64,000 nucleotides of DNA from Microbacterium sp. TNHR37B (GTDB lineage: Bacteria; Actinomycetota; Actinomycetes; Actinomycetales; Microbacteriaceae), in the NCBI RefSeq assembly GCF_001620065.1, contig NZ_LQGV01000001.1, positions 248,001 to 312,000 of the forward strand. Direction: 5' to 3'. The first letter of the stretch is position 1, and each line of letters starts with the position of its first letter. The position numbers and the translations under genes were made by a program. The notes below the pieces were generated by a model, which saw nothing but the letters and a program-made list of their open reading frames with translations, was not told where the DNA came from and ran no database searches. This document shows positions 1 to 64,000 of the stretch, in pieces.

Positions 1-177
1 CGGGAAGGCATCGCTGCGGAAGGGGCGAACCAGCTCGAGGCGACGATCGCCGACCTGTCGGCCCAGATGCTCGCTGCGGCCGGGGAATTGAAGTTCGAGC
101 TTGCGGCCCGGTTGCGCGACGAGGTTCAGGATCTCAAGAAGGAGCTTCGCGCGATGGAGCGTGCCGGTCACGCGTAA
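1..177 (+). CDS. uvrB: UvrB C-terminal fragment (excinuclease ABC subunit B)
   Basis: This is the last 58 codons of a gene that begins before the window and ends at TAA 175-177. The peptide is the C-terminal UVR domain, a helical hairpin with the pattern [14 protein letters not shown] followed by a charged helix and a short tail. In UvrB this domain contacts UvrC during nucleotide excision repair. The fragment alone could be the UVR motif of another protein, but uvrA and uvrC lie just downstream and uvrB normally has this C terminus. The start and the helicase motifs are outside the window. Confidence 0.85.
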
Positions 178-222
178 GCGGCGCCACTCGGGCTGGGCTC
201 GCGTCAGCGATCGAGCGACCGG

Positions 223-456
223 TCAGGGACAGTGCATGAGCGGCTTCGGGCCGCTGCGATCGAAGGTGTGCTCCGACATCGGATGACCGCACAGCGGACA
301 CGCGCGGCCGGTGCGCTCCGGCTCCGGCTCGGTGTCATACGGACCGACGGAGGCCGGTCCGGCGAACCGGATGAGCCGGCTGTTGAGGTACGCGTACCAG
401 CCGCCCGCCTCGCGAACGCGTTGGCGAAGGGTCGAATCCGGTTCGCTTCGTGTCAT
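223..456 (-). CDS. Uncharacterised 77-aa zinc-ribbon-like protein divergent from OhrR
   Basis: I do not recognise this family. The protein has 77 residues. Its N-terminal half is basic and aromatic (GGWYAYLNSRLIRF around residues 18-31). The C-terminal part has C53-x2-C56, H58, H63 and a terminal H75-C76 pair, suggesting one zinc site. There is no signal peptide or membrane segment. The start at 456 is chosen because the minus strand carries TACACT (464-469) 7 nt upstream of the ATG, as in other probable leaderless genes here, and because the first in-frame ATG lies at the operator. It is transcribed away from the OhrR-like gene and shares its operator, so it is probably that regulator's target. 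Function is unknown. Confidence 0.6.
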   Translation of the reverse strand: MTRSEPDSTLRQRVREAGGWYAYLNSRLIRFAGPASVGPYDTEPEPERTGRACPLCGHPMSEHTFDRSGPKPLMHCP

Positions 457-461
457 GATGA

Positions 462-473
462 TTAGTGTACTAA
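462..473. promoter_or_regulatory. Probable OhrR/MarR operator between divergent genes
   Basis: TTAGT-GT-ACTAA is an inverted repeat with 5-bp arms and a 2-bp spacer. It lies in the 32-bp gap between the 77-aa gene (start 456) and the MarR-type gene (start 489). It overlaps a minus-strand -10 candidate TACACT (464-469) and a plus-strand candidate TAGTGT (463-468), so a bound dimer would block both promoters. MarR-family dimers commonly bind such AT-rich palindromes between divergent genes. Binding itself is inferred. Confidence 0.55.
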
Positions 474-488
474 GGATTGGATAGGTGG

Positions 489-962
489 ATGGACGCGCGT
501 GACGAGATGCTCGCTCTGGAGAGCCAACTGTGCTTCGCGCTCGTGACGGCCGCGCGGAACGTCGTCTCCCTGTACCGGCCGATTCTCGAGCCACTCGGGC
601 TGACGCATCCGCAGTACCTCGTGATGCTCGCCCTCTGGGAGCAGTCGCCCCGGTCGCTCGCGGACCTCGCGGAGGCTCTCGCGATGGAGCCGGCGACGCT
701 GTCGCCGCTCGTGAAGCGATTGGAGGCTCAAGGCAGGGTCGAGCGCAGCCGCCGCTCCGATGACGAACGCGTTCTCGACATCGCGCTCTCAGCCGACGGG
801 CGGGCATTGCGCGAACGGGCCCTCGAGGTGCCCGGAGCGGTCATGGAACGAGTGGGGATGGACGTCGCGGAGATCGTCGAGCTCCGCGAAGCGCTGGCCA
901 GGTTTGCGGGCCCGCGATCCCGGCATGGCCGCTCCGGAGCCGATGTCGGAACCCCGACCTAG
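489..962 (+). CDS. MarR-family regulator, one-cysteine OhrR type
   Basis: A 157-aa winged-helix regulator. The N-terminal motif ESQLCFAL places its only cysteine at residue 15, the position of the peroxide-sensing Cys of Bacillus OhrR. It is followed by the family pattern [14 protein letters not shown] and by a recognition helix and wing (LSPLVKRLE, then [10 protein letters not shown]). OhrR proteins repress organic-hydroperoxide genes until this Cys is oxidised. I chose ATG 489 because it gives Cys15 and has a purine-rich GGATAGG just upstream; a TTG at 477 is the alternative. No ohr peroxidase gene is adjacent: the divergent partner is the 77-aa zinc-ribbon gene. Its TAG stop overlaps the -10 box of uvrA. 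Confidence 0.8.
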
Positions 963-965
963 ACT
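960..965 (+). promoter_or_regulatory. -10 box TAGACT, leaderless uvrA promoter
   Basis: TAGACT ends 6 nt before the uvrA GTG at 972, so transcription should begin at or next to the start codon. Its first three bases are the TAG stop of the upstream OhrR-like gene. No Shine-Dalgarno sequence lies between it and the GTG. Confidence 0.55.
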
Positions 966-971
966 TGTCCG

Positions 972-3866
972 GTGCCCATCGTCCCCGTCGCTTCCCCGTC
1001 GAAACTGAGTGTCCGTGGCGCCCGCGTCCACAACCTGAAGGATGTCGATCTCGACATTCCGCGCGACGCGTTGGTCGTGTTCACCGGCCTCTCCGGCTCC
1101 GGAAAATCGAGCCTCGCGTTCGACACGATCTTCGCCGAGGGACAGCGTCGCTATGTCGAGTCCCTGAGCTCGTACGCGCGCCAGTTCCTCGGGCAGGTGG
1201 ACCGTCCCGACGTCGACTTCATCGAGGGACTGAGCCCTGCCGTCTCCATCGACCAGAAGTCGACCAACCGCAACCCGCGTTCGACGGTCGGAACCATCAC
1301 CGAGATCCACGACTACATGCGGCTGCTGTGGGCGCGGATCGGTGTCCCGCACTGCCCGACCTGCGGTGAGCGCATCCAGCGACAGACCGTGCAACAGATC
1401 GCCGATCAGCTCGCCGAGCTCCCCGAGCGCACCCGCTATCAGATCGTCGCGCCGGTCGTCTCTCAGAAGAAGGGGGAGTTCGTCGACCTCTTCAAGGAGC
1501 TGTCCGCCAAGGGCTATGCCCGCGCGGTGGTCGATGGTGAACTCATTCAGCTCGCCGAACCGCCGACACTCAAGAAGAGCTACAAGCACGACATCGCCGT
1601 CGTGGTCGATCGGCTCGTCGCGGCCCCGGATCTCCTCGGCCGCATCACCGATTCCGTCGAGACCGCGCTGGGACTCGCCGGCGGCGTCATGCAGGTCAAC
1701 TTCGTGGACGCCGAAGGCGACGAGGCATGGCAGAGCTACTCCGAGAAGCTGGCCTGCCCCAACGGTCACCCGCTCCAGCTGACGGAGATCGAGCCGCGCA
1801 CGTTCTCGTTCAACGCCCCCTTCGGCGCATGTCCGGCTTGCTCGGGACTCGGCACGCGCATGTCCGTCGACGTCGACCTCCTGCTGGGAGATGAGGAGCT
1901 CTCGATCAACGAGGGCGCGATCCTGCCCTGGACCACTCAGGGCAAGGGGCTGTTCCAGTACTATGAGCGGCTGCTCGTCGGTCTGGCCGACGACCTCGAC
2001 TTCTCGCTGGACACACCATGGCGCGACCTCCCCGACCGCGTGAAGGAAGCGGTGCTCCGCGGCGAGAACTTCAAGGTCACGGTCCGATGGAAGAACCGTT
2101 ACGGGCGCGAGATGCGCTATACCTCGGGGTTCGAGGGCGTGATCCCCTACATCGAGCGTCAGTACACGCAGGCGGAGTCCGACACACAGCGCCAGCGCTG
2201 GGCGGAGTACCTCCGAGAGGTCCCGTGCCCGGTGTGTCAGGGCGACCGACTCAAGCCGGAGGTCCTCGCAGTTCGCGTCCACGGGCACTCGATCGCCGAC
2301 GCATCGCGCATGAGCCTCGGAGAAGCGCAGGTCTACTTCGCGGAACTGGAACTGACCGATCGAGAGGCGCAGATCGCGGCGGCGGTGCTCCGTGAGATCC
2401 GCGCGCGGCTCGACTTCCTCATCCAGGTGGGCCTGAACTACCTGAGCCTCGGCCGCTCCGCCGGGTCGCTGTCCGGAGGCGAGGCGCAGCGCATTCGGCT
2501 CGCGACGCAGATCGGCTCCGGCCTCACCGGTGTGCTCTACGTCCTCGACGAGCCGTCGATCGGCCTGCATCAGCGAGACAATCGACGTCTGATCGAGACG
2601 CTGGTGCGCCTGAAGAGCCTCGGCAACACGCTGATCGTCGTCGAGCACGACGAGGAGACGATCGATGCCGCCGACTGGGTGGTCGACATCGGGCCCCGCG
2701 CCGGTGTGCACGGCGGCGAGGTCGTCCATTCCGGCCCCCTTGCGTCGCTCCTGGAAGACGACCGCTCGGTGACGGGCGCCTACCTGAGCGGTCGGCGCCA
2801 GATCGAGACGCCTCGCACGCGGAGGAAGATCGACAAGAAGCGTGTCGTCACGGTCGTGGGCGCGCGGGAGAACAACCTCAAGAACGTCACCGTCGACTTT
2901 CCGCTCGGCGTGCTGACGGCGGTCACCGGTGTCAGCGGCTCGGGGAAGTCGACCCTCGTGAACGGCATCCTGTATGAGGTGCTGGCGACGCGTCTGAACG
3001 GTGCGCGACGGGTGGCGGGCAAGCACACTCGCGTGACGGGTCTGGAGAACCTCGACAAGGTCGTCCACGTCGATCAGGCGCCCATCGGACGCACGCCCCG
3101 CTCCAATCCTGCGACCTACACGGGGGTGTTCGACCGCATCCGCACGCTGTTCAGCGAGACGCCGGAAGCCAAGGCGCGGGGGTATCAACCGGGTCGGTTC
3201 AGCTTCAACGTCAAGGGCGGCCGCTGCGAAGCCTGTTCGGGCGACGGCACGATCAAGATCGAGATGAACTTCCTGCCCGACGTGTATGTGGATTGTGAGG
3301 TGTGTCACGGTCAGCGGTACAACCGCGACACGCTCGCCGTCCACTACAAGGGCAAGAACATCGCTGAGGTGCTCGATATGCCGATCTCTGAGGCGGCGGA
3401 GTTCTTCGAGCCGATCCAGGCGATCCACCGGTACTTGCGGACCCTCGTGGACGTCGGCCTCGGCTATGTGCGCCTGGGCCAATCGGCGACGACCCTGTCT
3501 GGGGGCGAGGCGCAACGCGTGAAGCTCGCGACCGAACTGCAGCGCCGCTCCAACGGACGCAGTGTCTATGTCCTGGACGAGCCGACGACGGGCCTCCACT
3601 TCGAGGACGTACGCCGCCTCCTCGAGGTGCTGGGTGGTCTCGTCGACAAGGGCAACACGGTCATCGTCATCGAGCACAACCTCGACGTCATCAAGTCCAG
3701 CGACTGGATCATCGATCTCGGTCCCGAGGGAGGCGCCGGCGGCGGACAGATCGTGGCGACCGGCACCCCCGAGCAGGTCGCCGCTGTTCCCGAGAGTCAC
3801 ACCGGAACCTTCTTGGCGGAGATCCTCCCGACCGGAACGGCAGCGACCGCGCGCAAGGCCGGCTGA
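972..3866 (+). CDS. uvrA: Excinuclease ABC subunit A
   Basis: A full-length UvrA of 964 aa, the damage-sensing ATPase of nucleotide excision repair; it loads UvrB onto lesions. It has two ABC cassettes. The first Walker A is GLSGSGKS at residues 39-46, followed by the [14 protein letters not shown] and [13 protein letters not shown] stretches typical of UvrA, and the second is GVSGSGKST near residue 655. Both [10 protein letters not shown] signatures and both LDEP Walker B motifs are present. CxxC zinc modules occur as CPTC, CPAC, CPVC and CEAC/CEVC. The GTG start is supported by the -10 box exactly 6 nt upstream. uvrC follows one base after the stop, so the two are probably cotranscribed. 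No LexA-type box was identified by eye. Confidence 0.98.
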
Positions 3867-3867
3867 G

Positions 3868-5802
3868 ATGGCCTCTCCGCTGTCCTATCGGCCCAAGCCG
3901 GGGGAGATCCCCACGGATCCTGGGGTCTACCGCTTCCGTGACGCCGATGGACGCGTCCTGTACGTCGGCAAGGCGAAGAACCTGCGTGCGCGCCTTTCCA
4001 ACTACTTCGCTCCGCTGCACACGCTCCACGAACGCACGCGGCGGATGGTCACGACTGCCGCGTCGGTGGAGTGGACCGTCGTCGCCACCGACGTCGACTC
4101 CCTGCAGCTGGAGTACATGTGGATTCAGGAGTTCTCGCCGCCGTTCAACGTCCGGTACAAGGACGACAAGTCCTACCCCTACCTGGCGGTGACGTTGGCG
4201 GACGAAGCACCGCGGGTGATCGTGACCCGCAACCGCAAGATCCCGGGGGCGAAGTACTTCGGTCCTTATCCCAAGGTGTGGGCCGTCCACGACACGATCG
4301 ACCTGATGATCAAGGTCTTCCCGATCCGCACCTGTAGCGACGCCTCGTACAAGAAGGCGATGGCCACCGGGAGGCCTTGCTTTCCGGGCCAGATCGGACG
4401 GTGCGGTGGCCCGTGCTCGATGACGGTGACGATCGAGGAGCACCGCGCGATCGTCGAGGACTTCATCGCCTTCCTGTCGGGGGGTGACCAGCGATTCACG
4501 CGCGAGCTCACGGCGCGGATGAGGGAAGCCGCAGCCGCCCTCGACTACGAGTCTGCTGCCGTCTACCGCGACAAGCTGACCGCGATCGATGCCGTGCTCA
4601 ACAAGAGCGCCCTCGTGCTCGCTTCCGACACCGATGCCGACCTGTTCGGAGTGGCCGAAGATGAGCTGTCCGCCGCGGTCCAGCACTTCGTCGTGCGGGG
4701 CGGACGCGTGCGCGGAGTGCGGGCGATGACCATCGACAAGGAGCTCGACATTACGAGCGCTGAGTTGATCGACCAGGTTCTCCAGCGCACCTACGGCGAC
4801 GCGGTCGCCGCTGACATCCCCCGGCAGGTGCTCGTGCCGCGCCTTCCCGACGATGCCGCCGAGCTGGAGGCATGGCTGCAGGCCCGCAGGGGGAAGCGCG
4901 TGTCGATCCAGGTCGCGCAGCGGGGTCGCAAGTCGGAACTCATGAAAACGGCGATGCTCAATGCTCAGCAGGCGCTGATGCTGCACAAGACGCGTCGTAC
5001 CAGCGACTACACCGCACGCACCCGGGCACTGACCGACCTGCAGGAGGCCCTCGGGATGACCGAGGCGCCGCTGCGGATCGAGTGCTTCGACGTGTCGCAC
5101 CTCTCCGGCACGAACGTCGTCGCCTCGATGGTGGTCTTCGAAGACGGACTCGCCCGCAAGGACCAGTACCGCTCGTTCTCGGTGGCCGAGACGACCGACG
5201 ATACCGATTCCCTCTACCAAGTACTGCGCAGACGCCTCGCTCATGTCGATTCCGACGAAGCCGCAGAGGCCGGCGCCGGGGGAGTGGGCGATGCGATGGA
5301 CACCGACTCGGCGGCGGGCGGCGACGAGGAGGCGGTGGTCGTCACCGCCCGGAAGCGCCCTCGATTCGCTTATCGTCCTCAGCTCCTCGTCGTCGACGGG
5401 GGAAAGCCGCAGGTCGAAGCGGCCGCCCGCGCGCTGCGCGACGCCGGGCACGAGGAGATCGCCCTCTGCGGGATCGCGAAGCGACTCGAGGAAGTCTGGC
5501 TTCCCGGCGAGGACTTCCCCGTGATCCTGCCGCGCACCTCTGAGGCGCTCTATCTTCTCCAACGCCTGCGTGACGAGGCGCACCGATTCGCGATCACCCA
5601 CCAGCGCAAGCGCCGTAAGCGCGACATCTCTTCGGTGCTGAGCGAAGTCCCGGGGCTTGGTGATGCACGTATCAAGGCGTTGCTCCGGCATTTCGGGTCG
5701 GTGTCGGCCTTGCGGGCGGCGCCGCCGGAGGAGATCACGCAGGTTCCGGGGGTCGGGCCCGCGTTGGCCGCCGCCATTCACGCACATCTCTCGGGATCCT
5801 GA
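3868..5802 (+). CDS. uvrC: Excinuclease ABC subunit C
   Basis: A 644-aa UvrC, the dual-incision nuclease of nucleotide excision repair. The N-terminal GIY-YIG domain is seen in DPGVYRF...[14 protein letters not shown] (residues about 15-50) and cuts 3' of the lesion. A UVR helix ([14 protein letters not shown], near residue 220) binds UvrB. The RNase H-like domain contains [12 protein letters not shown] and VVDGGKPQ and cuts 5'. The C-terminus has tandem helix-hairpin-helix motifs ([13 protein letters not shown] and [12 protein letters not shown]). An acidic, low-complexity insert lies around residues 460-495. The ATG is 1 nt after the uvrA stop, pointing to translational coupling. Confidence 0.97.
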
Positions 5803-5835
5803 CCGGGCGCTCGTCGCTCTCCGGCGGGGTATCGA

Positions 5836-5841
5836 TAGGCT
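5836..5841 (+). promoter_or_regulatory. -10 box TAGGCT of rapZ
   Basis: TAGGCT is followed by a leader of about 25 nt containing GGGGGAA just before the rapZ GTG at 5869. This makes it a conventional leadered promoter rather than a leaderless one. No good -35 was seen. Confidence 0.4.
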
Positions 5842-5868
5842 GAGACACAGCAAGAGACGGGGGAACAC

Positions 5869-6736
5869 GTGGCAGGCGCGGCAGGCGAGGTCCTGATCGT
5901 CACCGGCATGTCCGGAGCCGGGAGGACGACGGCAGCCAACGCTCTGGAGGACATGGGATGGTATGTCGTCGACAACCTTCCGCCGCAGATGTTGCGCCCG
6001 CTCCTGGAGATCTCGGAGGCCGCTGCCGGGGCACTTCCGAAGGTTGCCGCCGTGGTCGATGTCCGGGGGAGGGACCTCTTCGGAGCGCTCCCCGCCGTCA
6101 CGCAGGCCTTGCGGGGCGGCCGACCTCTGCGCGTGCTCTTCCTCGACGCCTCCGACGACGTGCTCGTGCGGCGATTCGAATCGGTGAGACGGCCGCACCC
6201 GCTGCAGGACGACGGCACCCTGTTGGACGGCATTCATCGCGAGCGTGAGCGGCTGTCGGCCATACGCGAGGGCGCCGACGTGATCCTAGACACCAGCTCG
6301 CTGAACATCCATCAACTGGCGACACGCGTGACCGACCTCTTCCGCGAGGAAGGAGACGCCCGGCACACGCTTACCGTCATGAGCTTCGGCTTCAAGTACG
6401 GACTGCCGACCGATGTCGACCTCGTCGCCGACATGCGATTCCTCCCGAATCCGTTCTGGATCCCCGAGCTGAAGGCGCACACGGGGGAAGAGCCCCAGGT
6501 GCGGGACTACGTGCTGTCGCAACAGGGTGCGCTCGAGTTCATCGACACCTACGCGCGCGCTGCGACCCGTGCTGGAGGGGTACCAACGCGAGAACAAGCA
6601 GCATTCGGTCGTGGCGGTCGGGTGCACAGGGGGCAAGCACCGCTCCGTCGTGACGGCGCTGGAACTGGCTCGCCGGCTGAGCTCCGTGCCCGGTGTCGCC
6701 GTGCGCGTGAAACACCGCGACCTCGGTCGCGAGTAG
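5869..6736 (+). pseudogene. rapZ: RapZ-family nucleotide-binding protein, frameshifted
   Basis: The gene encodes the RapZ/YvcJ family, P-loop proteins that bind nucleotides and, in enterobacteria, RNA. The N-terminal part has Walker A GMSGAGRT (Arg in place of Lys, common in actinobacterial members), Walker B RVLFLDAS and RRPHPL. The conserved C terminus ([40 protein letters not shown]) lies in a different frame. The shift falls in the GC run at 6552-6560: homologous RapZ would read [13 protein letters not shown], which needs two more bases. The total length of 868 nt is not a multiple of three. Read straight on, the upstream frame stays open into whiA. This may be a real slip mutation or a sequencing error. 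A GC-rich leader with GGGGGAA precedes GTG 5869. Confidence 0.85.
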
Positions 6737-6739
6737 GCT
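6734..6739 (+). promoter_or_regulatory. -10 box TAGGCT upstream of whiA, overlapping the rapZ stop
   Basis: TAGGCT begins with the TAG stop codon of rapZ. It would start a transcript near 6746 with a leader of about 44 nt before the whiA GTG at 6790. AGGACC lies at 6781-6786, too close to be a strong ribosome-binding site. Confidence 0.4.
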
Positions 6740-6789
6740 GGATGTTTGCCGCGGAGACCCCGCACCCCGGACAGGAACGAAGGACCGCC

Positions 6790-7767
6790 GTGTCGTTGAC
6801 CGCAGACGTGAAGGCCGAACTTGCAACCGTCCGCGACCCTCGCCCCACGGCGCGCGTCGCGGAGCTGACAGCGATTCTGCGCTTCTCGGGCGGCCTGCAT
6901 TCGATCGCCGGGCGGGTCGCCGTCGAAGCGGAGTTGGAGTCCGACATCCTTGCCCGTCGAGCGGCTCGCGAGATCATGGAGATCTACGGCGTCCGGCCGG
7001 AGCTCGTCCACGTGCAGGCCTCCGGCGGCCGTGCCGGCGGCCATTTCGCCGTGCGGGTCATCGAGGGCGGTGAGACACTCGCCCGTCAGACCGGCCTGCT
7101 GGATCAGCGGCGACGTCCCGTGCGCGGGCTTCCCAACCGTCTCACCACGGGCTCCCGTGGCGATCTCGCCGCGATCTGGCGCGGCGCTTTCCTGGCCTCC
7201 GGCGCCCTGTCGGACCCCGGCCGGTCGGCGGCCTTGGAGATTTCCTGCCCCTCTCCGGAGGCAGCGATGGCCCTCGTGGGGGCTGGCCACCGACTCGGCA
7301 TCGCCGCGAAGGCGCGCGAAGTCCGTGGTGCTCCCCGTGTGGTCGTCCGCGATGGTGAGGCAATCCGGGCCGCCTTGGCCGAGATGGGTGCCGTCCGCAC
7401 GGCGCGCGCGTGGGAGGAGTTGCGACAGCGACGTGAAGTGAGGGCGGGCGTCAACCGGCTGGTGAACTTCGACGACGCCAACCTGCGCCGATCCGCGCAG
7501 GCTGCCGTCGCCGCTTGCGCGCGCGTGGAACGCGCTCTCGAGATCCTCGGCGAGGACGTGCCCGAGCACCTTCGCCAAGCGGGCGACTTGCGGCTCGCGC
7601 ACCGCGACGCCAGCCTTGACGAGCTCGGTCATCACGCCGATCCGCCGATGACGAAGGACGCCGTAGCCGGTCGGATCCGTCGCCTCCTGGCCATGGCTGA
7701 CAAGAAGGCAGCTGCTGAGGGGATCCCCGACACCGAGTCCGCGGTTCCGGCTGGTCTCGACGATTGA
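6790..7767 (+). CDS. whiA: WhiA DNA-binding regulator
   Basis: A 325-aa WhiA, present across Gram-positive bacteria and needed for sporulation septation in Streptomyces and for division control elsewhere. The N-terminal half is a degenerate LAGLIDADG homing-endonuclease fold ([12 protein letters not shown] around residues 25-36, [18 protein letters not shown] around 135-152). The C-terminal part is the helix-turn-helix region ([39 protein letters not shown]). The order rapZ-whiA is the conserved one. The usual yvcK gene is not between them here, so the cluster is reduced. The start GTG 6790 gives the family N terminus [10 protein letters not shown]. The coding frame is continuous with the upstream rapZ body frame. 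Confidence 0.95.
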
Positions 7768-7863
7768 CCGCACGAGGTCGACAGAAGTTCCCCGCAGCGG
7801 GAAGCAACCCCCTGGTGCGGTTGTTGACCACCAATAGACTGGAAAACAGTCCGTTCCGACAGG

Positions 7864-7883
7864 CCCGCCGCCCACGCGGCGGG
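7864..7883 (+). terminator. Hairpin between whiA and sodA
   Basis: CCCGCCGC-CCAC-GCGGCGGG forms a perfect 8-bp stem with a 4-nt loop. No U-run follows. It could end whiA transcription or be a structured part of the sodA leader, since a -10-like TAGACT lies upstream at 7835-7840. Confidence 0.35.
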
Positions 7884-7946
7884 GTCCGTCAGATTCCCTG
7901 ACACGTCACTCGTCGCCGTCGTGCGACACGACAGGAAGAAGAGAAC

Positions 7947-8582
7947 ATGGCCACGTACACGCTCCCCGAGCTCCCTTACGACTACTCGGCTCTCGAGCCC
8001 AGCATCAGCGGCAAGATCATGGAGCTTCACCACTCCAAGCACCACCAGGCGTATGTCACGGGAGCAAACACGGCCCTCGAGCAGCTCGCCGAGGCCCGCG
8101 AGAGTGGGAACCTCGCGAACGTGAACAAGCTCGAGAAGGACCTGGCGTTCAACCTCGGCGGTCACGTCAACCACTCGATCTTCTGGACCAACCTCGCCCC
8201 GGCGGGCAACGGTGGGGGTGGCGAGCCCGAGGGCGAGCTGCGCGCCGCGATCGACGAGTTCTTCGGCGGGTTCGACAAGTTCCAGGCGCACTTCACGGCG
8301 GCGGCCACGGGAATCCAGGGATCCGGCTGGGCGGTGCTGAGCTGGGACCCGATCGGGCAGCGTCTGATCATCCAGCAGATGTTCGATCAGCAGGCGAACA
8401 CCGCGATGGGCACCGTTCCGCTCTTCCAGCTCGACATGTGGGAGCACGCCTTCTACCTCGACTACCTCAACGTCAAGGCCGACTACGTGAAGGCGGCGTG
8501 GAACATCGCCAACTGGGGCAACGTCCAGGCCCGCTTTGACACGGCTCGCGAGAAGACCAAGGGCCTGCTGGTACTGTCATGA
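7947..8582 (+). CDS. sodA: Superoxide dismutase (Fe/Mn family)
   Basis: A 211-aa cytoplasmic superoxide dismutase that converts superoxide to hydrogen peroxide and oxygen. Metal ligands are visible: His28 in ELHHSKHHQ, the His of GGHVNHSIFW, and Asp and His in LDMWEHAFYLDY. No signal peptide is present. The stretch GIQGSGWAVLSWD and the QQANT segment resemble mycobacterial enzymes that are Fe-dependent or cambialistic, so the metal cannot be assigned from sequence. GGAAGAAGAGAAC before the ATG serves as ribosome-binding site. The long leader from 7768 contains a TAGACT -10 candidate at 7835 and a hairpin at 7864. Confidence 0.96.
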   Translation: MATYTLPELPYDYSALEPSISGKIMELHHSKHHQAYVTGANTALEQLAEARESGNLANVNKLEKDLAFNLGGHVNHSIFWTNLAPAGNGGGGEPEGELRAAIDEFFGGFDKFQAHFTAAATGIQGSGWAVLSWDPIGQRLIIQQMFDQQANTAMGTVPLFQLDMWEHAFYLDYLNVKADYVKAAWNIANWGNVQARFDTAREKTKGLLVLS

Positions 8583-8589
8583 TCGTCAT

Positions 8590-9697
<1,108 letters not shown>

Positions 9698-9706
9698 GGT
9701 AGCTCC

Positions 9707-10921
9707 ATGGCGCTGCGCACCCTCGATTCCCTGGGTTCGCTGGCCGGAAAGCGCGTCATCGTCCGTGTTGACTTCAACGTCCCCCTGAAGGACGGCGTCA
9801 TCACGGACGATGGGCGTGTCCGGGCGGCTCTTCCGACCCTGAACCACCTCATCAACCAGGGCGCGCGCGTCATCGCGTGCTCGCATCTGGGTCGGCCCGA
9901 CGGCGCTCCCGACGCCCGGTACAGCCTCGAACCCGTCGCTCAACGGCTCTCTGAACTCCTCGGAAAGCCGGTCGCCTTCGCCCGTGACACCGTCGGTCCG
10001 TCCGCGCGTGACGCCGTCGGCGCCCTCGAAGACGGCGACATCGCGGTGATCGAGAACCTCCGATTCAACGCCGGTGAGACGGCGAAGGACGAGGCCACGC
10101 GTCACGCCTTCGCTCAGGAGCTCGCCCAGCTCGGCGACGTTCTGGTCTCGGACGGCTTCGGCGTGGTGCACCGCAAGCAGGCGTCGGTGTACGACCTCGC
10201 GGAGCTCCTGCCGTCGGCGGCGGGCTACCTGATCGAGAAGGAGGTCGACGTGCTCGACCGCCTGACCGAGAAGCCGGAACGTCCCTACGCCGTGGTGCTC
10301 GGTGGATCGAAGGTGAGTGACAAGCTCGGCGTGATCGAGCACTTGTTGCCGCGCGCAGACAAGATCCTCGTGGGCGGGGGGATGCTCTTCACCTTCCTCG
10401 CCGCGCAGGGGCACAAGGTCGGCAAGAGCCTCCTCGAGACCGATCAGATCGACACGGTCAAGGGCTACATCGCCACGGCGAAGGAGAAGGGCGTCGAGCT
10501 CGTCCTCCCCGTCGACGCCGTGATGGCCTCCTCCTTCTCTGCCGATGCAGATCATGTGGTCGCCGATGCCGATGCCCTGGAGGACACCCCGTTCGGCGCC
10601 GAGGGGATGGGCCTGGACGTCGGCCCGCGGACGGCGGAGATCTTCGCCGATGCCATTCGCACCTCCCGCACGGTGTTCTGGAACGGTCCCATGGGAGTGT
10701 TCGAGATGCCCGCGTTCGCGGCGGGCACGAAGACGGTGGCCGCAGCGCTGACCGAGGTCGACGGACTGTCCGTCGTCGGTGGCGGCGACTCGGCCGCGGC
10801 CGTTCGCCAGCTGGGATTCGCTGATGACCGTTTCGGACACATCTCGACGGGCGGGGGCGCGAGCCTCGAGTTCCTCGAAGGCAAGAAGCTCCCCGGATTG
10901 GAGATCCTCGGATGGCAGTGA
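9707..10921 (+). CDS. pgk: Phosphoglycerate kinase
   Basis: A 404-aa enzyme that transfers phosphate from 1,3-bisphosphoglycerate to ADP in glycolysis. The N-terminal VRVDFNVPLKDG is at residues about 21-32, followed by the substrate-binding CSHLGRPDG. The nucleotide-binding half shows VLGGSKVSDKLGVI, the glycine-rich GGGMLFTFL, and WNGPMGVFE near the C terminus. The terminal GGGDSAAAV and STGGGASLEFLEG motifs are intact. GAGG just after the gap stop is the likely ribosome-binding site. The last 10 nt overlap tpiA. Confidence 0.98.
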   Translation: MALRTLDSLGSLAGKRVIVRVDFNVPLKDGVITDDGRVRAALPTLNHLINQGARVIACSHLGRPDGAPDARYSLEPVAQRLSELLGKPVAFARDTVGPSARDAVGALEDGDIAVIENLRFNAGETAKDEATRHAFAQELAQLGDVLVSDGFGVVHRKQASVYDLAELLPSAAGYLIEKEVDVLDRLTEKPERPYAVVLGGSKVSDKLGVIEHLLPRADKILVGGGMLFTFLAAQGHKVGKSLLETDQIDTVKGYIATAKEKGVELVLPVDAVMASSFSADADHVVADADALEDTPFGAEGMGLDVGPRTAEIFADAIRTSRTVFWNGPMGVFEMPAFAAGTKTVAAALTEVDGLSVVGGGDSAAAVRQLGFADDRFGHISTGGGASLEFLEGKKLPGLEILGWQ

Positions 10922-11700
10922 CCCGCAAGCCGCTCATCGCCGGCAACTGGAAGATGAACCTCGACCACCTCCAGGCGGTCGCCTTCGTCCAGAAGCTGCA
11001 TTGGACGCTGAAAGACGCCAAGCATGAGGACGAATCGGTCGAGGTGGCGATCTTCCCGCCCTTCACCGACATCCGCACCGTGCAGACGCTGCTCGACGCG
11101 GACAAGATCCCGTTCGCGCTCGGTGCGCAGGACCTGTCGTCCCAGGACGCGGGAGCGTACACGGGTGAGATCTCAGGCGCGTTCTTGAAGAAGCTCGACT
11201 GCTCGTACGTCATCATCGGACACTCCGAGCGCCGTGAGTACCACCACGAGACCGACGCCGCGGTCGCCGCGAAGGTGCAAGCCGCGCTGCGGCACGGCCT
11301 CGTTCCGGTCATCTGCGTCGGAGAGACGCTGGAGCAGCGTGAGGAGTCCGGGCCCACGGCCGTCTCGGTCGCGCAGCTGCGGGCGGCCCTCGATGGCGTG
11401 CCCGCCGATGCCGACGTCGTTGTGGCCTATGAGCCCGTGTGGGCGATCGGCACCGGCCAGGTCGCCTCGCCCGAGCAGGCGCAGGAGGTCTGTGTCGCCC
11501 TGCGCGCCGTCCTCGCCGATGCGCTCGGCGCCGAGGCCGCTGAGCGCACGCGTGTGCTCTATGGCGGGTCGGTGAAGTCGGGCAACATCGCGAGCTTCAT
11601 GCGCGAACCCGACGTTGACGGTGCCCTCGTGGGTGGCGCGAGCCTGCTCGCCGACGAGTTCGCGGCGATCATCCGCTATCAGAAGCACGTCGGCGTCTGA
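10912..11700 (+). CDS. tpiA: Triosephosphate isomerase
   Basis: A 262-aa TIM barrel that interconverts dihydroxyacetone phosphate and glyceraldehyde 3-phosphate. It has the N-terminal AGNWKMN with the active-site Asn and Lys, the catalytic His in IIGHSERR, the catalytic Glu and flexible loop in AYEPVWAIGTG, and the phosphate-binding LYGGSVKSGN and GALVGGASL. The ATG lies inside the pgk 3' end (10-nt overlap), so translation is coupled. A strong hairpin follows at 11720. Confidence 0.98.
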   Translation: MAVTRKPLIAGNWKMNLDHLQAVAFVQKLHWTLKDAKHEDESVEVAIFPPFTDIRTVQTLLDADKIPFALGAQDLSSQDAGAYTGEISGAFLKKLDCSYVIIGHSERREYHHETDAAVAAKVQAALRHGLVPVICVGETLEQREESGPTAVSVAQLRAALDGVPADADVVVAYEPVWAIGTGQVASPEQAQEVCVALRAVLADALGAEAAERTRVLYGGSVKSGNIASFMREPDVDGALVGGASLLADEFAAIIRYQKHVGV

Positions 11701-11719
11701 CGCACGGCCCCGCAAGACC

Positions 11720-11757
11720 CCGGCTGGCGCGACGCCGTCTCGTGTCGCGCCAGCCGG
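11720..11757 (+). terminator. Strong hairpin after tpiA
   Basis: The arms CCGGCTGGCGCGAC and GTCGCGCCAGCCGG pair perfectly over 14 bp around a 10-nt loop, 19 nt after the tpiA stop. There is no long U-run, as is usual in high-G+C genomes. The sequence TATACT (11758-11763), immediately after the hairpin, may be the -10 box of the secG-rbpA unit. Confidence 0.65.
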
Positions 11758-11813
11758 TATACTCAACCCTTGTGCGCCCGGTTTGGTCGGCGCCGCGAAA
11801 GGCTTCATCGACT

Positions 11814-12062
11814 GTGGATATCATCGCGCTCGTGCTGCAGGTGCTGCTGGGCATCACCAGCCTCCTTCTCACGCTCCTGATCCTGCTGCACAAGGGACGG
11901 GGTGGCGGCCTCTCCGACATGTTCGGTGGAGGCATGAGCTCGGCGCTCGGATCCTCGGGTCTGGCCGAACGTAACCTCAACCGATTCACGATCGTGCTCG
12001 CGCTGGTGTGGTTCGTCACCATCGTGGCGCTCGGGCTCATCACGAAGTTCCAGGGGATCTGA
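11814..12062 (+). CDS. secG: Preprotein translocase subunit SecG
   Basis: An 82-aa membrane protein with two transmembrane helices (residues about 2-22 and 53-75). The conserved cytosolic loop HKGRGGGLSDMFGGG lies between them. SecG joins SecY and SecE in the export channel. The start GTG 11814 gives the normal family length; GAAAGG at 11797 is an acceptable ribosome-binding site. Its stop overlaps the rbpA start by one base. Location downstream of tpiA is typical for actinobacteria. Confidence 0.93.
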   Translation: MDIIALVLQVLLGITSLLLTLLILLHKGRGGGLSDMFGGGMSSALGSSGLAERNLNRFTIVLALVWFVTIVALGLITKFQGI

Positions 12063-12418
12063 TGGCAACGGGAGGAAATGCGATTCGCGGAACCCGCGTC
12101 GGTGCGGGTCCCATGGGAGAGCAGGATCACGGACATCACGCCGACCGTGTCGCCGTGTCGTACTGGGACGCGCTGGGCAACGAGACCGTTCGCTATTTCG
12201 CTGCCGGGATCACCGAAGAGGAGATCCCCGACGTCATCGACTCGCCTCACTCCGGGCTTCCGGCCGGTCGCGACAAGGAGAATCCTCCCGCGCTGGCAAA
12301 GACCGAGCCCTACAAGACGCATCTCGCCTACGTCAAGGAACGTCGCACCGAGGAAGAAGCCGAAGCCCTGCTCGGTGACGCGCTTCAGCAGTTGCGCGAG
12401 CGTCGCGGCCAGGACTGA
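12062..12418 (+). CDS. rbpA: RNA polymerase-binding protein RbpA
   Basis: A 118-aa actinobacterium-specific transcription factor that binds the primary sigma factor and stabilises open promoter complexes. The N-terminal AIRGTRVGAGPMGE is the tail that contacts the -10 region. The central YWDALGNETVRYFAAG belongs to the RbpA core domain and the C-terminal helix THLAYVKERRTEEEA to the sigma-interaction domain. No zinc cysteines are present, as in many family members. The ATG overlaps the secG stop. This gene is strong evidence that the host is an actinobacterium. Confidence 0.95.
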   Translation: MATGGNAIRGTRVGAGPMGEQDHGHHADRVAVSYWDALGNETVRYFAAGITEEEIPDVIDSPHSGLPAGRDKENPPALAKTEPYKTHLAYVKERRTEEEAEALLGDALQQLRERRGQD

Positions 12419-12435
12419 CCCGACTCTCCGATCCC

Positions 12436-12461
12436 ACTCCCGTCCGGTTCGGACGAGGAGT
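12436..12461. terminator. Bidirectional terminator between rbpA and pgl
   Basis: ACTCC-CGTCCG-GTT-CGGACG-A-GGAGT forms an 11-bp stem with a single bulged base. It lies in the 78-bp gap between the convergent rbpA and pgl genes and could serve both transcripts. Confidence 0.5.
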
Positions 12462-12496
12462 CGCGGGGTCCGACGTGCGACAGGCGCTCCCCGGAA

Positions 12497-13276
12497 TCAG
12501 AAGTCGCGGTCGATGAGCTCGGCCGGCACTTGCTTGGCGGCGTCCTCGTCGACGAAGAGGACCGTGCGCTTCACGCCTTTGGCACCCGCCGCCGGAACGC
12601 TGTCGTAGCTCGCGCCGGCCAACGCCAGTCCGAGGGCCGCTGCTTTGTCGTCTCCCGACAACACCATCCACACGCATCGGGCCGAGTTGAGGACCGGGCG
12701 GGTGAGTGTCAGTCGGTCCGCCGGCGGCTTGGGGGCCTCACGGACCGGGAGGACCGTTCGATCGGTGACCTGGATCTCTCCGCGATCCGGGAACAATGAC
12801 GCGATGTGCCCGTCCGACCCGACCCCGAGGAAGCAGATGTAGAAGCGTGGCCACTCCTGTCCATCGTCGGCGTATCGAGCCAGCTCGTCGGCATAGGACA
12901 GGGCGGCATCGTCGAGGGAGATCCCGTCATCAGGAGAGGCCATGGCGTGAACGTTCTCCGACGGCACCTCGATGCGGTCCAGGAGCGCATGACGGGCTCC
13001 CCGCTCGTTGCGGTCCGGGTCGGACCGCGGGACGAACCGCTCATCGCCCCACCAGAAATGCACCCGCGTCCAATCGACGTGCGTGCGACGCGGGTCGGCG
13101 CCGGCGGCGCTGAGCACCTCGGTGCCGATGGCTCCGCCGGTCAGAGCGATGTGCGTGGTCTTTCCGGCCTCGGAACGCTTGATCAGACGATCGAGGAATC
13201 GGCGGGCCACCGCGGCGGCCAGCGAGGGCGCGTCGGGACTGATCACGACGCGCTTCTCGGTGCCGAACTCTGCCAT
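12497..13276 (-). CDS. pgl: 6-phosphogluconolactonase
   Basis: A 259-aa SOL/DevB-type lactonase that hydrolyses 6-phosphogluconolactone, the second step of the oxidative pentose phosphate branch. It has THIALTGG near residue 43, WTRVHFWWGDERFVP around residue 70, and the signature FLGVGSDGHIASLFP near residue 160. The chosen ATG is preceded by GTAGGAG, which also contains the opcA stop codon. It is last in the tkt-tal-pgi-zwf-opcA-pgl operon and ends at the shared terminator with rbpA. Confidence 0.96.
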   Translation of the reverse strand: MAEFGTEKRVVISPDAPSLAAAVARRFLDRLIKRSEAGKTTHIALTGGAIGTEVLSAAGADPRRTHVDWTRVHFWWGDERFVPRSDPDRNERGARHALLDRIEVPSENVHAMASPDDGISLDDAALSYADELARYADDGQEWPRFYICFLGVGSDGHIASLFPDRGEIQVTDRTVLPVREAPKPPADRLTLTRPVLNSARCVWMVLSGDDKAAALGLALAGASYDSVPAAGAKGVKRTVLFVDEDAAKQVPAELIDRDF

Positions 13277-13284
13277 CGCCGCTC

Positions 13285-14223
13285 CTACTTCGTCGCCTGC
13301 GGCGGGCCGAGCAGTTCCCACCCCGTCGTGATCACTCGACCATACAGGAGGTCCGGATCGAGCCGGCGCAGCTCCTCTGCGAGGCACTCACGGAGCGTGC
13401 GTCGGGGGAGGACGATGTCGTGCTCGGGTTGTCCGGGCTGGGTCAGAGTGGCATCGACCGGATTGCTCCGCTCGAGGACGATGTCGCCGGAAGGTCGCGT
13501 CAGACGCACCCGCTGAATGCCGTGCGGCCATTCGTCCTGCGGGGCGTAGCGCCAGTCCACGGGCACATCGAGCTTGAGGCGGAGCCAGGCGGCGAGAAGT
13601 CCCGTGGACGGCGAGGTGCCGCTCCCGACGATCTCCACCGCGGTGACGGGTTCGTACGGCGGCTGATCGAGAACAGCGGCGAGTTGCTCACGCCAGTGGG
13701 TGAGACGCGTCCATGCGAGATCGGTGTCGCCCGGCTCATGACACGTGCCGAGGGAGGCGAGGCGGTCGTTCGTGTACGGCGCGGTCGCCGCATCGGTGAT
13801 CCGGCGCTGCGCCATCCGTCCGATCGGCGACTGGCTCGGAACGGCCGGCGGATTGTCGGGCCACCAGGCCACGACGGGAGCGTCGGGAAGGAGGAGTCCC
13901 GTGACGAGGCTCTCCTCGTTACTGGCGGCATCCCCCGACGCCCGCAGGACGACGACCTCGCTCGCACCGGCGTCACCGCCCACGCGGATCTGAGCGTCGA
14001 GCTTCGAGGGACCGTCGGGCGCCGTCATCAGCACGATCACGCGCATCGGGTGCTCGCGCGAGGCGTCGTTGGCGGCCTCGATCGCTTCCTCTTCCAGCCC
14101 GTGGGTGGTCACGATCACCAGGGTGAGGACACGGCCGAGGGCCACCGCGCCGCCCTCCTCGCGAACACTCACGAGCGACTTCGCGATCGTGGAAACGGTG
14201 GTGTCGGGCAGATCGACGATCAT
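13285..14223 (-). CDS. opcA: OpcA, glucose-6-phosphate dehydrogenase assembly protein
   Basis: A 312-aa OpcA, an allosteric or assembly partner of glucose-6-phosphate dehydrogenase in cyanobacteria and actinobacteria. Family features are the N-terminal MIVDLPDTT, the RVLTLVIVT strand, LLLPDAPVVAWWPDNPP in the middle and the C-terminal GRVITTGWELLG. It overlaps zwf by 4 nt, so the two are made together. No catalytic motif is expected. Confidence 0.95.
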   Translation of the reverse strand: MIVDLPDTTVSTIAKSLVSVREEGGAVALGRVLTLVIVTTHGLEEEAIEAANDASREHPMRVIVLMTAPDGPSKLDAQIRVGGDAGASEVVVLRASGDAASNEESLVTGLLLPDAPVVAWWPDNPPAVPSQSPIGRMAQRRITDAATAPYTNDRLASLGTCHEPGDTDLAWTRLTHWREQLAAVLDQPPYEPVTAVEIVGSGTSPSTGLLAAWLRLKLDVPVDWRYAPQDEWPHGIQRVRLTRPSGDIVLERSNPVDATLTQPGQPEHDIVLPRRTLRECLAEELRRLDPDLLYGRVITTGWELLGPPQATK

Positions 14224-15767
14224 GGGCGCCTCCAAACGCGGCCGTCGCGGGCAAGGAGTTCGTCGGCGGACGAGGGACCCCAAGATCCGGGGGAGTACTG
14301 CTCCAACGGCTCGGACAGCCCGGCCCAGTACTCCTCGACGGGGTCGAGGATGCGCCAGGAGAGCTCCACCTCTTCATGACGGGGGAACAGCGGCGGATCG
14401 CCGAGGAGGACATCGAGGATGAGTCGTTCGTACGCCTCGGGGCTCGACTCGGTGAAGGCGTGCCCGTAGCCGAAGTCCATCGTGACGTCGCGCACTTCGG
14501 TGGCGGCTCCGGGCACCTTCGATCCGAACCTGATGGTGACACCCTCGTCGGGCTGGACGCGGATGACGAGGGCGTTCTGGCCGAGCTCGGTGGTCTGGTT
14601 GCGGAGGAAGAGGTGCTGCGGTGCGCGCTTGAAGACGACGGCGATCTCCGTCACCCGTCGTCCTAGACGCTTTCCGGTGCGGAGGTAGAACGGCACACCG
14701 GACCAGCGTCGCGTCGCGATCTCGAGCTTGATGGCGGCGTAGGTCTCCGTCGTGGACTGCGGGTTCATGCCGTCTTCGTCCAGGAAGCCGGTCACCTGCT
14801 CGCCGCCCTGCCAACCGCCCGCGTACTGACCGCGCGCCGTGGCGAGCGACAAGTCATCGGGGAGCCGCACTGCCGCCAGAACCTTCTCCTTCTCGGCGCG
14901 GAGATCTTTCGCGTCGAGCGAGATCGGCTCCTCCATCGCGGTGAGGGCGAGCAGCTGCAGGAGGTGGTTCTGGATCACGTCGCGGGCGGCGCCGATGCCG
15001 TCGTAGTACCCGGCGCGGCCGCCGACGCCGATGTCCTCGGCCATCGTGATCTGCACGTGGTCGACGTAGTTCGCGTTCCAGATCGGCTCGTAGAGCTCGT
15101 TCGCGAAGCGCAGCGCGAGGATGTTCTGCACCGTCTCTTTGCCGAGATAGTGGTCGATCCGGAAGATCGAGTCGGCGGGGAAGGCGACTTCCAGCGCCGC
15201 GTTGAGATCGCGGGCCGTCTGCAGATCGCTTCCGAACGGCTTCTCGATCACGACCCGGCGCCACGCGTCAGCGCCGTTCTTGTCGTCGACGAGGCCCGAA
15301 TCCTTCAGCTGCTTGGCGACGACGGGGAAGTCACGCGGGGGGATGGAGAGATAGAAGGCGTGGTTCCCCATCGTGCCGCGGTCGCGGTCGAGGGCCTCCA
15401 CCGTCTCCCGCAGACGGCGGAAGGCCTCGGCGTCGCCGAACTCTCCGGAGACGAACCTGATGCCCTGCAGAAGCTGCTTCCACGTCTCTTCGCGGAACGG
15501 GGTCCGGGCGTGCTGACGCACGGCGTCGTAGACGACCTGGGCGAAGTCCTGGTCCTCCCAGTCGCGACGTGCGAAGCCGACGAGAGCGAACCCCGGGGGG
15601 AGGAGCCCCCGGTTCGCGAGGTCATAGACGGCGGGCATGAGCTTCTTGCGCGACAGGTCTCCTGTCACGCCGAAGATGACGAGCGCGCTCGGGCCGGCGA
15701 TGCGGTTGAGTCGGCGGTCATCGGGGTCGCGCAGCGGATTGTGGCCGCGCGAGATCTCGGCATTCAT
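14220..15767 (-). CDS. zwf: Glucose-6-phosphate 1-dehydrogenase
   Basis: A 515-aa enzyme that oxidises glucose 6-phosphate to the lactone and makes NADPH. The N-terminal nucleotide site is VIFGVTGDLSRKKLMPA (residues about 30-46). The substrate and catalytic motif RIDHYLGKE is near residue 200. KPFGSDLQTA and YYDGIGAARDVIQNHLLQ are also intact. The gene overlaps opcA at its 3' end and follows pgi by 14 nt. The position inside the operon ties oxidative and non-oxidative branches together. Confidence 0.98.
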   Translation of the reverse strand: MNAEISRGHNPLRDPDDRRLNRIAGPSALVIFGVTGDLSRKKLMPAVYDLANRGLLPPGFALVGFARRDWEDQDFAQVVYDAVRQHARTPFREETWKQLLQGIRFVSGEFGDAEAFRRLRETVEALDRDRGTMGNHAFYLSIPPRDFPVVAKQLKDSGLVDDKNGADAWRRVVIEKPFGSDLQTARDLNAALEVAFPADSIFRIDHYLGKETVQNILALRFANELYEPIWNANYVDHVQITMAEDIGVGGRAGYYDGIGAARDVIQNHLLQLLALTAMEEPISLDAKDLRAEKEKVLAAVRLPDDLSLATARGQYAGGWQGGEQVTGFLDEDGMNPQSTTETYAAIKLEIATRRWSGVPFYLRTGKRLGRRVTEIAVVFKRAPQHLFLRNQTTELGQNALVIRVQPDEGVTIRFGSKVPGAATEVRDVTMDFGYGHAFTESSPEAYERLILDVLLGDPPLFPRHEEVELSWRILDPVEEYWAGLSEPLEQYSPGSWGPSSADELLARDGRVWRRP

Positions 15768-15781
15768 CGGGGATTGTGCTC

Positions 15782-17404
15782 CTACTGGGCCGCTTCGAAC
15801 AGCGAGAGGACCTGGGTCTGGGGATCGGTGAGGGTGAGGGTGACCACGGGGCGTCCGAGTGCGGTGAGCACCTGGGCGTCACCGGCAGCCTGTGCGCGGA
15901 TCAGCTCGCCGAACGTGAAAGGACGCCCGGGGATTTCGAGATCGACGTCGGTCGACTCGAGAATCTGCACGAAGACGCCTTCGGCGGGGCCGCCCTTGTG
16001 GAACTGTCCCGTCGAATGGAGGAACCGCGGACCCCAGCCGAACGTCGTCGGCCGGCCGCTGTCGGCGGCGACGAGCTCCCGCCAGCCGGCGAGCTGCGGC
16101 AGGGATGTGCGATCGACGTAGGCCTGGAGCGAGACGTATCCCGTGGGGGACAGCCGCTCCCACAGGTCGCGCAGGACCCCGGCGAGCGTTCCCGATGCCG
16201 CGAGCGAGGGCTCGGACACACGCACCTCGATCCCACCCTCGACGAAGGCCGGTTCGGTGACCGCCGGACGCTCGGCCAGCAGCCCGCGGGCCGCGGTCTT
16301 GGCCGCCTCGACGTCGGGCTGGTCGAACGGATTGATCTCCAGGAGGAACCCCGCGATCGCGGTGGCGTACTCCCACACCACGAACTGGGCCCCGAGCGAC
16401 CCGCTGATCACGATCTCGTCCGGGTGCTGCTCCAGGATCTGGAAGTGGACGGCGTCGTCGACGATCCGGAGGATCTGCATGTCCGCCGGGGTCTGGTCGA
16501 CCTCGGGCGACAACGGCGCCAGAACCACGGGCAGAATTCCTGTTCCCTGTTTGCCGGTCGACTCGGCCACCAACTGCTCCACCCAGTCAGGAAGGCCCAC
16601 GATGTGCGTGCCGTCGCTGACGAGACCGAGCTTGTCGCGGCGATGTGTGCCGTCCACGCCCGCGATGGCCGCCGCGAGCACGAGCGCCGGATTGCGCGCG
16701 TCGTCGATCGCCACTTCGAGGAGGGTGGCCTCCGCTTCGTCGAGCAGCTCGCCGATGTCGGCACCCGCCAGGCCGGCCGGAACCAGTCCGAACGCCGTGA
16801 GGGCCGAATAGCGGCCACCGACGGTAGGGTCCGCGGCGAAGATGTGGTACCCGGCCTCCCGCGCGAGCTCCTCCAGAGGAGACCCCGGATCGGTGACCAC
16901 CACGGTGCGCTCTGCCGGGTCGATCCCGAGGTCGCGCCATGCGGCCTCGAAGGCCCGCAATGCAGAGTCGGTCTCCACTGTGGAGCCGGACTTGGAGGCG
17001 ACCACGAGCGCGGTGGCGGCGAGGTCGCCGCGCGCATCACCGTCGATCGCCGCGAGCACCTGGCTGGGGGAGGTGGAGTCGAGCACGACCAAGGGAACCC
17101 CCGCCGTCTGAGTGATCACCTCCGGCGCCAGGGACGACCCGCCCATGCCCGCCAGCACGATCCGACTGATCCCGAGGGCGCCCAGCCGCACGCGCAGGGC
17201 CTCGATCTCAGCGACCAGAGGCCGCGACACCGACACCGCCTGCACCCAGCCGAGGCGTCGCGCGGCTTCCTCAGCGGCCGCCGAGCCCCACAGGTCCGCG
17301 TCCGCCGCTGTTATCCTGCTCGCGACGAGCTCATCGATCAGTCGGGGGACGGTCGCGTCGACCACGTGTGCCACGCGGCCGGAGACATGGATCTCGAAGC
17401 TCAA
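15782..17404 (-). CDS. pgi: Glucose-6-phosphate isomerase (tal-linked type)
   Basis: A 540-aa phosphoglucose isomerase interconverting glucose 6-phosphate and fructose 6-phosphate. SIS-fold motifs are visible: [11 protein letters not shown] near residue 75, [11 protein letters not shown] near 135, and [18 protein letters not shown] near 195. This is the divergent type that is found fused to transaldolase in some bacteria. I chose the TTG start at 17404 because TTGA overlaps the tal stop codon by 4 nt and no ATG or GTG gives the full N terminus. Translation therefore probably depends on tal. Confidence 0.93.
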
Positions 17405-18521
17405 GAGGCGCTCTCGGTCGACGCGGCCAGAGCCGTGCGCACCGTGTTCTGGAGGTCGTGCCACGAGACGATGAACTTCTCGACACCTTCGTCCTCGAGC
17501 ACCTGGGTGACGTCGGCGAAGTCCACACCGACCCCTGCGAGGTTGTCGAAGACCTCGTGCGCGCCGGCGTAGGCACCGGTGATCGTGTCGCCGGCGATCA
17601 CACCGTGATCGAAGGTCGCCTCGAGGGTCTTCTCGGGCATCGTGTTCACGGTTCCCGGTGCGACGAGCTCCGTCACGTAGAGGGTGTCGGGGAGCGAGGG
17701 GTCCTTCACTCCCGTCGATGCCCACAGCGGACGCTGAACGTTCGCCCCGGCGGCCACGAGCTCCTGAGCGCGGTCCTGAGCGAACTTCTCCTCGTAGAGC
17801 TCGTAGGCCAGACGGGCGTTGGCGATTCCCGCCAGGCCCTTGAGAGCGAGAGCCTCATCGGTGCCGATCGCGGCGAGGCGCTTGTCGACCTCGGTGTCCA
17901 CGCGGGAGACGAAGAACGACGCCACGGAGTGGATGCCGGACAGGTCGGTACCCGCGGCGCGGGCTCCCTCGAGTCCGGCCAGGTACGCCTCGATGACCTC
18001 TGCGTAGCGCTCGAGCGAGAAGATCAGGGTGACGTTGACCGAGATCCCTGCGGCGATCACCTCGGTGATGGCGGGAAGGCCGGCCTTGGTCGCGGGGATC
18101 TTGATGAGGGCGTTCTCGCGGTCGACGGTCGCCCACAGCTTCTTGGCCTCGGCGACGGTGGCTTCCGTGTCGTGCGCCAGATCGGGGGAGACCTCGATGG
18201 AGACACGACCGTCGACGCCGCCGGTCTGGTCGTAGACGGGGCGGAAGATGTCGGCGGCGGCGCGGACATCGTCGGTGGTCAGGGCGAAGATCGCCGCGTC
18301 GGCGTCGGCCCCCTCGGCGGCGAGGGCCTCGAGAGCGGACTGGTAGGAGTCGTCCGAAGAGTTGCCGATGGCGGCCTGGAAGATCGACGGGTTCGTCGTC
18401 ACCCCCGAGACGGTGCGGCTGGAGATCAGCTCGGCGAGGTTCCCGGAGGTGATCCGGGAGCGCGAGAGATCGTCGAGCCAGATGCTGACTCCTGCTTCGG
18501 ACAGCTGCTGCGTGGGGGTGG

Positions 18522-18525
<4 letters not shown>
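17401..18525 (-). CDS. tal: Transaldolase
   Basis: A 374-aa transaldolase of the long actinobacterial type, transferring dihydroxyacetone units between sugar phosphates. It has SIWLDDLSR at the N terminus, [15 protein letters not shown] around residue 40, and [12 protein letters not shown] with the Schiff-base Lys near residue 140, plus [11 protein letters not shown]. The ATG overlaps the tkt stop (ATGA) and the stop overlaps the pgi start (TTGA), so the three genes form a tightly coupled unit. Confidence 0.97.
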
Positions 18526-20597
<2,072 letters not shown>

Positions 20598-20826
20598 CTG
20601 GTCGCCTTTCGTGAGGATGCGCCGGCAGCGGCCACGACCGCGATCGATTCCGAGCATCTCGGTCTCGACGGGGAGTGGGCGGCACACGGGCGCGCGTAGG
20701 CTTCCAGCATATCGAAGCGGCATGCCCCGAGGTTCAGCCGTTACGGCGGAGAACCTCCCCCGAGAGGCGGGTGACCGGCCCCTTCTCTCGGAGGGAGGCA
20801 GGGCCCGCTCCGGGGAACCGATGCCA

Positions 20827-20832
20827 TAGACT
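20827..20832 (+). promoter_or_regulatory. -10 box TAGACT upstream of ctaB
   Basis: TAGACT lies 31 nt before the ctaB ATG and would give a leader of about 25 nt. No convincing -35 was seen. The 266-bp region is shared with the divergent tkt operon. Confidence 0.35.
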
Positions 20833-20863
20833 GTGCGGGACTTTTCCAACACCGGCGGGGGCG

Positions 20864-21790
20864 ATGGACATCACGACGACGCACGGCGTCCGGCAATCCG
20901 AGGGGCGCCGCTCGACGGGTCGGACCGTGCGCGCGTACGTACAGCTCACCAAGCCCCGGGTGCTCGAGCTTCTGCTCGTGACGACCGTTCCGGTCATGAT
21001 CCTGGCCCAGAACGGCCTCCCCGATCTCTGGCTCGTTCTGGCCACCGTCATCGGCGGATCGTTGAGCGCGGGTTCGGCGGCCGCGTTCAACATGTACCTG
21101 GACCGCGACATCGATGCGCACATGCAGCGCACCGAGAACCGTCCCCTCGTCACCGGCGAGGTGTCCCCGCGTGGAGCCCTGGTCTTCGCATGGACGTTGG
21201 CGATCGCCTCCACGGCATGGCTGCTGCTGGCGACGAACTGGCTCGCGGCCGCGCTCAGCGCCTTCGCGATCTTCTTCTATGTCGTCGTGTACACCATCAT
21301 CCTCAAGCGCCGCACGGAGCAGAACATCGTGTGGGGCGGGATCGCCGGATGCTTCCCGGTGCTGATCGGTTGGTCCGCCGTCACCGGCTCGCTCAGCTGG
21401 ACGCCATTCATTCTGTTCCTGCTCGTGTTCCTGTGGACGCCCCCGCACTACTGGCCGCTGTCGATGAAGTACAAGGGCGATTACGCAGATGTCGACGTCC
21501 CCATGCTGGGCGCGACGCGCGGCGGCACCCAGGTGGGCCTCCAAGTGATCCTGTACGCCTGGGCCACGGTCGCCTCTTCGCTGCTGCTCATCCCGGTCGC
21601 GCCCATGGGGATCGTCTACACGGTCTCGGCGCTGGTGTTCGGCGGCTGGTTCATCGTCGAGTCGCATGTGCTCTACAACCGCGCGGTGCGGGGCGAGCAG
21701 GCGCGCCCCATGAGGGTGTTCCACGCCTCCATCACCTACCTGACGCTGTTGTTCGTGGCGATCGCGATCGATCCGCTGCTTCCCTTCTGA
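20864..21790 (+). CDS. ctaB: Protoheme IX farnesyltransferase (heme O synthase)
   Basis: A 308-aa polytopic membrane prenyltransferase that adds farnesyl to heme B to make heme O, the precursor of the heme A of cytochrome c oxidase. The first Asp-rich motif is in [20 protein letters not shown] near residue 85, and the loop [14 protein letters not shown] corresponds to the second catalytic loop. About nine hydrophobic helices follow the typical UbiA pattern. The start ATG 20864 gives a short hydrophilic N terminus before [15 protein letters not shown]. The partner ctaA lies 1.7 kb away on the opposite strand. Confidence 0.96.
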
Positions 21791-21820
21791 ACCGCGACCC
21801 TCGCGTCGGGGGTGGCACCG

Positions 21821-22831
21821 TCAGCGCAGGGCGCGATGTACCCGGTCGGCGAACGGCGCGAGGGGCCGATACGTCGCCGAGAGCGCGATCACGGCTCGTC
21901 CCGTGTCGGGGCAGAGGGACAGGTGCGCCTGGGATCCCCACGTGCCGCCGTCGTGGTGGGCGATCGCGTGCTCGCCTCGTCGGTCCAAGAACCAGCAGTA
22001 CCCGATCTCGAAACCACTGGACAGCTCGGCTCGCGAGCGGAGTGCGGCGTCGATCCCCCTGACGACGTCTTCTGGTCCGTCGCCGAGCGCCGCGTCGACG
22101 AGGCGACGCAGGTCCGCCAGGTCGGAGGCCAGCATCCCGGCCGCCGGCATGTGGTCTCGGAGGTAGGGCATCGGGCGCCCGCGGCGATTGCTTCCGACCT
22201 CGACGCGGCCCGCGGGATCGGCCGGTCGGTCGATACCCGTGCGGTCCATGCCGAGCGGTGCCAGCAGCCGCTCTCTGACGAGGCGCTCGTACGATCCGGA
22301 GCCCGTGGCGGCGGCGAGCGCGTCGCCGAGGAGGCCGACCCCCAGGCTGGAGTAGGAGAAGGTGCGACGCGGCCGTGCTCGCCTGATGCACTCCTCGCGC
22401 TGAGCGGCGAAAGTGGTGGCGTCGATGTCTCGCCACGGGTCCCGTCTGCTGAGACCCCATGCGACGGCGGCTTCTCGCCATTGCAGGCGTGGCAGGGTGT
22501 TCGGCAGCCCTGTGTGATGTGTCGCCGCGTCGACCAGGTGCGGCGGCGAGCCCGGGGCATCGCGCCACGGAAGCGCCTGACCGAGCGCATCGTCGATGGG
22601 GCTGTGGGGATCCACCTCGCCGGCCCGTGCGAGCACGCCCAGCAGCACTCCGGTGACCGCCTTGGTCACCGATCCGATCTCGTATCTACGGTTCTCAGCA
22701 CCGGCGGGATGGCCCGCGGCCTCCCACGTGCCGTCGCTATGACGCACGGCGATGGCGACTGCGGCCGGGGAGTCACCCGCCAGAGCGATCGTCTCGGTCG
22801 GGAGGTCTCGGAAAGGGATGGAACGGGACAC
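21821..22831 (-). CDS. Beta-lactamase-fold serine hydrolase
   Basis: About 336 aa with the class C beta-lactamase / penicillin-binding fold (Beta-lactamase Pfam family). The active-site SxxK is SVTK in IGSVTKAVTGVLLG. The second motif is YSS in FSYSSLGVGLLGDAL, and HDG in AHHDGGTWG is the likely third motif. Such proteins may be esterases or D-aminopeptidases rather than antibiotic-resistance enzymes. No clear signal peptide is present, so it is probably cytoplasmic. The start is uncertain: GTG 22831 has GAGG upstream, and an in-frame GTG at 22894 would add 21 residues. It is convergent with ctaB. Confidence 0.85.
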   Translation of the reverse strand: MSRSIPFRDLPTETIALAGDSPAAVAIAVRHSDGTWEAAGHPAGAENRRYEIGSVTKAVTGVLLGVLARAGEVDPHSPIDDALGQALPWRDAPGSPPHLVDAATHHTGLPNTLPRLQWREAAVAWGLSRRDPWRDIDATTFAAQREECIRRARPRRTFSYSSLGVGLLGDALAAATGSGSYERLVRERLLAPLGMDRTGIDRPADPAGRVEVGSNRRGRPMPYLRDHMPAAGMLASDLADLRRLVDAALGDGPEDVVRGIDAALRSRAELSSGFEIGYCWFLDRRGEHAIAHHDGGTWGSQAHLSLCPDTGRAVIALSATYRPLAPFADRVHRALR

Positions 22832-22944
22832 GGCGGCCTCACGGGTCGGAACGGTCAGGAGTCGATCTCCATCCTTCGGGCGATGCCGAGGCACCGCCTC
22901 CGTCCCGCGGAGGAGCCGGGTCCTCCTCCGGGACCGATCCGAGC

Positions 22945-23382
22945 TCAGCGAGGTGCGTCGGCCGTCGCCGGTTCCTTCTTCGCTGCGTCGTATCCGAGGT
23001 CGGCGTCGTAGCCGAGCTCCTCGGTCTCGACGCGTGGCTTCGGCTCGTCGGCATCGGACCAGGCGCCGGTGTCGCCGGCGATGTCGTCGTCGGTCGCGGC
23101 AGGTTCCGCGGCTGTGGGCTCAGGGGTCAGCGAGCGGAGCGCGCCGAGTGTGAGCGCCAGGGCCAGGCCCACCAAACCCGCACCGATCAGCACCGTGCCC
23201 AGGACGGCCCAGATCTGCCCGACGTAGACGTCGTTCGTCGTCGCGGTGCCGTCGGTGAGGCGGGCGTCCATTCCCCCGAGCCGGTCGAGGAGCAGATAGG
23301 CTCCGCTTCCCGCCGCGGCGAGGGAACCGACGATCAGGATCCAGAACGGAACGCTGCGCGTGAGACGGGGTGTGCGGGACAT
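22945..23382 (-). CDS. Two-helix membrane protein of unknown function
   Basis: A 145-aa protein with two predicted transmembrane helices (residues about 11-30 and 56-80). A short extracytoplasmic loop (DGTATTNDVYVGQ) joins them. An acidic, alanine-rich tail of about 55 residues ends in a repeat-like ELGYDADLGYDAAKKE. I do not know a function. Similar proteins sit beside heme A synthase in related actinobacteria, and here it lies between ctaA and the hydrolase on the same strand. The ATG has AGGAGCC upstream. Confidence 0.7.
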   Translation of the reverse strand: MSRTPRLTRSVPFWILIVGSLAAAGSGAYLLLDRLGGMDARLTDGTATTNDVYVGQIWAVLGTVLIGAGLVGLALALTLGALRSLTPEPTAAEPAATDDDIAGDTGAWSDADEPKPRVETEELGYDADLGYDAAKKEPATADAPR

Positions 23383-23473
23383 GAGGGCTCCTCGGGCGGG
23401 CTCGGGGGAGAAGTCGCCGGCTGACGACCTCCGCCACTGTGCTCGCCCGACCCGAGGGGAGCCGATGGACCCA

Positions 23474-24427
23474 CTATGAAGCTGCTGTGTCCTGGGCCGA
23501 CCGGCGGAGGCGGAGTACGACGACGGTCATGGTCGCCGCCGTCAGGGCCGCCAGGATCATGTGGACGCCCACGGCGAGTTCGGGGAGCCCGTTGCGGGCC
23601 TGGTACAGGCCGACGGCGATCTGCACGACTTCGATCGCGAGGAGGGTCGTGACCCATCGGCGCGGCGCGAGCCGGCCCATCCACGCCGCGACGGTCAACG
23701 CGAGAGTGAGGGCGAAGAGTGCGTACCCGGGCCAGGCGTGCACGTGCTCGAGCAGCGTCGCGTCGAAGCCGTTGCGCCCGGCCGTCGCATCTCCCGAGTG
23801 CGGCCCGGCGCCGGTCGTCAGCACACCGAAGACGATCGTGATCGCGAGCACGAGGGTCGTCACGTGGGTGAGGACCCCGTACCACCGCGGGACCGCTGCC
23901 ACGCGAGGACCGGGCGGCACCTGCAGCCGGACGAGGAGCGCGGCGGTCACGCACACCAGGATCAGCGAGGCGACGTAGTGGAAGCCGACGATGAAGGGAT
24001 TCAGCCCCGTCCACACCGTGATTCCCCCGACGACCGCCTGTGCGACGATTCCGGCGAGCACGATCCAGGAGATGGCGAACAGGTCGCGGCGATCGCGCCG
24101 CAGCGGCCACACGAGCACGAGAAGAGCCAGCGCGAGCAAGCCCAGCAGCGGGCTCATGAGGCGATTGCCGAACTCGATCAAAGAGTGGACGCCGTCGTCG
24201 ACGAGGGCGGGGGTGGGAACGAGCGAGTCGGCCGTGCACAGCGGCCAGGTGGGACAGCCGAGGCCGGATCCGGTGAGGCGGACGGCCCCGCCGGTGCCGA
24301 TGATGATGACGTTGCCGAGGAAGTTCAGCCAGGCGACGACCCGCAAGGGAGTCCCGATCCGCGCGACGCCGGCGCTTCGGGAGGGACGGGAGTGATCCGT
24401 CCGTCGATCGGCCTGGACCTCGGACAT
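23474..24427 (-). CDS. ctaA: Heme A synthase
   Basis: A 317-aa COX15/CtaA membrane protein that oxidises heme O to heme A for cytochrome aa3 oxidase. About eight hydrophobic helices form two four-helix halves. Heme-ligand histidines occur in VHSLIEFGNRL, GFHYVAS, LLEHVHAWPGY and VGVHMILA. The GAVRLTGSGLGCPTWPLC stretch near residue 40-58 holds the conserved cysteine pair. ATG 24427 is chosen because AGGAGG lies 6 nt upstream; an in-frame start at 24469 lacks one. It is divergent from sufB. Confidence 0.95.
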   Translation of the reverse strand: MSEVQADRRTDHSRPSRSAGVARIGTPLRVVAWLNFLGNVIIIGTGGAVRLTGSGLGCPTWPLCTADSLVPTPALVDDGVHSLIEFGNRLMSPLLGLLALALLVLVWPLRRDRRDLFAISWIVLAGIVAQAVVGGITVWTGLNPFIVGFHYVASLILVCVTAALLVRLQVPPGPRVAAVPRWYGVLTHVTTLVLAITIVFGVLTTGAGPHSGDATAGRNGFDATLLEHVHAWPGYALFALTLALTVAAWMGRLAPRRWVTTLLAIEVVQIAVGLYQARNGLPELAVGVHMILAALTAATMTVVVLRLRRSAQDTAAS

Positions 24428-24695
24428 GGATCGCCTCCTGATATGCCGCCGCAAAGGGCGTTCGGCCACGCCACAGGGAAGGGGTTGCCTGTAGACTTGA
24501 GGGGTTGAGAGGTTCGCGCGCCGCGCGTTCTGCTCACCTCAAGTCTAGGCGCGATGTGAGCGCTGGCTGTGCCCGAGCAGTCGGACCAGCGACAACACGA
24601 CCGGCCCTGAAAGCGGCATCCCCTCCTCGCCCACTCCCGAGGGTGGGGGAATGCCGGAGCGGATGACACCGTTGCGGCCGAGAAGGAGGAAAGCC

Positions 24696-26114
24696 ATGTC
24701 GGATGTGCTCATCGACCGCCCGGAGCTCGAAGGGCTGGGGGTGTACGAGTTCGGATGGCACGATGCGGACGCCGCTGGCGCCAGTGCGCGACGCGGTCTC
24801 AGTGACGCCGTCGTGCGCGACATCTCCGCGCTGAAGTCGGAGCCCGAATGGATGCTCAAGACCCGGCTGAAGGGGCTCCAGCTCTTCGAGCGCAAGCCCA
24901 TGCCGACGTGGGGCGCCGACCTCTCCGACATCGACTTCGACAACATCAAGTACTTCGTCCGCTCCACCGAGAAGCAGGCGCAGTCGTGGGAGGACCTCCC
25001 CGAGGACATCCGCAACACGTACGAGAAGCTGGGCATTCCGGAGGCGGAGCGCCAGCGACTGGTGGCCGGTGTGGCCGCCCAGTACGAGTCCGAGGTCGTG
25101 TATCACCAGATCCGCGAGGACCTCGAGGCGCAGGGCGTCATCTTCATGGACACCGACACCGCGCTCCGGGAGCACCCCGAGTTCTTCGAGGAGTACTTCG
25201 GCACGGTGATCCCCGCCGGCGACAACAAGTTCGCCGCGCTGAACACCGCCGTGTGGTCGGGCGGTTCCTTCGTGTACGTGCCGCCGGGCGTGCACGTCGA
25301 GATCCCGTTGCAGGCCTACTTCCGCATCAACACCGAGAACATGGGACAGTTCGAGCGGACGCTGATCATCGCCGACGAGGACTCCTACGTCCACTACATC
25401 GAAGGCTGCACGGCGCCCATCTACAAGAGCGACTCCCTGCACTCCGCGGTCGTCGAGATCATCGTCAAGAAGAACGCCCGGGTGCGGTACACGACCATCC
25501 AGAACTGGTCGAACAACGTGTACAACCTCGTCACCAAGCGCGCCGTGGCCCACGAGGGCGCGACGATGGAATGGGTCGACGGGAACATCGGCTCCAAGGT
25601 GACGATGAAGTATCCGTCCATCTACCTCATGGGCGAGCACGCCAAGGGCGAGACGCTCTCGGTGGCCTTCGCCGGTCCGGGCCAGCACCAGGACGCCGGC
25701 GCGAAGATGATCCACATGGCGCCGTACACGCAGTCCTCGATCGTCTCCAAGTCGATCGCCCGGGGCGGGGGGCGCGCCGGCTACCGCGGCGAGGTCCGCG
25801 TCGACGCCAATGCGCACCACTCGGCCAACACCGTCCGCTGCGACGCGCTGCTGGTCGACACGATCTCCCGCTCCGACACCTACCCGGCCATCGACATCCG
25901 CGTCGATGACGTTCAGCTGGGTCACGAGGCGACGGTCTCCAAGGTGAGCGAGGAGCAGCTCTTCTACCTCATGAGCCGAGGCATGCCCGAAGACGAGGCG
26001 ATGGCGATGATCGTGCGCGGCTTCATCGAGCCGATCGCCCGCGAGCTGCCCATGGAGTACGCCCTCGAGCTCAACAAGCTCATCGAGATGGGCATGGAAG
26101 GATCCGTCGGCTGA
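24696..26114 (+). CDS. sufB: Fe-S cluster assembly scaffold SufB
   Basis: A 472-aa SufB, the scaffold on which the SufBC2D complex builds iron-sulfur clusters in the cytoplasm. Typical features are [13 protein letters not shown] near residue 188, [13 protein letters not shown] with the conserved Cys near residue 240, and [16 protein letters not shown]. The C-terminal [17 protein letters not shown] is shared with SufD. The start ATG 24696 has AAGGAGGA at the ideal spacing. A 268-bp gap to ctaA carries TAGACT at 24492-24497, which would give a 200-nt leader. No SufR regulator gene is adjacent. Confidence 0.97.
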
Positions 26115-27322
26115 TGACCACAGCGACTCAGACCCCCGCCGCCGCGGAGGGTCACATCGACCCTGCCGCCTCGCTGACGTCCGGTCCCGCCGTCCCGGTG
26201 CAGACCCGATCGGAGCGGCCCACGTCGTTCGATCCGGACGATTTCGCGATGCCCACCGGCCGAGAGGTCAACTGGAAGCACACCCCGCTCGCGCTCGTGC
26301 GGGATCTTCTGCGCAATGAGCCCGGCCCGACCGGCGTCATCGCGGTCGACGTGTCTGCGCCCGCCGGCGTCGAGCAGCGCCGCCTTGCGGTCGGTGAGGC
26401 CCCGCGCGGAGAGGTCTTCCGTCCCGAGGACCTCCCGAGTGCCATCGCGTGGACGCAGGAGGCGGAGGCGCCCCTCATTCGCATCCCCGCCGACACCGAG
26501 CTGGAGGAGCCGGTCATCGTCCGGCTCACGGGGCAGGGTGGACTCGCCCACGCCCACGTCGTGATCGAGGCCGAGCGTGGCGCGCGCGGCACCGTCGTCC
26601 TTCAGCACGAGGGGCGCGCGCAGCAGGCGCAGAATGTGGAGATCATCGCCCGCGACGGGTCGGCGCTGACCGTGATCAGTCTGCAGCGGTGGGAGTCCGA
26701 CGCCGTCCATCTCGCGGCGCACCAGGCCCGGGTGGAGCGCGATGCGCACCTCACCCATGTGGTGGTGACGCTCGGTGGCGGCCTCGTGCGGGTCAACCCG
26801 TCGGTCGAGCTCGCCGGCGCGGGAGCCGAGGGGCGCCTCTACGGGCTCTCCTTCGCGGATGCCGGCCAGCACTTCGAGAGCCAGGTGTACCTGCACCACA
26901 AGGGCGCGCACACGACCGGGGACGTCCTCTATAAGGGTGCCCTCCAGGGAAGCGACGCGCGGAGCGTGTGGATCGGGGACGTCCTGATCGGCCCCGACGC
27001 CACCGGGACCGACTCCTACGAGGCCAACCGCAACCTGGTGCTCACCGACGGCGCGCGCGCGGACTCGATCCCGAACCTGGAGATCGAGACCGGGGACATC
27101 GTGGGCGCCGGCCACGCGAGCGCGACGGGTCGCTTCGACGACGAGCAGCTGTTCTACCTGCAGGCGCGCGGAATCTCCGAGGACGAGGCCCGACGTCTCG
27201 TCGTGCTGGGGTTCCTGGCCGAGATCGTGCAGAAGATCGACATTCCCGCACTCCAGGACGAGCTGATCGCCGCGATCGAGGCCGAGCTCGCGCTCCCCGA
27301 CGGCGCGGGAGAACCGGAATGA
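26114..27322 (+). CDS. sufD: Fe-S cluster assembly protein SufD
   Basis: A 402-aa SufD, partner of SufB and SufC. The right-handed beta-helix core shows HFESQVYLHHKGAHTTGDVLYKG-like repeats near residue 260. The C terminus ARGISEDEARRLVVLGFLAE matches the SufB/SufD family end and holds the region that binds SufC. The N terminus has the FDPDDFAMPTGREVNWKHTPL motif common in actinobacteria. It starts one base inside the sufB stop and overlaps the Rieske gene by 4 nt. Confidence 0.96.
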   Translation: MTTATQTPAAAEGHIDPAASLTSGPAVPVQTRSERPTSFDPDDFAMPTGREVNWKHTPLALVRDLLRNEPGPTGVIAVDVSAPAGVEQRRLAVGEAPRGEVFRPEDLPSAIAWTQEAEAPLIRIPADTELEEPVIVRLTGQGGLAHAHVVIEAERGARGTVVLQHEGRAQQAQNVEIIARDGSALTVISLQRWESDAVHLAAHQARVERDAHLTHVVVTLGGGLVRVNPSVELAGAGAEGRLYGLSFADAGQHFESQVYLHHKGAHTTGDVLYKGALQGSDARSVWIGDVLIGPDATGTDSYEANRNLVLTDGARADSIPNLEIETGDIVGAGHASATGRFDDEQLFYLQARGISEDEARRLVVLGFLAEIVQKIDIPALQDELIAAIEAELALPDGAGEPE

Positions 27323-27648
27323 CCGCTCAGAAGGTGCTCAAGCTCAGCGAGATGGAGCAGGACACGGCTGTCCGTGTCGAGGTCGACGGTGTGCCGATGG
27401 CCGTCGTGCTCGATGCTCAGGGCGAGGTCCACGCGATCGGCGACCTGTGCACCCACGGAGACATCTCCCTCTCCGATGGGTTCGTCGAGGGGGAGACCCT
27501 CGAATGCTGGGCCCACGGATCGGCCTTCTCGCTGCGGACCGGCCGCCCCCTCAACCTCCCGGCCTACGAGCCGGTGCCCGTCTACGACGTCACCATCGAC
27601 GGCGACGATGTGCTCATCGATCCGTCCGTGACCAAAGAAGTGAACTGA
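27319..27648 (+). CDS. Rieske-type ferredoxin in the suf operon
   Basis: A 109-aa Rieske [2Fe-2S] protein. The ligand pairs are C-x-H in DLCTHGD (near residue 49) and C-x2-H in LECWAHGSAF (near residue 67), with the usual spacing of about 15-17 residues. The family contains NirD-like proteins and non-heme oxygenase ferredoxins. Its position between sufD and sufC is common in actinobacteria and suggests a role in electron supply to cluster assembly, but this is inferred. The ATG overlaps the sufD stop (ATGA). Confidence 0.92.
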   Translation: MTAQKVLKLSEMEQDTAVRVEVDGVPMAVVLDAQGEVHAIGDLCTHGDISLSDGFVEGETLECWAHGSAFSLRTGRPLNLPAYEPVPVYDVTIDGDDVLIDPSVTKEVN

Positions 27649-27662
27649 AGAAGGTATTTGAC

Positions 27663-28433
27663 ATGGCTGTTCTCGAGATCCGCGACCTCCACGTGACGGT
27701 CGAGACGGATGCCGGCACGACCCCGATCCTCAACGGCGTCACCCTCACGGTGCGCACCGGTGAGACGCACGCGATCATGGGCCCCAACGGTTCGGGCAAG
27801 TCGACGCTCGCCTACACGATCGCCGGACACCCCAAGTACACCGTCACCTCCGGCTCGATCACGCTCGACGGCGAAGACGTCCTTGCGATGTCGGTCGACG
27901 AGCGCGCCCGCGCGGGGCTGTTCCTCGCGATGCAGTACCCGGTGGAGATCCCCGGTGTCACCGTGACGAACTTCCTGCGGACGGCGAAGACCGCGATCGA
28001 CGGGGAGGCCCCGGCGATCCGCGCATGGACGAAGGACGTCAAGGACGCGATGAAGAACCTTCGGATGGACCCGAAGTTCGCCGCGCGCAACGTCAACGAG
28101 GGATTCTCCGGCGGCGAGAAGAAGCGCCACGAGATCCTCCAGCTCGAGCTGCTCAAGCCGGCGATCGCGGTGCTCGACGAGACGGACTCCGGTCTCGACG
28201 TCGACGCGCTGAAGATCGTCTCGGAGGGCGTCAACCGCGCGAAGGAGGCGACCGACCTCGGGGTTCTCCTCATCACCCACTACACGCGCATCCTCCGCTA
28301 CATCAAGCCGGACTTCGTGCACGTCCTCGTCAAGGGTCGCGTCGCCGAAGAGGGCGGCCCTGAGCTCGCCGAACGACTCGAGAACGAGGGGTATGACCGC
28401 TACCTCGAACCGACCGACGTGGTCGAGGCCTAG
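27663..28433 (+). CDS. sufC: Fe-S cluster assembly ATPase SufC
   Basis: A 256-aa ABC-type ATPase that drives conformational change in SufBD. Walker A GPNGSGKST is near residue 39, the SufC-specific signature FSGGEKKRHEILQ near residue 148, and Walker B VLDETDSGLDVDAL near residue 172. LLITHYTRIL contains the H-loop. No transmembrane segment is present. AAGGT lies 10 nt before the ATG. The TAG stop doubles as the first half of the -10 box for sufT. Confidence 0.97.
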   Translation: MAVLEIRDLHVTVETDAGTTPILNGVTLTVRTGETHAIMGPNGSGKSTLAYTIAGHPKYTVTSGSITLDGEDVLAMSVDERARAGLFLAMQYPVEIPGVTVTNFLRTAKTAIDGEAPAIRAWTKDVKDAMKNLRMDPKFAARNVNEGFSGGEKKRHEILQLELLKPAIAVLDETDSGLDVDALKIVSEGVNRAKEATDLGVLLITHYTRILRYIKPDFVHVLVKGRVAEEGGPELAERLENEGYDRYLEPTDVVEA

Positions 28434-28436
28434 GAT
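28431..28436 (+). promoter_or_regulatory. -10 box TAGGAT, leaderless sufT promoter
   Basis: TAGGAT ends 6 nt before ATG 28443 and begins with the sufC TAG stop codon. It could give sufT its own leaderless transcript in addition to read-through from sufB. Confidence 0.5.
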
Positions 28437-28442
28437 CGTCGC

Positions 28443-28772
28443 ATGACCGCCACGCTCAGCCCCGAGAAATACGACGAGGTGACCGAGTCCCTCAAGGACG
28501 TCATGGACCCCGAGCTCGGCATCAACGTCGTGGACCTCGGCCTGATCTACGACCTGAGCTGGGACGAGGAGAACGACGCTCTCGTCATCCACATGACGTT
28601 GACCTCGGCCGGGTGCCCGCTCACCGACGTGCTCGAGGAGCAGACGGCGCAGGCCCTCGACGAGGTCGTGGAGCGTTTCCGCATCAACTGGGTGTGGATG
28701 CCGCCGTGGGGTCCGGAGCGGATCACCGATGACGGGCGCGACATGATGCGCGCGCTCGGCTTCGCCATCTGA
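28443..28772 (+). CDS. sufT: SufT-like MIP18/DUF59 metal-sulfur cluster factor
   Basis: A 109-aa MIP18-family (DUF59) protein that helps Fe-S maturation. The motif VMDPELGINVVDLGLIYD lies at residues about 20-37, and TSAGCPLTDVLEEQ contains the single conserved Cys that can carry a cluster. The C terminus VWMPPWGPERIT is typical. It ends the suf cluster; no cysteine desulfurase sufS or scaffold sufU accompanies it in this window. Confidence 0.9.
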   Translation: MTATLSPEKYDEVTESLKDVMDPELGINVVDLGLIYDLSWDEENDALVIHMTLTSAGCPLTDVLEEQTAQALDEVVERFRINWVWMPPWGPERITDDGRDMMRALGFAI

Positions 28773-28813
28773 CGCCGCGTGACACCGTCGTCCGTCGGCG
28801 GAGCGAGGCTCGA

Positions 28814-28819
28814 TAGGCT
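28814..28819 (+). promoter_or_regulatory. -10 box TAGGCT, leaderless promoter of the PatB-like gene
   Basis: TAGGCT ends 6 nt before GTG 28826. No Shine-Dalgarno sequence lies between. The 53-bp gap after sufT has no terminator-like hairpin. Confidence 0.5.
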
Positions 28820-28825
28820 CGGACA

Positions 28826-29986
28826 GTGACTGTCGTTCCCCTCGAAGCCCTCCCTTTGGAGACCCTCCGACGCCGTTCGAGCTCCAAGTGGAGAACGTAT
28901 CCCGACGATGTCCTTCCGCTCTTCGTGGCGGAGACGGATTTCCCCCTCGCGGAGCCGATCCGGACGCGGCTGGCCGACGCGGTGGAGATCGGCGACACCG
29001 GGTACACACCGGCCGATCCTGGCATTCGTGACGCGTATGTGGGCTTCGCCGCCCGACGGTTCGGATGGACCGTCGACCCGCGGCGGATCGTGACGACGGC
29101 GGACGTCATGATGGGGGTCGTCGAACTACTCCGCGCCACCACCTCTCCCGGTGACCGGGTCGTCATCACGCCTCCGGTCTACCCGCCGTTCTGGATCTGC
29201 ATCGAGGAGGCCGGTGGCGTCGCAGAGGAGGTCCCTCTGCTCGACGACGGGCAGACGTGGCGCCTCGACCTGTCGGGCATCGAGGCGGCCCTCGCCGACG
29301 GCGCGCGTGCCGTGCTGCTGTGCAATCCCCACAACCCCACCGGCTCGCTCCACGACAGGGAGGCCCTCGCCGCGCTCGCGGAGATCGCCGACCGTTATGG
29401 AGCAATCGTGATCAGCGACGAGATCCACGCGCCCCTGGCCGCACCCGACGCGGGCTTCACGCCTTTCCTTGCCGCCGGGCCGGCTGCCGAGCGCGTCGGC
29501 TTCGCGGTCACGAGCGCCTCGAAGGCGTTCAACCTTGCGGGCTTGAAGTGCGCCCTCATGATCGCCGCCAGTGCCGAACGGGCCGCCGACCTGACGGGTC
29601 TGCCGCGGGAGGTGGCCTGGCGCACAGGATTGTTCGGTGCGCTCGCGGGCATCGCCGCCTTCTCGCCGGAATCTGACGGCTGGCTGGACGCGCTGCTGGT
29701 CCGGCTCGAACAGAACCGGCGACTTCTCGGGGAGCTGCTCGCGGAACACCTTCCGCGGGCCGTCTATCGCGCGCCCGACGTCGGCTTCCTCGCGTGGGTG
29801 GATCTGTCCGCCTACGGATGGGGCACCGACCCCGCCGCGGCGATCCTGCGGGAGTGCCGGGTCGCGTTCCACCACGGGCCCGAGTTCGGGACCGCCGGCG
29901 CGGGCCACGTGCGGATCAACGTCGGGTGCGCGCCGGAGGTTCTGACCGACGCCGTGCGGCGCGTCGCGGCCTTCGCCGCGTCGTGA
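28826..29986 (+). CDS. PatB/MalY-type C-S lyase (class I/II aminotransferase fold)
   Basis: A 386-aa PLP enzyme of the MalY/PatB family, which act as cystathionine beta-lyases. The N terminus has WRTYPDDVLPLFVAETDF, typical of the family. The PLP-binding Lys is in TSASKAFNLAGLK near residue 235, the Asn in CNPHNPTGSLH and the Asp in VISDEIHAPL. The likely reaction is cleavage of cystathionine or another cysteine S-conjugate, giving pyruvate and ammonia. The GTG is supported by the upstream -10. It shares a 4-nt overlap with the MFS gene. Confidence 0.88.
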   Translation: MTVVPLEALPLETLRRRSSSKWRTYPDDVLPLFVAETDFPLAEPIRTRLADAVEIGDTGYTPADPGIRDAYVGFAARRFGWTVDPRRIVTTADVMMGVVELLRATTSPGDRVVITPPVYPPFWICIEEAGGVAEEVPLLDDGQTWRLDLSGIEAALADGARAVLLCNPHNPTGSLHDREALAALAEIADRYGAIVISDEIHAPLAAPDAGFTPFLAAGPAAERVGFAVTSASKAFNLAGLKCALMIAASAERAADLTGLPREVAWRTGLFGALAGIAAFSPESDGWLDALLVRLEQNRRLLGELLAEHLPRAVYRAPDVGFLAWVDLSAYGWGTDPAAAILRECRVAFHHGPEFGTAGAGHVRINVGCAPEVLTDAVRRVAAFAAS

Positions 29987-31350
29987 GCGCGCCCGCCGTC
30001 TCGGTCTGGCACGCCCGCTACCTCTGGGTCACCGCGGGCGCGGTCGCGATGATCTTCCTGGCCGCGACGCAGGCGCTGGCCGTCACGACGGTGATGCCGG
30101 TCGTGAGCGCCGACCTCGACGGCGCCGGTCTGTTCGCGGTGGCCTTCTCGGGGACACTCGCCACGAGCGTCATCGGCATGGTGGCCGTCGGGGCATGGTG
30201 TGATCGCGCCGCGCCGGTCTGGCCGCTGACGACGTCGGTGGTCCTGTTCGTGGTGGGACTGGCCATCGCGGGAAGCGCACCCGACATGCTCACTCTCGTG
30301 GTCGGGCGTCTCATCCAGGGGCTCGGGACCGGTGGCCAGACCGTCGCGCTCTACGTCGTCGTCGCCCGCGTGTATCCGTCGACCCTCCACGGTCGCGTGT
30401 TCGCGGCGTTCTCGGCGGCGTGGGTCGTCCCCTCGCTGGTGGGACCGGTCCTCGCCGGCGCGGTCGCGGACTATCTGCACTGGCGGTGGGTGTTCCTGGG
30501 CGTTGCCGCCCTCACGATGCTCGCCTACGTCGTGGTGTACCTGCGGCTGCGTGGCTTCACGATGACGGTGGATGGCGGGGGAGCGCGGGCGCCGATCGCG
30601 GGCCGGCTGGCGTGGGCGATCCTGGTCGCGGTCGCCGCCTTGACGCTCGGATGGGCGGGCGAGTTCGGCTCCGCAGCCCCGCTCGTCGTCGGGGCCAGCG
30701 CTCTCGCGCTGATCATCGCGGCGCGGCCGCTTCTTCCCCGGGGCACGCTCCGGGCGCGGCGCGGCCTTCCGAGTGTCATCCTCATGCGCGGTCTGATCGC
30801 CGGAGCGCTCTTCGGTGCCGAGATCTACGTGCCGTATCTGCTCATTTCCGACTATGGATTCTCGTCGATGTGGGCGGGGCTCGGGCTGACCGGTGCCGCG
30901 CTCCTGTGGGCTCTCGGGGCCGAGGTGCAAGGCCGCTATGGCGACCGACTGGGCAACGCCCGTATCGCGGTGTGGGGGACGGTGCTCCTGGGTGTCGCCA
31001 CGATCACCGCCGCGGCCTCGGCGATGGCGGACCTGCCTGCCGGTATCGTCATCGGCGGGTGGACACTGGCGGGAGCCGGGATGGGGCTCATGTACCCGAG
31101 GCTGACTGTCCTCACCCTTGCGTACTCGACGCCCCACAACCAGGGATTCAACTCCGCTGCCCTGTCTATCTCCGACGCGATCGGCGCCGCGACGACGATC
31201 GCGGCCATGGGGCTCACCTTCTCTGCGCTGTCGGCCACCACGGCGGGGTACCCGGTGGTCTTCCTCATCGGCACGGGCCTCGCGATCCTGGCCCTCGTGC
31301 CCGGTCTGCGCCTCGGCGACGCGCGGAAGGCGCCGACAACGGCAGTTTGA
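29983..31350 (+). CDS. MFS transporter coupled to the PatB-like lyase
   Basis: A 455-aa major facilitator with about 12-14 hydrophobic helices. The loop VVGRLIQGLGTGGQTVALYVVVARVYP (shown here only as the motif GRLIQGLGTGGQ) matches the DHA2/14-helix drug-exporter type, and the loop VGAWCDRAAP stands where the family G-x3-D-R motif sits. Substrate is unknown. The GTG overlaps the upstream lyase stop (GTGA), so it may export a product or substrate of that enzyme. The gene ends 8 nt before the iron box of the siderophore operon. Confidence 0.85.
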   Translation: MSAPAVSVWHARYLWVTAGAVAMIFLAATQALAVTTVMPVVSADLDGAGLFAVAFSGTLATSVIGMVAVGAWCDRAAPVWPLTTSVVLFVVGLAIAGSAPDMLTLVVGRLIQGLGTGGQTVALYVVVARVYPSTLHGRVFAAFSAAWVVPSLVGPVLAGAVADYLHWRWVFLGVAALTMLAYVVVYLRLRGFTMTVDGGGARAPIAGRLAWAILVAVAALTLGWAGEFGSAAPLVVGASALALIIAARPLLPRGTLRARRGLPSVILMRGLIAGALFGAEIYVPYLLISDYGFSSMWAGLGLTGAALLWALGAEVQGRYGDRLGNARIAVWGTVLLGVATITAAASAMADLPAGIVIGGWTLAGAGMGLMYPRLTVLTLAYSTPHNQGFNSAALSISDAIGAATTIAAMGLTFSALSATTAGYPVVFLIGTGLAILALVPGLRLGDARKAPTTAV

Positions 31351-31358
31351 GCGAAGCG

Positions 31359-31377
31359 GCAGGTAAGGCTAACCTAA
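31359..31377 (+). promoter_or_regulatory. DtxR/IdeR-type iron box
   Basis: The 19-mer GCAGGTAAGGCTAACCTAA matches the known DtxR/IdeR consensus TTAGGTTAGGCTAACCTAA at 16 of 19 positions, with the right half perfect. It overlaps the -10 box of the siderophore-interacting gene, so iron-loaded repressor would block the operon. Binding is inferred from the consensus. Confidence 0.85.
31370..31375 (+). promoter_or_regulatory. -10 box TAACCT inside the iron box
   Basis: TAACCT ends 6 nt before ATG 31382, the same spacing as other probable leaderless promoters here. It lies fully within the DtxR/IdeR box. Confidence 0.45.
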
Positions 31378-31381
31378 AATC

Positions 31382-32308
31382 ATGCCTTCCTCCTCGACCG
31401 CCGTTCGGCCTGCCTACCGACCGTACGCGGTCACCGTATCGTCGGTGACGCGGCTCTCTCCGCACTTCACACGAATCGTGCTCACCGGCGAGGACCTGGA
31501 GTGGTTCGGGACCGGCCGACTCGATCAGCGGATCAAGGTCGTCCTCCCTCTCGAACACGGCTACGCCGACTTCGGGCAGGAGGACGGGGCGGGCGACTGG
31601 TACGACCGGTGGCGTGCGCTCCCGTCGGCCGAGCGGAACCCGTTCCGCACGTACACGGTGCGGCGGATCGACCCTGCCGCGCGCGAGCTCACCGTGGACT
31701 TCGTCGTGCACCACGATGCGGGGCCGGCCGGTTCCTGGGCCGACGCCGCATCGATCGGCGACCAGCTGATCGTCGTCGGCCCCGACGAACGGAGCCCGCA
31801 CTCTCGGAGCGGTATCGACTGGCACCCCGGCTCCGCACGCCGGTTCCTGCTCGCGGGTGATGAGACAGCAGCCCCGGCCATCTGCGCGATCGTGGAGTCG
31901 CTGGACCCCCGCTGCGAGGCCGACGTCTTCATCGAGGTGCCCACCGCCGCAGATGCCCTGCCGATTGCGGCCGGCTCCGCGACCCGCGTGACCTGGCTGC
32001 CGCGAGAGGACGCCCCGCACGGCGAGACACTGATCGCCGCCGTCTCGGGGTGGTCGCAGCAGCACGACGAGCTGCTCACGCGCGCCGCCGCGCCCCGTCC
32101 GCAGGCCCTCGAGGAGATCGACGTGGACCGCGAGCTCCTCTGGGACAGCCCCGGCGATGGCGACGGTGAGTTCTACGCGTGGATGGCGGGCGAGGCGGCC
32201 ACCATCAAGGCCCTGCGCCGGCACCTGGTCTCGGGCTGCGGCGTCGACCGCAAGCGCGTGGCCTTCATGGGGTACTGGCGAAACGGGCAGGCGGAACGCA
32301 CCGAATGA
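31382..32308 (+). CDS. Siderophore-interacting flavoprotein (ViuB family)
   Basis: A 308-aa FAD-dependent ferric-siderophore reductase of the ViuB/YqjH family, which frees iron in the cytoplasm. The FAD-binding region shows RTYTVRRID and LTVDFVVHHDAGPAGSWA around residues 88-122. The NAD(P)H half shows LLAGDETAAPAI near residue 155 and the C-terminal EFYAWMAGEAATIKALRRHL. The ATG lies just after the iron box and no ribosome-binding site precedes it. It starts the operon sip-fepD-fepG-fepC-fepB and overlaps fepD by 4 nt. Confidence 0.94.
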   Translation: MPSSSTAVRPAYRPYAVTVSSVTRLSPHFTRIVLTGEDLEWFGTGRLDQRIKVVLPLEHGYADFGQEDGAGDWYDRWRALPSAERNPFRTYTVRRIDPAARELTVDFVVHHDAGPAGSWADAASIGDQLIVVGPDERSPHSRSGIDWHPGSARRFLLAGDETAAPAICAIVESLDPRCEADVFIEVPTAADALPIAAGSATRVTWLPREDAPHGETLIAAVSGWSQQHDELLTRAAAPRPQALEEIDVDRELLWDSPGDGDGEFYAWMAGEAATIKALRRHLVSGCGVDRKRVAFMGYWRNGQAERTE

Positions 32309-33318
32309 ACGCAACGGCTCGCGCGCGTCGGGCGCGCGCCGTGCTGTGGGCGTCGTTGCTGCTGCTGGCGGCCGCGATCGTGCTGAGTCTGACGGTCGGA
32401 GCACGAGCGATCGCCCCGGCGGACGTGTGGGCGGCGCTGTGGGCGCCGACCGCCTCCGATCCCGACCACGTCGTCGTGCTCGCCCAGCGCCTGCCGCGGA
32501 CCGCGATCGGGCTTCTGGCCGGCGCCGCCCTCGCCGTGGCAGGAGCGGTCATGCAGGGGCTGACGCGCAATCCGCTCGCCGATCCCGGGCTCCTCGGTGT
32601 GAACGCCGGCGCCTCGGTCGCCGTGCTGGCCGCGATCACCCTCCTGGGAATCGTGACGCCGTCGGGCTTCGTCTGGTTCGCCTTCGGAGGCGCCGCCCTC
32701 GCCGCTGTGCTCGTCGCGGTCGTGGGCTCCCGCGGCCCGGATGGCGCGCACCCCGCCAAGCTCGCCCTGACCGGCGCCGCGGTCACTGCGGGGCTCACGG
32801 CGGTGTCGTTCCTGATCCTCACGACGCAGCGCGTGGCCCTCGAGGTCTACCGGTACTGGTCCGTCGGAGCACTGACGTCCCGCGGGCTGGACACCGCTGT
32901 CCTCATCCTCGGCCCGCTCCTTCTCGGTCTCCTCCTCGCCGTCCTCTCCATGCGCGGGCTCAACCTGATCGCCCTGGGAGAGGACACGGCGCGTGGTCTC
33001 GGACACGACGTCGCACGCACACGCGCGATCGGGATCACCGCGACCGTGCTCCTGTGCGGAGCCGCGACGGCGATCGCGGGTCCTCTCGTCTTCCTCGGCC
33101 TGCTGGTCCCGCACGCGCTGCGCGCCGTCGTCGGCGACGACTACCGCTGGCTGATCGCAATCGGGGCGCCGTTGGGAGCAAGCGTCCTCATCCTGGCCGA
33201 CGTGCTCGGGCGCGTGATCGCGCTGCCCGGTGAGGTGCAAGCGGGTATCGTCGTCGCCTTCCTCGGTGCCCCGGTCCTGATCGCCCTGGTGCTCGGCAGA
33301 CGGCCGGTGACGCTGTGA
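32305..33318 (+). CDS. fepD: Iron-siderophore ABC transporter permease 1
   Basis: A 337-aa FecCD-family permease with about nine to ten transmembrane helices. The hallmark GAVMQGLTRNPLADPGLLGV is near residue 80, and the cytoplasmic coupling loop GEDTARGLGHDV is near residue 220, with GPLVFLGLLVPHALR following. It forms the membrane channel together with the next gene. ATGA overlap with the reductase gene upstream and GTGA overlap downstream indicate one transcript. Confidence 0.93.
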   Translation: MNATARARRARAVLWASLLLLAAAIVLSLTVGARAIAPADVWAALWAPTASDPDHVVVLAQRLPRTAIGLLAGAALAVAGAVMQGLTRNPLADPGLLGVNAGASVAVLAAITLLGIVTPSGFVWFAFGGAALAAVLVAVVGSRGPDGAHPAKLALTGAAVTAGLTAVSFLILTTQRVALEVYRYWSVGALTSRGLDTAVLILGPLLLGLLLAVLSMRGLNLIALGEDTARGLGHDVARTRAIGITATVLLCGAATAIAGPLVFLGLLVPHALRAVVGDDYRWLIAIGAPLGASVLILADVLGRVIALPGEVQAGIVVAFLGAPVLIALVLGRRPVTL

Positions 33319-34331
33319 GCGGGGTCGGGGCCGTGCGCGCGGCCGCGCGCCGCCGCTGGTTCTGGGTCGGTCTCTCCGTCGCCGCGGTGGCGGTGGCCGT
33401 GGCGATCGTCTCGCTCTGTCTCGGTGACTACCCGCTGACACCCGGGCAGGTGTGGCGTGCGTTGTGGGGTCACGGCGAGCGCGTGGAGAACTACGTGATC
33501 CTCAACGTCCGTGCCCCACGCCTGGCCATGGCGCTCTTGGCCGGCGCCGCACTGGGGCTCGCGGGAGCCGTGCTCCAAGGGCTGCTGCGCAATCCACTCG
33601 CAAGTCCCGATCTGCTGGGAATCTCCGGCGCGAGCGGCCTCGCGGCGGTGTTCGCGCTGTTGGTCCTCGGAGTCGGCGGCCCCCTGCTCGCGCTGTGCGC
33701 CTTCGGCGGAGGCCTCGTCGTGGCCGTGATCCTCATCTGGGCGGGTCGATCGGCCCATGCCGCGGGGTACCGCCTCATCCTCGCCGGTATCGGCATCGCC
33801 TTCCTCGCCTCGGCGATCACGAACTACCTCATGGTGAGCACCCAGATCGAGAAGGCGCAGACGGCCCTCCTGTGGCTCGTCGGATCCTTGTCCGCCACCC
33901 CGTGGTGGCAAGTGGCGACGCTCGCGGGGGTGCTCGTCGTCGCCGCGCCACTGCTGCTCGTCGCCGCACGCTGGCTGCCGCTGCACCAGATGGGTGGACC
34001 TGCGGCGACCTCGCTCGGCGTGCCTCCCCGACTGGTGTACCCCCTCTGCGTGGGGCTGGCGGTGCTGCTGACATCCACGACCGCGGCCTTCGTCGGTCCC
34101 ATCTCGTTCATCGCGCTGTGCGCCCCGGCGATCGCCCGTCCTCTCCTGCGTCACGGAGCGCTGGGCCTGGGCACCAGCGCACTCGTCGGTGCGACGCTCC
34201 TGGCTGCCGCCGACAGCGTCGCGCAGTTCGCCCTTCCCGGACTCCAGGTGCCGGTGGGCGTGGTCACCGGAGCCTTCGGCTCGGTGTTCCTGCTGTGGAT
34301 GCTCACGACGTCGAAAGGACGACAGCTGTGA
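33315..34331 (+). CDS. fepG: Iron-siderophore ABC transporter permease 2
   Basis: A 338-aa FecCD-family permease, the second half of the channel. It has the family motif GAVLQGLLRNPLASPDLLGI near residue 80 and the PISFIALCAPAIARPLLR region near residue 265. About nine hydrophobic helices are seen. The Gly-rich coupling loop MGGPAATSLGVPPR is the contact for the ATPase. It begins in the fepD stop and ends in the fepC start. Confidence 0.93.
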   Translation: MSGVGAVRAAARRRWFWVGLSVAAVAVAVAIVSLCLGDYPLTPGQVWRALWGHGERVENYVILNVRAPRLAMALLAGAALGLAGAVLQGLLRNPLASPDLLGISGASGLAAVFALLVLGVGGPLLALCAFGGGLVVAVILIWAGRSAHAAGYRLILAGIGIAFLASAITNYLMVSTQIEKAQTALLWLVGSLSATPWWQVATLAGVLVVAAPLLLVAARWLPLHQMGGPAATSLGVPPRLVYPLCVGLAVLLTSTTAAFVGPISFIALCAPAIARPLLRHGALGLGTSALVGATLLAAADSVAQFALPGLQVPVGVVTGAFGSVFLLWMLTTSKGRQL

Positions 34332-35152
34332 CCGGTACCGGATCTGCGCCGCTTCTGCAGGCGCGTGGCCTGTCGGCGGGATACCCCGGCCGTACGGTCA
34401 TCGACGGCCTCGATCTCACCGTCGCGCCGGGCCGGATCACGATGATCATCGGTGCGAACGCCTCGGGCAAATCGACTCTCCTCGGCACGCTTGCCCGCCT
34501 GCGCGCGCCGCTGGAGGGAACCGTCGAACTCGACGGAGCGGATGTCGCCTCGCTGCCCCGACGAGCCTTCGCTCGGACTGTGGGACTCCTGCCGCAGCAC
34601 CCGGCCGCGCCCGACGGCATCACCGTCGCCGAACTCGTCTCCCGCGGTCGCCATCCCCATCGCGGGATGTTCCAGCGCTGGAGCGCGGAGGACTCCGCGA
34701 TCGTGGATGCGGCGATGCGGCGCACCGGTGTCGCGGAACTGGCCGACCGTATCGTCGGCGATCTGTCCGGCGGCCAGCGTCAGCGGGTGTGGATCGCGAT
34801 GGCGTTGGCACAGGCGCCGCGCATCCTCCTCCTGGACGAACCGACCACGTTCCTCGACCTCAGCCACCAGCTCGAGGTGCTGGACCTGCTGCGAGACCTC
34901 AACCGCACCGAGGGGACGACCATCGTCGTCGTCCTCCACGAGCTCAATCTCGCGGCGCGTTACGCCGACGATCTCGTGGTCCTCCACGAGGGGCGGGTGG
35001 TCGCTCACGGCTCGCCCGTCGATGTCCTCACGGCCGAGGTCGTCGAGCAGGCCTTCGCGCTGCACGCGCTCGTCATGCCCGACCCGTTGACATCCACACC
35101 GCTCGTGATCCCTCGACCCGGCGGCGCCCACACGGTCGCCGACGAGACCTGA
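34328..35152 (+). CDS. fepC: Iron-siderophore ABC transporter ATPase
   Basis: A 274-aa ATPase energising siderophore uptake. Walker A is GANASGKST near residue 43, with Ala where Asn-Gly is more usual. The Q-loop is in GLLPQHP, the signature is LSGGQRQRVWIAMALAQ near residue 140, and Walker B is LLLDEPTTFLDL. VVLHELNLAARYADD carries the H-loop. GTGA overlaps the fepG stop. Its last codons lie inside a 21-bp tandem duplication. Confidence 0.94.
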   Translation: MTGTGSAPLLQARGLSAGYPGRTVIDGLDLTVAPGRITMIIGANASGKSTLLGTLARLRAPLEGTVELDGADVASLPRRAFARTVGLLPQHPAAPDGITVAELVSRGRHPHRGMFQRWSAEDSAIVDAAMRRTGVAELADRIVGDLSGGQRQRVWIAMALAQAPRILLLDEPTTFLDLSHQLEVLDLLRDLNRTEGTTIVVVLHELNLAARYADDLVVLHEGRVVAHGSPVDVLTAEVVEQAFALHALVMPDPLTSTPLVIPRPGGAHTVADET

Positions 35153-35185
35153 TTCACCCACCGAGAGACCCGATTCACCCACCGA
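35144..35185 (+). repeat. 21-bp tandem duplication at the fepC-fepB junction
   Basis: Two adjacent 21-bp copies (35144-35164 and 35165-35185) differ at one base: GAGACCTGATTCACCCACCGA versus GAGACCCGATTCACCCACCGA. The first contains the fepC stop TGA; in the second the T is changed to C, which removes that stop in the copy. The repeat doubles the spacer before the fepB ribosome-binding site. Confidence 0.9.
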
Positions 35186-35196
35186 AAGGACCCCAC

Positions 35197-36228
35197 ATGT
35201 CCCGTACGACCACGCGGTTCGCTTCCGGCGCGATCGCTGCCGCCGCGACCGTCGCCCTTCTCGTCGGATGCGCGAGCACCCCCGACGCGCCTGCCCCCGC
35301 GAGCTCTTCCTCGGCCGACGCGGGCTTCCCCGTGACCATCACCGGCGCCCTCGGCTCGACGACGATCGAGTCTGCGCCGGAGCGAGTGGCGACCTGGGGG
35401 TGGGGCGCCACCGACGCGGTCATCGCCCTCGGCGTCACCCCGGTCGCCATTCCGTCCGACGACTACTCCGGAGGCGAAGACAAGATCGCACCCTGGGTCA
35501 GCGAGGGACTGGAGAAGCTGGGCGGCGAGACCCCGGTGATCCTCGATGGCTCGGCGAGCACCCTGTCCACGGAAGAACTGCTGACGGCCACGCCGGACGT
35601 GCTCCTCGCACCGTACTCGGGCCTCACCCAGGAGGAGTTCGACGAGGTCACCGGCGCCGGCGTTCCCGTCGTCGCGTACCCGGAGGCCGTCTGGACGACT
35701 CCGTGGCGCGACGCGGTGAAGCTCGTGGGCGAAGCGCTGGGGAAGAGCGCCGAAGCCGATCGCATCCTCGCCGACATGGACGCGCTGGTGGCCGATGCCG
35801 CTGCGGCGCACCCTGAGTTCGCAGGCACGTCGATCGCGCTGCTGACCGAGTCGGCGGGAACCTACTACCTCTACCTCCCGGCCGACCCGCGCGTGGAGAT
35901 CCTGGAGGATCTCGGGTTCGTCACGCCGAAGGGCGTCACCGCGCTCGATACGGGCGAGGGAACGTTCTACACGACGGTCAGCCCGGAGAAGCTCGACGAG
36001 ATCGACGCCGACGTGGTGCTGGCGTTCGGGGAGACGCAGGATGCGTTCGACACCTTCGCATCGTCCGACAACGCGCGTCTCATCCCGGCGATCTCGAAGG
36101 GCGCTGTGGCCGGCCTCATCGGTCCCGAGGAGATCTCGATGCTCTCACCGACTCCGCTGACCCTCCCGTACGGGCTGGACACGATCGTCGAGAAGCTCGC
36201 CGCGGCCACCGCCGTCGCGAAGGGCTGA
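35197..36228 (+). CDS. fepB: Iron-siderophore substrate-binding lipoprotein
   Basis: A 343-aa FepB/FhuD-type binding protein. The signal peptide ends in a lipobox LLVGC, with Cys at about residue 25, followed by a Ser/Ala/Pro linker. This makes it a membrane-anchored lipoprotein capturing ferric siderophore outside the cell. The TroA-like fold is seen in PERVATWGWGATDAVIALGV (N-lobe) and TPDVLLAPYSGLT. AAAGGA lies before the ATG. A strong terminator follows 12 nt after the stop. The siderophore cannot be predicted, and no biosynthesis gene is in the window. Confidence 0.94.
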   Translation: MSRTTTRFASGAIAAAATVALLVGCASTPDAPAPASSSSADAGFPVTITGALGSTTIESAPERVATWGWGATDAVIALGVTPVAIPSDDYSGGEDKIAPWVSEGLEKLGGETPVILDGSASTLSTEELLTATPDVLLAPYSGLTQEEFDEVTGAGVPVVAYPEAVWTTPWRDAVKLVGEALGKSAEADRILADMDALVADAAAAHPEFAGTSIALLTESAGTYYLYLPADPRVEILEDLGFVTPKGVTALDTGEGTFYTTVSPEKLDEIDADVVLAFGETQDAFDTFASSDNARLIPAISKGAVAGLIGPEEISMLSPTPLTLPYGLDTIVEKLAAATAVAKG

Positions 36229-36240
36229 CAGAAAGACCAC

Positions 36241-36270
36241 GAAGGCCCCGTCCGCGCGGACGGGGCCTTC
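36241..36270. terminator. Strong terminator between fepB and bioY
   Basis: GAAGGCCCCGTCCG-CG-CGGACGGGGCCTTC is a perfect 14-bp palindrome with a 2-nt centre. It lies between convergent fepB and bioY and could serve both. TCGTCGTC follows on the plus strand. Confidence 0.85.
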
Positions 36271-36295
36271 GTCGTCGAGGGAGGATGCGGGGCCG

Positions 36296-36928
36296 TCAGC
36301 GCCGCGTGCGACGCTCCGCCGCCCGCACCAGGAGCCACGCCGCCGGGATCAGCCCCGCTGCCAGGGCTGCTTTGATCACGCCGCCGAGGACGAACGGCCA
36401 CAGGCCGAAGTCGAGGATCTCCGCGACGTTGAGGCCCGCTCCGCCGAAGACGTTCAGGATCAGCGCCATGTAGGGGACACCGAAGAGGAAGGGAATGACG
36501 CTCGCGGCGACGAAGCCGACGAAGGCAAGAAGCGGCCGGCGGTCCCAGGCGCGCTCGGCGAACCATCCGGCGACGAAAGCGGCGCCGATGAATCCGATGA
36601 TGAACCCGAAGCTGGGCTTCGCGACAGCGGCGATGGTCCCACTGAAGCCGGCGAAGACGGGGAGGCCGGCGAGGCCTGCCAGCAGGTAGGTGGTCAACGC
36701 CGCTGCACCGCGGCGTGCACCGAGGGCCGCACCGACGACGACCACCGCGAGCGTCTGGCCCGTGATGGGGACCGGCCACAGGGGCACCTCGACCTGAGCG
36801 AGGAGGGCGACGAAGGCGGCACCGGCGACGACCAGCGCGGCATCGAGTGCGAGGGCGTGGAGGCGAGCGGACGGACGGGCGATCAGGTCCGTCAGCACAG
36901 GGCGTCGGGCGGATGCAGTGAGGGACAT
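36296..36928 (-). CDS. bioY: Biotin transporter substrate-specificity protein BioY
   Basis: A 210-aa membrane protein with about six helices, the S component of the energy-coupling-factor biotin transporter. The signature VPITGQTLAVVVVGAALG near residue 53 and GLPVFAGFSGTIAA with KPSFGFIIGFI near residue 100 are family hallmarks. No bioM/bioN ATPase or permease is adjacent. Minus-strand TAGGAT lies in the 5' region and AAGGAGA before the ATG. No biotin-repressor box could be recognised by eye. Confidence 0.95.
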   Translation of the reverse strand: MSLTASARRPVLTDLIARPSARLHALALDAALVVAGAAFVALLAQVEVPLWPVPITGQTLAVVVVGAALGARRGAAALTTYLLAGLAGLPVFAGFSGTIAAVAKPSFGFIIGFIGAAFVAGWFAERAWDRRPLLAFVGFVAASVIPFLFGVPYMALILNVFGGAGLNVAEILDFGLWPFVLGGVIKAALAAGLIPAAWLLVRAAERRTRR

Positions 36929-37126
36929 CGGGTCTCCTTGCGTATCGGCAATGGCCGGGGGTCGCGACTCATCCTATGGGGGGTAGTGTCACGGTCCTTT
37001 GACGGAATCGGCCCACGACCGCCCCTCATCGTTGTCCAGGTTCTCCAATGACCACACGCCACACGCGATGGTGCGGCCGCCCGTGGCGTCCGCGCGAGAG
37101 CGAACCGGTCACGCCGCCGGGCCGGG

Positions 37127-37132
37127 TAGACT
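37127..37132 (+). promoter_or_regulatory. -10 box TAGACT of the ABC-F gene
   Basis: TAGACT lies in the divergent gap between bioY and the ABC-F gene. It would start a transcript near 37139, with a leader of about 47 nt to GTG 37186. Confidence 0.35.
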
Positions 37133-37185
37133 CGGAGGCTGGCCATTCGGTCATCTCCCTGCCATCGATGGAACGGACGTCCGCT

Positions 37186-38784
37186 GTGCTCGCCGTGCAC
37201 GACCTCGAGATCCGCGTGGGCGCGCGCACGCTCATGTCGGACGTGTCGTTCCGTGTCTCCGACGGCGACAAGATCGGGCTCGTCGGACGCAACGGCGCCG
37301 GCAAGACGACCCTGACGAAGGTCCTCGCGGGCGATCTTCTTCCCTCAGAGGGCAAGGTCGAGCGTTCGGGCGAGCTCGGGTATCTGCCGCAGGACCCGCG
37401 TTCGGGAGACCCGGAGATGCTCGCGCGCACCCGCATCCTGGATGCCCGGGGACTGGGCTCCCTGCTCCTGGGGATGCACGAGGCGAGCGAGCAGATGGGC
37501 TCGGACGACGCCGACGTCGCCTCCCGCGCCATGCGACGCTACGGGAACCTCACGGAGCGGTTCGAGGCGCTCGGCGGTTACTCTGCCGAGGCGGAGGCCG
37601 CCTCGATCGCGCACAACCTCTCCCTCCCGGACCGGATCCTCGACCAGCCGCTGAAGACTCTGTCGGGCGGTCAGCGACGCCGTATCGAGCTGGCGCGCAT
37701 CCTCTTCTCGGACGCGCAGACCATGATCCTCGATGAGCCGACCAACCACCTCGATGCCGACAGCGTCGTGTGGCTGCGCGAGTTCCTCAAGAACTACAAG
37801 GGCGGGCTCATCGTCATCAGCCACGACGTGGAGTTGGTCGGCGAGACCGTCAACCGGGTCTTCTACCTCGATGCGATGCGTCAGGTGATCGACGTCTACA
37901 ACATGAACTGGAAGAACTACCTGCGCCAGCGGGTCGCCGATGAGGAGCGCCGTAAGAAGGAGCGCGCCAACGTCGAGAAGAAGGCGACGGCGTTGCAGCA
38001 GCAGGCAGCACGGTTCGGTGCGAAGGCATCGAAGGCCGCCGCGGCCCACCAGATGGTCGCTCGTGCCGAGAAGATGCTCTCGGGTCTCGAGGAGGTGCGC
38101 CAGGAGGACCGTGTCGCGAAGCTCCGGTTCCCCAAGCCCGCTCCCTGTGGCAAGACCCCCCTCATGGCCCAAGGGCTCTCCAAGTCGTATGGATCGCTGG
38201 AGATCTTCACCGATGTGGACCTCGCGATCGACCGCGGCTCGAAGGTCGTCGTGCTCGGCCTCAACGGTGCCGGGAAGACGACCCTGCTGCGGATCCTGGC
38301 GGGAGTCGATCGTCCGGATACCGGCGTGATCGAACCGGGCCACGGCCTCAAGGTGGGCTACTACGCGCAGGAACACGAGAACCTCGACGTGAGCCGATCG
38401 GTGCTGGAGAACATGATGTCCGCGGCGCCGGATATCACGGCGACCGAGGCTCGCAAGGTGTTGGGGTCCTTCCTCTTCACCGGCGACGATGTCCTCAAGC
38501 CCGCCGGGGTGCTCTCGGGCGGAGAGAAGACGCGGCTGTCGTTGGCGACTCTCGTCGTCTCCAGCGCCAACATGCTCCTCCTCGACGAGCCGACGAACAA
38601 CCTCGATCCGGCCTCACGCGAGGAGATCCTCGGCGCCCTGGCCCACTACGAAGGCGCGGTCGTGCTGGTGTCGCACGACGAAGGAGCGGTCCAGGCCCTC
38701 AACCCCGAGCGGGTGCTGATCCTGCCCGACGGCGTCGAGGACATCTGGGGTCGCGACTACGTCGACCTCATCACCCTCGCCTGA
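37186..38784 (+). CDS. ABC-F family ribosome-associated ATPase
   Basis: A soluble ABC-F protein of 532 aa with two ATPase domains and no membrane segments. Domain 1 has GRNGAGKTT, LSGGQRRRIELARIL and MILDEPTNHLD; domain 2 has GLNGAGKTT, LSGGEKTRLSLATLV and LLLDEPTNNLDP. Between them is a charged linker (DEERRKKERANVEKK) that in this family reaches the ribosomal P-tRNA site. It may act in translation quality control or antibiotic protection; which cannot be told. GTG 37186 gives the N terminus LAVHDLEIRVG that I associate with the family; ATG 37168 would add six residues. Confidence 0.92.
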   Translation: MLAVHDLEIRVGARTLMSDVSFRVSDGDKIGLVGRNGAGKTTLTKVLAGDLLPSEGKVERSGELGYLPQDPRSGDPEMLARTRILDARGLGSLLLGMHEASEQMGSDDADVASRAMRRYGNLTERFEALGGYSAEAEAASIAHNLSLPDRILDQPLKTLSGGQRRRIELARILFSDAQTMILDEPTNHLDADSVVWLREFLKNYKGGLIVISHDVELVGETVNRVFYLDAMRQVIDVYNMNWKNYLRQRVADEERRKKERANVEKKATALQQQAARFGAKASKAAAAHQMVARAEKMLSGLEEVRQEDRVAKLRFPKPAPCGKTPLMAQGLSKSYGSLEIFTDVDLAIDRGSKVVVLGLNGAGKTTLLRILAGVDRPDTGVIEPGHGLKVGYYAQEHENLDVSRSVLENMMSAAPDITATEARKVLGSFLFTGDDVLKPAGVLSGGEKTRLSLATLVVSSANMLLLDEPTNNLDPASREEILGALAHYEGAVVLVSHDEGAVQALNPERVLILPDGVEDIWGRDYVDLITLA

Positions 38785-38808
38785 CGATCGCCCGCGTCGG
38801 CGAGCACC

Positions 38809-39642
38809 TCACTTCGGGGCCACGGCGTCCAGGAGCTCGTCCTCCGCCTCCATGTCCTGATCGCGGCGGCGCCCGCGACGCGCGGCGGACGGTCCATCCG
38901 CTTCGTCTTCGCGTCGGTGTCGGCGTTCGGTGCGGATCATGTACCAGATGAACACGAATCCCATGACGGCGAACAGGATCCACTGGATCGCGTACGACAG
39001 ATGGGGTCCCGGGTCTTCGGAGGGTGATTCCAGCGCCTGCGGCCGAGTGGGCGGCGCGGGCTCCTCGGACACCATGATCCCGTAGACGTCGGTGAGCATC
39101 GCAGACCCGGAGTCCACGCTGGCCGCGATGGTCGGGAGATGGATCGTCGGCACCTGTCCGGCCGGGGCGCTGCGACCCGACCGGGGGAGCGGCTCCCCGG
39201 GCATGAGGCGCGCGATGACCGTCGCCTTCCCGGACGGCGGTGCGGGCACAGACTCCGGTTCGGGCCCGTCGGACGCCGGCGGTACCCAGCCCCGATCGAC
39301 GAGGAGCACCTGACCATCGTCCGTGCGGAAGGGCACGAGCACCTCGAAAGCGCTGGTGCCCCCGTGCGGACGGTTGCGGACGAGGAGCTGCTGGTCGGTG
39401 AGGTACTCGCCTCTCAGCGTGACCGGGCGCCACTGGTCGCCGGGCGCGAATGCGCTCCCGGGGGCGACGACGTCGGCGAGGGCGACGGGGGCCGCGTCGT
39501 AGTTCTCGGCGACCAGGCGCAGCTGCTCTTCGCGGTCGGCGTTGCGGGTGAACTGCCAGTTCGCGAGGAAGCCGCACGCCACGGCGAAGACGACGGCGAA
39601 GGCCACGTATCCCGCCCAGCGCGCGGCCGTCCGCGTGGTCAC
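38809..39642 (-). CDS. SURF1-like cytochrome oxidase biogenesis protein
   Basis: A 277-aa SURF1/Shy1 family membrane protein involved in heme A insertion or oxidase assembly. One helix is at residues about 10-27, ending GFLANWQFTRN with the family WQ motif. The periplasmic domain contains VTLRGEYL, LVRNRPHGG and VDRGWVPP. A second helix (YAIQWILFAVMGFVFIWYMI) is near residue 225. A basic/acidic C-terminal tail is lineage specific. It overlaps the 77-aa gene upstream by 4 nt, and ctaA/ctaB elsewhere in the window fit the same oxidase pathway. Confidence 0.93.
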   Translation of the reverse strand: MTTRTAARWAGYVAFAVVFAVACGFLANWQFTRNADREEQLRLVAENYDAAPVALADVVAPGSAFAPGDQWRPVTLRGEYLTDQQLLVRNRPHGGTSAFEVLVPFRTDDGQVLLVDRGWVPPASDGPEPESVPAPPSGKATVIARLMPGEPLPRSGRSAPAGQVPTIHLPTIAASVDSGSAMLTDVYGIMVSEEPAPPTRPQALESPSEDPGPHLSYAIQWILFAVMGFVFIWYMIRTERRHRREDEADGPSAARRGRRRDQDMEAEDELLDAVAPK

Positions 39643-39872
39643 GTGGCCGTCCTTCCGCTCAGCGGTTCGACCGAGACGGGGAAGTCGCGGGCGGCCAGGT
39701 AGTCACGCAGGAACGCGCGGTGCTCGTCGCATGCGGACCAGATCTTCCGGCGCTCCGGTGCGTGGATCCGCGGGTTGCGCCACACAACCTGCCAGACCGC
39801 TTCGGCACGGCAGCCGGCGCGCGAGCAGACCACGGCGGCGCCCTCGACGGGCGTACCGGTGGCGAGGCTCAT
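39639..39872 (-). CDS. Small Cys-containing conserved protein
   Basis: A 77-aa protein with C16-x4-C21 near the N terminus and C48-x2-H51 in SACDEHRAFLRDYL, suggesting one zinc site. Similar small proteins in Microbacteriaceae are sometimes labelled acetone carboxylase, a name its size cannot support. It lies between the DUF3099-like gene and SURF1, overlapping both by 4 nt, so it is probably translated from the same message. Its function is unknown. Confidence 0.75.
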   Translation of the reverse strand: MSLATGTPVEGAAVVCSRAGCRAEAVWQVVWRNPRIHAPERRKIWSACDEHRAFLRDYLAARDFPVSVEPLSGRTAT

Positions 39873-40225
39873 GACTGCTCCGGGGGAGCCGGCCGTGACT
39901 CCTCGATCCTGACGACGGCCGGCCGGGCGGGCGACGCGTCGGGCGCGTTCTCGGGCGGCGTGGCGAGTTGACGCTCGGGCGGGACGGCGGAGACCACATC
40001 GGTGTCCGACCCCACGTTGGCCACGACGACGGCCAGGTAGGGGAGCAGGACCGCGCCGACGGCGAGGACACCGGTGTGCCAGCCGTACGGGGTGATGACC
40101 ACCATGAGGACGAAGCAGATCACTCGGACGCTCATCATGATGAAGTACTTCCTCATGCGGGCCTGCGCGTCGTCGTGCGGCGCGCGCCGCAGCGATGTCG
40201 CCGACTGCGGCGAGCGCGACTTCAT
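39869..40225 (-). CDS. DUF3099-like two-helix membrane protein
   Basis: A 118-aa protein with two transmembrane helices (residues about 28-47 and 50-70), resembling actinobacterial DUF3099 proteins. The motif MRKYFIMMSVRVICF with a conserved first-helix Arg and the following GWHTGVLAVGAVLLPY support this. A disordered Pro/Ala-rich tail of about 45 residues follows. Function is unknown. It is the first gene of the DUF3099-77aa-SURF1 unit. Minus-strand TAGCCT lies about 30 nt upstream. Confidence 0.8.
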   Translation of the reverse strand: MKSRSPQSATSLRRAPHDDAQARMRKYFIMMSVRVICFVLMVVITPYGWHTGVLAVGAVLLPYLAVVVANVGSDTDVVSAVPPERQLATPPENAPDASPARPAVVRIEESRPAPPEQS

Positions 40226-40275
40226 GATGGTTCCGACGTGTTCACGGTCCTTAAAGGCTACGCCCCGAGCCGTCG

Positions 40276-40848
40276 TCACAGGGCCGCGAAGGCGAACGGC
40301 GCAGTGGTGGCCCAGATGACGACCGCGAGCACGGACATCACGGCGAATCCGATGGCGATCCAGCCCACGATGACTCCCGTGAGCGCCATCCCACGTCCGC
40401 GTGCGCCGGTCTGACGGATCTGGTTCAGCGCGATGTGGCCCGTGATGACGCCGACGACGACCCCGAGCGCCAGCACCCACGTCCAGGCGAAGACGACGCC
40501 GGCGAGCGAGGCGACCATCGAGGTGATCGCCAAGCCGTTGGTCGGTGCGACCGGTGCATAGCCGTAGGGGGTACCGCCGTACGTGGGCACGGGAGGCATT
40601 CCGGGGGCCGGCTGACGGTAGGTCGGCGGTGGGACCGCGCCAGCGGAGGGCTGTACGTAGGCCGAGGACGGATAGCTCGGCGGTGCGTACGCCGCGGAAG
40701 GGTGCGCATACCCACCCGCGGGAGGCGGCGCGTAGCCGCCGGGTGCGGGAGGCGCATACGGGGCGGCGGCCGGTGGAGCGGGAGGCGCGGTGGCGCCGGA
40801 GTCCGGCGCTGCGGCATCGTCGGGACGAGGGGCGATCGGGTCGGTCAC
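40276..40848 (-). CDS. DUF4190 membrane protein with Pro/Tyr-rich N terminus
   Basis: A 190-aa protein. The first 110 residues are low-complexity Pro/Ala/Tyr/Gly, with several YAPP-type repeats, and are probably disordered. The C terminus has two transmembrane helices, matching DUF4190 (AITSMVASLAGVVFAW, a short loop with GHIALNQIRQTGARGRGMAL, then GVIVGWIAIGFAVMSVL). This layout is common in actinobacteria, with function unknown. The GTG at 40848 has GAAGGAGA upstream; TAGCCT is further up. It is divergent from fabG. Confidence 0.85.
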   Translation of the reverse strand: MTDPIAPRPDDAAAPDSGATAPPAPPAAAPYAPPAPGGYAPPPAGGYAHPSAAYAPPSYPSSAYVQPSAGAVPPPTYRQPAPGMPPVPTYGGTPYGYAPVAPTNGLAITSMVASLAGVVFAWTWVLALGVVVGVITGHIALNQIRQTGARGRGMALTGVIVGWIAIGFAVMSVLAVVIWATTAPFAFAAL

Positions 40849-40943
40849 GGGGTCTCCTTCACGTCGACTCCAGGCTAGCGTGGCCGGTCCCCCCTCCGCG
40901 GGCGAGGGCTCGACGGCGGCGATACGCACGGGGCCCGACAACT

Positions 40944-40949
40944 AGGCTG
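40944..40949 (+). promoter_or_regulatory. -10 box TAGGCT of fabG
   Basis: TAGGCT is 33 nt before the fabG ATG at 40983. It gives a leader of about 27 nt containing GGGAGAAGC, so this is a conventional leadered start. Confidence 0.35.
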
Positions 40950-40982
40950 GGGTGGTTCCGTCACCGAGTTCCCGGGAGAAGC

Positions 40983-41693
40983 ATGTCCACCGATCGAGTC
41001 GTCCTCGTCACGGGAGGAAACCGCGGCATCGGCCGCGCCATCGCCGAGCGTTTCGTCGCGGCGGGGTATCGCGTCGCCGTCACGGCGCGCTCGGGCGAAG
41101 GCCCGGAGGGAACGCTGACGGTGCGTGCTGATGTGACCGACGCTGCGCAGGTCGACTCCGCTTTCACGCAGGTGGAGCAGAAGCTCGGTCCGGTCGAGAT
41201 CGTCGTCGCGAACGCGGGGATCACCCGCGACACGCTCCTGTTGCGGATGAGCGAGGACGACTTCGACTCGGTGGTCGCGACCAACCTCGGCGGCACCTTC
41301 CGCGTCGTCAAACGGGCGGCGAAGGGGCTGCTGCGCGCACGATGGGGGCGCGTCATCCTGATCTCCAGCGTCGTGGGCCTGTACGGCTCGGCCGGGCAGG
41401 TGAACTATTCGGCGTCCAAGAGCGCTCTCGTGGGCTTCGCGCGCTCACTCACGCGTGAGCTGGGTGGTCGGGGGATCACGGCGAACGTCGTGGCGCCCGG
41501 CTTCATCGAGACCGACATGACCGCGGAGCTCGCCGCAGAGACGCAAGCGCAGTACAAGGCGACGATCCCAGCGGGGCGCTTCGCGACCGCCGATGAGGTC
41601 GCCGGTGTCGTCACGTGGCTGGCCTCCGACGATGCCGCCTACATCTCCGGCGCCGTGATCCCGGTCGACGGCGGCCTGGGGATGGGGCACTGA
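40983..41693 (+). CDS. fabG: 3-oxoacyl-ACP reductase (FabG/MabA type)
   Basis: A 236-aa short-chain dehydrogenase. Rossmann motif TGGNRGIGRAI (residues about 10-20), NAGIT, catalytic Ser in LISSVVG, and YSASK with Tyr and Lys are all intact. The sequence is close to mycobacterial MabA/FabG1, which reduces 3-oxoacyl-ACP with NADPH in fatty-acid synthesis. No inhA follows; the next gene is a metallo-hydrolase that begins inside the fabG stop. Another SDR activity is possible. Confidence 0.9.
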   Translation: MSTDRVVLVTGGNRGIGRAIAERFVAAGYRVAVTARSGEGPEGTLTVRADVTDAAQVDSAFTQVEQKLGPVEIVVANAGITRDTLLLRMSEDDFDSVVATNLGGTFRVVKRAAKGLLRARWGRVILISSVVGLYGSAGQVNYSASKSALVGFARSLTRELGGRGITANVVAPGFIETDMTAELAAETQAQYKATIPAGRFATADEVAGVVTWLASDDAAYISGAVIPVDGGLGMGH

Positions 41694-42427
41694 GCCCGGC
41701 GGTCCCGGAGCCGCAGAGCCTCGCGCTCTACGCTGTTCGCTATGGCACGTCGGAGTTGGCGGAGCACCACGTCTTCGCCGATGGCGATCCGGCTGCGACA
41801 CGCTCGATCGTATGGAGCTACTACGTCGCCGTACGCGGCAGTGACGTCACGTTGATCGACGTCGGGTTCCGAGACCCGGAGGTCGCGCGGACGTGGGGAG
41901 TCGAACTGCTCGACGTGACAGCGGAGGTCCGGGACCTTCTCGCGGGACGCGTCGTCCGGCACATCTTCGTGACCCACGAACACTTCGATCACACGGATAA
42001 TCTCGACGAGGTCCTCGCCGCGTACCCGGGAGCCTGCGTCACGCTGTCCGAGGCCGCGCACCGCCACCTCACCGCCGAGGGTGCGGCGGCGACCCGTGCG
42101 GCGCTCGCGGCCGCGCGCGTGCGCGAGGTCTCGGGAAGTGCCTCCTTCGATGAATGGCGCGTCGAGACGGTCGCGGGTCACACCGCGGGTTCCTCCGTCG
42201 TCGTGGTCACCCACGGAGCCCGCCGCTATGTGCTCACGGGCGACGAATGCTATCTGCGGGAGAGTGTCACGAGCGGGCGAGCGGTCGGGGTGCACGTTTC
42301 GATGGATCGCAACGTGCACTTCTTGCGCCGGCTCGCCGCGGAGGGAGACACGGTGCTCCCGTGCCACGACCCCATGGTCTTCGAGGAGTACGAGGCGGTC
42401 AGCACGAACGTGGTTCGCGTCTTCTGA
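41690..42427 (+). CDS. Metallo-beta-lactamase-fold hydrolase, lactonase-like
   Basis: A metallo-beta-lactamase-fold hydrolase of about 245 aa. The zinc motif is THEHFDHTDNL (HxHxDH), with AGHTAGSS, LTGDECYL and PCHDP supplying the remaining ligands. The order resembles N-acyl-homoserine lactonase family members, but no substrate can be fixed. I selected CTG 41690 because CTGA overlaps the fabG stop and a GGGGATGGGG purine tract precedes it. A later in-frame TTG near 41755 or an ATG inside fabG at 41615 are alternatives. The start is therefore uncertain. Confidence 0.75.
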   Translation: MSPAVPEPQSLALYAVRYGTSELAEHHVFADGDPAATRSIVWSYYVAVRGSDVTLIDVGFRDPEVARTWGVELLDVTAEVRDLLAGRVVRHIFVTHEHFDHTDNLDEVLAAYPGACVTLSEAAHRHLTAEGAAATRAALAAARVREVSGSASFDEWRVETVAGHTAGSSVVVVTHGARRYVLTGDECYLRESVTSGRAVGVHVSMDRNVHFLRRLAAEGDTVLPCHDPMVFEEYEAVSTNVVRVF

Positions 42428-42466
42428 TCGACGCGGACCGGCGGTGCGCCGCGATCACCTCCAGCC

Positions 42467-43111
42467 TCACGCGGCGGGGGGCAGCAGGGGGATGACCTCG
42501 CGGAGGTCGACGCGTTCGATGACGAGGTCGGCGCGCGCACGCACCGCGGGCTTCGCATTGAAGGCGAGACCGAGTCCGGCAACCCGCATCATCATCAGAT
42601 CGTTCGCGCCGTCGCCGATCGCGACCGTGCGCGCGAGGGGGATGCTGCGCTCCCGCGCCCAGTCCGTCAGCGCCTCCGCCTTGGCGGCGGCGTCGATCAC
42701 CGGCCCCGACACCACACCGGTCAGCGCACCGTCGGCGGCTCCCAGGCGATTGGCCCGCCAGAGATCGACGCCCAAGGCTGGTGCCACGTGGTCGAGGATC
42801 TCGTGGAACCCACCGGAGACCACCGCCACGGTCCCGCCACGCTGATGGACCGCCGCGATCAGTTCGCGTACCCCCGGGGTCGGTTCGATCCGCGATCGCA
42901 CACGCTCGAACGCGGCCAGCGGGACGCCCCGGAGTGCTTCCACCCGCGACGCGAGGCTCTGCGCGAAGTCGACCTCCCCGCGCATCGCCGCCTCGGTCGC
43001 GGCGGCGACTTCCGCACCCCGTCCCGCTTCGTCGGCGATGAGTTCGATGACTTCGTTACGGATCAGGGTCGAGTCGGCGTCGAGCACGACGAGGAAGCGG
43101 TCACCGGGCAC
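42467..43111 (-). CDS. serB: Phosphoserine phosphatase
   Basis: A 214-aa HAD-superfamily SerB, which hydrolyses phosphoserine in the last step of serine synthesis. The nucleophile motif VLDADSTLI (DxDST) is near residue 9, motif II VVSGGFHEI near residue 97, the Lys in AAKAEALTDWA, and motif IV GDGANDLMM. It lacks the N-terminal ACT domains of mycobacterial SerB2, so it is the short form. GTG 43111 is 6 nt from a TAGGTT -10. It is convergent with the metallo-hydrolase gene. Confidence 0.94.
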   Translation of the reverse strand: MPGDRFLVVLDADSTLIRNEVIELIADEAGRGAEVAAATEAAMRGEVDFAQSLASRVEALRGVPLAAFERVRSRIEPTPGVRELIAAVHQRGGTVAVVSGGFHEILDHVAPALGVDLWRANRLGAADGALTGVVSGPVIDAAAKAEALTDWARERSIPLARTVAIGDGANDLMMMRVAGLGLAFNAKPAVRARADLVIERVDLREVIPLLPPAA

Positions 43112-43117
43112 GCCTCC

Positions 43118-43123
43118 AACCTA
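43118..43123 (-). promoter_or_regulatory. -10 box TAGGTT, leaderless serB promoter
   Basis: On the minus strand TAGGTT is followed by GGAGGC and then the GTG start at 43111. The spacing of 6 nt fits a leaderless start. The GGAGG could alternatively be a very close ribosome-binding site of a longer transcript. Confidence 0.45.
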
Positions 43124-43167
43124 CCGGTGTACCGGTGCTCGTCCGTGCCGCTCGCGGGGGTTACGGC

Positions 43168-44412
43168 TCAGACCGTCACGTGGACGTTCTTGCCGACCAC
43201 GGTGATACCGCTGTCGGTGACGGTGAAGCCGCGGGCCAGATCGCGTTCGCGGTCGACGCCCACGGTTGCCCCGGGATCGAGGATGACGTTCTTGTCGAGG
43301 ATCGCGCGGTGGACGCGCGCGCCCGAACCCACGCTGACGTGATCGAACAGCACAGAGTCGGTGATGGTCGATCCGCCGCCCGACAGCGTCCACGGCCCCA
43401 CGACGCTGCGCTCGAGATGAGTGCCCGAGAGCACCGAGCCGAGCGAGACGATCGAGTCGATCGCATTGCCCATGCGACCCACTCCGTCGCGGACGAACTT
43501 CGCCGGCGGGGAGTTGAGCGCCTGGGCGTGGATCGGCCACGCGGTGTTGTAGAGGTTGAACACCGGGAGCGTCGAGATGAGATCCATGTGGGCGTCGAAG
43601 AACGAGTCGAGGGTACCCACGTCGCGCCAGTAATCGCGATCGCGTGCCGTGGACCCCGGCACGTCGTTGCGTTTGAAGTCGTAGACCGCGGCCTCGCCGC
43701 GTTCGACGAAGTAGGGGATGATGTCGCCGCCCATGTCGTGATTGGACGTGGGGAGCTCACCGTCGGCTTCGACGGCTTCGATCAGGGCTTGCGCGTCGAA
43801 GATGTAGTTGCCCATCGAGGCGAGCACTTCGTGCGGACTGTCGGAGAGACCGGTCGGGTTCTGCGGCTTCTCCAGGAAGTCCCGAATCGTCACATTGTCG
43901 GTCGGGTCGACGTCGATCACGCCGAACTGGTTGGCGAGGCCGATCGGCTGGCGAATGCCAGCCACCGTGGCGCGCGCCCCCGACTCGATGTGGTGATCCA
44001 GCATCTGCTGGAAGTCCATCCGGTACACGTGGTCGGCGCCGATCACCGCGACGATGTCGGGCTTCTCGTCATGGATGAGGTTGAGCGACTGAAGGATCGC
44101 GTCGGCCGATCCCGAGAACCACCGCTTGCCGAGGCGCTGCTGCGCCGGAACGGAGGTCACGTAGGAGTCGAGGAGCGCTGACATCCGCCACGTCTGCGAG
44201 ACGTGACGATCCAGGCTGTGAGATTTGTACTGCGTCAGAACGACGATCTGCCTCAGCCCGGAGTTGATGAGGTTCGAGATCGCGAAGTCGATGAGTCGGT
44301 ACTGCCCGGCGAAGGGCACCGCCGGTTTGGCTCTGTCCACCGTCAGGGGCATGAGTCGCTTTCCCTCACCACCGGCGAGGATGATTCCGAAGACCTTCGG
44401 CGCTGCAGGCAT
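43168..44412 (-). CDS. glgC: Glucose-1-phosphate adenylyltransferase
   Basis: A 414-aa ADP-glucose pyrophosphorylase, making ADP-glucose for glycogen. The N-terminal [14 protein letters not shown] holds the ATP site and allosteric Arg. [19 protein letters not shown] and the glucose-1-phosphate contact EKPQNP are present. The C-terminal left-handed beta-helix is seen in hexapeptide-type repeats such as [11 protein letters not shown]. The ATG is 6 nt from TAGTCT. It is divergent from glgA. Confidence 0.97.
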
Positions 44413-44418
44413 GGCACC

Positions 44419-44424
44419 AGACTA
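44419..44424 (-). promoter_or_regulatory. -10 box TAGTCT, leaderless glgC promoter
   Basis: On the minus strand TAGTCT is followed by GGTGCC and the glgC ATG at 44412, a spacing of 6 nt. The gap to glgA is only 46 bp, so the two divergent promoters must overlap. Confidence 0.45.
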
Positions 44425-44445
44425 TGCCCGTCCCAGCACGTGTAC

Positions 44446-44451
44446 TAGCGT
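44446..44451 (+). promoter_or_regulatory. -10 box TAGCGT of glgA
   Basis: TAGCGT ends 7 nt before the glgA ATG at 44459. This suggests a near-leaderless message. It lies back to back with the glgC promoter. Confidence 0.4.
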
Positions 44452-44458
44452 TCACGAC

Positions 44459-45661
44459 ATGCGCGTCGACATCATCACGAAGGAGTACCCGCCGGAGATC
44501 TACGGGGGCGCGGGGGTCCACGTGACGGAGCTGGTGCGCGCGCTGCGGAAACGGATCGAGGTCGCCGTCCGCGCCTTCGGTGCCCCCCGCGACGAGGCGG
44601 GAACGACCTCCTATGGAGTTCCCGCTGAGCTCCTGTCCGCCAACGGTGCGCTGCAGACGCTCGGCACCGACCTCGAGATCGTGGGCGATGTCGCGGGGGC
44701 CGACGTCGTGCACAGCCACACCTGGTACGCCAACTTCGCCGGGCACCTCGCGTCGCTCCTCCACGGCATCCCGCACGTGATCACGGCGCACTCCCTGGAG
44801 CCGCTGCGACCGTGGAAGGCCGAACAGCTCGGCGGCGGATACGCCGTGTCGAGCTTCATCGAGAAGACCGCCTACGAAGGGGCGGCCGCCATCGTCGCGG
44901 TCAGCGACGGCATGCGCCGTGACATTCTGCGCAGCTACCCCGCTCTCGACCCCGAAAAGGTCCGCGTCATCTACAACGGCATCGACGTCGAGTCCTGGCG
45001 TCCCGTGGAGGACTCCGCGCTGCTCGACCGGTTCGGAATCGACCCCTCGCGTCCGTCGGTCGTCTTCGTCGGACGCATCACGCGGCAGAAGGGACTGCCG
45101 TACTTCCTGCGGGCCGCCTCGATGCTGCCGCACGACGTCCAGGTCGTCCTGTGCGCGGGAGCCCCCGACACTCCCGAGATCCTCGCCGAGGTGGAGTCGC
45201 TCGTGCGCGACCTGCAGGCCGAGCGCGACGGCGTCGTCTGGATCGACGAGTTCCTCCAGCGCGACCAGTTGTGCGCTCTTCTCACGGCAGCGACCACGTT
45301 CGTGTGTCCGTCGATCTACGAGCCGCTGGGCATCGTGAACCTCGAGGCGATGGCGTGCGGGGCCGCGGTGGTCGGAACGGCGACGGGCGGGATTCCGGAA
45401 GTCGTCGTGGACGGAATGACCGGTCGTCTGGTCCCCATCGACCAGGTCCAGGACGGTACCGGGACACCCACCGACCCGGATCGGTTCGTGGCCGACCTCG
45501 CCGCGGCGCTCACGGAGGTCGTCTCCGACCCGGAGCGAGCGCGGGAGTGGGGGCGGGCGGGCCGGGAACGCGCCGCGTCGGAGTTCAGCTGGGAGGCGAT
45601 CGCGGATGCGACTGCCGCCCTTTACCGCGAGGTGACCGGGAACGGAGCACCGCGCCGATAG
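44459..45661 (+). CDS. glgA: Actinobacterial GlgA/GlgM-type glucosyltransferase
   Basis: A 400-aa GT4/GT5-type glycosyltransferase. The N terminus ITKEYPPEIYGGAGVHV is the donor-binding loop, VVHSHTWYANFAG and AHSLEPLRPWK follow, and the C-terminal domain has FVGRITRQKGL, the catalytic Glu region SIYEPLGIVNLEAM and ATGGIPEVVVDG. The gene is divergent from glgC, which supplies ADP-glucose. Proteins of this length in mycobacteria act as GlgM, making maltose 1-phosphate, so either glycogen synthase or GlgM activity is possible. Its TAG stop begins the next -10 box. Confidence 0.9.
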   Translation: MRVDIITKEYPPEIYGGAGVHVTELVRALRKRIEVAVRAFGAPRDEAGTTSYGVPAELLSANGALQTLGTDLEIVGDVAGADVVHSHTWYANFAGHLASLLHGIPHVITAHSLEPLRPWKAEQLGGGYAVSSFIEKTAYEGAAAIVAVSDGMRRDILRSYPALDPEKVRVIYNGIDVESWRPVEDSALLDRFGIDPSRPSVVFVGRITRQKGLPYFLRAASMLPHDVQVVLCAGAPDTPEILAEVESLVRDLQAERDGVVWIDEFLQRDQLCALLTAATTFVCPSIYEPLGIVNLEAMACGAAVVGTATGGIPEVVVDGMTGRLVPIDQVQDGTGTPTDPDRFVADLAAALTEVVSDPERAREWGRAGRERAASEFSWEAIADATAALYREVTGNGAPRR

Positions 45662-45664
45662 GCT
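45659..45664 (+). promoter_or_regulatory. -10 box TAGGCT, leaderless promoter of the ABC ATPase
   Basis: TAGGCT begins with the glgA TAG stop and ends 6 nt before ATG 45671. Confidence 0.5.
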
Positions 45665-45670
45665 GGTGAC

Positions 45671-46462
45671 ATGACGCTGGTCTTGGAGTTCGCCGATGTC
45701 GTCGTCCGCCGTCACACGAGGAACATCATCGATCACCTCGATTGGAGCGTCGATGACGACCAGCGGTGGGTGATCCTCGGTCCGAACGGCGCCGGGAAGA
45801 CCACCATCCTGCAGCTCGCTTCGACGCTCCTGCACCCGACCTCCGGCACCGTCACCATCCTGGACGAGCAGTTGGGTCGATCCGACGTCTTCGAGTTGAG
45901 GCCGCGAATCGGGTTTGCCTCGTCCGCGATGGCCCGCCGCGTCCCGCCCGAGGAGACGGTGCTCGACGTCGTGCTCACGGCGGCGTTCTCGGTGCTGGGA
46001 CGATGGAACGAGCAGTACGAGTCGATCGACGAACGTCGTGCGCGACGCGTGCTGGGGGAGTGGAAGCTCGACCACCTCGCCGACCGGAGCTTCGGGACGC
46101 TCTCCGACGGTGAGCAGAAGCGTGTGCAGATCGCCCGAGCGGTCATGACCGACCCGGAGCTGCTGCTGCTCGACGAGCCGTCGGCGAGTCTCGACCTCGG
46201 CGCGCGTGAAGAGCTTCTGAGCCTCCTGAGCGGCTTCGCGCAGGCGCCCACGACTCCTGCCATGGTGATGGTCACCCACCACGTCGAGGAGATCCCCGTC
46301 GGGTTCACCCACGTGCTCCTGCTCCGCGATGGCGCGGCGGTCGCCCAGGGGCCGATCGCCGAGACGCTGACGGCCGAGAACCTCACGGCCACCTTCGGCG
46401 CCGAGATCGTTCTGACGCAGGCCGAGGGGCGTTACGCGGCGCGGGCGGCCCAGCCGTCCTGA
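45671..46462 (+). CDS. Stand-alone ABC transporter ATP-binding protein
   Basis: A 263-aa ATPase with Walker [10 protein letters not shown] near residue 38, a signature degenerated to [15 protein letters not shown] (Asp for the second signature residue Gly), Walker [14 protein letters not shown], and VTHHVEEIP with the H-loop. No permease or binding protein lies beside it, so partner and substrate are unknown. Similar lone ATPases are found in related actinobacteria. It lies between glgA and rpmE2 on the same strand. Confidence 0.88.
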
Positions 46463-46492
46463 CCCGCGACATCGCTCGACGGGGATCGGTGA

Positions 46493-46498
46493 TAGAAT
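46493..46498 (+). promoter_or_regulatory. -10 box TAGAAT of rpmE2
   Basis: TAGAAT lies 73 nt before the rpmE2 ATG. The transcript would carry a leader of about 67 nt with a small hairpin. No clear -35 or Zur box was seen. Confidence 0.4.
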
Positions 46499-46535
46499 CT
46501 CTCTTTGGTGCGCTCGCACCGCAGACTTCCGTCGT

Positions 46536-46553
46536 CCCTGGCCAAATCCAGGG
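46536..46553 (+). other. Leader hairpin before rpmE2
   Basis: CCCTGG-CCAAAT-CCAGGG forms a 6-bp stem with a 6-nt loop in the rpmE2 leader, 18 nt before the ATG. Ribosomal-protein leaders can carry autoregulatory structures, but nothing here proves one. Confidence 0.35.
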
Positions 46554-46571
46554 CACCTTGTGAGGAACCCC

Positions 46572-46829
46572 ATGAAGACTGACATCCACCCCGACTACCA
46601 GGCGGTCGTGTTCCGCGACCTCGGCTCGGGCGAGACCTTCTTGACCCGTTCGACCGTCTCCAGCGACAAGACGATCGAGCTCGACGGTGTCACCTACCCG
46701 GTGATCGATGTCGAGATCTCGTCCGCGTCGCACCCGTTCTACACGGGCAAGCAGCGCATCATGGACTCGGCTGGTCGCGTCGAGAAGTTCAACCAGCGCT
46801 TCAAGAACTTCGGCGGCTCCAGCAACTGA
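46572..46829 (+). CDS. rpmE2: Ribosomal protein L31, type B
   Basis: An 85-aa zinc-free L31 paralogue. It starts [17 protein letters not shown] and contains [27 protein letters not shown], given here as the motif HPFYTGKQ near residue 55. The CxxC zinc pair of type-A L31 is absent. Type-B forms often replace type A under zinc shortage. ATG 46572 has TGAGGAACCCC upstream; a GTG 12 nt earlier is in frame but lacks homology. A strong terminator follows. Confidence 0.96.
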
Positions 46830-46837
46830 CAGCCGTC

Positions 46838-46869
46838 CGACGAAGCCCCGCTCCGGCGGGGCTTCGTCG
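46838..46869 (+). terminator. Strong terminator after rpmE2
   Basis: CGACGAAGCCCCGC-TCCG-GCGGGGCTTCGTCG is a perfect 14-bp stem with a tetraloop, 8 nt after the rpmE2 stop. TCTCC follows in place of a U-run. Confidence 0.85.
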
Positions 46870-46901
46870 TCTCCGGACGGGGGCGATGACAGGCTAGAGG
46901 C

Positions 46902-47621
46902 ATGACCGCCGATGCCGACCTCCTCGCTGATCTGCGCCAGAGAGCCTACGGACGGGGTGGGGCGCCGCTCACCGCGCGCGAGTGGCAGCAGCTGGCGCGG
47001 CTCGAAAGCAGCCGCTATCCGTCCGGGCCGCAGCTCGATGCGGCCCCAGCACCACCGGTTGCGACGGATGAGGAGCCGACGCGGGTCGAGATGCCCGCCG
47101 CCGATCTGGCCACGCCTGCCCGGCGGACGCGACCGGTGGGACTGATGATCGCTGTCGTGGTTCTCGCGATCCTCCTCCCGGTGGCTGGCTGGGCGGGATT
47201 CCTGGCCGCGACGGCCGTGCAACCCGCCGCCGCGCCGCAACCGGTCCCCACCCCGATGCTCGCCCCCGGGCTCGAGGATGCCCTGGTGGACCAGAGCCGG
47301 GAGCGCGCGCTGACCGTCAACGAGTGGGACTCCGCCCTCACGCTGCTCAGCGCCGACCAGAGGGCGCTGGTGTGGTGGGGCGAGGTCGGCGACCAGACGT
47401 GTGTCGTCGTCGACCTCGTGCCCGACGGCCCGCTCGGCTCGTGCGCCGACACGTCCGCAGTGAAGGCGACGGGTATCCGCCTCGATGCGAGCCTCATCAG
47501 GATCGACGACGAGTACGAGTACGAGTATGAGGGCGAGCGCGAGGTGCCGTCGAGCGGCCCCTCGGTGGCACTCCTGGCTTACCCGTACGAGGGTCGGCTC
47601 ATGCTCCGCATCGACGGCTGA
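46902..47621 (+). CDS. Single-pass membrane protein of unknown function
   Basis: A 239-aa protein. The cytoplasmic N-terminal part of about 75 residues has the motif LTAREWQQLARLESSRYP. One helix spans residues about 79-103. The rest is outside the membrane, with two cysteines (residues about 167 and 183, possibly disulfide bonded) and the segment DEYEYEYEGERE, encoded by a short GAGTAC repeat at 47511-47528. I know no function. It stands alone after the rpmE2 terminator. Confidence 0.75.
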   Translation: MTADADLLADLRQRAYGRGGAPLTAREWQQLARLESSRYPSGPQLDAAPAPPVATDEEPTRVEMPAADLATPARRTRPVGLMIAVVVLAILLPVAGWAGFLAATAVQPAAAPQPVPTPMLAPGLEDALVDQSRERALTVNEWDSALTLLSADQRALVWWGEVGDQTCVVVDLVPDGPLGSCADTSAVKATGIRLDASLIRIDDEYEYEYEGEREVPSSGPSVALLAYPYEGRLMLRIDG

Positions 47622-47648
47622 CACTCGCGCCGCGGGGGAGTAGGCCGA

Positions 47649-48479
47649 TCAGCGGACGGGCCAGCTGCCGTCCAACGCGCCTTCGGGGTCGAGTCGGCCG
47701 ATCTGGATGAAGTACTCGGTCAGGCTCTCCGCCTGCGCGCGTGCCCATCCGATCTGCCGGACGTGGAGTTCGTGGGCGGAGGACGCCAACTCGAATCGAG
47801 CGGCCAGTGCCAAGGCGACCCGCCCGGCGGCGATCGCATCGGCCGACGCCTCATGGGCGGCATCGAGCGTGACCGCATAATGGCGCGCGACGACATCGAG
47901 CGTGCGTTTGCCGCGACGGTAGCGGTCGAGCGCCTTGTCGAGAACCAGCGGGTCGATGACCGGCGCGGGGTCGATGAGGGGCGGGATCCCGTGACGCAGC
48001 GCCTCGTACTTCAGCAGGGAGAAGTCGAACGCTGCGTTGTAGGCCACCACGGGCACACCGGCGCTGAGGAGCGCACCCAGCTCTGCCACGATCTCGGCGA
48101 CGACGACCGCCGCCGGCACGCCCTCCTCGCGTGCGCGCTGGGTCGTGACACCGTGGATGGCGGTGGCGCCCGCGGGGATCTCCACACCGGGGTCGGCGAG
48201 CCAATCGCGCGCGCTCAGGACGTGTCCGGCGGCGTCGAGCACGCCGACATGGGCGGTGACGATCCTGTCGTGGACGACGTCGACGCCCGTCGTCTCCAGA
48301 TCGAAGACGCCGATCCGATCGAGCCACGGGTGCGTGGCGGAGCCAGGAGCCTTCGAGGGAGGGGCAACGGGAGACGCGGCGACAGGACGAGAGGAGGGCG
48401 TCGAGCGATCCGCGAACCAGGAGTCGTCGTCCCAGAGCCGTCCATCCACGCGATCGAGGCTACGACGAAGCGGCGACAT
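47649..48479 (-). CDS. DEDDh 3'-5' exonuclease (DnaQ-like)
   Basis: A 276-aa exonuclease with the DnaQ fold. Exo I is VFDLETTGVD near residue 58, Exo II is VAYNAAFDFSLL near residue 147, and Exo III is HEASADAIAAGRV near residue 211 with the His and Asp of the DEDDh set. The N-terminal 45 residues are a Ser/Pro-rich extension. The C-terminal tail (RQIGWARAQAESLTEYF) is shared with a group of actinobacterial stand-alone epsilon-like proteins. The role in proofreading or repair is not established. It is divergent from the hydrolase gene. Confidence 0.9.
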   Translation of the reverse strand: MSPLRRSLDRVDGRLWDDDSWFADRSTPSSRPVAASPVAPPSKAPGSATHPWLDRIGVFDLETTGVDVVHDRIVTAHVGVLDAAGHVLSARDWLADPGVEIPAGATAIHGVTTQRAREEGVPAAVVVAEIVAELGALLSAGVPVVAYNAAFDFSLLKYEALRHGIPPLIDPAPVIDPLVLDKALDRYRRGKRTLDVVARHYAVTLDAAHEASADAIAAGRVALALAARFELASSAHELHVRQIGWARAQAESLTEYFIQIGRLDPEGALDGSWPVR

Positions 48480-48504
48480 GGCACGTCAGCGCCACGCGCG
48501 CTCG

Positions 48505-48510
48505 TAGACT
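48505..48510 (+). promoter_or_regulatory. -10 box TAGACT, leaderless hydrolase promoter
   Basis: TAGACT is followed by CGGGTG and then GTG 48517. The 6-nt spacing used elsewhere in the window favours GTG 48517 over the adjacent in-frame GTG 48514. Confidence 0.5.
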
Positions 48511-48516
48511 CGGGTG

Positions 48517-49422
48517 GTGTCCCGCTCCGTTCCACACCCCTACGCCGCGCGCCTGGAGTCGATACCGGTCCTCCGCCGCGAGGTCGAGGTGGAGGGCGGA
48601 CGGACCGCCTACTGGACGTATGGGCCTGAGGACGCGGCGACGACGATCGTCGCCGTCCACGGTTTCCGTGGCGAGCATCACGGACTGGAACCGGTCGTCG
48701 CTCACCTGGAGGGCATCCGTGTCCTCTCTCCCGATCTCCCCGGTTTCGGAGAGACGCCGCCGCTTCCCGGGCGTCGGCACACCCTCGAGGCGTATGCCGC
48801 ATGGCTCACCGATTTCGTCGCCGAAGTGGCGCCGGGCGCGATCGTGCTGGGACACTCGTTCGGATCGATCGTGGCGGCGGCAGCGGTCGCCGGAGGGCTT
48901 CCCGCACCCCGCCTCATCCTCGTGAATCCCATCGGTGCTCCCGCGCTCGAGGGGCCACGGGGGGTGTTGACGAGGCTCGCGGTGTTCTACTACTGGGCGG
49001 GCGCCCGACTCCCACGCCGCCTCGGCGATGCGCTGCTGCGCAGCCGGATCATCGTGCGGGTCATGAGCGTGTCGATGGCCAAGACGAGAGACCGCGACCT
49101 GCGCCGCTTCATCCACGATCAGCACGACCGGTACTTCTCCCGTTTCGCCGACCGTGACGTTCTTCATGAGGCGTTCGTCACCTCGGTCTCCCACGACGTC
49201 AGCCAGTTCGCTCCCGCCATCACGACGCCGACGCTCCTGGTGGCCGCCGAGCGCGATGACATCACGCCGATCGAGGCCGAGCGACGGCTCCGCGGTCTGT
49301 TCCCCCGGGCCGAACTCGTCGAGATCGCCGGAGTCGGCCACCTGATCCATTACGAGACGCCGCGCGAGGCGGCCGAGGCGATCAGCCGGTTCCTGCGGAC
49401 TTCCGCCGACGATACGCGTTGA
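48517..49422 (+). CDS. Alpha/beta-fold hydrolase
   Basis: A 301-aa alpha/beta hydrolase. The oxyanion motif is AVHGFRGEHHG near residue 48, the nucleophile elbow GHSFGS near residue 114, an Asp in AERDDITP and the His in GVGHLIHYE near the C terminus. No signal peptide is present. Substrate is unknown; esterase, lipase or haloperoxidase-like activity are all possible. It overlaps the convergent CGNR gene by 41 nt. Confidence 0.9.
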   Translation: MSRSVPHPYAARLESIPVLRREVEVEGGRTAYWTYGPEDAATTIVAVHGFRGEHHGLEPVVAHLEGIRVLSPDLPGFGETPPLPGRRHTLEAYAAWLTDFVAEVAPGAIVLGHSFGSIVAAAAVAGGLPAPRLILVNPIGAPALEGPRGVLTRLAVFYYWAGARLPRRLGDALLRSRIIVRVMSVSMAKTRDRDLRRFIHDQHDRYFSRFADRDVLHEAFVTSVSHDVSQFAPAITTPTLLVAAERDDITPIEAERRLRGLFPRAELVEIAGVGHLIHYETPREAAEAISRFLRTSADDTR

Positions 49423-49942
49423 CGTTCATGCGGTTCCCGCAGTTGCCGGTGTCGCAGTAGCGCTTGGATCCGTTCTTGGAGTAGTCGACGTACACCCCGT
49501 CGCAGTCATCGGCTGCGCAGCGCCGGACGCGGTCCCACTGATCGGTCCGGATCACCTCTGCGAAGGCCATCGCCGCTTCCACGAGCATGCGCGTCGCCAG
49601 CGGCGCCGATGCCTCGGTGGCGTGGATGTGCCAGTCGTAGCCGTCGTGGATGACGAGCTGGGGCAGCGCATGGCCGTCGCGAAGCATCGCATTGACGAGG
49701 GGGACGGCGCCGACGCGATCCACCTCCCAGAGTCCGCGGATGCGGGGGCGGATGCGTCGCACGGCGGCGAGTTCCTCCTCGTCCCGGACGATCGCGCCGG
49801 TGTAGGGGAATCCCCGGAGGTAGTCGTCGAGATCGGAGGGTGACACCAGGCCGTCGACCCCCTCCGCGTTCGTCTCGGGGAGGGTGTTCACCAGAGCGAC
49901 GGCCGCCCGCAGGGACAGCTCGGTGTCACGGATGAAAACCAT
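49382..49942 (-). CDS. CGNR zinc-finger regulator
   Basis: A 186-aa protein with a C-terminal CGNR zinc finger: Cys pairs in RRCAADDC and RYCDTGNCGNRM, followed by the basic AYRRRK. The N-terminal ABATE-type domain (TELSLRAAVALVNTL, LDDYLRG, PLVNAMLRDG) may bind a ligand. Such proteins are thought to be transcription regulators, and this one faces an EamA exporter 55 bp away, which is a probable target. The ATG has GTCAGGAGT upstream. Its 3' end overlaps the hydrolase gene. Confidence 0.88.
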   Translation of the reverse strand: MVFIRDTELSLRAAVALVNTLPETNAEGVDGLVSPSDLDDYLRGFPYTGAIVRDEEELAAVRRIRPRIRGLWEVDRVGAVPLVNAMLRDGHALPQLVIHDGYDWHIHATEASAPLATRMLVEAAMAFAEVIRTDQWDRVRRCAADDCDGVYVDYSKNGSKRYCDTGNCGNRMNVNAYRRRKSAGTG

Positions 49943-49943
49943 G

Positions 49944-49980
49944 TTGACTCCTGACGCTCTTCGGCAGTACTGTCACCAGT
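49944..49980 (+). promoter_or_regulatory. Promoter and small palindrome between CGNR gene and eamA
   Basis: TTGACT (49944-49949) and TACTGT (49968-49973) are spaced 18 bp and could form the eamA promoter. ACTG-TCAC-CAGT (49969-49980) is a palindrome overlapping this -10 and may be the CGNR operator. The binding is inferred only. Confidence 0.35.
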
Positions 49981-49997
49981 GTAGCCAATGGTCACTC

Positions 49998-51032
49998 ATG
50001 ACAGGTGAAGCGCCCGTGACCCACACCAGAACCGTCGCCGTCTCGCCGTCCGGGCGTCCCGCCGCAGCGCTCTCGCGCAGCCGCAACGCAGGTCTCGTCC
50101 TGGCGGTGGTGTCCGCGCTCGCCTTCTCCTCGAGCGGGCCGCTCGTCAAGCCGCTGCTGGAGGAGGGCTGGTCGCTGTCGGCCGCGTTGATCGTGCGGAT
50201 GGGACTCGCCGGTGCCATCCTGTCGCCGGCGCTCGTGCGCGCCGTGCGGCGCGAGTCCTCGTTCTTCCGGCGCCACGGACTCTCCCTCCTCGCCTTCGGC
50301 CTCATTCCCGTCGCCGGCTGCCAGCTTCTCTTCTTCTCGGCGATGCAGCGGATGCCGGTCGCCGTCGCGCTTCTCATCCAGTACCTCGCTCCCGTGTTCC
50401 TCGTCCTCTACGTGTGGCTCCGCACGCGGAAGGCCCCGTCCCGGCTCGTTCTGGCCGGAGCGGTGATCGCGGTGGTCGGTCTCATCCTCGTCGTCGACGT
50501 CTCGGGAGCTCGCTTCGACCCGCTGGGCACCGTCTTCGCCCTCGGCGCGGCGCTGTGCGTCTGCGTCTATTTCGTGATGTCGGAGCGCACGGGCGACGAC
50601 CTCCCCGCCCTCGCGCTTGCCGCCGGCGGATTGCTGTGCGGGGCCGCGATCATGGCGGTGCTGGCGCTGACGGGCCTGCTGCCCTTCGCTGCTCCGGCGG
50701 TGACGGTCGTCTTCCGCGGCGTTGAGGTGCCCGGCTGGATGCCGTTGCTCTGGGTGGGCGCCGTCGGCACGACCGTCGGCTACGCATTGGGGATCATCGC
50801 AGTCCCGCGCGTCGGTGCGCGCTTGGGCTCGTTCGTCGGCCTGTCCGAGGTGCTCTTCGCGCTCCTGTTCGCCTGGCTGCTCCTCGGCGAGGCGCCCGGA
50901 CTCGTCCAGTTCCTCGGCGGGGCGTTGATCCTTCTCGGCGTCGTCCTCGTGCGCCTCGACGCCGGGGCGCCGGACCTGGCTACTGTTCCCGTCGAGCCGC
51001 TTCCAGCAGAGGTCGCACCCGATAACCGATGA
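49998..51032 (+). CDS. EamA/DMT-family transporter
   Basis: A 344-aa membrane protein with about ten hydrophobic helices in two EamA repeats. The first repeat has AFSSSGPLVKPLLEEG and LIPVAGCQLLFFSAM; the second has VGTTVGYALGIIAVPRVGARLGSFVGLSE, abbreviated here to GTTVGYALGIIAVPRVGA, ending in the typical LLLGEAPGLVQFLGGALI. DMT transporters export amino acids or drug-like metabolites; the substrate is unknown. It is divergent from the CGNR gene. Its last 53 nt overlap the convergent Lrp-type gene. Confidence 0.88.
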   Translation: MTGEAPVTHTRTVAVSPSGRPAAALSRSRNAGLVLAVVSALAFSSSGPLVKPLLEEGWSLSAALIVRMGLAGAILSPALVRAVRRESSFFRRHGLSLLAFGLIPVAGCQLLFFSAMQRMPVAVALLIQYLAPVFLVLYVWLRTRKAPSRLVLAGAVIAVVGLILVVDVSGARFDPLGTVFALGAALCVCVYFVMSERTGDDLPALALAAGGLLCGAAIMAVLALTGLLPFAAPAVTVVFRGVEVPGWMPLLWVGAVGTTVGYALGIIAVPRVGARLGSFVGLSEVLFALLFAWLLLGEAPGLVQFLGGALILLGVVLVRLDAGAPDLATVPVEPLPAEVAPDNR

Positions 51033-51453
51033 CCTCGCCCATGACCAGCGAGGTCTCCGTGCGTTCGATCCCGTCGATCGCGAGGATCCGCGCGTCGACG
51101 GCGAAGAGGTGCTGTGTGTCGCGGGCCGCCACACGAGCCAGCAGGTCGACCTGGCCGCTCAGTCCGTGCGCGTGCAGGACCTCCGGGATGAGTGACAGCT
51201 CTGCCGTGATCCGCGGGAGATCGGCCTGGCGGACGACGATACTGATCATGGCCTCGATCGGATAGCCGAGAGCAGCGGGGGAGACGGCGCGTTCGAAGGA
51301 ACCGAAGACACCGGATCGCTCGAGCTTCGCCATGCGCGCCTGCACCGTGTTGCGGGAGAGCCCGAGGCGATCGGCGAGCGCCACGACCGTTGCGCGGTGA
51401 TCGTCGGCGAGCGCGCTCAGGAGTTCGAGGTCGACGTGGTCCAGGGATCCCAT
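50980..51453 (-). CDS. Lrp/AsnC-family regulator
   Basis: A 157-aa Lrp/AsnC regulator. The N-terminal HTH is DLELLSALADDHRATVVALADRLGLSRNTVQARM, abbreviated to ADRLGLSRNTVQARM, followed by the KLERSGVFGSFERAV hinge. The C-terminal RAM domain binds amino acids or oxoacids and forms the oligomer. It is divergent from the branched-chain oxoacid dehydrogenase operon, as Lrp-type BkdR is in other bacteria, so it probably controls that operon. The ATG lies 8 nt from a minus-strand TACCGT. It overlaps eamA at the 3' end. Confidence 0.92.
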   Translation of the reverse strand: MGSLDHVDLELLSALADDHRATVVALADRLGLSRNTVQARMAKLERSGVFGSFERAVSPAALGYPIEAMISIVVRQADLPRITAELSLIPEVLHAHGLSGQVDLLARVAARDTQHLFAVDARILAIDGIERTETSLVMGEVIGYRVRPLLEAARREQ

Positions 51454-51498
51454 AGTGCGAAACGGTAGCAGGTCGGGAGAGTCAGAACTGCGCAACAT

Positions 51499-51525
51499 GC
51501 TCAATGGGGTCCTGGTTGCTTGAGC
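51499..51525. promoter_or_regulatory. Inverted repeat upstream of the oxoacid dehydrogenase operon
   Basis: GCTCAA (51499-51504) and TTGAGC (51520-51525) are inverted with centres 21 bp apart, two helical turns. The right arm is also the -35 hexamer of the downstream promoter. It is a reasonable binding site for the adjacent Lrp-type regulator; this is inferred. Confidence 0.4.
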
Positions 51526-51548
51526 TAGGTGCGACTGCGACGTAGTGT
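51520..51548 (+). promoter_or_regulatory. Promoter of the branched-chain oxoacid dehydrogenase operon
   Basis: TTGAGC (51520-51525) and TAGTGT (51543-51548) are separated by exactly 17 bp. Transcription would begin near 51555, giving an 87-nt leader before ATG 51642. Confidence 0.5.
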
Positions 51549-51551
51549 CGC

Positions 51552-51578
51552 GGCATCCGGAGCATGATCCCGGATGCC
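51552..51578 (+). promoter_or_regulatory. Perfect inverted repeat at the operon's predicted transcription start
   Basis: GGCATCCGG-AGCATGATC-CCGGATGCC has 9-bp perfect arms and a 9-nt centre. It covers the predicted start site of the promoter at 51520-51548. It could be an operator for the divergent Lrp-type regulator or a 5'-end RNA hairpin. Confidence 0.5.
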
Positions 51579-51641
51579 CGGCGACGATGCCGAGACGCTC
51601 TCCGCTGTGTCGTTCACGAGACGACCTGGCGGACAGAAGGG

Positions 51642-52775
51642 ATGACGATGACGTATACCCCGACCACACAGGAGAGATCCTCCGTCGATCTGGATCTGCC
51701 TGCCCAGTTGCTGACCCCCGAGGGCGAGCGGATCAGCGATGAGCGCCTGGACCGCTGGGCCGCCGACCTCGACACCGACAGCCTGCGGACGCTCTACCGC
51801 GACATGGCGGTCGCGCGACGCGTGGACGCCGAAGGCGTCGCACTGCAGCGGCAGGGCCAGTTGGGGCTCTGGGCGCCGGCGCAGGGTCAGGAGGCGGTGC
51901 AGATCGGAACCGCGCGCGCGTGCCGGGCCGACGACTTCCTCTTCACGAGCTACCGAGAGCTCGGTGTCCTCCTTGTCCGCGAGGCCGCTCCCGCCGACCT
52001 GGTGCTGACGTGGCGGGGAGAGGCCCTTTCCACCATCGATCCGTACGCCCTCCACGTCGCTCCGCCGCAGATCATCATCGGCGCGCAGACGCTGCACGCG
52101 GTCGGATACGCGATGGGCATTCAGCGCGACAGGTCCGACCAGGTCGCGGTCGCCTACTTCGGCGACGGGGCCACGAGCCAGGGCGACGTGAACGAGGCCA
52201 TGGTCTTCGCGGCCTCCTTCGGGGCGCCCGTGGTGTTCGTCTGCTCGAACAACCACTGGGCGATCTCGGAGCCGGTCTCGGTGCAGGCTGCTGTGCCGCT
52301 CGCCGCCCGGGCTCCGGGATTCGGCATCCCGAGTCTCCGGGTCGATGGAAACGACGTGATCGCCTCGACCGCGGCGATGCGGTGGGCGCTCGACCATGCG
52401 CGAAGCGGCGGCGGCCCGGTGTTCCTCGAGGCAGTCACCTACCGCATGGGGCCTCACACGACCTCGGACGACCCCACCCGCTACCGCTCCGCCGAGGAAC
52501 TGGAGATCTGGCGTGCGCGCGATCCGCTGCTCCGCCTCGAACGACACCTCACCGCCGTCGGAGCGTTCGACGAAGGGTTCCGAGCCGAGATCGACGCGGT
52601 GGCGGGGGAGTTCACGTCTCGGATGCGTGCCGCCGCGATCAACGCCGTCACACGGCCGGCTATCGAGGTGCTCGACGACGTCTATGCCCAGCCGCATGCG
52701 GGGATCGACGAGCAGCGCGCGGCTTTCGCCTCGTACCTGGCGGGCTTCGCGCCCGACGAAGGGGGTTCTCGATGA
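51642..52775 (+). CDS. Branched-chain 2-oxoacid dehydrogenase E1 alpha subunit
   Basis: A 377-aa TPP-dependent dehydrogenase alpha subunit. The thiamine-diphosphate motif is GDGATSQGDVNEAMVFAA near residue 178, with NNHWAIS following. AQGQEAVQIG near residue 81 and the phosphorylation-loop-like YRMGPHTTSDDPTRYR near residue 267 are typical. It acts with the E1 beta and E2 genes downstream on 2-oxoacids from Val, Leu and Ile. Pyruvate or acetoin cannot be excluded. ATG 51642 has GAAGGG upstream. It overlaps E1 beta by 4 nt. Confidence 0.92.
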   Translation: MTMTYTPTTQERSSVDLDLPAQLLTPEGERISDERLDRWAADLDTDSLRTLYRDMAVARRVDAEGVALQRQGQLGLWAPAQGQEAVQIGTARACRADDFLFTSYRELGVLLVREAAPADLVLTWRGEALSTIDPYALHVAPPQIIIGAQTLHAVGYAMGIQRDRSDQVAVAYFGDGATSQGDVNEAMVFAASFGAPVVFVCSNNHWAISEPVSVQAAVPLAARAPGFGIPSLRVDGNDVIASTAAMRWALDHARSGGGPVFLEAVTYRMGPHTTSDDPTRYRSAEELEIWRARDPLLRLERHLTAVGAFDEGFRAEIDAVAGEFTSRMRAAAINAVTRPAIEVLDDVYAQPHAGIDEQRAAFASYLAGFAPDEGGSR

Positions 52776-53800
52776 CGGAGTCGACGCGAGCCAGTGAACT
52801 GACCATGGGGAAGGCTCTCGGTGCCGGCCTCCGGCGCGCCATGCGCGACGACGAGCGCGTGCTCGTGATGGGCGAGGACATCGGCCGCCTCGGCGGAGTG
52901 TTCCGAATCACGGACGGACTCCTCGACGAGTTCGGCAGCGACCGTGTGGTGGACACCCCTCTTGCCGAGTCGGGAATCGTCGGTACCGCTGTCGGCCTGG
53001 CGTACCGGGGGTACCGGCCGGTGGTGGAGATCCAGTTCGACGGGTTCGTCTACCCCGCCTTCGATCAGATCGTCTGCCAGGTGGCCAAGCTCCAGTACCG
53101 CACACAAGGGCGAGTGAAGATGCCGATCACGATCCGTATCCCGTGGGCCGGGGGCGTGGGGGCGGCCGAACACCACTCCGAATCTCCCGAAGCGTACTTC
53201 GTCCACACCGCGGGGCTCCGAGTGGTGGCGGTCTCCCATCCCCAAGACGCGTACACCATGCTCCGGCAGGCGATCGCGTGCGACGATCCGGTCGTGTTCT
53301 TCGAGCCCAAACGCCTGTACCACGCGAAGGGTCCCGTCGACCTCGACGGCGACATCGCCGATGCGCCTCCGATGGGCGTGGCCAGAGTCGTGCGCCCGGG
53401 CGAAGACGTCACGATCCTCACGTACGGCGCACAGGTGACGACGGCGCTGGATGCAGCCATCGCGGCGGAGGACGAGGGCGTCTCTCTCGAGGTCATCGAT
53501 CTGCGTTCGCTGTCTCCGGTGGACTACCGGACGATCACCGCATCGGTGCGCAAGACCGGTCGCGTCGTGGTCACGCACGAGGCGGCGCGAGAAGGCGGCG
53601 TCGGAGCCGAACTGATCGCGTCGGTGACCGAAAGGTGCTTCCCCTACCTCGAGGCCGCCCCGTTGCGGGTGACCGGCCACGACATCCCCTATCCGCCCGC
53701 GAAGCTCGAGAAGCACCATCTTCCCGATCTTGACCGGCTTCTCGACGCCGTCGACCGGGTGCGGGACGTGCCCCGCGCGGGAGCGGGGGTGGTCGCGTGA
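52772..53800 (+). CDS. Branched-chain 2-oxoacid dehydrogenase E1 beta subunit
   Basis: A 342-aa transketolase-like beta subunit. The N terminus has VLVMGEDIGRLGGVFRIT (residues about 30-47), then DTPLAESGIVGTAVGLAYRG, VEIQFDGFVYPAFDQIVCQ and EAAREGGVGAEL. The C-terminal VTGHDIPYPPAKLEKHHLPD matches branched-chain and acetoin enzymes. It overlaps E1 alpha at its start (ATGA) and E2 at its end (GTGA). Confidence 0.94.
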   Translation: MTESTRASELTMGKALGAGLRRAMRDDERVLVMGEDIGRLGGVFRITDGLLDEFGSDRVVDTPLAESGIVGTAVGLAYRGYRPVVEIQFDGFVYPAFDQIVCQVAKLQYRTQGRVKMPITIRIPWAGGVGAAEHHSESPEAYFVHTAGLRVVAVSHPQDAYTMLRQAIACDDPVVFFEPKRLYHAKGPVDLDGDIADAPPMGVARVVRPGEDVTILTYGAQVTTALDAAIAAEDEGVSLEVIDLRSLSPVDYRTITASVRKTGRVVVTHEAAREGGVGAELIASVTERCFPYLEAAPLRVTGHDIPYPPAKLEKHHLPDLDRLLDAVDRVRDVPRAGAGVVA

Positions 53801-55173
53801 TCGCCGAGTTCCGTCTGCCCGATCTCGGTGAGGGACTCCCCGAGGCCGAGATCGTGCAGTGGCACGTGGCGCCCGGAGATGAGGTGGCTCTGAATCAGAC
53901 GCTCGCCGAAGTGGAGACCGCGAAGGCCGTCGTCGAGCTGCCCTCGCCGTACGCCGGCGTCGTCGCCCATCTGCAGCACCGAGAGGGAGACGTGGTCGCC
54001 GTCGGCGATCTTCTGGTCTCCTTCGATGTCGACACGGGCGACGAGTCCGCGTCGTCGGAGGAGTCGGGTGAGACACGTGCGGTGCCCGAACGCGACGCCG
54101 CCGACCCGCCCAACCTCGTGGGGTATGGTGCCCCTCAGCGATCGTCGGAGCGCCCACGCCGTCGGCCGAGACGAGCACCGCACGAGGGGGCGCCAGACAG
54201 CGAGATCGATGCCCGCGCGGCCGCCCCGCACGATGCCGTCGATGCGCTTGCCGAGGACGGTTCCCTGTCGGAGCGTCCGCGCTCCACGCCGCCCGTTCGC
54301 GCGCTCGCGAGAGACCTGGGCGTGGACCTCACGGCCATCGAGCCCACGGGTCCCGACCGACTGATCACACGCGCCGACGTCGAACGCGCGGCGGCAGCAC
54401 GACCGGCCGTTCACGACCGACCGACGGTGCCGGTGGGGGCGGAGCGCGAAGCGTCCGGCGGGAGGGCGGCCATCGACGAGACGCGGATCCCGATTCGCGG
54501 TGTCCGCAAGGCGACGGCCGCCGCCATGGTCGAGAGCGCCTTCACCGCGCCGCATGTGACGGTCTTCCTGAGCGTCGACGTCACGCGCTCGATGCGTTTC
54601 CTCGACGACCTGCGTGAGGACGGCGCCACCGGCGAGGTCCGCGTCGGAGTGCTGGCCCTCGTGGCGAAGGCGGTGTGCCTCGCGCTTCCTCGACATCCCG
54701 AGCTCAATGCCCACTGGGACGACGCGGGCGGGGAGATCGTCCAGTACCGACACGTTCATCTCGGTATCGCCGCCGCGACCGAGCGGGGGCTCGTCGTCCC
54801 GCACATTCCTCACGCCGAGGGGCTCTCGCTCGTGGAGCTGGCCGAAGCGATCGGCGATCTCGCGCGCACCGCTCGTGACGGGCGGACGCCTCTCGACCGC
54901 CTCCGGGGGAGCACCTTCTCCCTCACGAACTTCGGTGTCTTCGGCGTGGACGCCGGCACTCCGATCCTCAATCCCGGGGAGACCGGGATCCTGGGGGTCG
55001 GCACCGTCCGACGGCAGCCGTGGGAGCACCGAGGAGAGGTGGCATTGCGCGACGTGCTCACGTTGAGCCTGTCCTTCGATCACCGTGTGGTCGACGGGGA
55101 GCAGGGTGCGAGGTTCCTTCACGCCGTCGGCGAGGTGCTGCACGATCCCGCGCGCACGCTCCTGCTCGCCTGA
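53797..55173 (+). CDS. Dihydrolipoamide acyltransferase (E2) of the oxoacid dehydrogenase
   Basis: A 458-aa E2 core enzyme. One lipoyl domain lies at residues 1-80, with the lipoylated Lys in VETAKAVVEL (about residue 42). A charged linker leads to the E1/E3-binding domain (PPVRALARDLGVDL, near 170). The catalytic domain has HVTVFLSVDVTR and the active site SFDHRVVDGEQGARF with the HxxxDG motif near the end. No E3 gene is present here; E3 is probably encoded elsewhere. The GTG start overlaps the E1 beta stop. Confidence 0.95.
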   Translation: MIAEFRLPDLGEGLPEAEIVQWHVAPGDEVALNQTLAEVETAKAVVELPSPYAGVVAHLQHREGDVVAVGDLLVSFDVDTGDESASSEESGETRAVPERDAADPPNLVGYGAPQRSSERPRRRPRRAPHEGAPDSEIDARAAAPHDAVDALAEDGSLSERPRSTPPVRALARDLGVDLTAIEPTGPDRLITRADVERAAAARPAVHDRPTVPVGAEREASGGRAAIDETRIPIRGVRKATAAAMVESAFTAPHVTVFLSVDVTRSMRFLDDLREDGATGEVRVGVLALVAKAVCLALPRHPELNAHWDDAGGEIVQYRHVHLGIAAATERGLVVPHIPHAEGLSLVELAEAIGDLARTARDGRTPLDRLRGSTFSLTNFGVFGVDAGTPILNPGETGILGVGTVRRQPWEHRGEVALRDVLTLSLSFDHRVVDGEQGARFLHAVGEVLHDPARTLLLA

Positions 55174-55204
55174 TCGGTCGATGCCCTCGCAGGGAAGACG
55201 AGCA

Positions 55205-55813
55205 TCACGCCTGCAGTGCGGCGAGCGCCATCTCCCGGAGGACGCCGTGCACGGACTCCTGGCCGCCGGAGCGGAGGGTCGACTCCCGGGCGCGGCGGGC
55301 GCTGTGGGGCGTCGAGTTGATCAGGCCGATCGCGGCCAGCGCCCGCGTCCGGTTCTCGGGGACGGGGCGATCGGGGCGGAGCTGGTGGAGGACGTCCACC
55401 CAGATGTCGAGGTACTCCCGCTGGAGCTCTCGCACCCGCGCGCGCGTCTCCGGCGCCAGCTGATCGAGATCGCGATCCTGGACGCGGATGACGTCGGCGT
55501 CGGCCAGGGCGAACGCGACGTGGAAGTCGACGAGTGCGGGCAGGGCCTCGGCGGCGATGGAGTGCGCGTCGCGCGCGGCGCGTCCGCCGGCGAGGAGGCG
55601 TTCGCTGACCCCCAGCAGGATCTCGGCCAGGAGCGCCTGCTTGTTCTGGAAGTGGCGATAGAGGGCGGGACCGCTGACCCCCACTTGGGCGCCGAGATCC
55701 TCGAGCGTCGCCCCTACGTATCCTCGCTCGGCGAACAGGCGTGCCGCGGCGCGCACGAGCGATCGGTGTCGGTCCGCCTTGGCGCGCTCGCGGTCGGTGA
55801 CTCCCATTGCCAT
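55205..55813 (-). CDS. TetR-family regulator
   Basis: A 202-aa TetR regulator. The HTH is AARLFAERGYVGATLEDLGAQVGVSGPALYRHF, abbreviated here to ATLEDLGAQVGVSGPALY, near residues 36-53. The C-terminal ligand-binding part resembles fatty-acid or acyl-CoA-responsive members. It is divergent from the acyl-CoA dehydrogenase gene and has a palindrome 5 nt upstream of its start, so it probably represses itself and that gene. It is convergent with the E2 gene. ATG 55813 is the first of two in-frame ATGs. Confidence 0.9.
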   Translation of the reverse strand: MAMGVTDRERAKADRHRSLVRAAARLFAERGYVGATLEDLGAQVGVSGPALYRHFQNKQALLAEILLGVSERLLAGGRAARDAHSIAAEALPALVDFHVAFALADADVIRVQDRDLDQLAPETRARVRELQREYLDIWVDVLHQLRPDRPVPENRTRALAAIGLINSTPHSARRARESTLRSGGQESVHGVLREMALAALQA

Positions 55814-55817
55814 CTCA

Positions 55818-55833
55818 GTTAACCCTCGCTAAC
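55818..55833. promoter_or_regulatory. Probable TetR operator
   Basis: GTTA-ACCCTCGC-TAAC is an inverted repeat with 4-bp outer arms and partial inner symmetry. It is 5 bp upstream of the tetR start. A further half site GCTAACC occurs at 55856-55862. The divergent acyl-CoA dehydrogenase promoter lies beside it. Confidence 0.5.
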
Positions 55834-55918
55834 CTCGGGGTGTCGGTGAGTGAAAGCTAACCGAGTGCGTCTCTCGCCAGCAAGCGCCGGGGGCCTTCGT
55901 GACGTCGATGGAGATGAC

Positions 55919-57061
55919 ATGAACATGACCGAAGAGGAGCGCGAGCTCGCAGCGCTCGTGCGCGATTTCGCGGAGCAGGTGGTCGCTCCGCGGTCCTACG
56001 AGGCCGATCGCACGAAGACCCTCCCGCTGGACGTCGTCGCAGGGATGGGGGAGCTGGGCCTGTTCGGATTGCCGTTCCCCGAGGAGTACGGGGGTCAGGG
56101 CGGCGACTACTTCGCCCTGTGCCTGGCGATCGAGGCCATCGCCCGCGTGGATCAGTCGCTGGCGATCACCCTGGAGGCGGGCGTCGGGCTCGGTGCGATG
56201 CCGGTCTATCGCTTCGGCACCGAGGAACAGAAGCGGGAGCTCCTCCCGTCGCTCCTGCGAGGCGAGGCGCTGGCCGGGTTCGGCCTCACCGAGCCCGAGG
56301 CGGGATCCGATGCCGGCGCCACGCGCACGATGGCGCGACGAGAGGGCGAAGAGTGGGTGATCGACGGTGCGAAGCAGTTCATCACGAACTCCGGCACGCC
56401 GCTGACGCGCTTCGTCACCGTGACCGCCGTCACCGGCGAACACGATGGTCGCAAGGAGATCTCCACCCTGATCGTCCCGACCGACGCGCCGGGCTTCCAG
56501 GTGGGGCCGGCGTACGACAAGGTCGGCTGGCACGCGTCGGACACCCACCCCCTCACCTTCGATGGCGTGCGGGTGCCGGTGGCGAACCTGCTCGGCGAGC
56601 AGGGGAGGGGGTATGCGAACTTCCTGAACATCCTCGACGAAGGTCGTATCGCGATCGCTGCACTGTCCACGGGGGCGGCGGAGGGATGTCTGGAAGAAGC
56701 GCTCGCCTACGCCACGTCCCGCCGCGTCTTCGGCGAGCCGCTCGCCTCCCGGCAGCACGTACAGTTCACCCTCGCCCGCATGCGTCAGCGCGTGCACAAC
56801 GCCCGGCTCGGATGGCAGCACGCCGCTCGCCTTCGTGACAGCGGACTGCCGTTCAAGGCGGAGGCGGCGATCGCGAAGCTCACGGCCAGTGATGCGGCGA
56901 TGGACAACGCCCGCGACGCCACGCAGATCCTCGGCGGCAACGGCTTCATGAACGAGTACGCATCGGCACGGCACTTCCGCGACTCGAAGGTCCTGGAGAT
57001 CGGCGAGGGGACGACCGAAGTACAGCTGCTCGTGATCGCCCGCGCGCTCGGCGTCGCCTGA
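55919..57061 (+). CDS. Acyl-CoA dehydrogenase
   Basis: A 380-aa FAD-dependent acyl-CoA dehydrogenase. FAD-contact motifs are AGFGLTEPEAGSDAG near residue 120 and KQFITNSGTP near residue 155. The C-terminal QILGGNGFMNEY and EIGEGTTEVQ carry the likely catalytic Glu. Its position beside the branched-chain oxoacid dehydrogenase suggests isobutyryl-, 2-methylbutyryl- or isovaleryl-CoA as substrate, which is inferred. ATG 55919 has GATGGAG upstream; ATG 55925 is also possible. Confidence 0.92.
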   Translation: MNMTEEERELAALVRDFAEQVVAPRSYEADRTKTLPLDVVAGMGELGLFGLPFPEEYGGQGGDYFALCLAIEAIARVDQSLAITLEAGVGLGAMPVYRFGTEEQKRELLPSLLRGEALAGFGLTEPEAGSDAGATRTMARREGEEWVIDGAKQFITNSGTPLTRFVTVTAVTGEHDGRKEISTLIVPTDAPGFQVGPAYDKVGWHASDTHPLTFDGVRVPVANLLGEQGRGYANFLNILDEGRIAIAALSTGAAEGCLEEALAYATSRRVFGEPLASRQHVQFTLARMRQRVHNARLGWQHAARLRDSGLPFKAEAAIAKLTASDAAMDNARDATQILGGNGFMNEYASARHFRDSKVLEIGEGTTEVQLLVIARALGVA

Positions 57062-57065
57062 CGGA

Positions 57066-57071
57066 TAGCCT
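57066..57071 (+). promoter_or_regulatory. -10 box TAGCCT, leaderless promoter of the CitE-like gene
   Basis: TAGCCT ends 6 nt before GTG 57078 and lies 4 nt after the acyl-CoA dehydrogenase stop. Read-through from that gene is also likely. Confidence 0.45.
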
Positions 57072-57077
57072 GACGAG

Positions 57078-57902
57078 GTGAGCGAGACGAGTCGGAGCTT
57101 CGATCTGGGCCCCGCCCTGCTGTTCTGTCCCGCGGACCGGCCGGAGCGTTTCGAGAAGGCGATGGAGCGCTCCGACGCGGTCATCCTCGACCTCGAGGAC
57201 GCCGTGGCGGACAGCGCGAAAGCCGCCGCGCGCGGCCACCTGATCGATCAGCCCCTCGACCCGTCACGGGTGGTTGTCCGGGTGAATCCGGTGGGAGGGG
57301 AGTCCTTCGCCTCCGATCTCGCGACCCTCTCGCAGACGGACTACCGCACGATCATGATCGCGAAGGCGGAGTCCCCGAAGCGCATCGGGCGGATCGACCC
57401 ACGCTTCCGTGTGATCGCCCTCTGCGAGACGGCGCGCGGGGTCGCGGCCGCGGAGCGACTCGCCTCCCGTGAGAACGTCGTCGCCCTCATGTGGGGGGCC
57501 GAAGACCTGGTCGCCTCTCTCGGGGGGACCTCCAGCCGGAAGCCACGCGGCACGTACCGTGACATCGCGCGCTACGCCCGCTCGCGCGTGCTCCTGGCTG
57601 CCGGTGCCGCGGGGAAAGCCGCCATCGACGCGGTCCACCTCGACATCGCCGACGTGCGCGGGCTCCGCCGTGAGGCCACCGATGCGGCGGCCAGCGGCTT
57701 CACGGCGACGGCTTGCATCCACCCTTCTCAGGTGGAGACGATCCGTGAGGCCTACCGCCCGAGCGACGCCGAGCTGACCTGGGCGCGCGACGTGATCGCC
57801 GCCGCGGCGACCGAGGGTGGAGTCTTCCGATTCCGTGGACGGATGGTCGATGAGCCGGTGCTGCGGCACGCGCGCACCGTGCTCCGCCGCGCGGTCGCAT
57901 AG
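57078..57902 (+). CDS. CitE/HpcH-family CoA-ester lyase
   Basis: A 274-aa HpcH/HpaI (CitE-like) protein. The N terminus LLFCPADRPERFEKAM is the family start. The metal ligands are probably Glu and Asp in VILDLEDAVAD and in MWGAEDLVASLGG. The C terminus ACIHPSQVETI binds the CoA part. Stand-alone CitE-like proteins cleave malyl-CoA, citramalyl-CoA or similar esters. The substrate here may come from branched-chain acyl-CoA breakdown given the neighbours. No citrate lyase subunits are present. Confidence 0.88.
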   Translation: MSETSRSFDLGPALLFCPADRPERFEKAMERSDAVILDLEDAVADSAKAAARGHLIDQPLDPSRVVVRVNPVGGESFASDLATLSQTDYRTIMIAKAESPKRIGRIDPRFRVIALCETARGVAAAERLASRENVVALMWGAEDLVASLGGTSSRKPRGTYRDIARYARSRVLLAAGAAGKAAIDAVHLDIADVRGLRREATDAAASGFTATACIHPSQVETIREAYRPSDAELTWARDVIAAAATEGGVFRFRGRMVDEPVLRHARTVLRRAVA

Positions 57903-57953
57903 CCCGGGATCACCGGCTGCGGGTCGCGCGATCGCGATCTCGGTGACGTGCAG

Positions 57954-58559
57954 CTAGGACGCGATGCCCGCGTAGTCGAGCAAGCTCAACCGATCACGCT
58001 CCATGAGGAAGGTGTGCGCGGACCCGTTGGCGAGGCGTTCGCCAGCAGCAGGGAAGGCACCGCCGGTGGCGTGACGGATGAGTTCCCGGATGAGCGCACC
58101 GTGCGAGACGACCACGAGCGACGGCGCGAGCGGGAAGGTGTCGCGGCGGGCGTCGCGGATCGCCGTGCGCAGGCCTGCGATGGCACGCACCCGCACGTCG
58201 GCCCAGGCCTCCGCGCCCGGGACGACCGCGTCTTCCCACGCGCCCCAGGTCTCGCGGAACTGCTCGATGCCGACGCCCTCGGCCTCCCCGTAGCCCCTCT
58301 CGCGGAGGGCCGGGTACGCGCGCGGGGCCGTCGCCCCGAGGACGTCCGCGATGATACTCGCCGTCTCCCGCGCGCGGGAGAGGTCGCTGGACGCGACCAC
58401 GAGTGGTGCGTCGAGGTCGAGACGCGATCGCAGGCTCTCGGCCGCTTCTCGTGCCTGCTGCCGGCCGGTGTCGTTGAGGGGGATGTCGGTCGAGCCTTGG
58501 ATCAGCCGTCGGGCGTTCCAGTCGGTCTCTCCGTGCCGGACGAGGGTCAGCGTGGTCAC
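57954..58559 (-). CDS. Histidine phosphatase family protein
   Basis: A 201-aa phosphoglycerate-mutase-like phosphatase. The catalytic motif LVRHGETDWN lies at residues 6-15, SSDLSRARETA near residue 57 holds the Arg, ERGYGEAEG holds the acid/base Glu, and VVSHGALIREL carries the second His. The substrate could be a sugar phosphate, a cobalamin precursor or another phosphate ester; sequence does not decide. GTG 58559 is 6 nt from TAGGCT. It is convergent with the CitE-like gene. Confidence 0.92.
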   Translation of the reverse strand: MTTLTLVRHGETDWNARRLIQGSTDIPLNDTGRQQAREAAESLRSRLDLDAPLVVASSDLSRARETASIIADVLGATAPRAYPALRERGYGEAEGVGIEQFRETWGAWEDAVVPGAEAWADVRVRAIAGLRTAIRDARRDTFPLAPSLVVVSHGALIRELIRHATGGAFPAAGERLANGSAHTFLMERDRLSLLDYAGIAS

Positions 58560-58565
58560 CTCTCG

Positions 58566-58571
58566 AGCCTA
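58566..58571 (-). promoter_or_regulatory. -10 box TAGGCT, leaderless histidine-phosphatase promoter
   Basis: On the minus strand TAGGCT is followed by CGAGAG and then the GTG at 58559, exactly 6 nt away. Confidence 0.5.
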
Positions 58572-58599
58572 ACCTCGACGCCCGGGGAGGAGCGCCCGG

Positions 58600-59445
58600 T
58601 CAGCCGGTGAGCGCCACGGACAACGCGTGCAGCACTTCGGTCGTTCCGGCATCGACCTTCACCGTCGCGGTGCTGTCGGCGCGGGTCTGGCCGCGGTTGA
58701 CGATGACGATCGGGATCCGGCGGCGTCGGGCGCGTTCGACCAGTCGCACGCCGGAGTTGACCACGAGTGAGGAGCCCGCCACCAGGAGAGCGTCGCTTCC
58801 GCGGAGCAGCTGCTCCGCCTCGCGGAACTTCTCCAGGGGGACGAACTCGCCGAAGAACACGACATCGGGCTTGAGCAGTCCACCGCACACTGTGCAGGCG
58901 GGCACCCGGAATCCCTCGGTGCTCTCGGGAAGGACGTCGCCGTCGGGTCCGAGAGCGACGCGCTCGGGCACGGTGATCCAAGGGTTGTCGGCTTCGACGC
59001 GTGCGGCGAGATCCCGCCGGTCGAAGACCTGTCCGCAATGGGTGCAGAAGACGCGGCGCATCGTGCCGTGGAGTTCGACGACCCGGTGGCTTCCGGCGCG
59101 AAGGTGAAGGCCGTCGACGTTCTGGGTCACGACGCCGCTGACCGCTCCGGCGCGCTCCATCTCGGCCAGAGCGATGTGGCCGGCGTTGGGGGTGGCGGCG
59201 GCGAAGGTGCGCCACCCGAGGTGGCTTCCGACCCAGTAGCGCCGGCGGGCATCGTCGTTCGCGAGGAACTGCTGCGCCGTCATCGGCGTGCGCACCGGTG
59301 CTCCCTTGCCGCGGTAGTCGGGGATACCGGAGTCCGTCGATACGCCGGCTCCGGTCAGGACGGCGACACGACGCCCGGCGAGGGCTTCGACGGCGCGGTC
59401 GATATCCGCCGCCGTCGCCGCGTCGTCGTGCACCACCGTCGTCAT
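58600..59445 (-). CDS. NAD-dependent protein deacylase, Sir2 family
   Basis: A 281-aa sirtuin. The NAD site is LTGAGVSTDSGIPDYRG near residue 32, followed by TQNVDGLH and the catalytic His in VELHGTM. Two CxxC pairs (FCTHC and ACTVC) bind structural zinc. VFFGE and AGSSLVVNSG complete the motif set. It removes acetyl or other acyl groups from lysines. Minus-strand TAGAGT lies about 35 nt upstream of the ATG. It ends 40 nt before the histidine-phosphatase gene, and the two may be cotranscribed. Confidence 0.95.
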   Translation of the reverse strand: MTTVVHDDAATAADIDRAVEALAGRRVAVLTGAGVSTDSGIPDYRGKGAPVRTPMTAQQFLANDDARRRYWVGSHLGWRTFAAATPNAGHIALAEMERAGAVSGVVTQNVDGLHLRAGSHRVVELHGTMRRVFCTHCGQVFDRRDLAARVEADNPWITVPERVALGPDGDVLPESTEGFRVPACTVCGGLLKPDVVFFGEFVPLEKFREAEQLLRGSDALLVAGSSLVVNSGVRLVERARRRRIPIVIVNRGQTRADSTATVKVDAGTTEVLHALSVALTG

Positions 59446-59564
59446 CGCGCTCGCCTTCTCCCCAGGTCGTCGACTGCACTCTACGCCGTCCGGTTTTCGG
59501 TTGTGTTTCGTCGGCCCGCACGCCTGCGTCGGCCGAGAGGATCATGCCGTGACACAGTGGAGGC

Positions 59565-60404
59565 GTGCCGATCCCCGCGTCCGAGCCGACCACGCCGCCC
59601 CCCTCCGTGACGATCGACGATCCTGCCGACCCGCGTCTGTCGGACTATCGCGACCTGACGGACGTGGCGCTGCGGCGGGTGCGTGAGCCACAGGAGGGGC
59701 TGTACATCGCCGAGTCGGCGAAGGTCATCGCGCGCGCCCTGGCCGCCGGTCACCACCCGCGATCCGTGCTGGTGCAGGAGAAGTGGCTCGCCGACATCGG
59801 CGGTCTGCTCTCGGCGGCTGGCGTCGTCGATGTGCCGGTGTACGTCGTCTCCGACCGGGTCGCCGAACAGGTGACGGGATACGCCGTCCATCGCGGTGCC
59901 CTCGCCGCCATGCATCGTCCCGCGCTGCGTTCGGTCTCCGAGGTGGTCGCGGGGGCACGGACGGTTCTGGTGCTGGAAGACATCGTCGACCACACCAACG
60001 TCGGGGCTGCCTTCCGGGGCGCGGCAGGTCTCGGGGCCGATGCCGTGCTCGTGACGCCGCGGTGCGCCGACCCCCTCTATCGGCGGAGCATCCGGGTGAG
60101 CATGGGTACCGTCTTCCAGGTTCCGTGGACGCGTCTGCCGGAGTGGCCGGAGGCGCGCGAGCAGGTGCATGCCGCGGGGCTCCATATCGCCGCATTGGCC
60201 CTCGCCGAGGAAGCAGTGACGCTCGACGCCTTCGCGGCGAGCCGTCCGCCGGGGGTGGCACTCGTCCTCGGCACCGAGGGCGACGGCCTCTCGCGCCGGG
60301 CCCTGGAGGCAGCCGACACCGTCGTGACGATTCCGATGGCCGGCGGAGTCGACTCACTCAACGTCGCGGCAGCATCCGCGGTCGCGCTCTGGGCGCTCCG
60401 CTGA
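59565..60404 (+). CDS. TrmH/SpoU-family RNA 2'-O-methyltransferase
   Basis: A 279-aa SPOUT methyltransferase. The N-terminal substrate-binding domain has LYIAESAKVIARAL near residue 46. The knotted SAM domain has motif 1 EDIVDHTNVGAAFR near residue 139, motif 2 ALVLGTEGDGLSR near residue 230, and motif 3 IPMAGGVDSLNVAAASAVAL at the C terminus, with Ala-Gly where Met is usual. It methylates rRNA or tRNA ribose. The GTG has GTGGAGG just upstream. Confidence 0.92.
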   Translation: MPIPASEPTTPPPSVTIDDPADPRLSDYRDLTDVALRRVREPQEGLYIAESAKVIARALAAGHHPRSVLVQEKWLADIGGLLSAAGVVDVPVYVVSDRVAEQVTGYAVHRGALAAMHRPALRSVSEVVAGARTVLVLEDIVDHTNVGAAFRGAAGLGADAVLVTPRCADPLYRRSIRVSMGTVFQVPWTRLPEWPEAREQVHAAGLHIAALALAEEAVTLDAFAASRPPGVALVLGTEGDGLSRRALEAADTVVTIPMAGGVDSLNVAAASAVALWALR

Positions 60405-60428
60405 CTTCCCAGACCGCCGACGTCTCGT

Positions 60429-61301
60429 CTAGGCGGGGCTCCCCGGACGCGCGTCGCGGTCTGCGCCGGGGGCGACCGTCTCGATCGGCAGCGGCTCAGG
60501 TCGCTTCGCGGTGATGTGGTCGCCCGACGACTGGTGACGCACGCGCCGGAGCACCCACGGCACCAGGTGCTGCCGCGCCCACACGATGTCGTTCGCCCGC
60601 GCCTCGCGCCAGGTCAGCGAGGGGAGGGGGTCGGGCTGCATGGGCTGGAGATCGTTGGGAACGTTGAGGGTGCGCAGCACCATCCGCGCCATCTCGTGAT
60701 GCCCCAGAGCGTTCAGGTGAAGCCGGTCATCGTCGAAGAACCGCATGTCCTGCACTTCTTTCAGCGCCCACTGGTCGGCCACGACGCAGTCGTAGCGCTC
60801 GGCGATGGCCCGGATGTTCTCGTTGTAGATGGCCACCCGCCCGCGGATGCCCCGGAAGACGGGCGTGAAGTTGGTGTCGATGCCGGTGAAGACGACGAGT
60901 GTCGCGCCGCGCGACGACAACCGGACGACCGCGTCCTCGAACAGTGCGGCGACCGCGTCCGGGTCACCTCCCGGCCGGATCACGTCGTTGCCTCCGGCGG
61001 AGAACGTGATGAGGTCGGGATTGAGAGCGATCGCCGGCTCCACCTGGTCGGCGACGATCTGGCCGATGAGCTTTCCGCGGACGGCGAGGTTGGCGTAGGC
61101 GAAGTCGTCGACCTGAGAGCCGAGCACTTCGGCGACACGGTCGGCCCAGCCCCGGTGCGCGCCGGGCGTGCCCGGGATGGGGTCGCCGATCCCCTCGGTG
61201 AACGAGTCGCCGAGCGACACCATGCGCCGCCACGGATGGGGCGAGTCGTTCGGGATGTAGGGGGAGCGGTGATCGTCGGGTGTCGGTTCGTTGTTGCGCA
61301 T
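60429..61301 (-). CDS. SGNH/GDSL hydrolase
   Basis: A 290-aa GDSL esterase. Block I is VSLGDSFTEGIGD near residue 28, block III is SAGGNDVIRP with the Asn of the oxyanion hole, and block V is DRLHLNALGHHEMA with Asp and His. No signal peptide is present, so it is cytoplasmic. Members deacetylate or de-esterify varied substrates. ATG 61301 has GAGGAAC upstream. It is divergent from the helicase gene and convergent with the SpoU gene. Confidence 0.92.
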   Translation of the reverse strand: MRNNEPTPDDHRSPYIPNDSPHPWRRMVSLGDSFTEGIGDPIPGTPGAHRGWADRVAEVLGSQVDDFAYANLAVRGKLIGQIVADQVEPAIALNPDLITFSAGGNDVIRPGGDPDAVAALFEDAVVRLSSRGATLVVFTGIDTNFTPVFRGIRGRVAIYNENIRAIAERYDCVVADQWALKEVQDMRFFDDDRLHLNALGHHEMARMVLRTLNVPNDLQPMQPDPLPSLTWREARANDIVWARQHLVPWVLRRVRHQSSGDHITAKRPEPLPIETVAPGADRDARPGSPA

Positions 61302-61351
61302 CTGTTCCTCGACTCGTGGTCGTTTCGAGGCTACCCCTCGCGCCCAGCGTT

Positions 61352-61357
61352 TAGGGT
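61352..61357 (+). promoter_or_regulatory. -10 box TAGGGT of the helicase gene
   Basis: TAGGGT ends 8 nt before GTG 61366, so the message would be leaderless or nearly so. The gap to the divergent SGNH gene is 64 bp. Confidence 0.35.
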
Positions 61358-61365
61358 GGTCACTC

Positions 61366-63204
61366 GTGACGGCGGACGAGCAGGCGGGAAGCGAGGGGTC
61401 CCATTTCGGGAGCTTCGCCGCCGAGCACCTGTCACCCGCCTTCCCGCAGCGAGCGCCGTGGGGGACCGCGCAGAACCTCCGTGCCTGGCAGGCCGAGGCC
61501 CTGGAAGCGTACTTCGACGCCGATGGACCCGACGGAGTCGGCAAGGGCCCGCGCGACTTCCTCGCCGCCGCCACCCCCGGCGCCGGAAAGACGACCTTCG
61601 CCCTCCGGCTCGCCTCCGAGCTCCTCCGACGCGGGGTCATCGATCGCATCGTGGTCGTCGCTCCGACCGAGCACCTGAAGACGCAGTGGGCTGACGCGGC
61701 CGCCCGGGTGTCCATCCGCCTCGACCCCCGCTTCAGCAACCGCCACCATGCCCCGGCACGCCACTACCACGGCGTGGCGGTGACCTACGCGCAGGTCGCC
61801 GTGAAGGCCTCCGTCCATCAGCGCTTGACGATGGACGCCCGCACGCTCGTCATCCTCGACGAGGTCCATCACGGAGGCGACGCGCTCAGCTGGGGCGACG
61901 CTCTCCGCGAGGCCTATGGACGGGCCACGCGCAGGCTTCTGCTGTCAGGAACGCCCTTCCGCAGCGACACCGCGCCGATCCCCTTCGTCGAGTACCACCC
62001 CAACGAGAAGGGCATCCGGCTCTCCCGCACCGACTACAGCTACGGGTACGGGCGGGCGCTCGCCGACGGCGTCGTGCGTCCTGTGCTCTTCCTCGTCTAC
62101 GCCGGGAAGATGCGCTGGCGGACGCGGGCCGGCGACGAGCTGGAGGCCCATCTGGGGCAGGACAACACGAAGGACGTGACGTCGCAGGCCTGGCGGACGG
62201 CTCTCGATCCCGAAGGCGACTGGATTCCCGCCGTGCTGCAGTCGGCCGACCGGCGGTTGTCGGAGGTGCGCCAGGAGGTTCCCGATGCGGGCGGCCTCGT
62301 CATCGCCACGGATCAGACCGCCGCCCGCGCCTACGCCGCGATCCTGCGCGACATCACCGGGGAGGCGCCCACCGTCGTCCTCTCCGACGACAAGGCCGCC
62401 TCGGGACGGATCGAGACGTTCTCGCAGTCAACCAGTCGTTGGATGGTCGCCGTGCGGATGGTGTCCGAAGGAGTGGATGTTCCTCGCCTGTCCGTCGGGG
62501 TCTACGCCACGAGCGCGTCCACGCCGCTCTTTTTCGCCCAGGCGATCGGCCGGTTCGTGCGGGCCCGCCGGCGCGGCGAGACGGCGTCGGTCTTCCTTCC
62601 GCACGTGCCGCCGCTCCTGAACCTCGCGGGGGAGATGGAGCGGGAGCGCGATCACGCGCTGGACCGGGAGAGCGACGGGGAAGACGGGCTCGACGACGAT
62701 CTCCTCGAATCGGCCGAGCGGGAGGAGAGCGCCTCCGACGCCCTGACCGAGGAGTTCACGTACCAGGCGCTCGGATCCGTCGCGCACTTCGACCGGGTGC
62801 TCTACGACGGCAAGGAGTTCGGTCAGCTGGCGGTACCGGGGACGCCCGAGGAGGAGGAGTTCCTGGGTTTGCCGGGGCTCCTGGAGCCCGAGCACGTCCA
62901 CGAGCTGCTGATGCAGCGGCAAGCGCGCCAGTCGCGCCACCGGCGTGCACGGGAACGGGCGGCCGGCGCAGCCGAGACCACCGAGGGCGAGGAGTCTCTC
63001 CCCGCACCCCTGCACCGCACCCTCCGCGAGCAGCGGCAGCTCCTGAACAGCCTCGTCGGGCTGTACGCGCGTCAAAGCGGAGAGCCTCACGGCGCCGTTC
63101 ACGCCGAACTGCGTCGGATCTGCGGCGGACCCGAGGTGGCCCGAGCGACCGTGGCGCAGTTGCAGGCGCGCATCGACGTGCTCCGTTCGCGCGTGCGCTC
63201 CTGA
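61366..63204 (+). CDS. Superfamily 2 DEAD/DEAH-box helicase
   Basis: A 612-aa SF2 helicase or translocase. Motif I ATPGAGKTTF is near residue 68, motif Ia VVAPTEHLK, motif II LDEVHHGGD (DEVH) near residue 166, motif III LSGTPFRSD, motif V in VRMVSEGVDVPRL and motif VI QAIGRFVRARRRG near residue 394. The C-terminal 190 residues are charged and partly coiled (EEEEFLGLP, RQARQSRHRRARERA). Its role is not known. The neighbours do not suggest a restriction or defence system. GTG 61366 agrees with the upstream -10. Confidence 0.9.
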   Translation: MTADEQAGSEGSHFGSFAAEHLSPAFPQRAPWGTAQNLRAWQAEALEAYFDADGPDGVGKGPRDFLAAATPGAGKTTFALRLASELLRRGVIDRIVVVAPTEHLKTQWADAAARVSIRLDPRFSNRHHAPARHYHGVAVTYAQVAVKASVHQRLTMDARTLVILDEVHHGGDALSWGDALREAYGRATRRLLLSGTPFRSDTAPIPFVEYHPNEKGIRLSRTDYSYGYGRALADGVVRPVLFLVYAGKMRWRTRAGDELEAHLGQDNTKDVTSQAWRTALDPEGDWIPAVLQSADRRLSEVRQEVPDAGGLVIATDQTAARAYAAILRDITGEAPTVVLSDDKAASGRIETFSQSTSRWMVAVRMVSEGVDVPRLSVGVYATSASTPLFFAQAIGRFVRARRRGETASVFLPHVPPLLNLAGEMERERDHALDRESDGEDGLDDDLLESAEREESASDALTEEFTYQALGSVAHFDRVLYDGKEFGQLAVPGTPEEEEFLGLPGLLEPEHVHELLMQRQARQSRHRRARERAAGAAETTEGEESLPAPLHRTLREQRQLLNSLVGLYARQSGEPHGAVHAELRRICGGPEVARATVAQLQARIDVLRSRVRS

Positions 63205-63339
63205 CCGGTCGGTCCCGGAACGACGGGAGGAGCGGGTTCCTGCGGTCGCCCGAAATGCTGGCAGTTCCGCCGAACGCGACGTCCCGCGCCTCGCGCCTGG
63301 ATACCGTGGATCGTCCCCCTCACCCATCTGGAGAGAGCC

Positions 63340-64000
63340 GTGAACGCCGCCCCCCTCACCGAGCCGTCCGCTCGAGACCGTCGCCGCTGGGCGCAGTACC
63401 TCGCCGACGAGCGGGCCGAGGCACAGGTCTACCGGGAGCTCGCCGGAAGGCGGACGGGAGAGGAGCGCGAGATCCTGCTCGCCCTCGCCGAGGCGGAGGG
63501 CCGTCACGAGGAGCACTGGCAGGAACTGCTGGGAGGCGAGCCCGAGCGGCTGCCGCGGGCCAGCACTCGATCCCGGGCGCTGGGATGGATGGCCGGGAAG
63601 TTCGGCTCCATCTTCGTCCTCGCGCTCGCGCAGAACGCCGAAGCGCGCTCGCCCTATGACACCGAGCCGTTCGCCACACCGCGCATGGTGGCCGACGAGA
63701 AGATCCACGGGGAGGTCGTCCGCGGCCTCGCAGCCCGCGGGCGACGCCGCTTGTCCGGCACCTTCCGCGCGGCGGTGTTCGGGGCCAACGACGGCCTCGT
63801 CTCCAACCTCGCCCTGGTCATGGGGATCGGCGCGACCGGCGTGGCTCCGCAGTTCGTCCTCTTCAGCGGCATCGCGGGCCTTCTCGCGGGCGCGCTGTCG
63901 ATGGGCGCGGGGGAGTATGTCTCGGTCCGTTCGCAGCGTGAGCTGCTCGATGCGACCGAGCCCAACACGTACGGCCACGATGTGCTCGCCGATCTCGACC
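63340..64000 (+). CDS. Ferritin-like/VIT1 iron transporter fusion, 3'-truncated by the window
   Basis: A partial protein of 220 codons with no stop before the window ends. The first 100 residues are a ferritin/rubrerythrin-like helical domain, with ADERAEAQVYREL and AEAEGRHEEHW supplying metal-site Glu and His. From residue about 145 a CCC1/VIT1 membrane domain begins (FRAAVFGANDGLVSNLALVMG and GALSMGAGEYVSV, both VIT1 hallmarks). Such fusions move Fe2+ or Mn2+ out of the cytoplasm. GTG 63340 has GGAGAGAG upstream. It fits the iron theme of the window but is 27 kb from the siderophore operon. Confidence 0.9.
   Translation, partial: MNAAPLTEPSARDRRRWAQYLADERAEAQVYRELAGRRTGEEREILLALAEAEGRHEEHWQELLGGEPERLPRASTRSRALGWMAGKFGSIFVLALAQNAEARSPYDTEPFATPRMVADEKIHGEVVRGLAARGRRRLSGTFRAAVFGANDGLVSNLALVMGIGATGVAPQFVLFSGIAGLLAGALSMGAGEYVSVRSQRELLDATEPNTYGHDVLADLD

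Follow-up and report, generated by a model that had tools for sequence, protein, structure and literature searches.

Comparison of Microbacterium sp. TNHR37B with its relatives points, with moderate confidence, to a dedicated thiol-switch repressor that would act on a single small, unnamed and probably leaderless target, the two genes being arranged as a divergent pair. The regulatory half of this reading, namely a conserved and dedicated repressor–target pair whose regulator belongs to a new OhrR-like subfamily, is well supported by these comparisons. The repressor appears to control only its own gene and that of the small protein, and because relatives throughout the actinomycetes carry repressors of this type, in many cases together with a small partner protein, the pair looks like an old, unstudied switch instead of a textbook peroxide-detoxifying pair. 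A first-pass annotation of this DNA had described the pair, its palindrome and its residues, a description which our analysis confirms and finds understated; the interpretation that accompanied it is, as a whole, supported in part.

Layout of the pair and its predicted operator

The window, i.e. the whole stretch of 64,000 nucleotides that was analysed, is part of a 3.5-Mb genome, and the pair lies in it between the end of uvrB (1–177) and uvrA (972–3866, + strand; a DNA-repair gene, considered here as downstream context only), as we presume these two flanking genes to be. The gene of the small protein (456..223, − strand) encodes 77 aa, which start with MTRSEP, pass through CPLCGHPMSEH and end in LMHCP, and all residues listed in the first-pass annotation (Cys53, Cys56, His63, His75 and Cys76) are present in the translated frame. 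N-terminal helices and a GPAxVGP motif are followed by a C-terminal C-x2-C-x6-H-x12-C knuckle. The regulator gene (489..962, + strand) encodes 157 aa when read from ATG489, the start that yields Cys15, located within ESQLCF; the list of open reading frames starts it at TTG477. The regulator retains Cys15 and Tyr29, carries His40 in the place of Tyr40 and has Val at position 19.

Both genes share a putative operator, the palindrome TTAGT-GT-ACTAA (TTAGTGTACTAA; 462–473, given without strand), which was predicted from the sequence. Candidate −10 elements were picked by eye as TANNNT matches, with TACACT of the small gene (469–464, − strand) standing 7 nt ahead of its ATG, and TAGTGT of the regulator gene (463–468, + strand) 20 nt ahead of ATG489. 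The earlier claim that the palindrome overlaps both −10 candidates holds by coordinates, whereas their presumed promoter function gained no backing from a sigma-70 scan, which found no promoter-like site and picked up neither candidate.

TTAGTGTACTAA is the sole perfect match to the pattern TTAGTNNACTAA across the 3.5-Mb genome and, within the window, the sole match at up to one mismatch (0.03 expected from shuffled sequences; 3 of 100 shuffles had one). A wider regulon in this genome was considered and rejected, as a genome-wide search at one mismatch added one further site only. Among the named loci (the best 80 of 210), the operator is exact in 72 and has one mismatch in 8. A comparison of 107 homologous sites carrying no more than one mismatch, with start codons set by our judgement, showed 88 sites with 5 nt between the operator end and the small-gene start and 12 with 4 nt, and 98 of the 107 had AC at the centre of the operator. 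This spacing of 4–5 nt puts the end of TACACT some 7 nt ahead of the start, as in leaderless genes, and we infer that the small-gene transcript is probably leaderless.

The perfect pattern was found in 28 of 38 genomes, a set mostly picked for carrying the pair, and in all 28 one copy lies at the pair locus; a control search with the reversed pattern gave a single site in 7 of the 38. The ten genomes without a perfect operator comprise two that lack the pair (G003 and G033) and eight that have the small gene (G058, G074, G090, G100, G107, G113, G290 and G388). Extra perfect sites are present in three genomes. G117 contains TTAGTCCACTAA twice (L372, 2521 and 2597), with CC at the centre, between purF-like and purM-like genes; G120 contains TTAGTCGACTAA (L374, 1956), with CG at the centre, ahead of a glmS-like gene; and G007 contains TTAGTATACTAA (L373, 2286), with AT at the centre, ahead of an aminotransferase-like gene, all gene names being assigned by eye. 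The sites in G117 and G120 probably serve other regulators, and the one in G007 may be a second target there, since the centre AT also occurs at pair loci.

Exact operators were likewise encountered upstream of regulators at increasing taxonomic distance: in 18 of 34 loci from other genera of the family (versus 1 of 170 control windows), in 13 of 48 from the order (versus 0 of 238) and in 9 of 28 from the class (versus 0 of 126). None of 22 regulators with Tyr at position 40 (3 from other genera, 4 from the order and 15 from the class) had an exact operator upstream.

Linkage of the pair and the His40 regulator clade

The first-pass annotation had named an unlinked small gene in relatives, or non-conserved Cys residues, as findings that would speak against its reading. 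Linkage held, with a divergent pair in all 80 named loci (the best 80 of 210; mostly Microbacterium), and the Cys residues are kept in the 126 homologues examined. One of these loci, L148, is of Microbacterium type but comes from an assembly labelled Stenotrophomonas maltophilia (JACEFY010000265.1) and is probably a contamination.

Within the genus, 32 of 35 genomes have the small gene and 31 an orthologous regulator (at least 63% identity): both genes are present in 31 genomes, neither in three (G003, G016 and G033), and one genome, G030 (77% complete), has only the small gene, which lies there by uvrB without regulator and without operator (L069, 5065–5298). The small gene is strongly diverged in G026 and G032, both among the 31 genomes with the pair, and G032 has a second, regulator-free small gene between uvrA and uvrB (L066, 1797–1946). 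In Microbacterium hydrothermale (L103, 4001–4329), a second match to the C-terminal knuckle follows directly after the small gene and looks like a partial tandem duplication.

In the family as a whole, the small gene was detected in 272 of 398 genomes and 62 of 85 genera. Forty loci from other Microbacteriaceae genera, our own pick from a ranked list and spread over many genera, revealed a regulator adjoining the small gene in 34, in divergent orientation in 30, on the same strand in L151, L161 and L189 and convergent in L168; the loci lacking an adjoining regulator are L150, L172, L176, L181, L184 and L187. Two loci of family f5 (L067 and L068) have a homologous knuckle gene, with a priA-like neighbour as judged by eye and no close His40 regulator in the genomes.

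The regulator matches the MarR model PF01047 at 4.9e-14 and the OhrR structures 2pfb (E 3.7e-31) and 1z91 (E 1.3e-27), which we take to be those of X. campestris and B. subtilis, respectively; with the best-matching NCBIfam OhrR equivalog, NF052638, it reaches 133 bits, below the cut-off of 200. Together with the sequence read, these matches agree with the first-pass description of an OhrR-like, one-Cys regulator with Cys15 whose neighbour is not ohr. According to excerpts of a published account, most ohrR genes sit linked to ohr (PMC6034001). The regulator shares with OhrR of Bacillus subtilis and Xanthomonas campestris the MarR homology, the N-terminal sensing-type Cys15, Tyr29 and the divergent layout, but differs in having His for Tyr40, a small residue for Tyr19, the operator TTAGTNNACTAA, a non-ohr neighbour and no Ohr over cut-off in the genome. 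CrtR of Corynebacterium glutamicum resembles it in being an actinobacterial MarR repressor that is divergently encoded, regulates its own gene and may have a single site per genome, and differs, in the excerpts of its description, in a longer N-terminus, a TTAA site, isoprenoid pyrophosphates as effectors and the control of carotenoid genes (PMC5401885). On the basis of that description, CrtR was set aside as a match.

All 116 pair-linked regulators have Cys15, Tyr29 and His40, with V, A, S or T at position 19, whereas 15 of 15 ohr-linked paralogues carry Tyr at each of positions 19, 29 and 40 (the genus has 19 ohr loci, of which 15 yielded an OhrR within the stretch fetched). In B. subtilis OhrR, Tyr29 and Tyr40 line the Cys15 pocket, and the sensor pocket of OhrR is shaped by Tyr19 and Tyr40. 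A regulator lacking these last two could respond to a different signal, or to a bound ligand in place of oxidation. In a tree of 148 rows, which is built on few columns for this number of rows and shows long branches in its Tyr40 part, all 123 His40 sequences, each with A, V, S or T at 19, fall on one side of a branch with support 100/96, and the His40/Tyr40 labels require 1 change as compared to 23.5 for shuffled labels. These data support a separate clade of His40 regulators that is not limited to the order.

Nineteen of the 35 genus genomes encode a true Ohr (TIGR03561 over cut-off). The window's genome contains no Ohr over cut-off: its best TIGR03561 match, one of two OsmC-family proteins, scores 46.5 bits where 88.85 would be needed, and the second OsmC-family protein does not appear among the matches. 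Because its genome has no true Ohr and it belongs to the supported His40 clade, the regulator is, as judged by homology, not an Ohr regulator.

The small protein and its counterparts in other lineages

The motif C-x2-C-x6-H...C is present in all 126 homologues of at least 60 aa (from a set of 128 rows, two shorter ones being left out), and G33, G38, C53, C56, H63, C76 and P77 are invariant in 31 diverse rows. At position 75, for which the first-pass annotation had included His in its list of Cys/His residues, some relatives have T, Y, F, V, N or R; because it varies, this His is unlikely to be a zinc ligand. Most likely, the C-terminus would bind one zinc via C53, C56, H63 and C76 as a structural knuckle.

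The protein had not been recognised as a member of any family, and indeed its scores stay below the curated cut-offs of the Pfam and NCBIfam models: the window protein returned sub-threshold motifs, and its 31 homologues weak matches only. The RGCVC family (NF038206) resembles residues 42–63 at 19 bits against a cut-off of 35, leaving the N-terminal helix and C76 outside the match, and 6 of the 31 homologues match it at E ≤0.1 (best 0.00098). A sequence search of the PDB gave a best E of 0.3, and a fold search with the predicted model a best E of 6.4. This model is of modest confidence (pLDDT 79.6, pTM 0.35) and places helices at 10–17, 20–32 and 34–37, followed by a C-terminal knuckle with strands 64–66 and 73–75; residue blocks within 51–77 average a pLDDT of 88–91. 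An amphipathic membrane helix is not claimed, as the hydrophobic moment of the window's helix was not above shuffles (35% of the shuffles were as high); for two of nine helices this share fell below 5%. A phylum-wide search with the family profile matched 12 of 396 genomes, of which six belong to the window's family; the six matches outside it are weak (2.5e-4 to 9.2e-4).

Following the regulator, we examined 51 loci of the order (11 + 40) and 32 of the class, taken from ranked lists. In the order, the window's family included, the regulator matched in 120 of 347 genomes at E 1e-33, these matches not being all of the His40 type (L330 has Tyr40). By eye, 38 of 48 His40 loci outside the family have a nearby small protein that combines an N-terminal helix with a GPA-like motif, 34 of them divergent and 4 co-directional (L304, L310, L313 and L318), and the other 10 have no recognisable GPA partner nearby. 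A fixed rule detected a GPA partner at 32 of these 48 loci as compared to 20 of 666 shifted anchors, the by-eye count being higher because of the four co-directional partners and looser motifs, e.g. GGA. The same rule returned 26 of 34 loci in the family's other genera (versus 6 of 476) and 9 of 28 in the class (versus 5 of 338), where its matches L348 and L363 are not GPA partners by eye and the by-eye partner L358 was missed; at Tyr40 loci, it returned 1 of 22, against 5 of 196 for their own shifted anchors.

The 31 partners aligned outside the family contain no Cys, and their C-termini show a hairpin-like D-G-x-x-Y stretch in 18 rows and a charged stretch in 13. In profile comparisons of family and outside partners, the helix–GPA part alone matches (probability 76–80%, E 1.4e-5 to 2.2e-5, values of single comparisons); as the outside partners were first found by their GPA pattern, these comparisons are not independent, and the fixed rule with shifted anchors is the fairer test.

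At class level, 28 of 32 loci are of the His40 type. Knuckle partners are present in families f107, f106 and f115 (L345, L347, L349, L352 and L353), three of the five having been tested and reaching 50 to 59 bits with the family profile, which indicates that the knuckle form also exists outside Microbacteriaceae; they were reached via the regulator, not via the phylum-wide profile search. The f105 loci L341–L343 and L362 have as partner a small protein with an HGPAK motif and, by eye, one hydrophobic stretch, and such a partner probably also stands at L339, L340, L344 and L351, as judged from antisense frames. Relative to the regulator start it lies at −382..−196 in L341 and −237..−63 in L342, and the L341 protein has a weak CrgA resemblance (0.056). 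In f22/f125, a DUF5313 protein (PF17240) stands beside the His40 regulator, downstream in L357, L365, L366 and L367 and divergent in L348 (assigned by Pfam at L366 and L348, by eye at the others). It resembles the small protein in accompanying a His40 regulator, here in other families, but is hydrophobic, membrane-type and without knuckle. Judged by eye, the partners at L356, L358 and L359 are GPA proteins that lack a knuckle, and no clear partner was seen in the rest of the 32 class loci.

That partners in sister lineages do without Cys speaks against a core function based on zinc or thiols. Accordingly, the first-pass proposal of a thiol- or zinc-based oxidative-stress factor does not stand as far as zinc or thiols were to be the essence of the partner, and an oxidative-stress function of the small protein is conjectural.

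Proposed mechanism and alternative readings

In the mechanism that we propose, a reduced regulator dimer would sit on TTAGTGTACTAA, covering the −10 elements and shutting both promoters. Modification of Cys15 by an organic peroxide, a hypochlorite-type oxidant or an electrophile would release the regulator, and its release would switch on both the regulator gene and the small gene. Binding to TTAGTGTACTAA, repression and redox sensing by the regulator are predictions from sequence features. Because the operator pattern shows no other target in the window's genome, the small protein would be either the effector or the dedicated partner of the regulator, and its N-terminal helix and GPA motif, common with non-zinc partners, probably perform the shared job.

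Placement within a conserved uvrB–uvrA gene order alone, with no functional coupling, would suit the genus, in which uvrA is found in 72 of the 80 named loci (the best 80 of 210) and the regulator-free copy of G032 also lies between uvrA and uvrB. In other genera, however, uvrA occurs in 1 of 40 loci (about 4 kb on each side, matches >300 aa) yet the regulator adjoins the small gene in 34, the linkage holds where orientation varies, and no ORF cluster is common to more than 6 of 43 loci compared, frames over the pair aside. Gene order was rejected on these counts as the cause of linkage, and this explanation, already contradicted, retains hardly any probability. We also regard as very improbable a classical ohr regulator that lost its ohr and kept a chance neighbour: the clear OhrR homology, Cys15 and the lack of an Ohr over cut-off in the window's genome fit such a history, but a separate Tyr40-type OhrR stands by ohr in 15 of the 19 ohr loci of the genus, in genomes that also have a His40 regulator, and the distinct His40 clade and the conserved small gene and operator already contradict it.

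With Tyr19 and Tyr40 lost, the opened pocket might accommodate a small ligand (a phenolic, a lipid or an isoprenoid-type compound) that the regulator senses in place of oxidants, Cys15 having a secondary role; we give this reading a low probability. Such sensing would agree with His40 and A, V, S or T at 19 in all 123 His40 rows and has a precedent in CrtR, in excerpts of its description a ligand-sensing actinobacterial MarR with maybe one site per genome (PMC5401885), whereas the invariance of Cys15 and Tyr29 (116/116) is hard to explain if the thiol has no role. It is rather unlikely, in our estimation, that the small protein is an antirepressor or co-sensor binding the regulator and not a stress effector. 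ArmR/MexR is a precedent for an antirepressor, and the usual single perfect operator per genome, the survival of the pairing through orientation changes and the match of the helix–GPA part alone among partners with unlike C-termini are in line with this role; the small gene, however, persists without regulator in G030 and family f5. Extended to the class Actinomycetes, the His40 subfamily would constitute a two-part sensor, in which the helix–GPA part of an antirepressor or co-sensor partner binds the regulator and its C-terminus (zinc knuckle, hairpin, charged helix or membrane-type stretch) ties it to lineage-specific cell sites, a speculative proposal that we consider quite improbable.

Our preferred reading thus remains that of a dedicated thiol-switch repressor with one small target. 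Within titles and abstract openings from a collection covering few subscription journals, nothing on this pair was recognised, and since the partners are small, unnamed and easily missed, this old switch may have escaped study. Taken together, the analysis sets a large group of 'OhrR'-looking actinomycete proteins apart from the Ohr pathway, offers the residue at position 40 (His or Tyr) and the operator TTAGTNNACTAA as tests to distinguish them, and points to the single gene that each His40 regulator seems to control.
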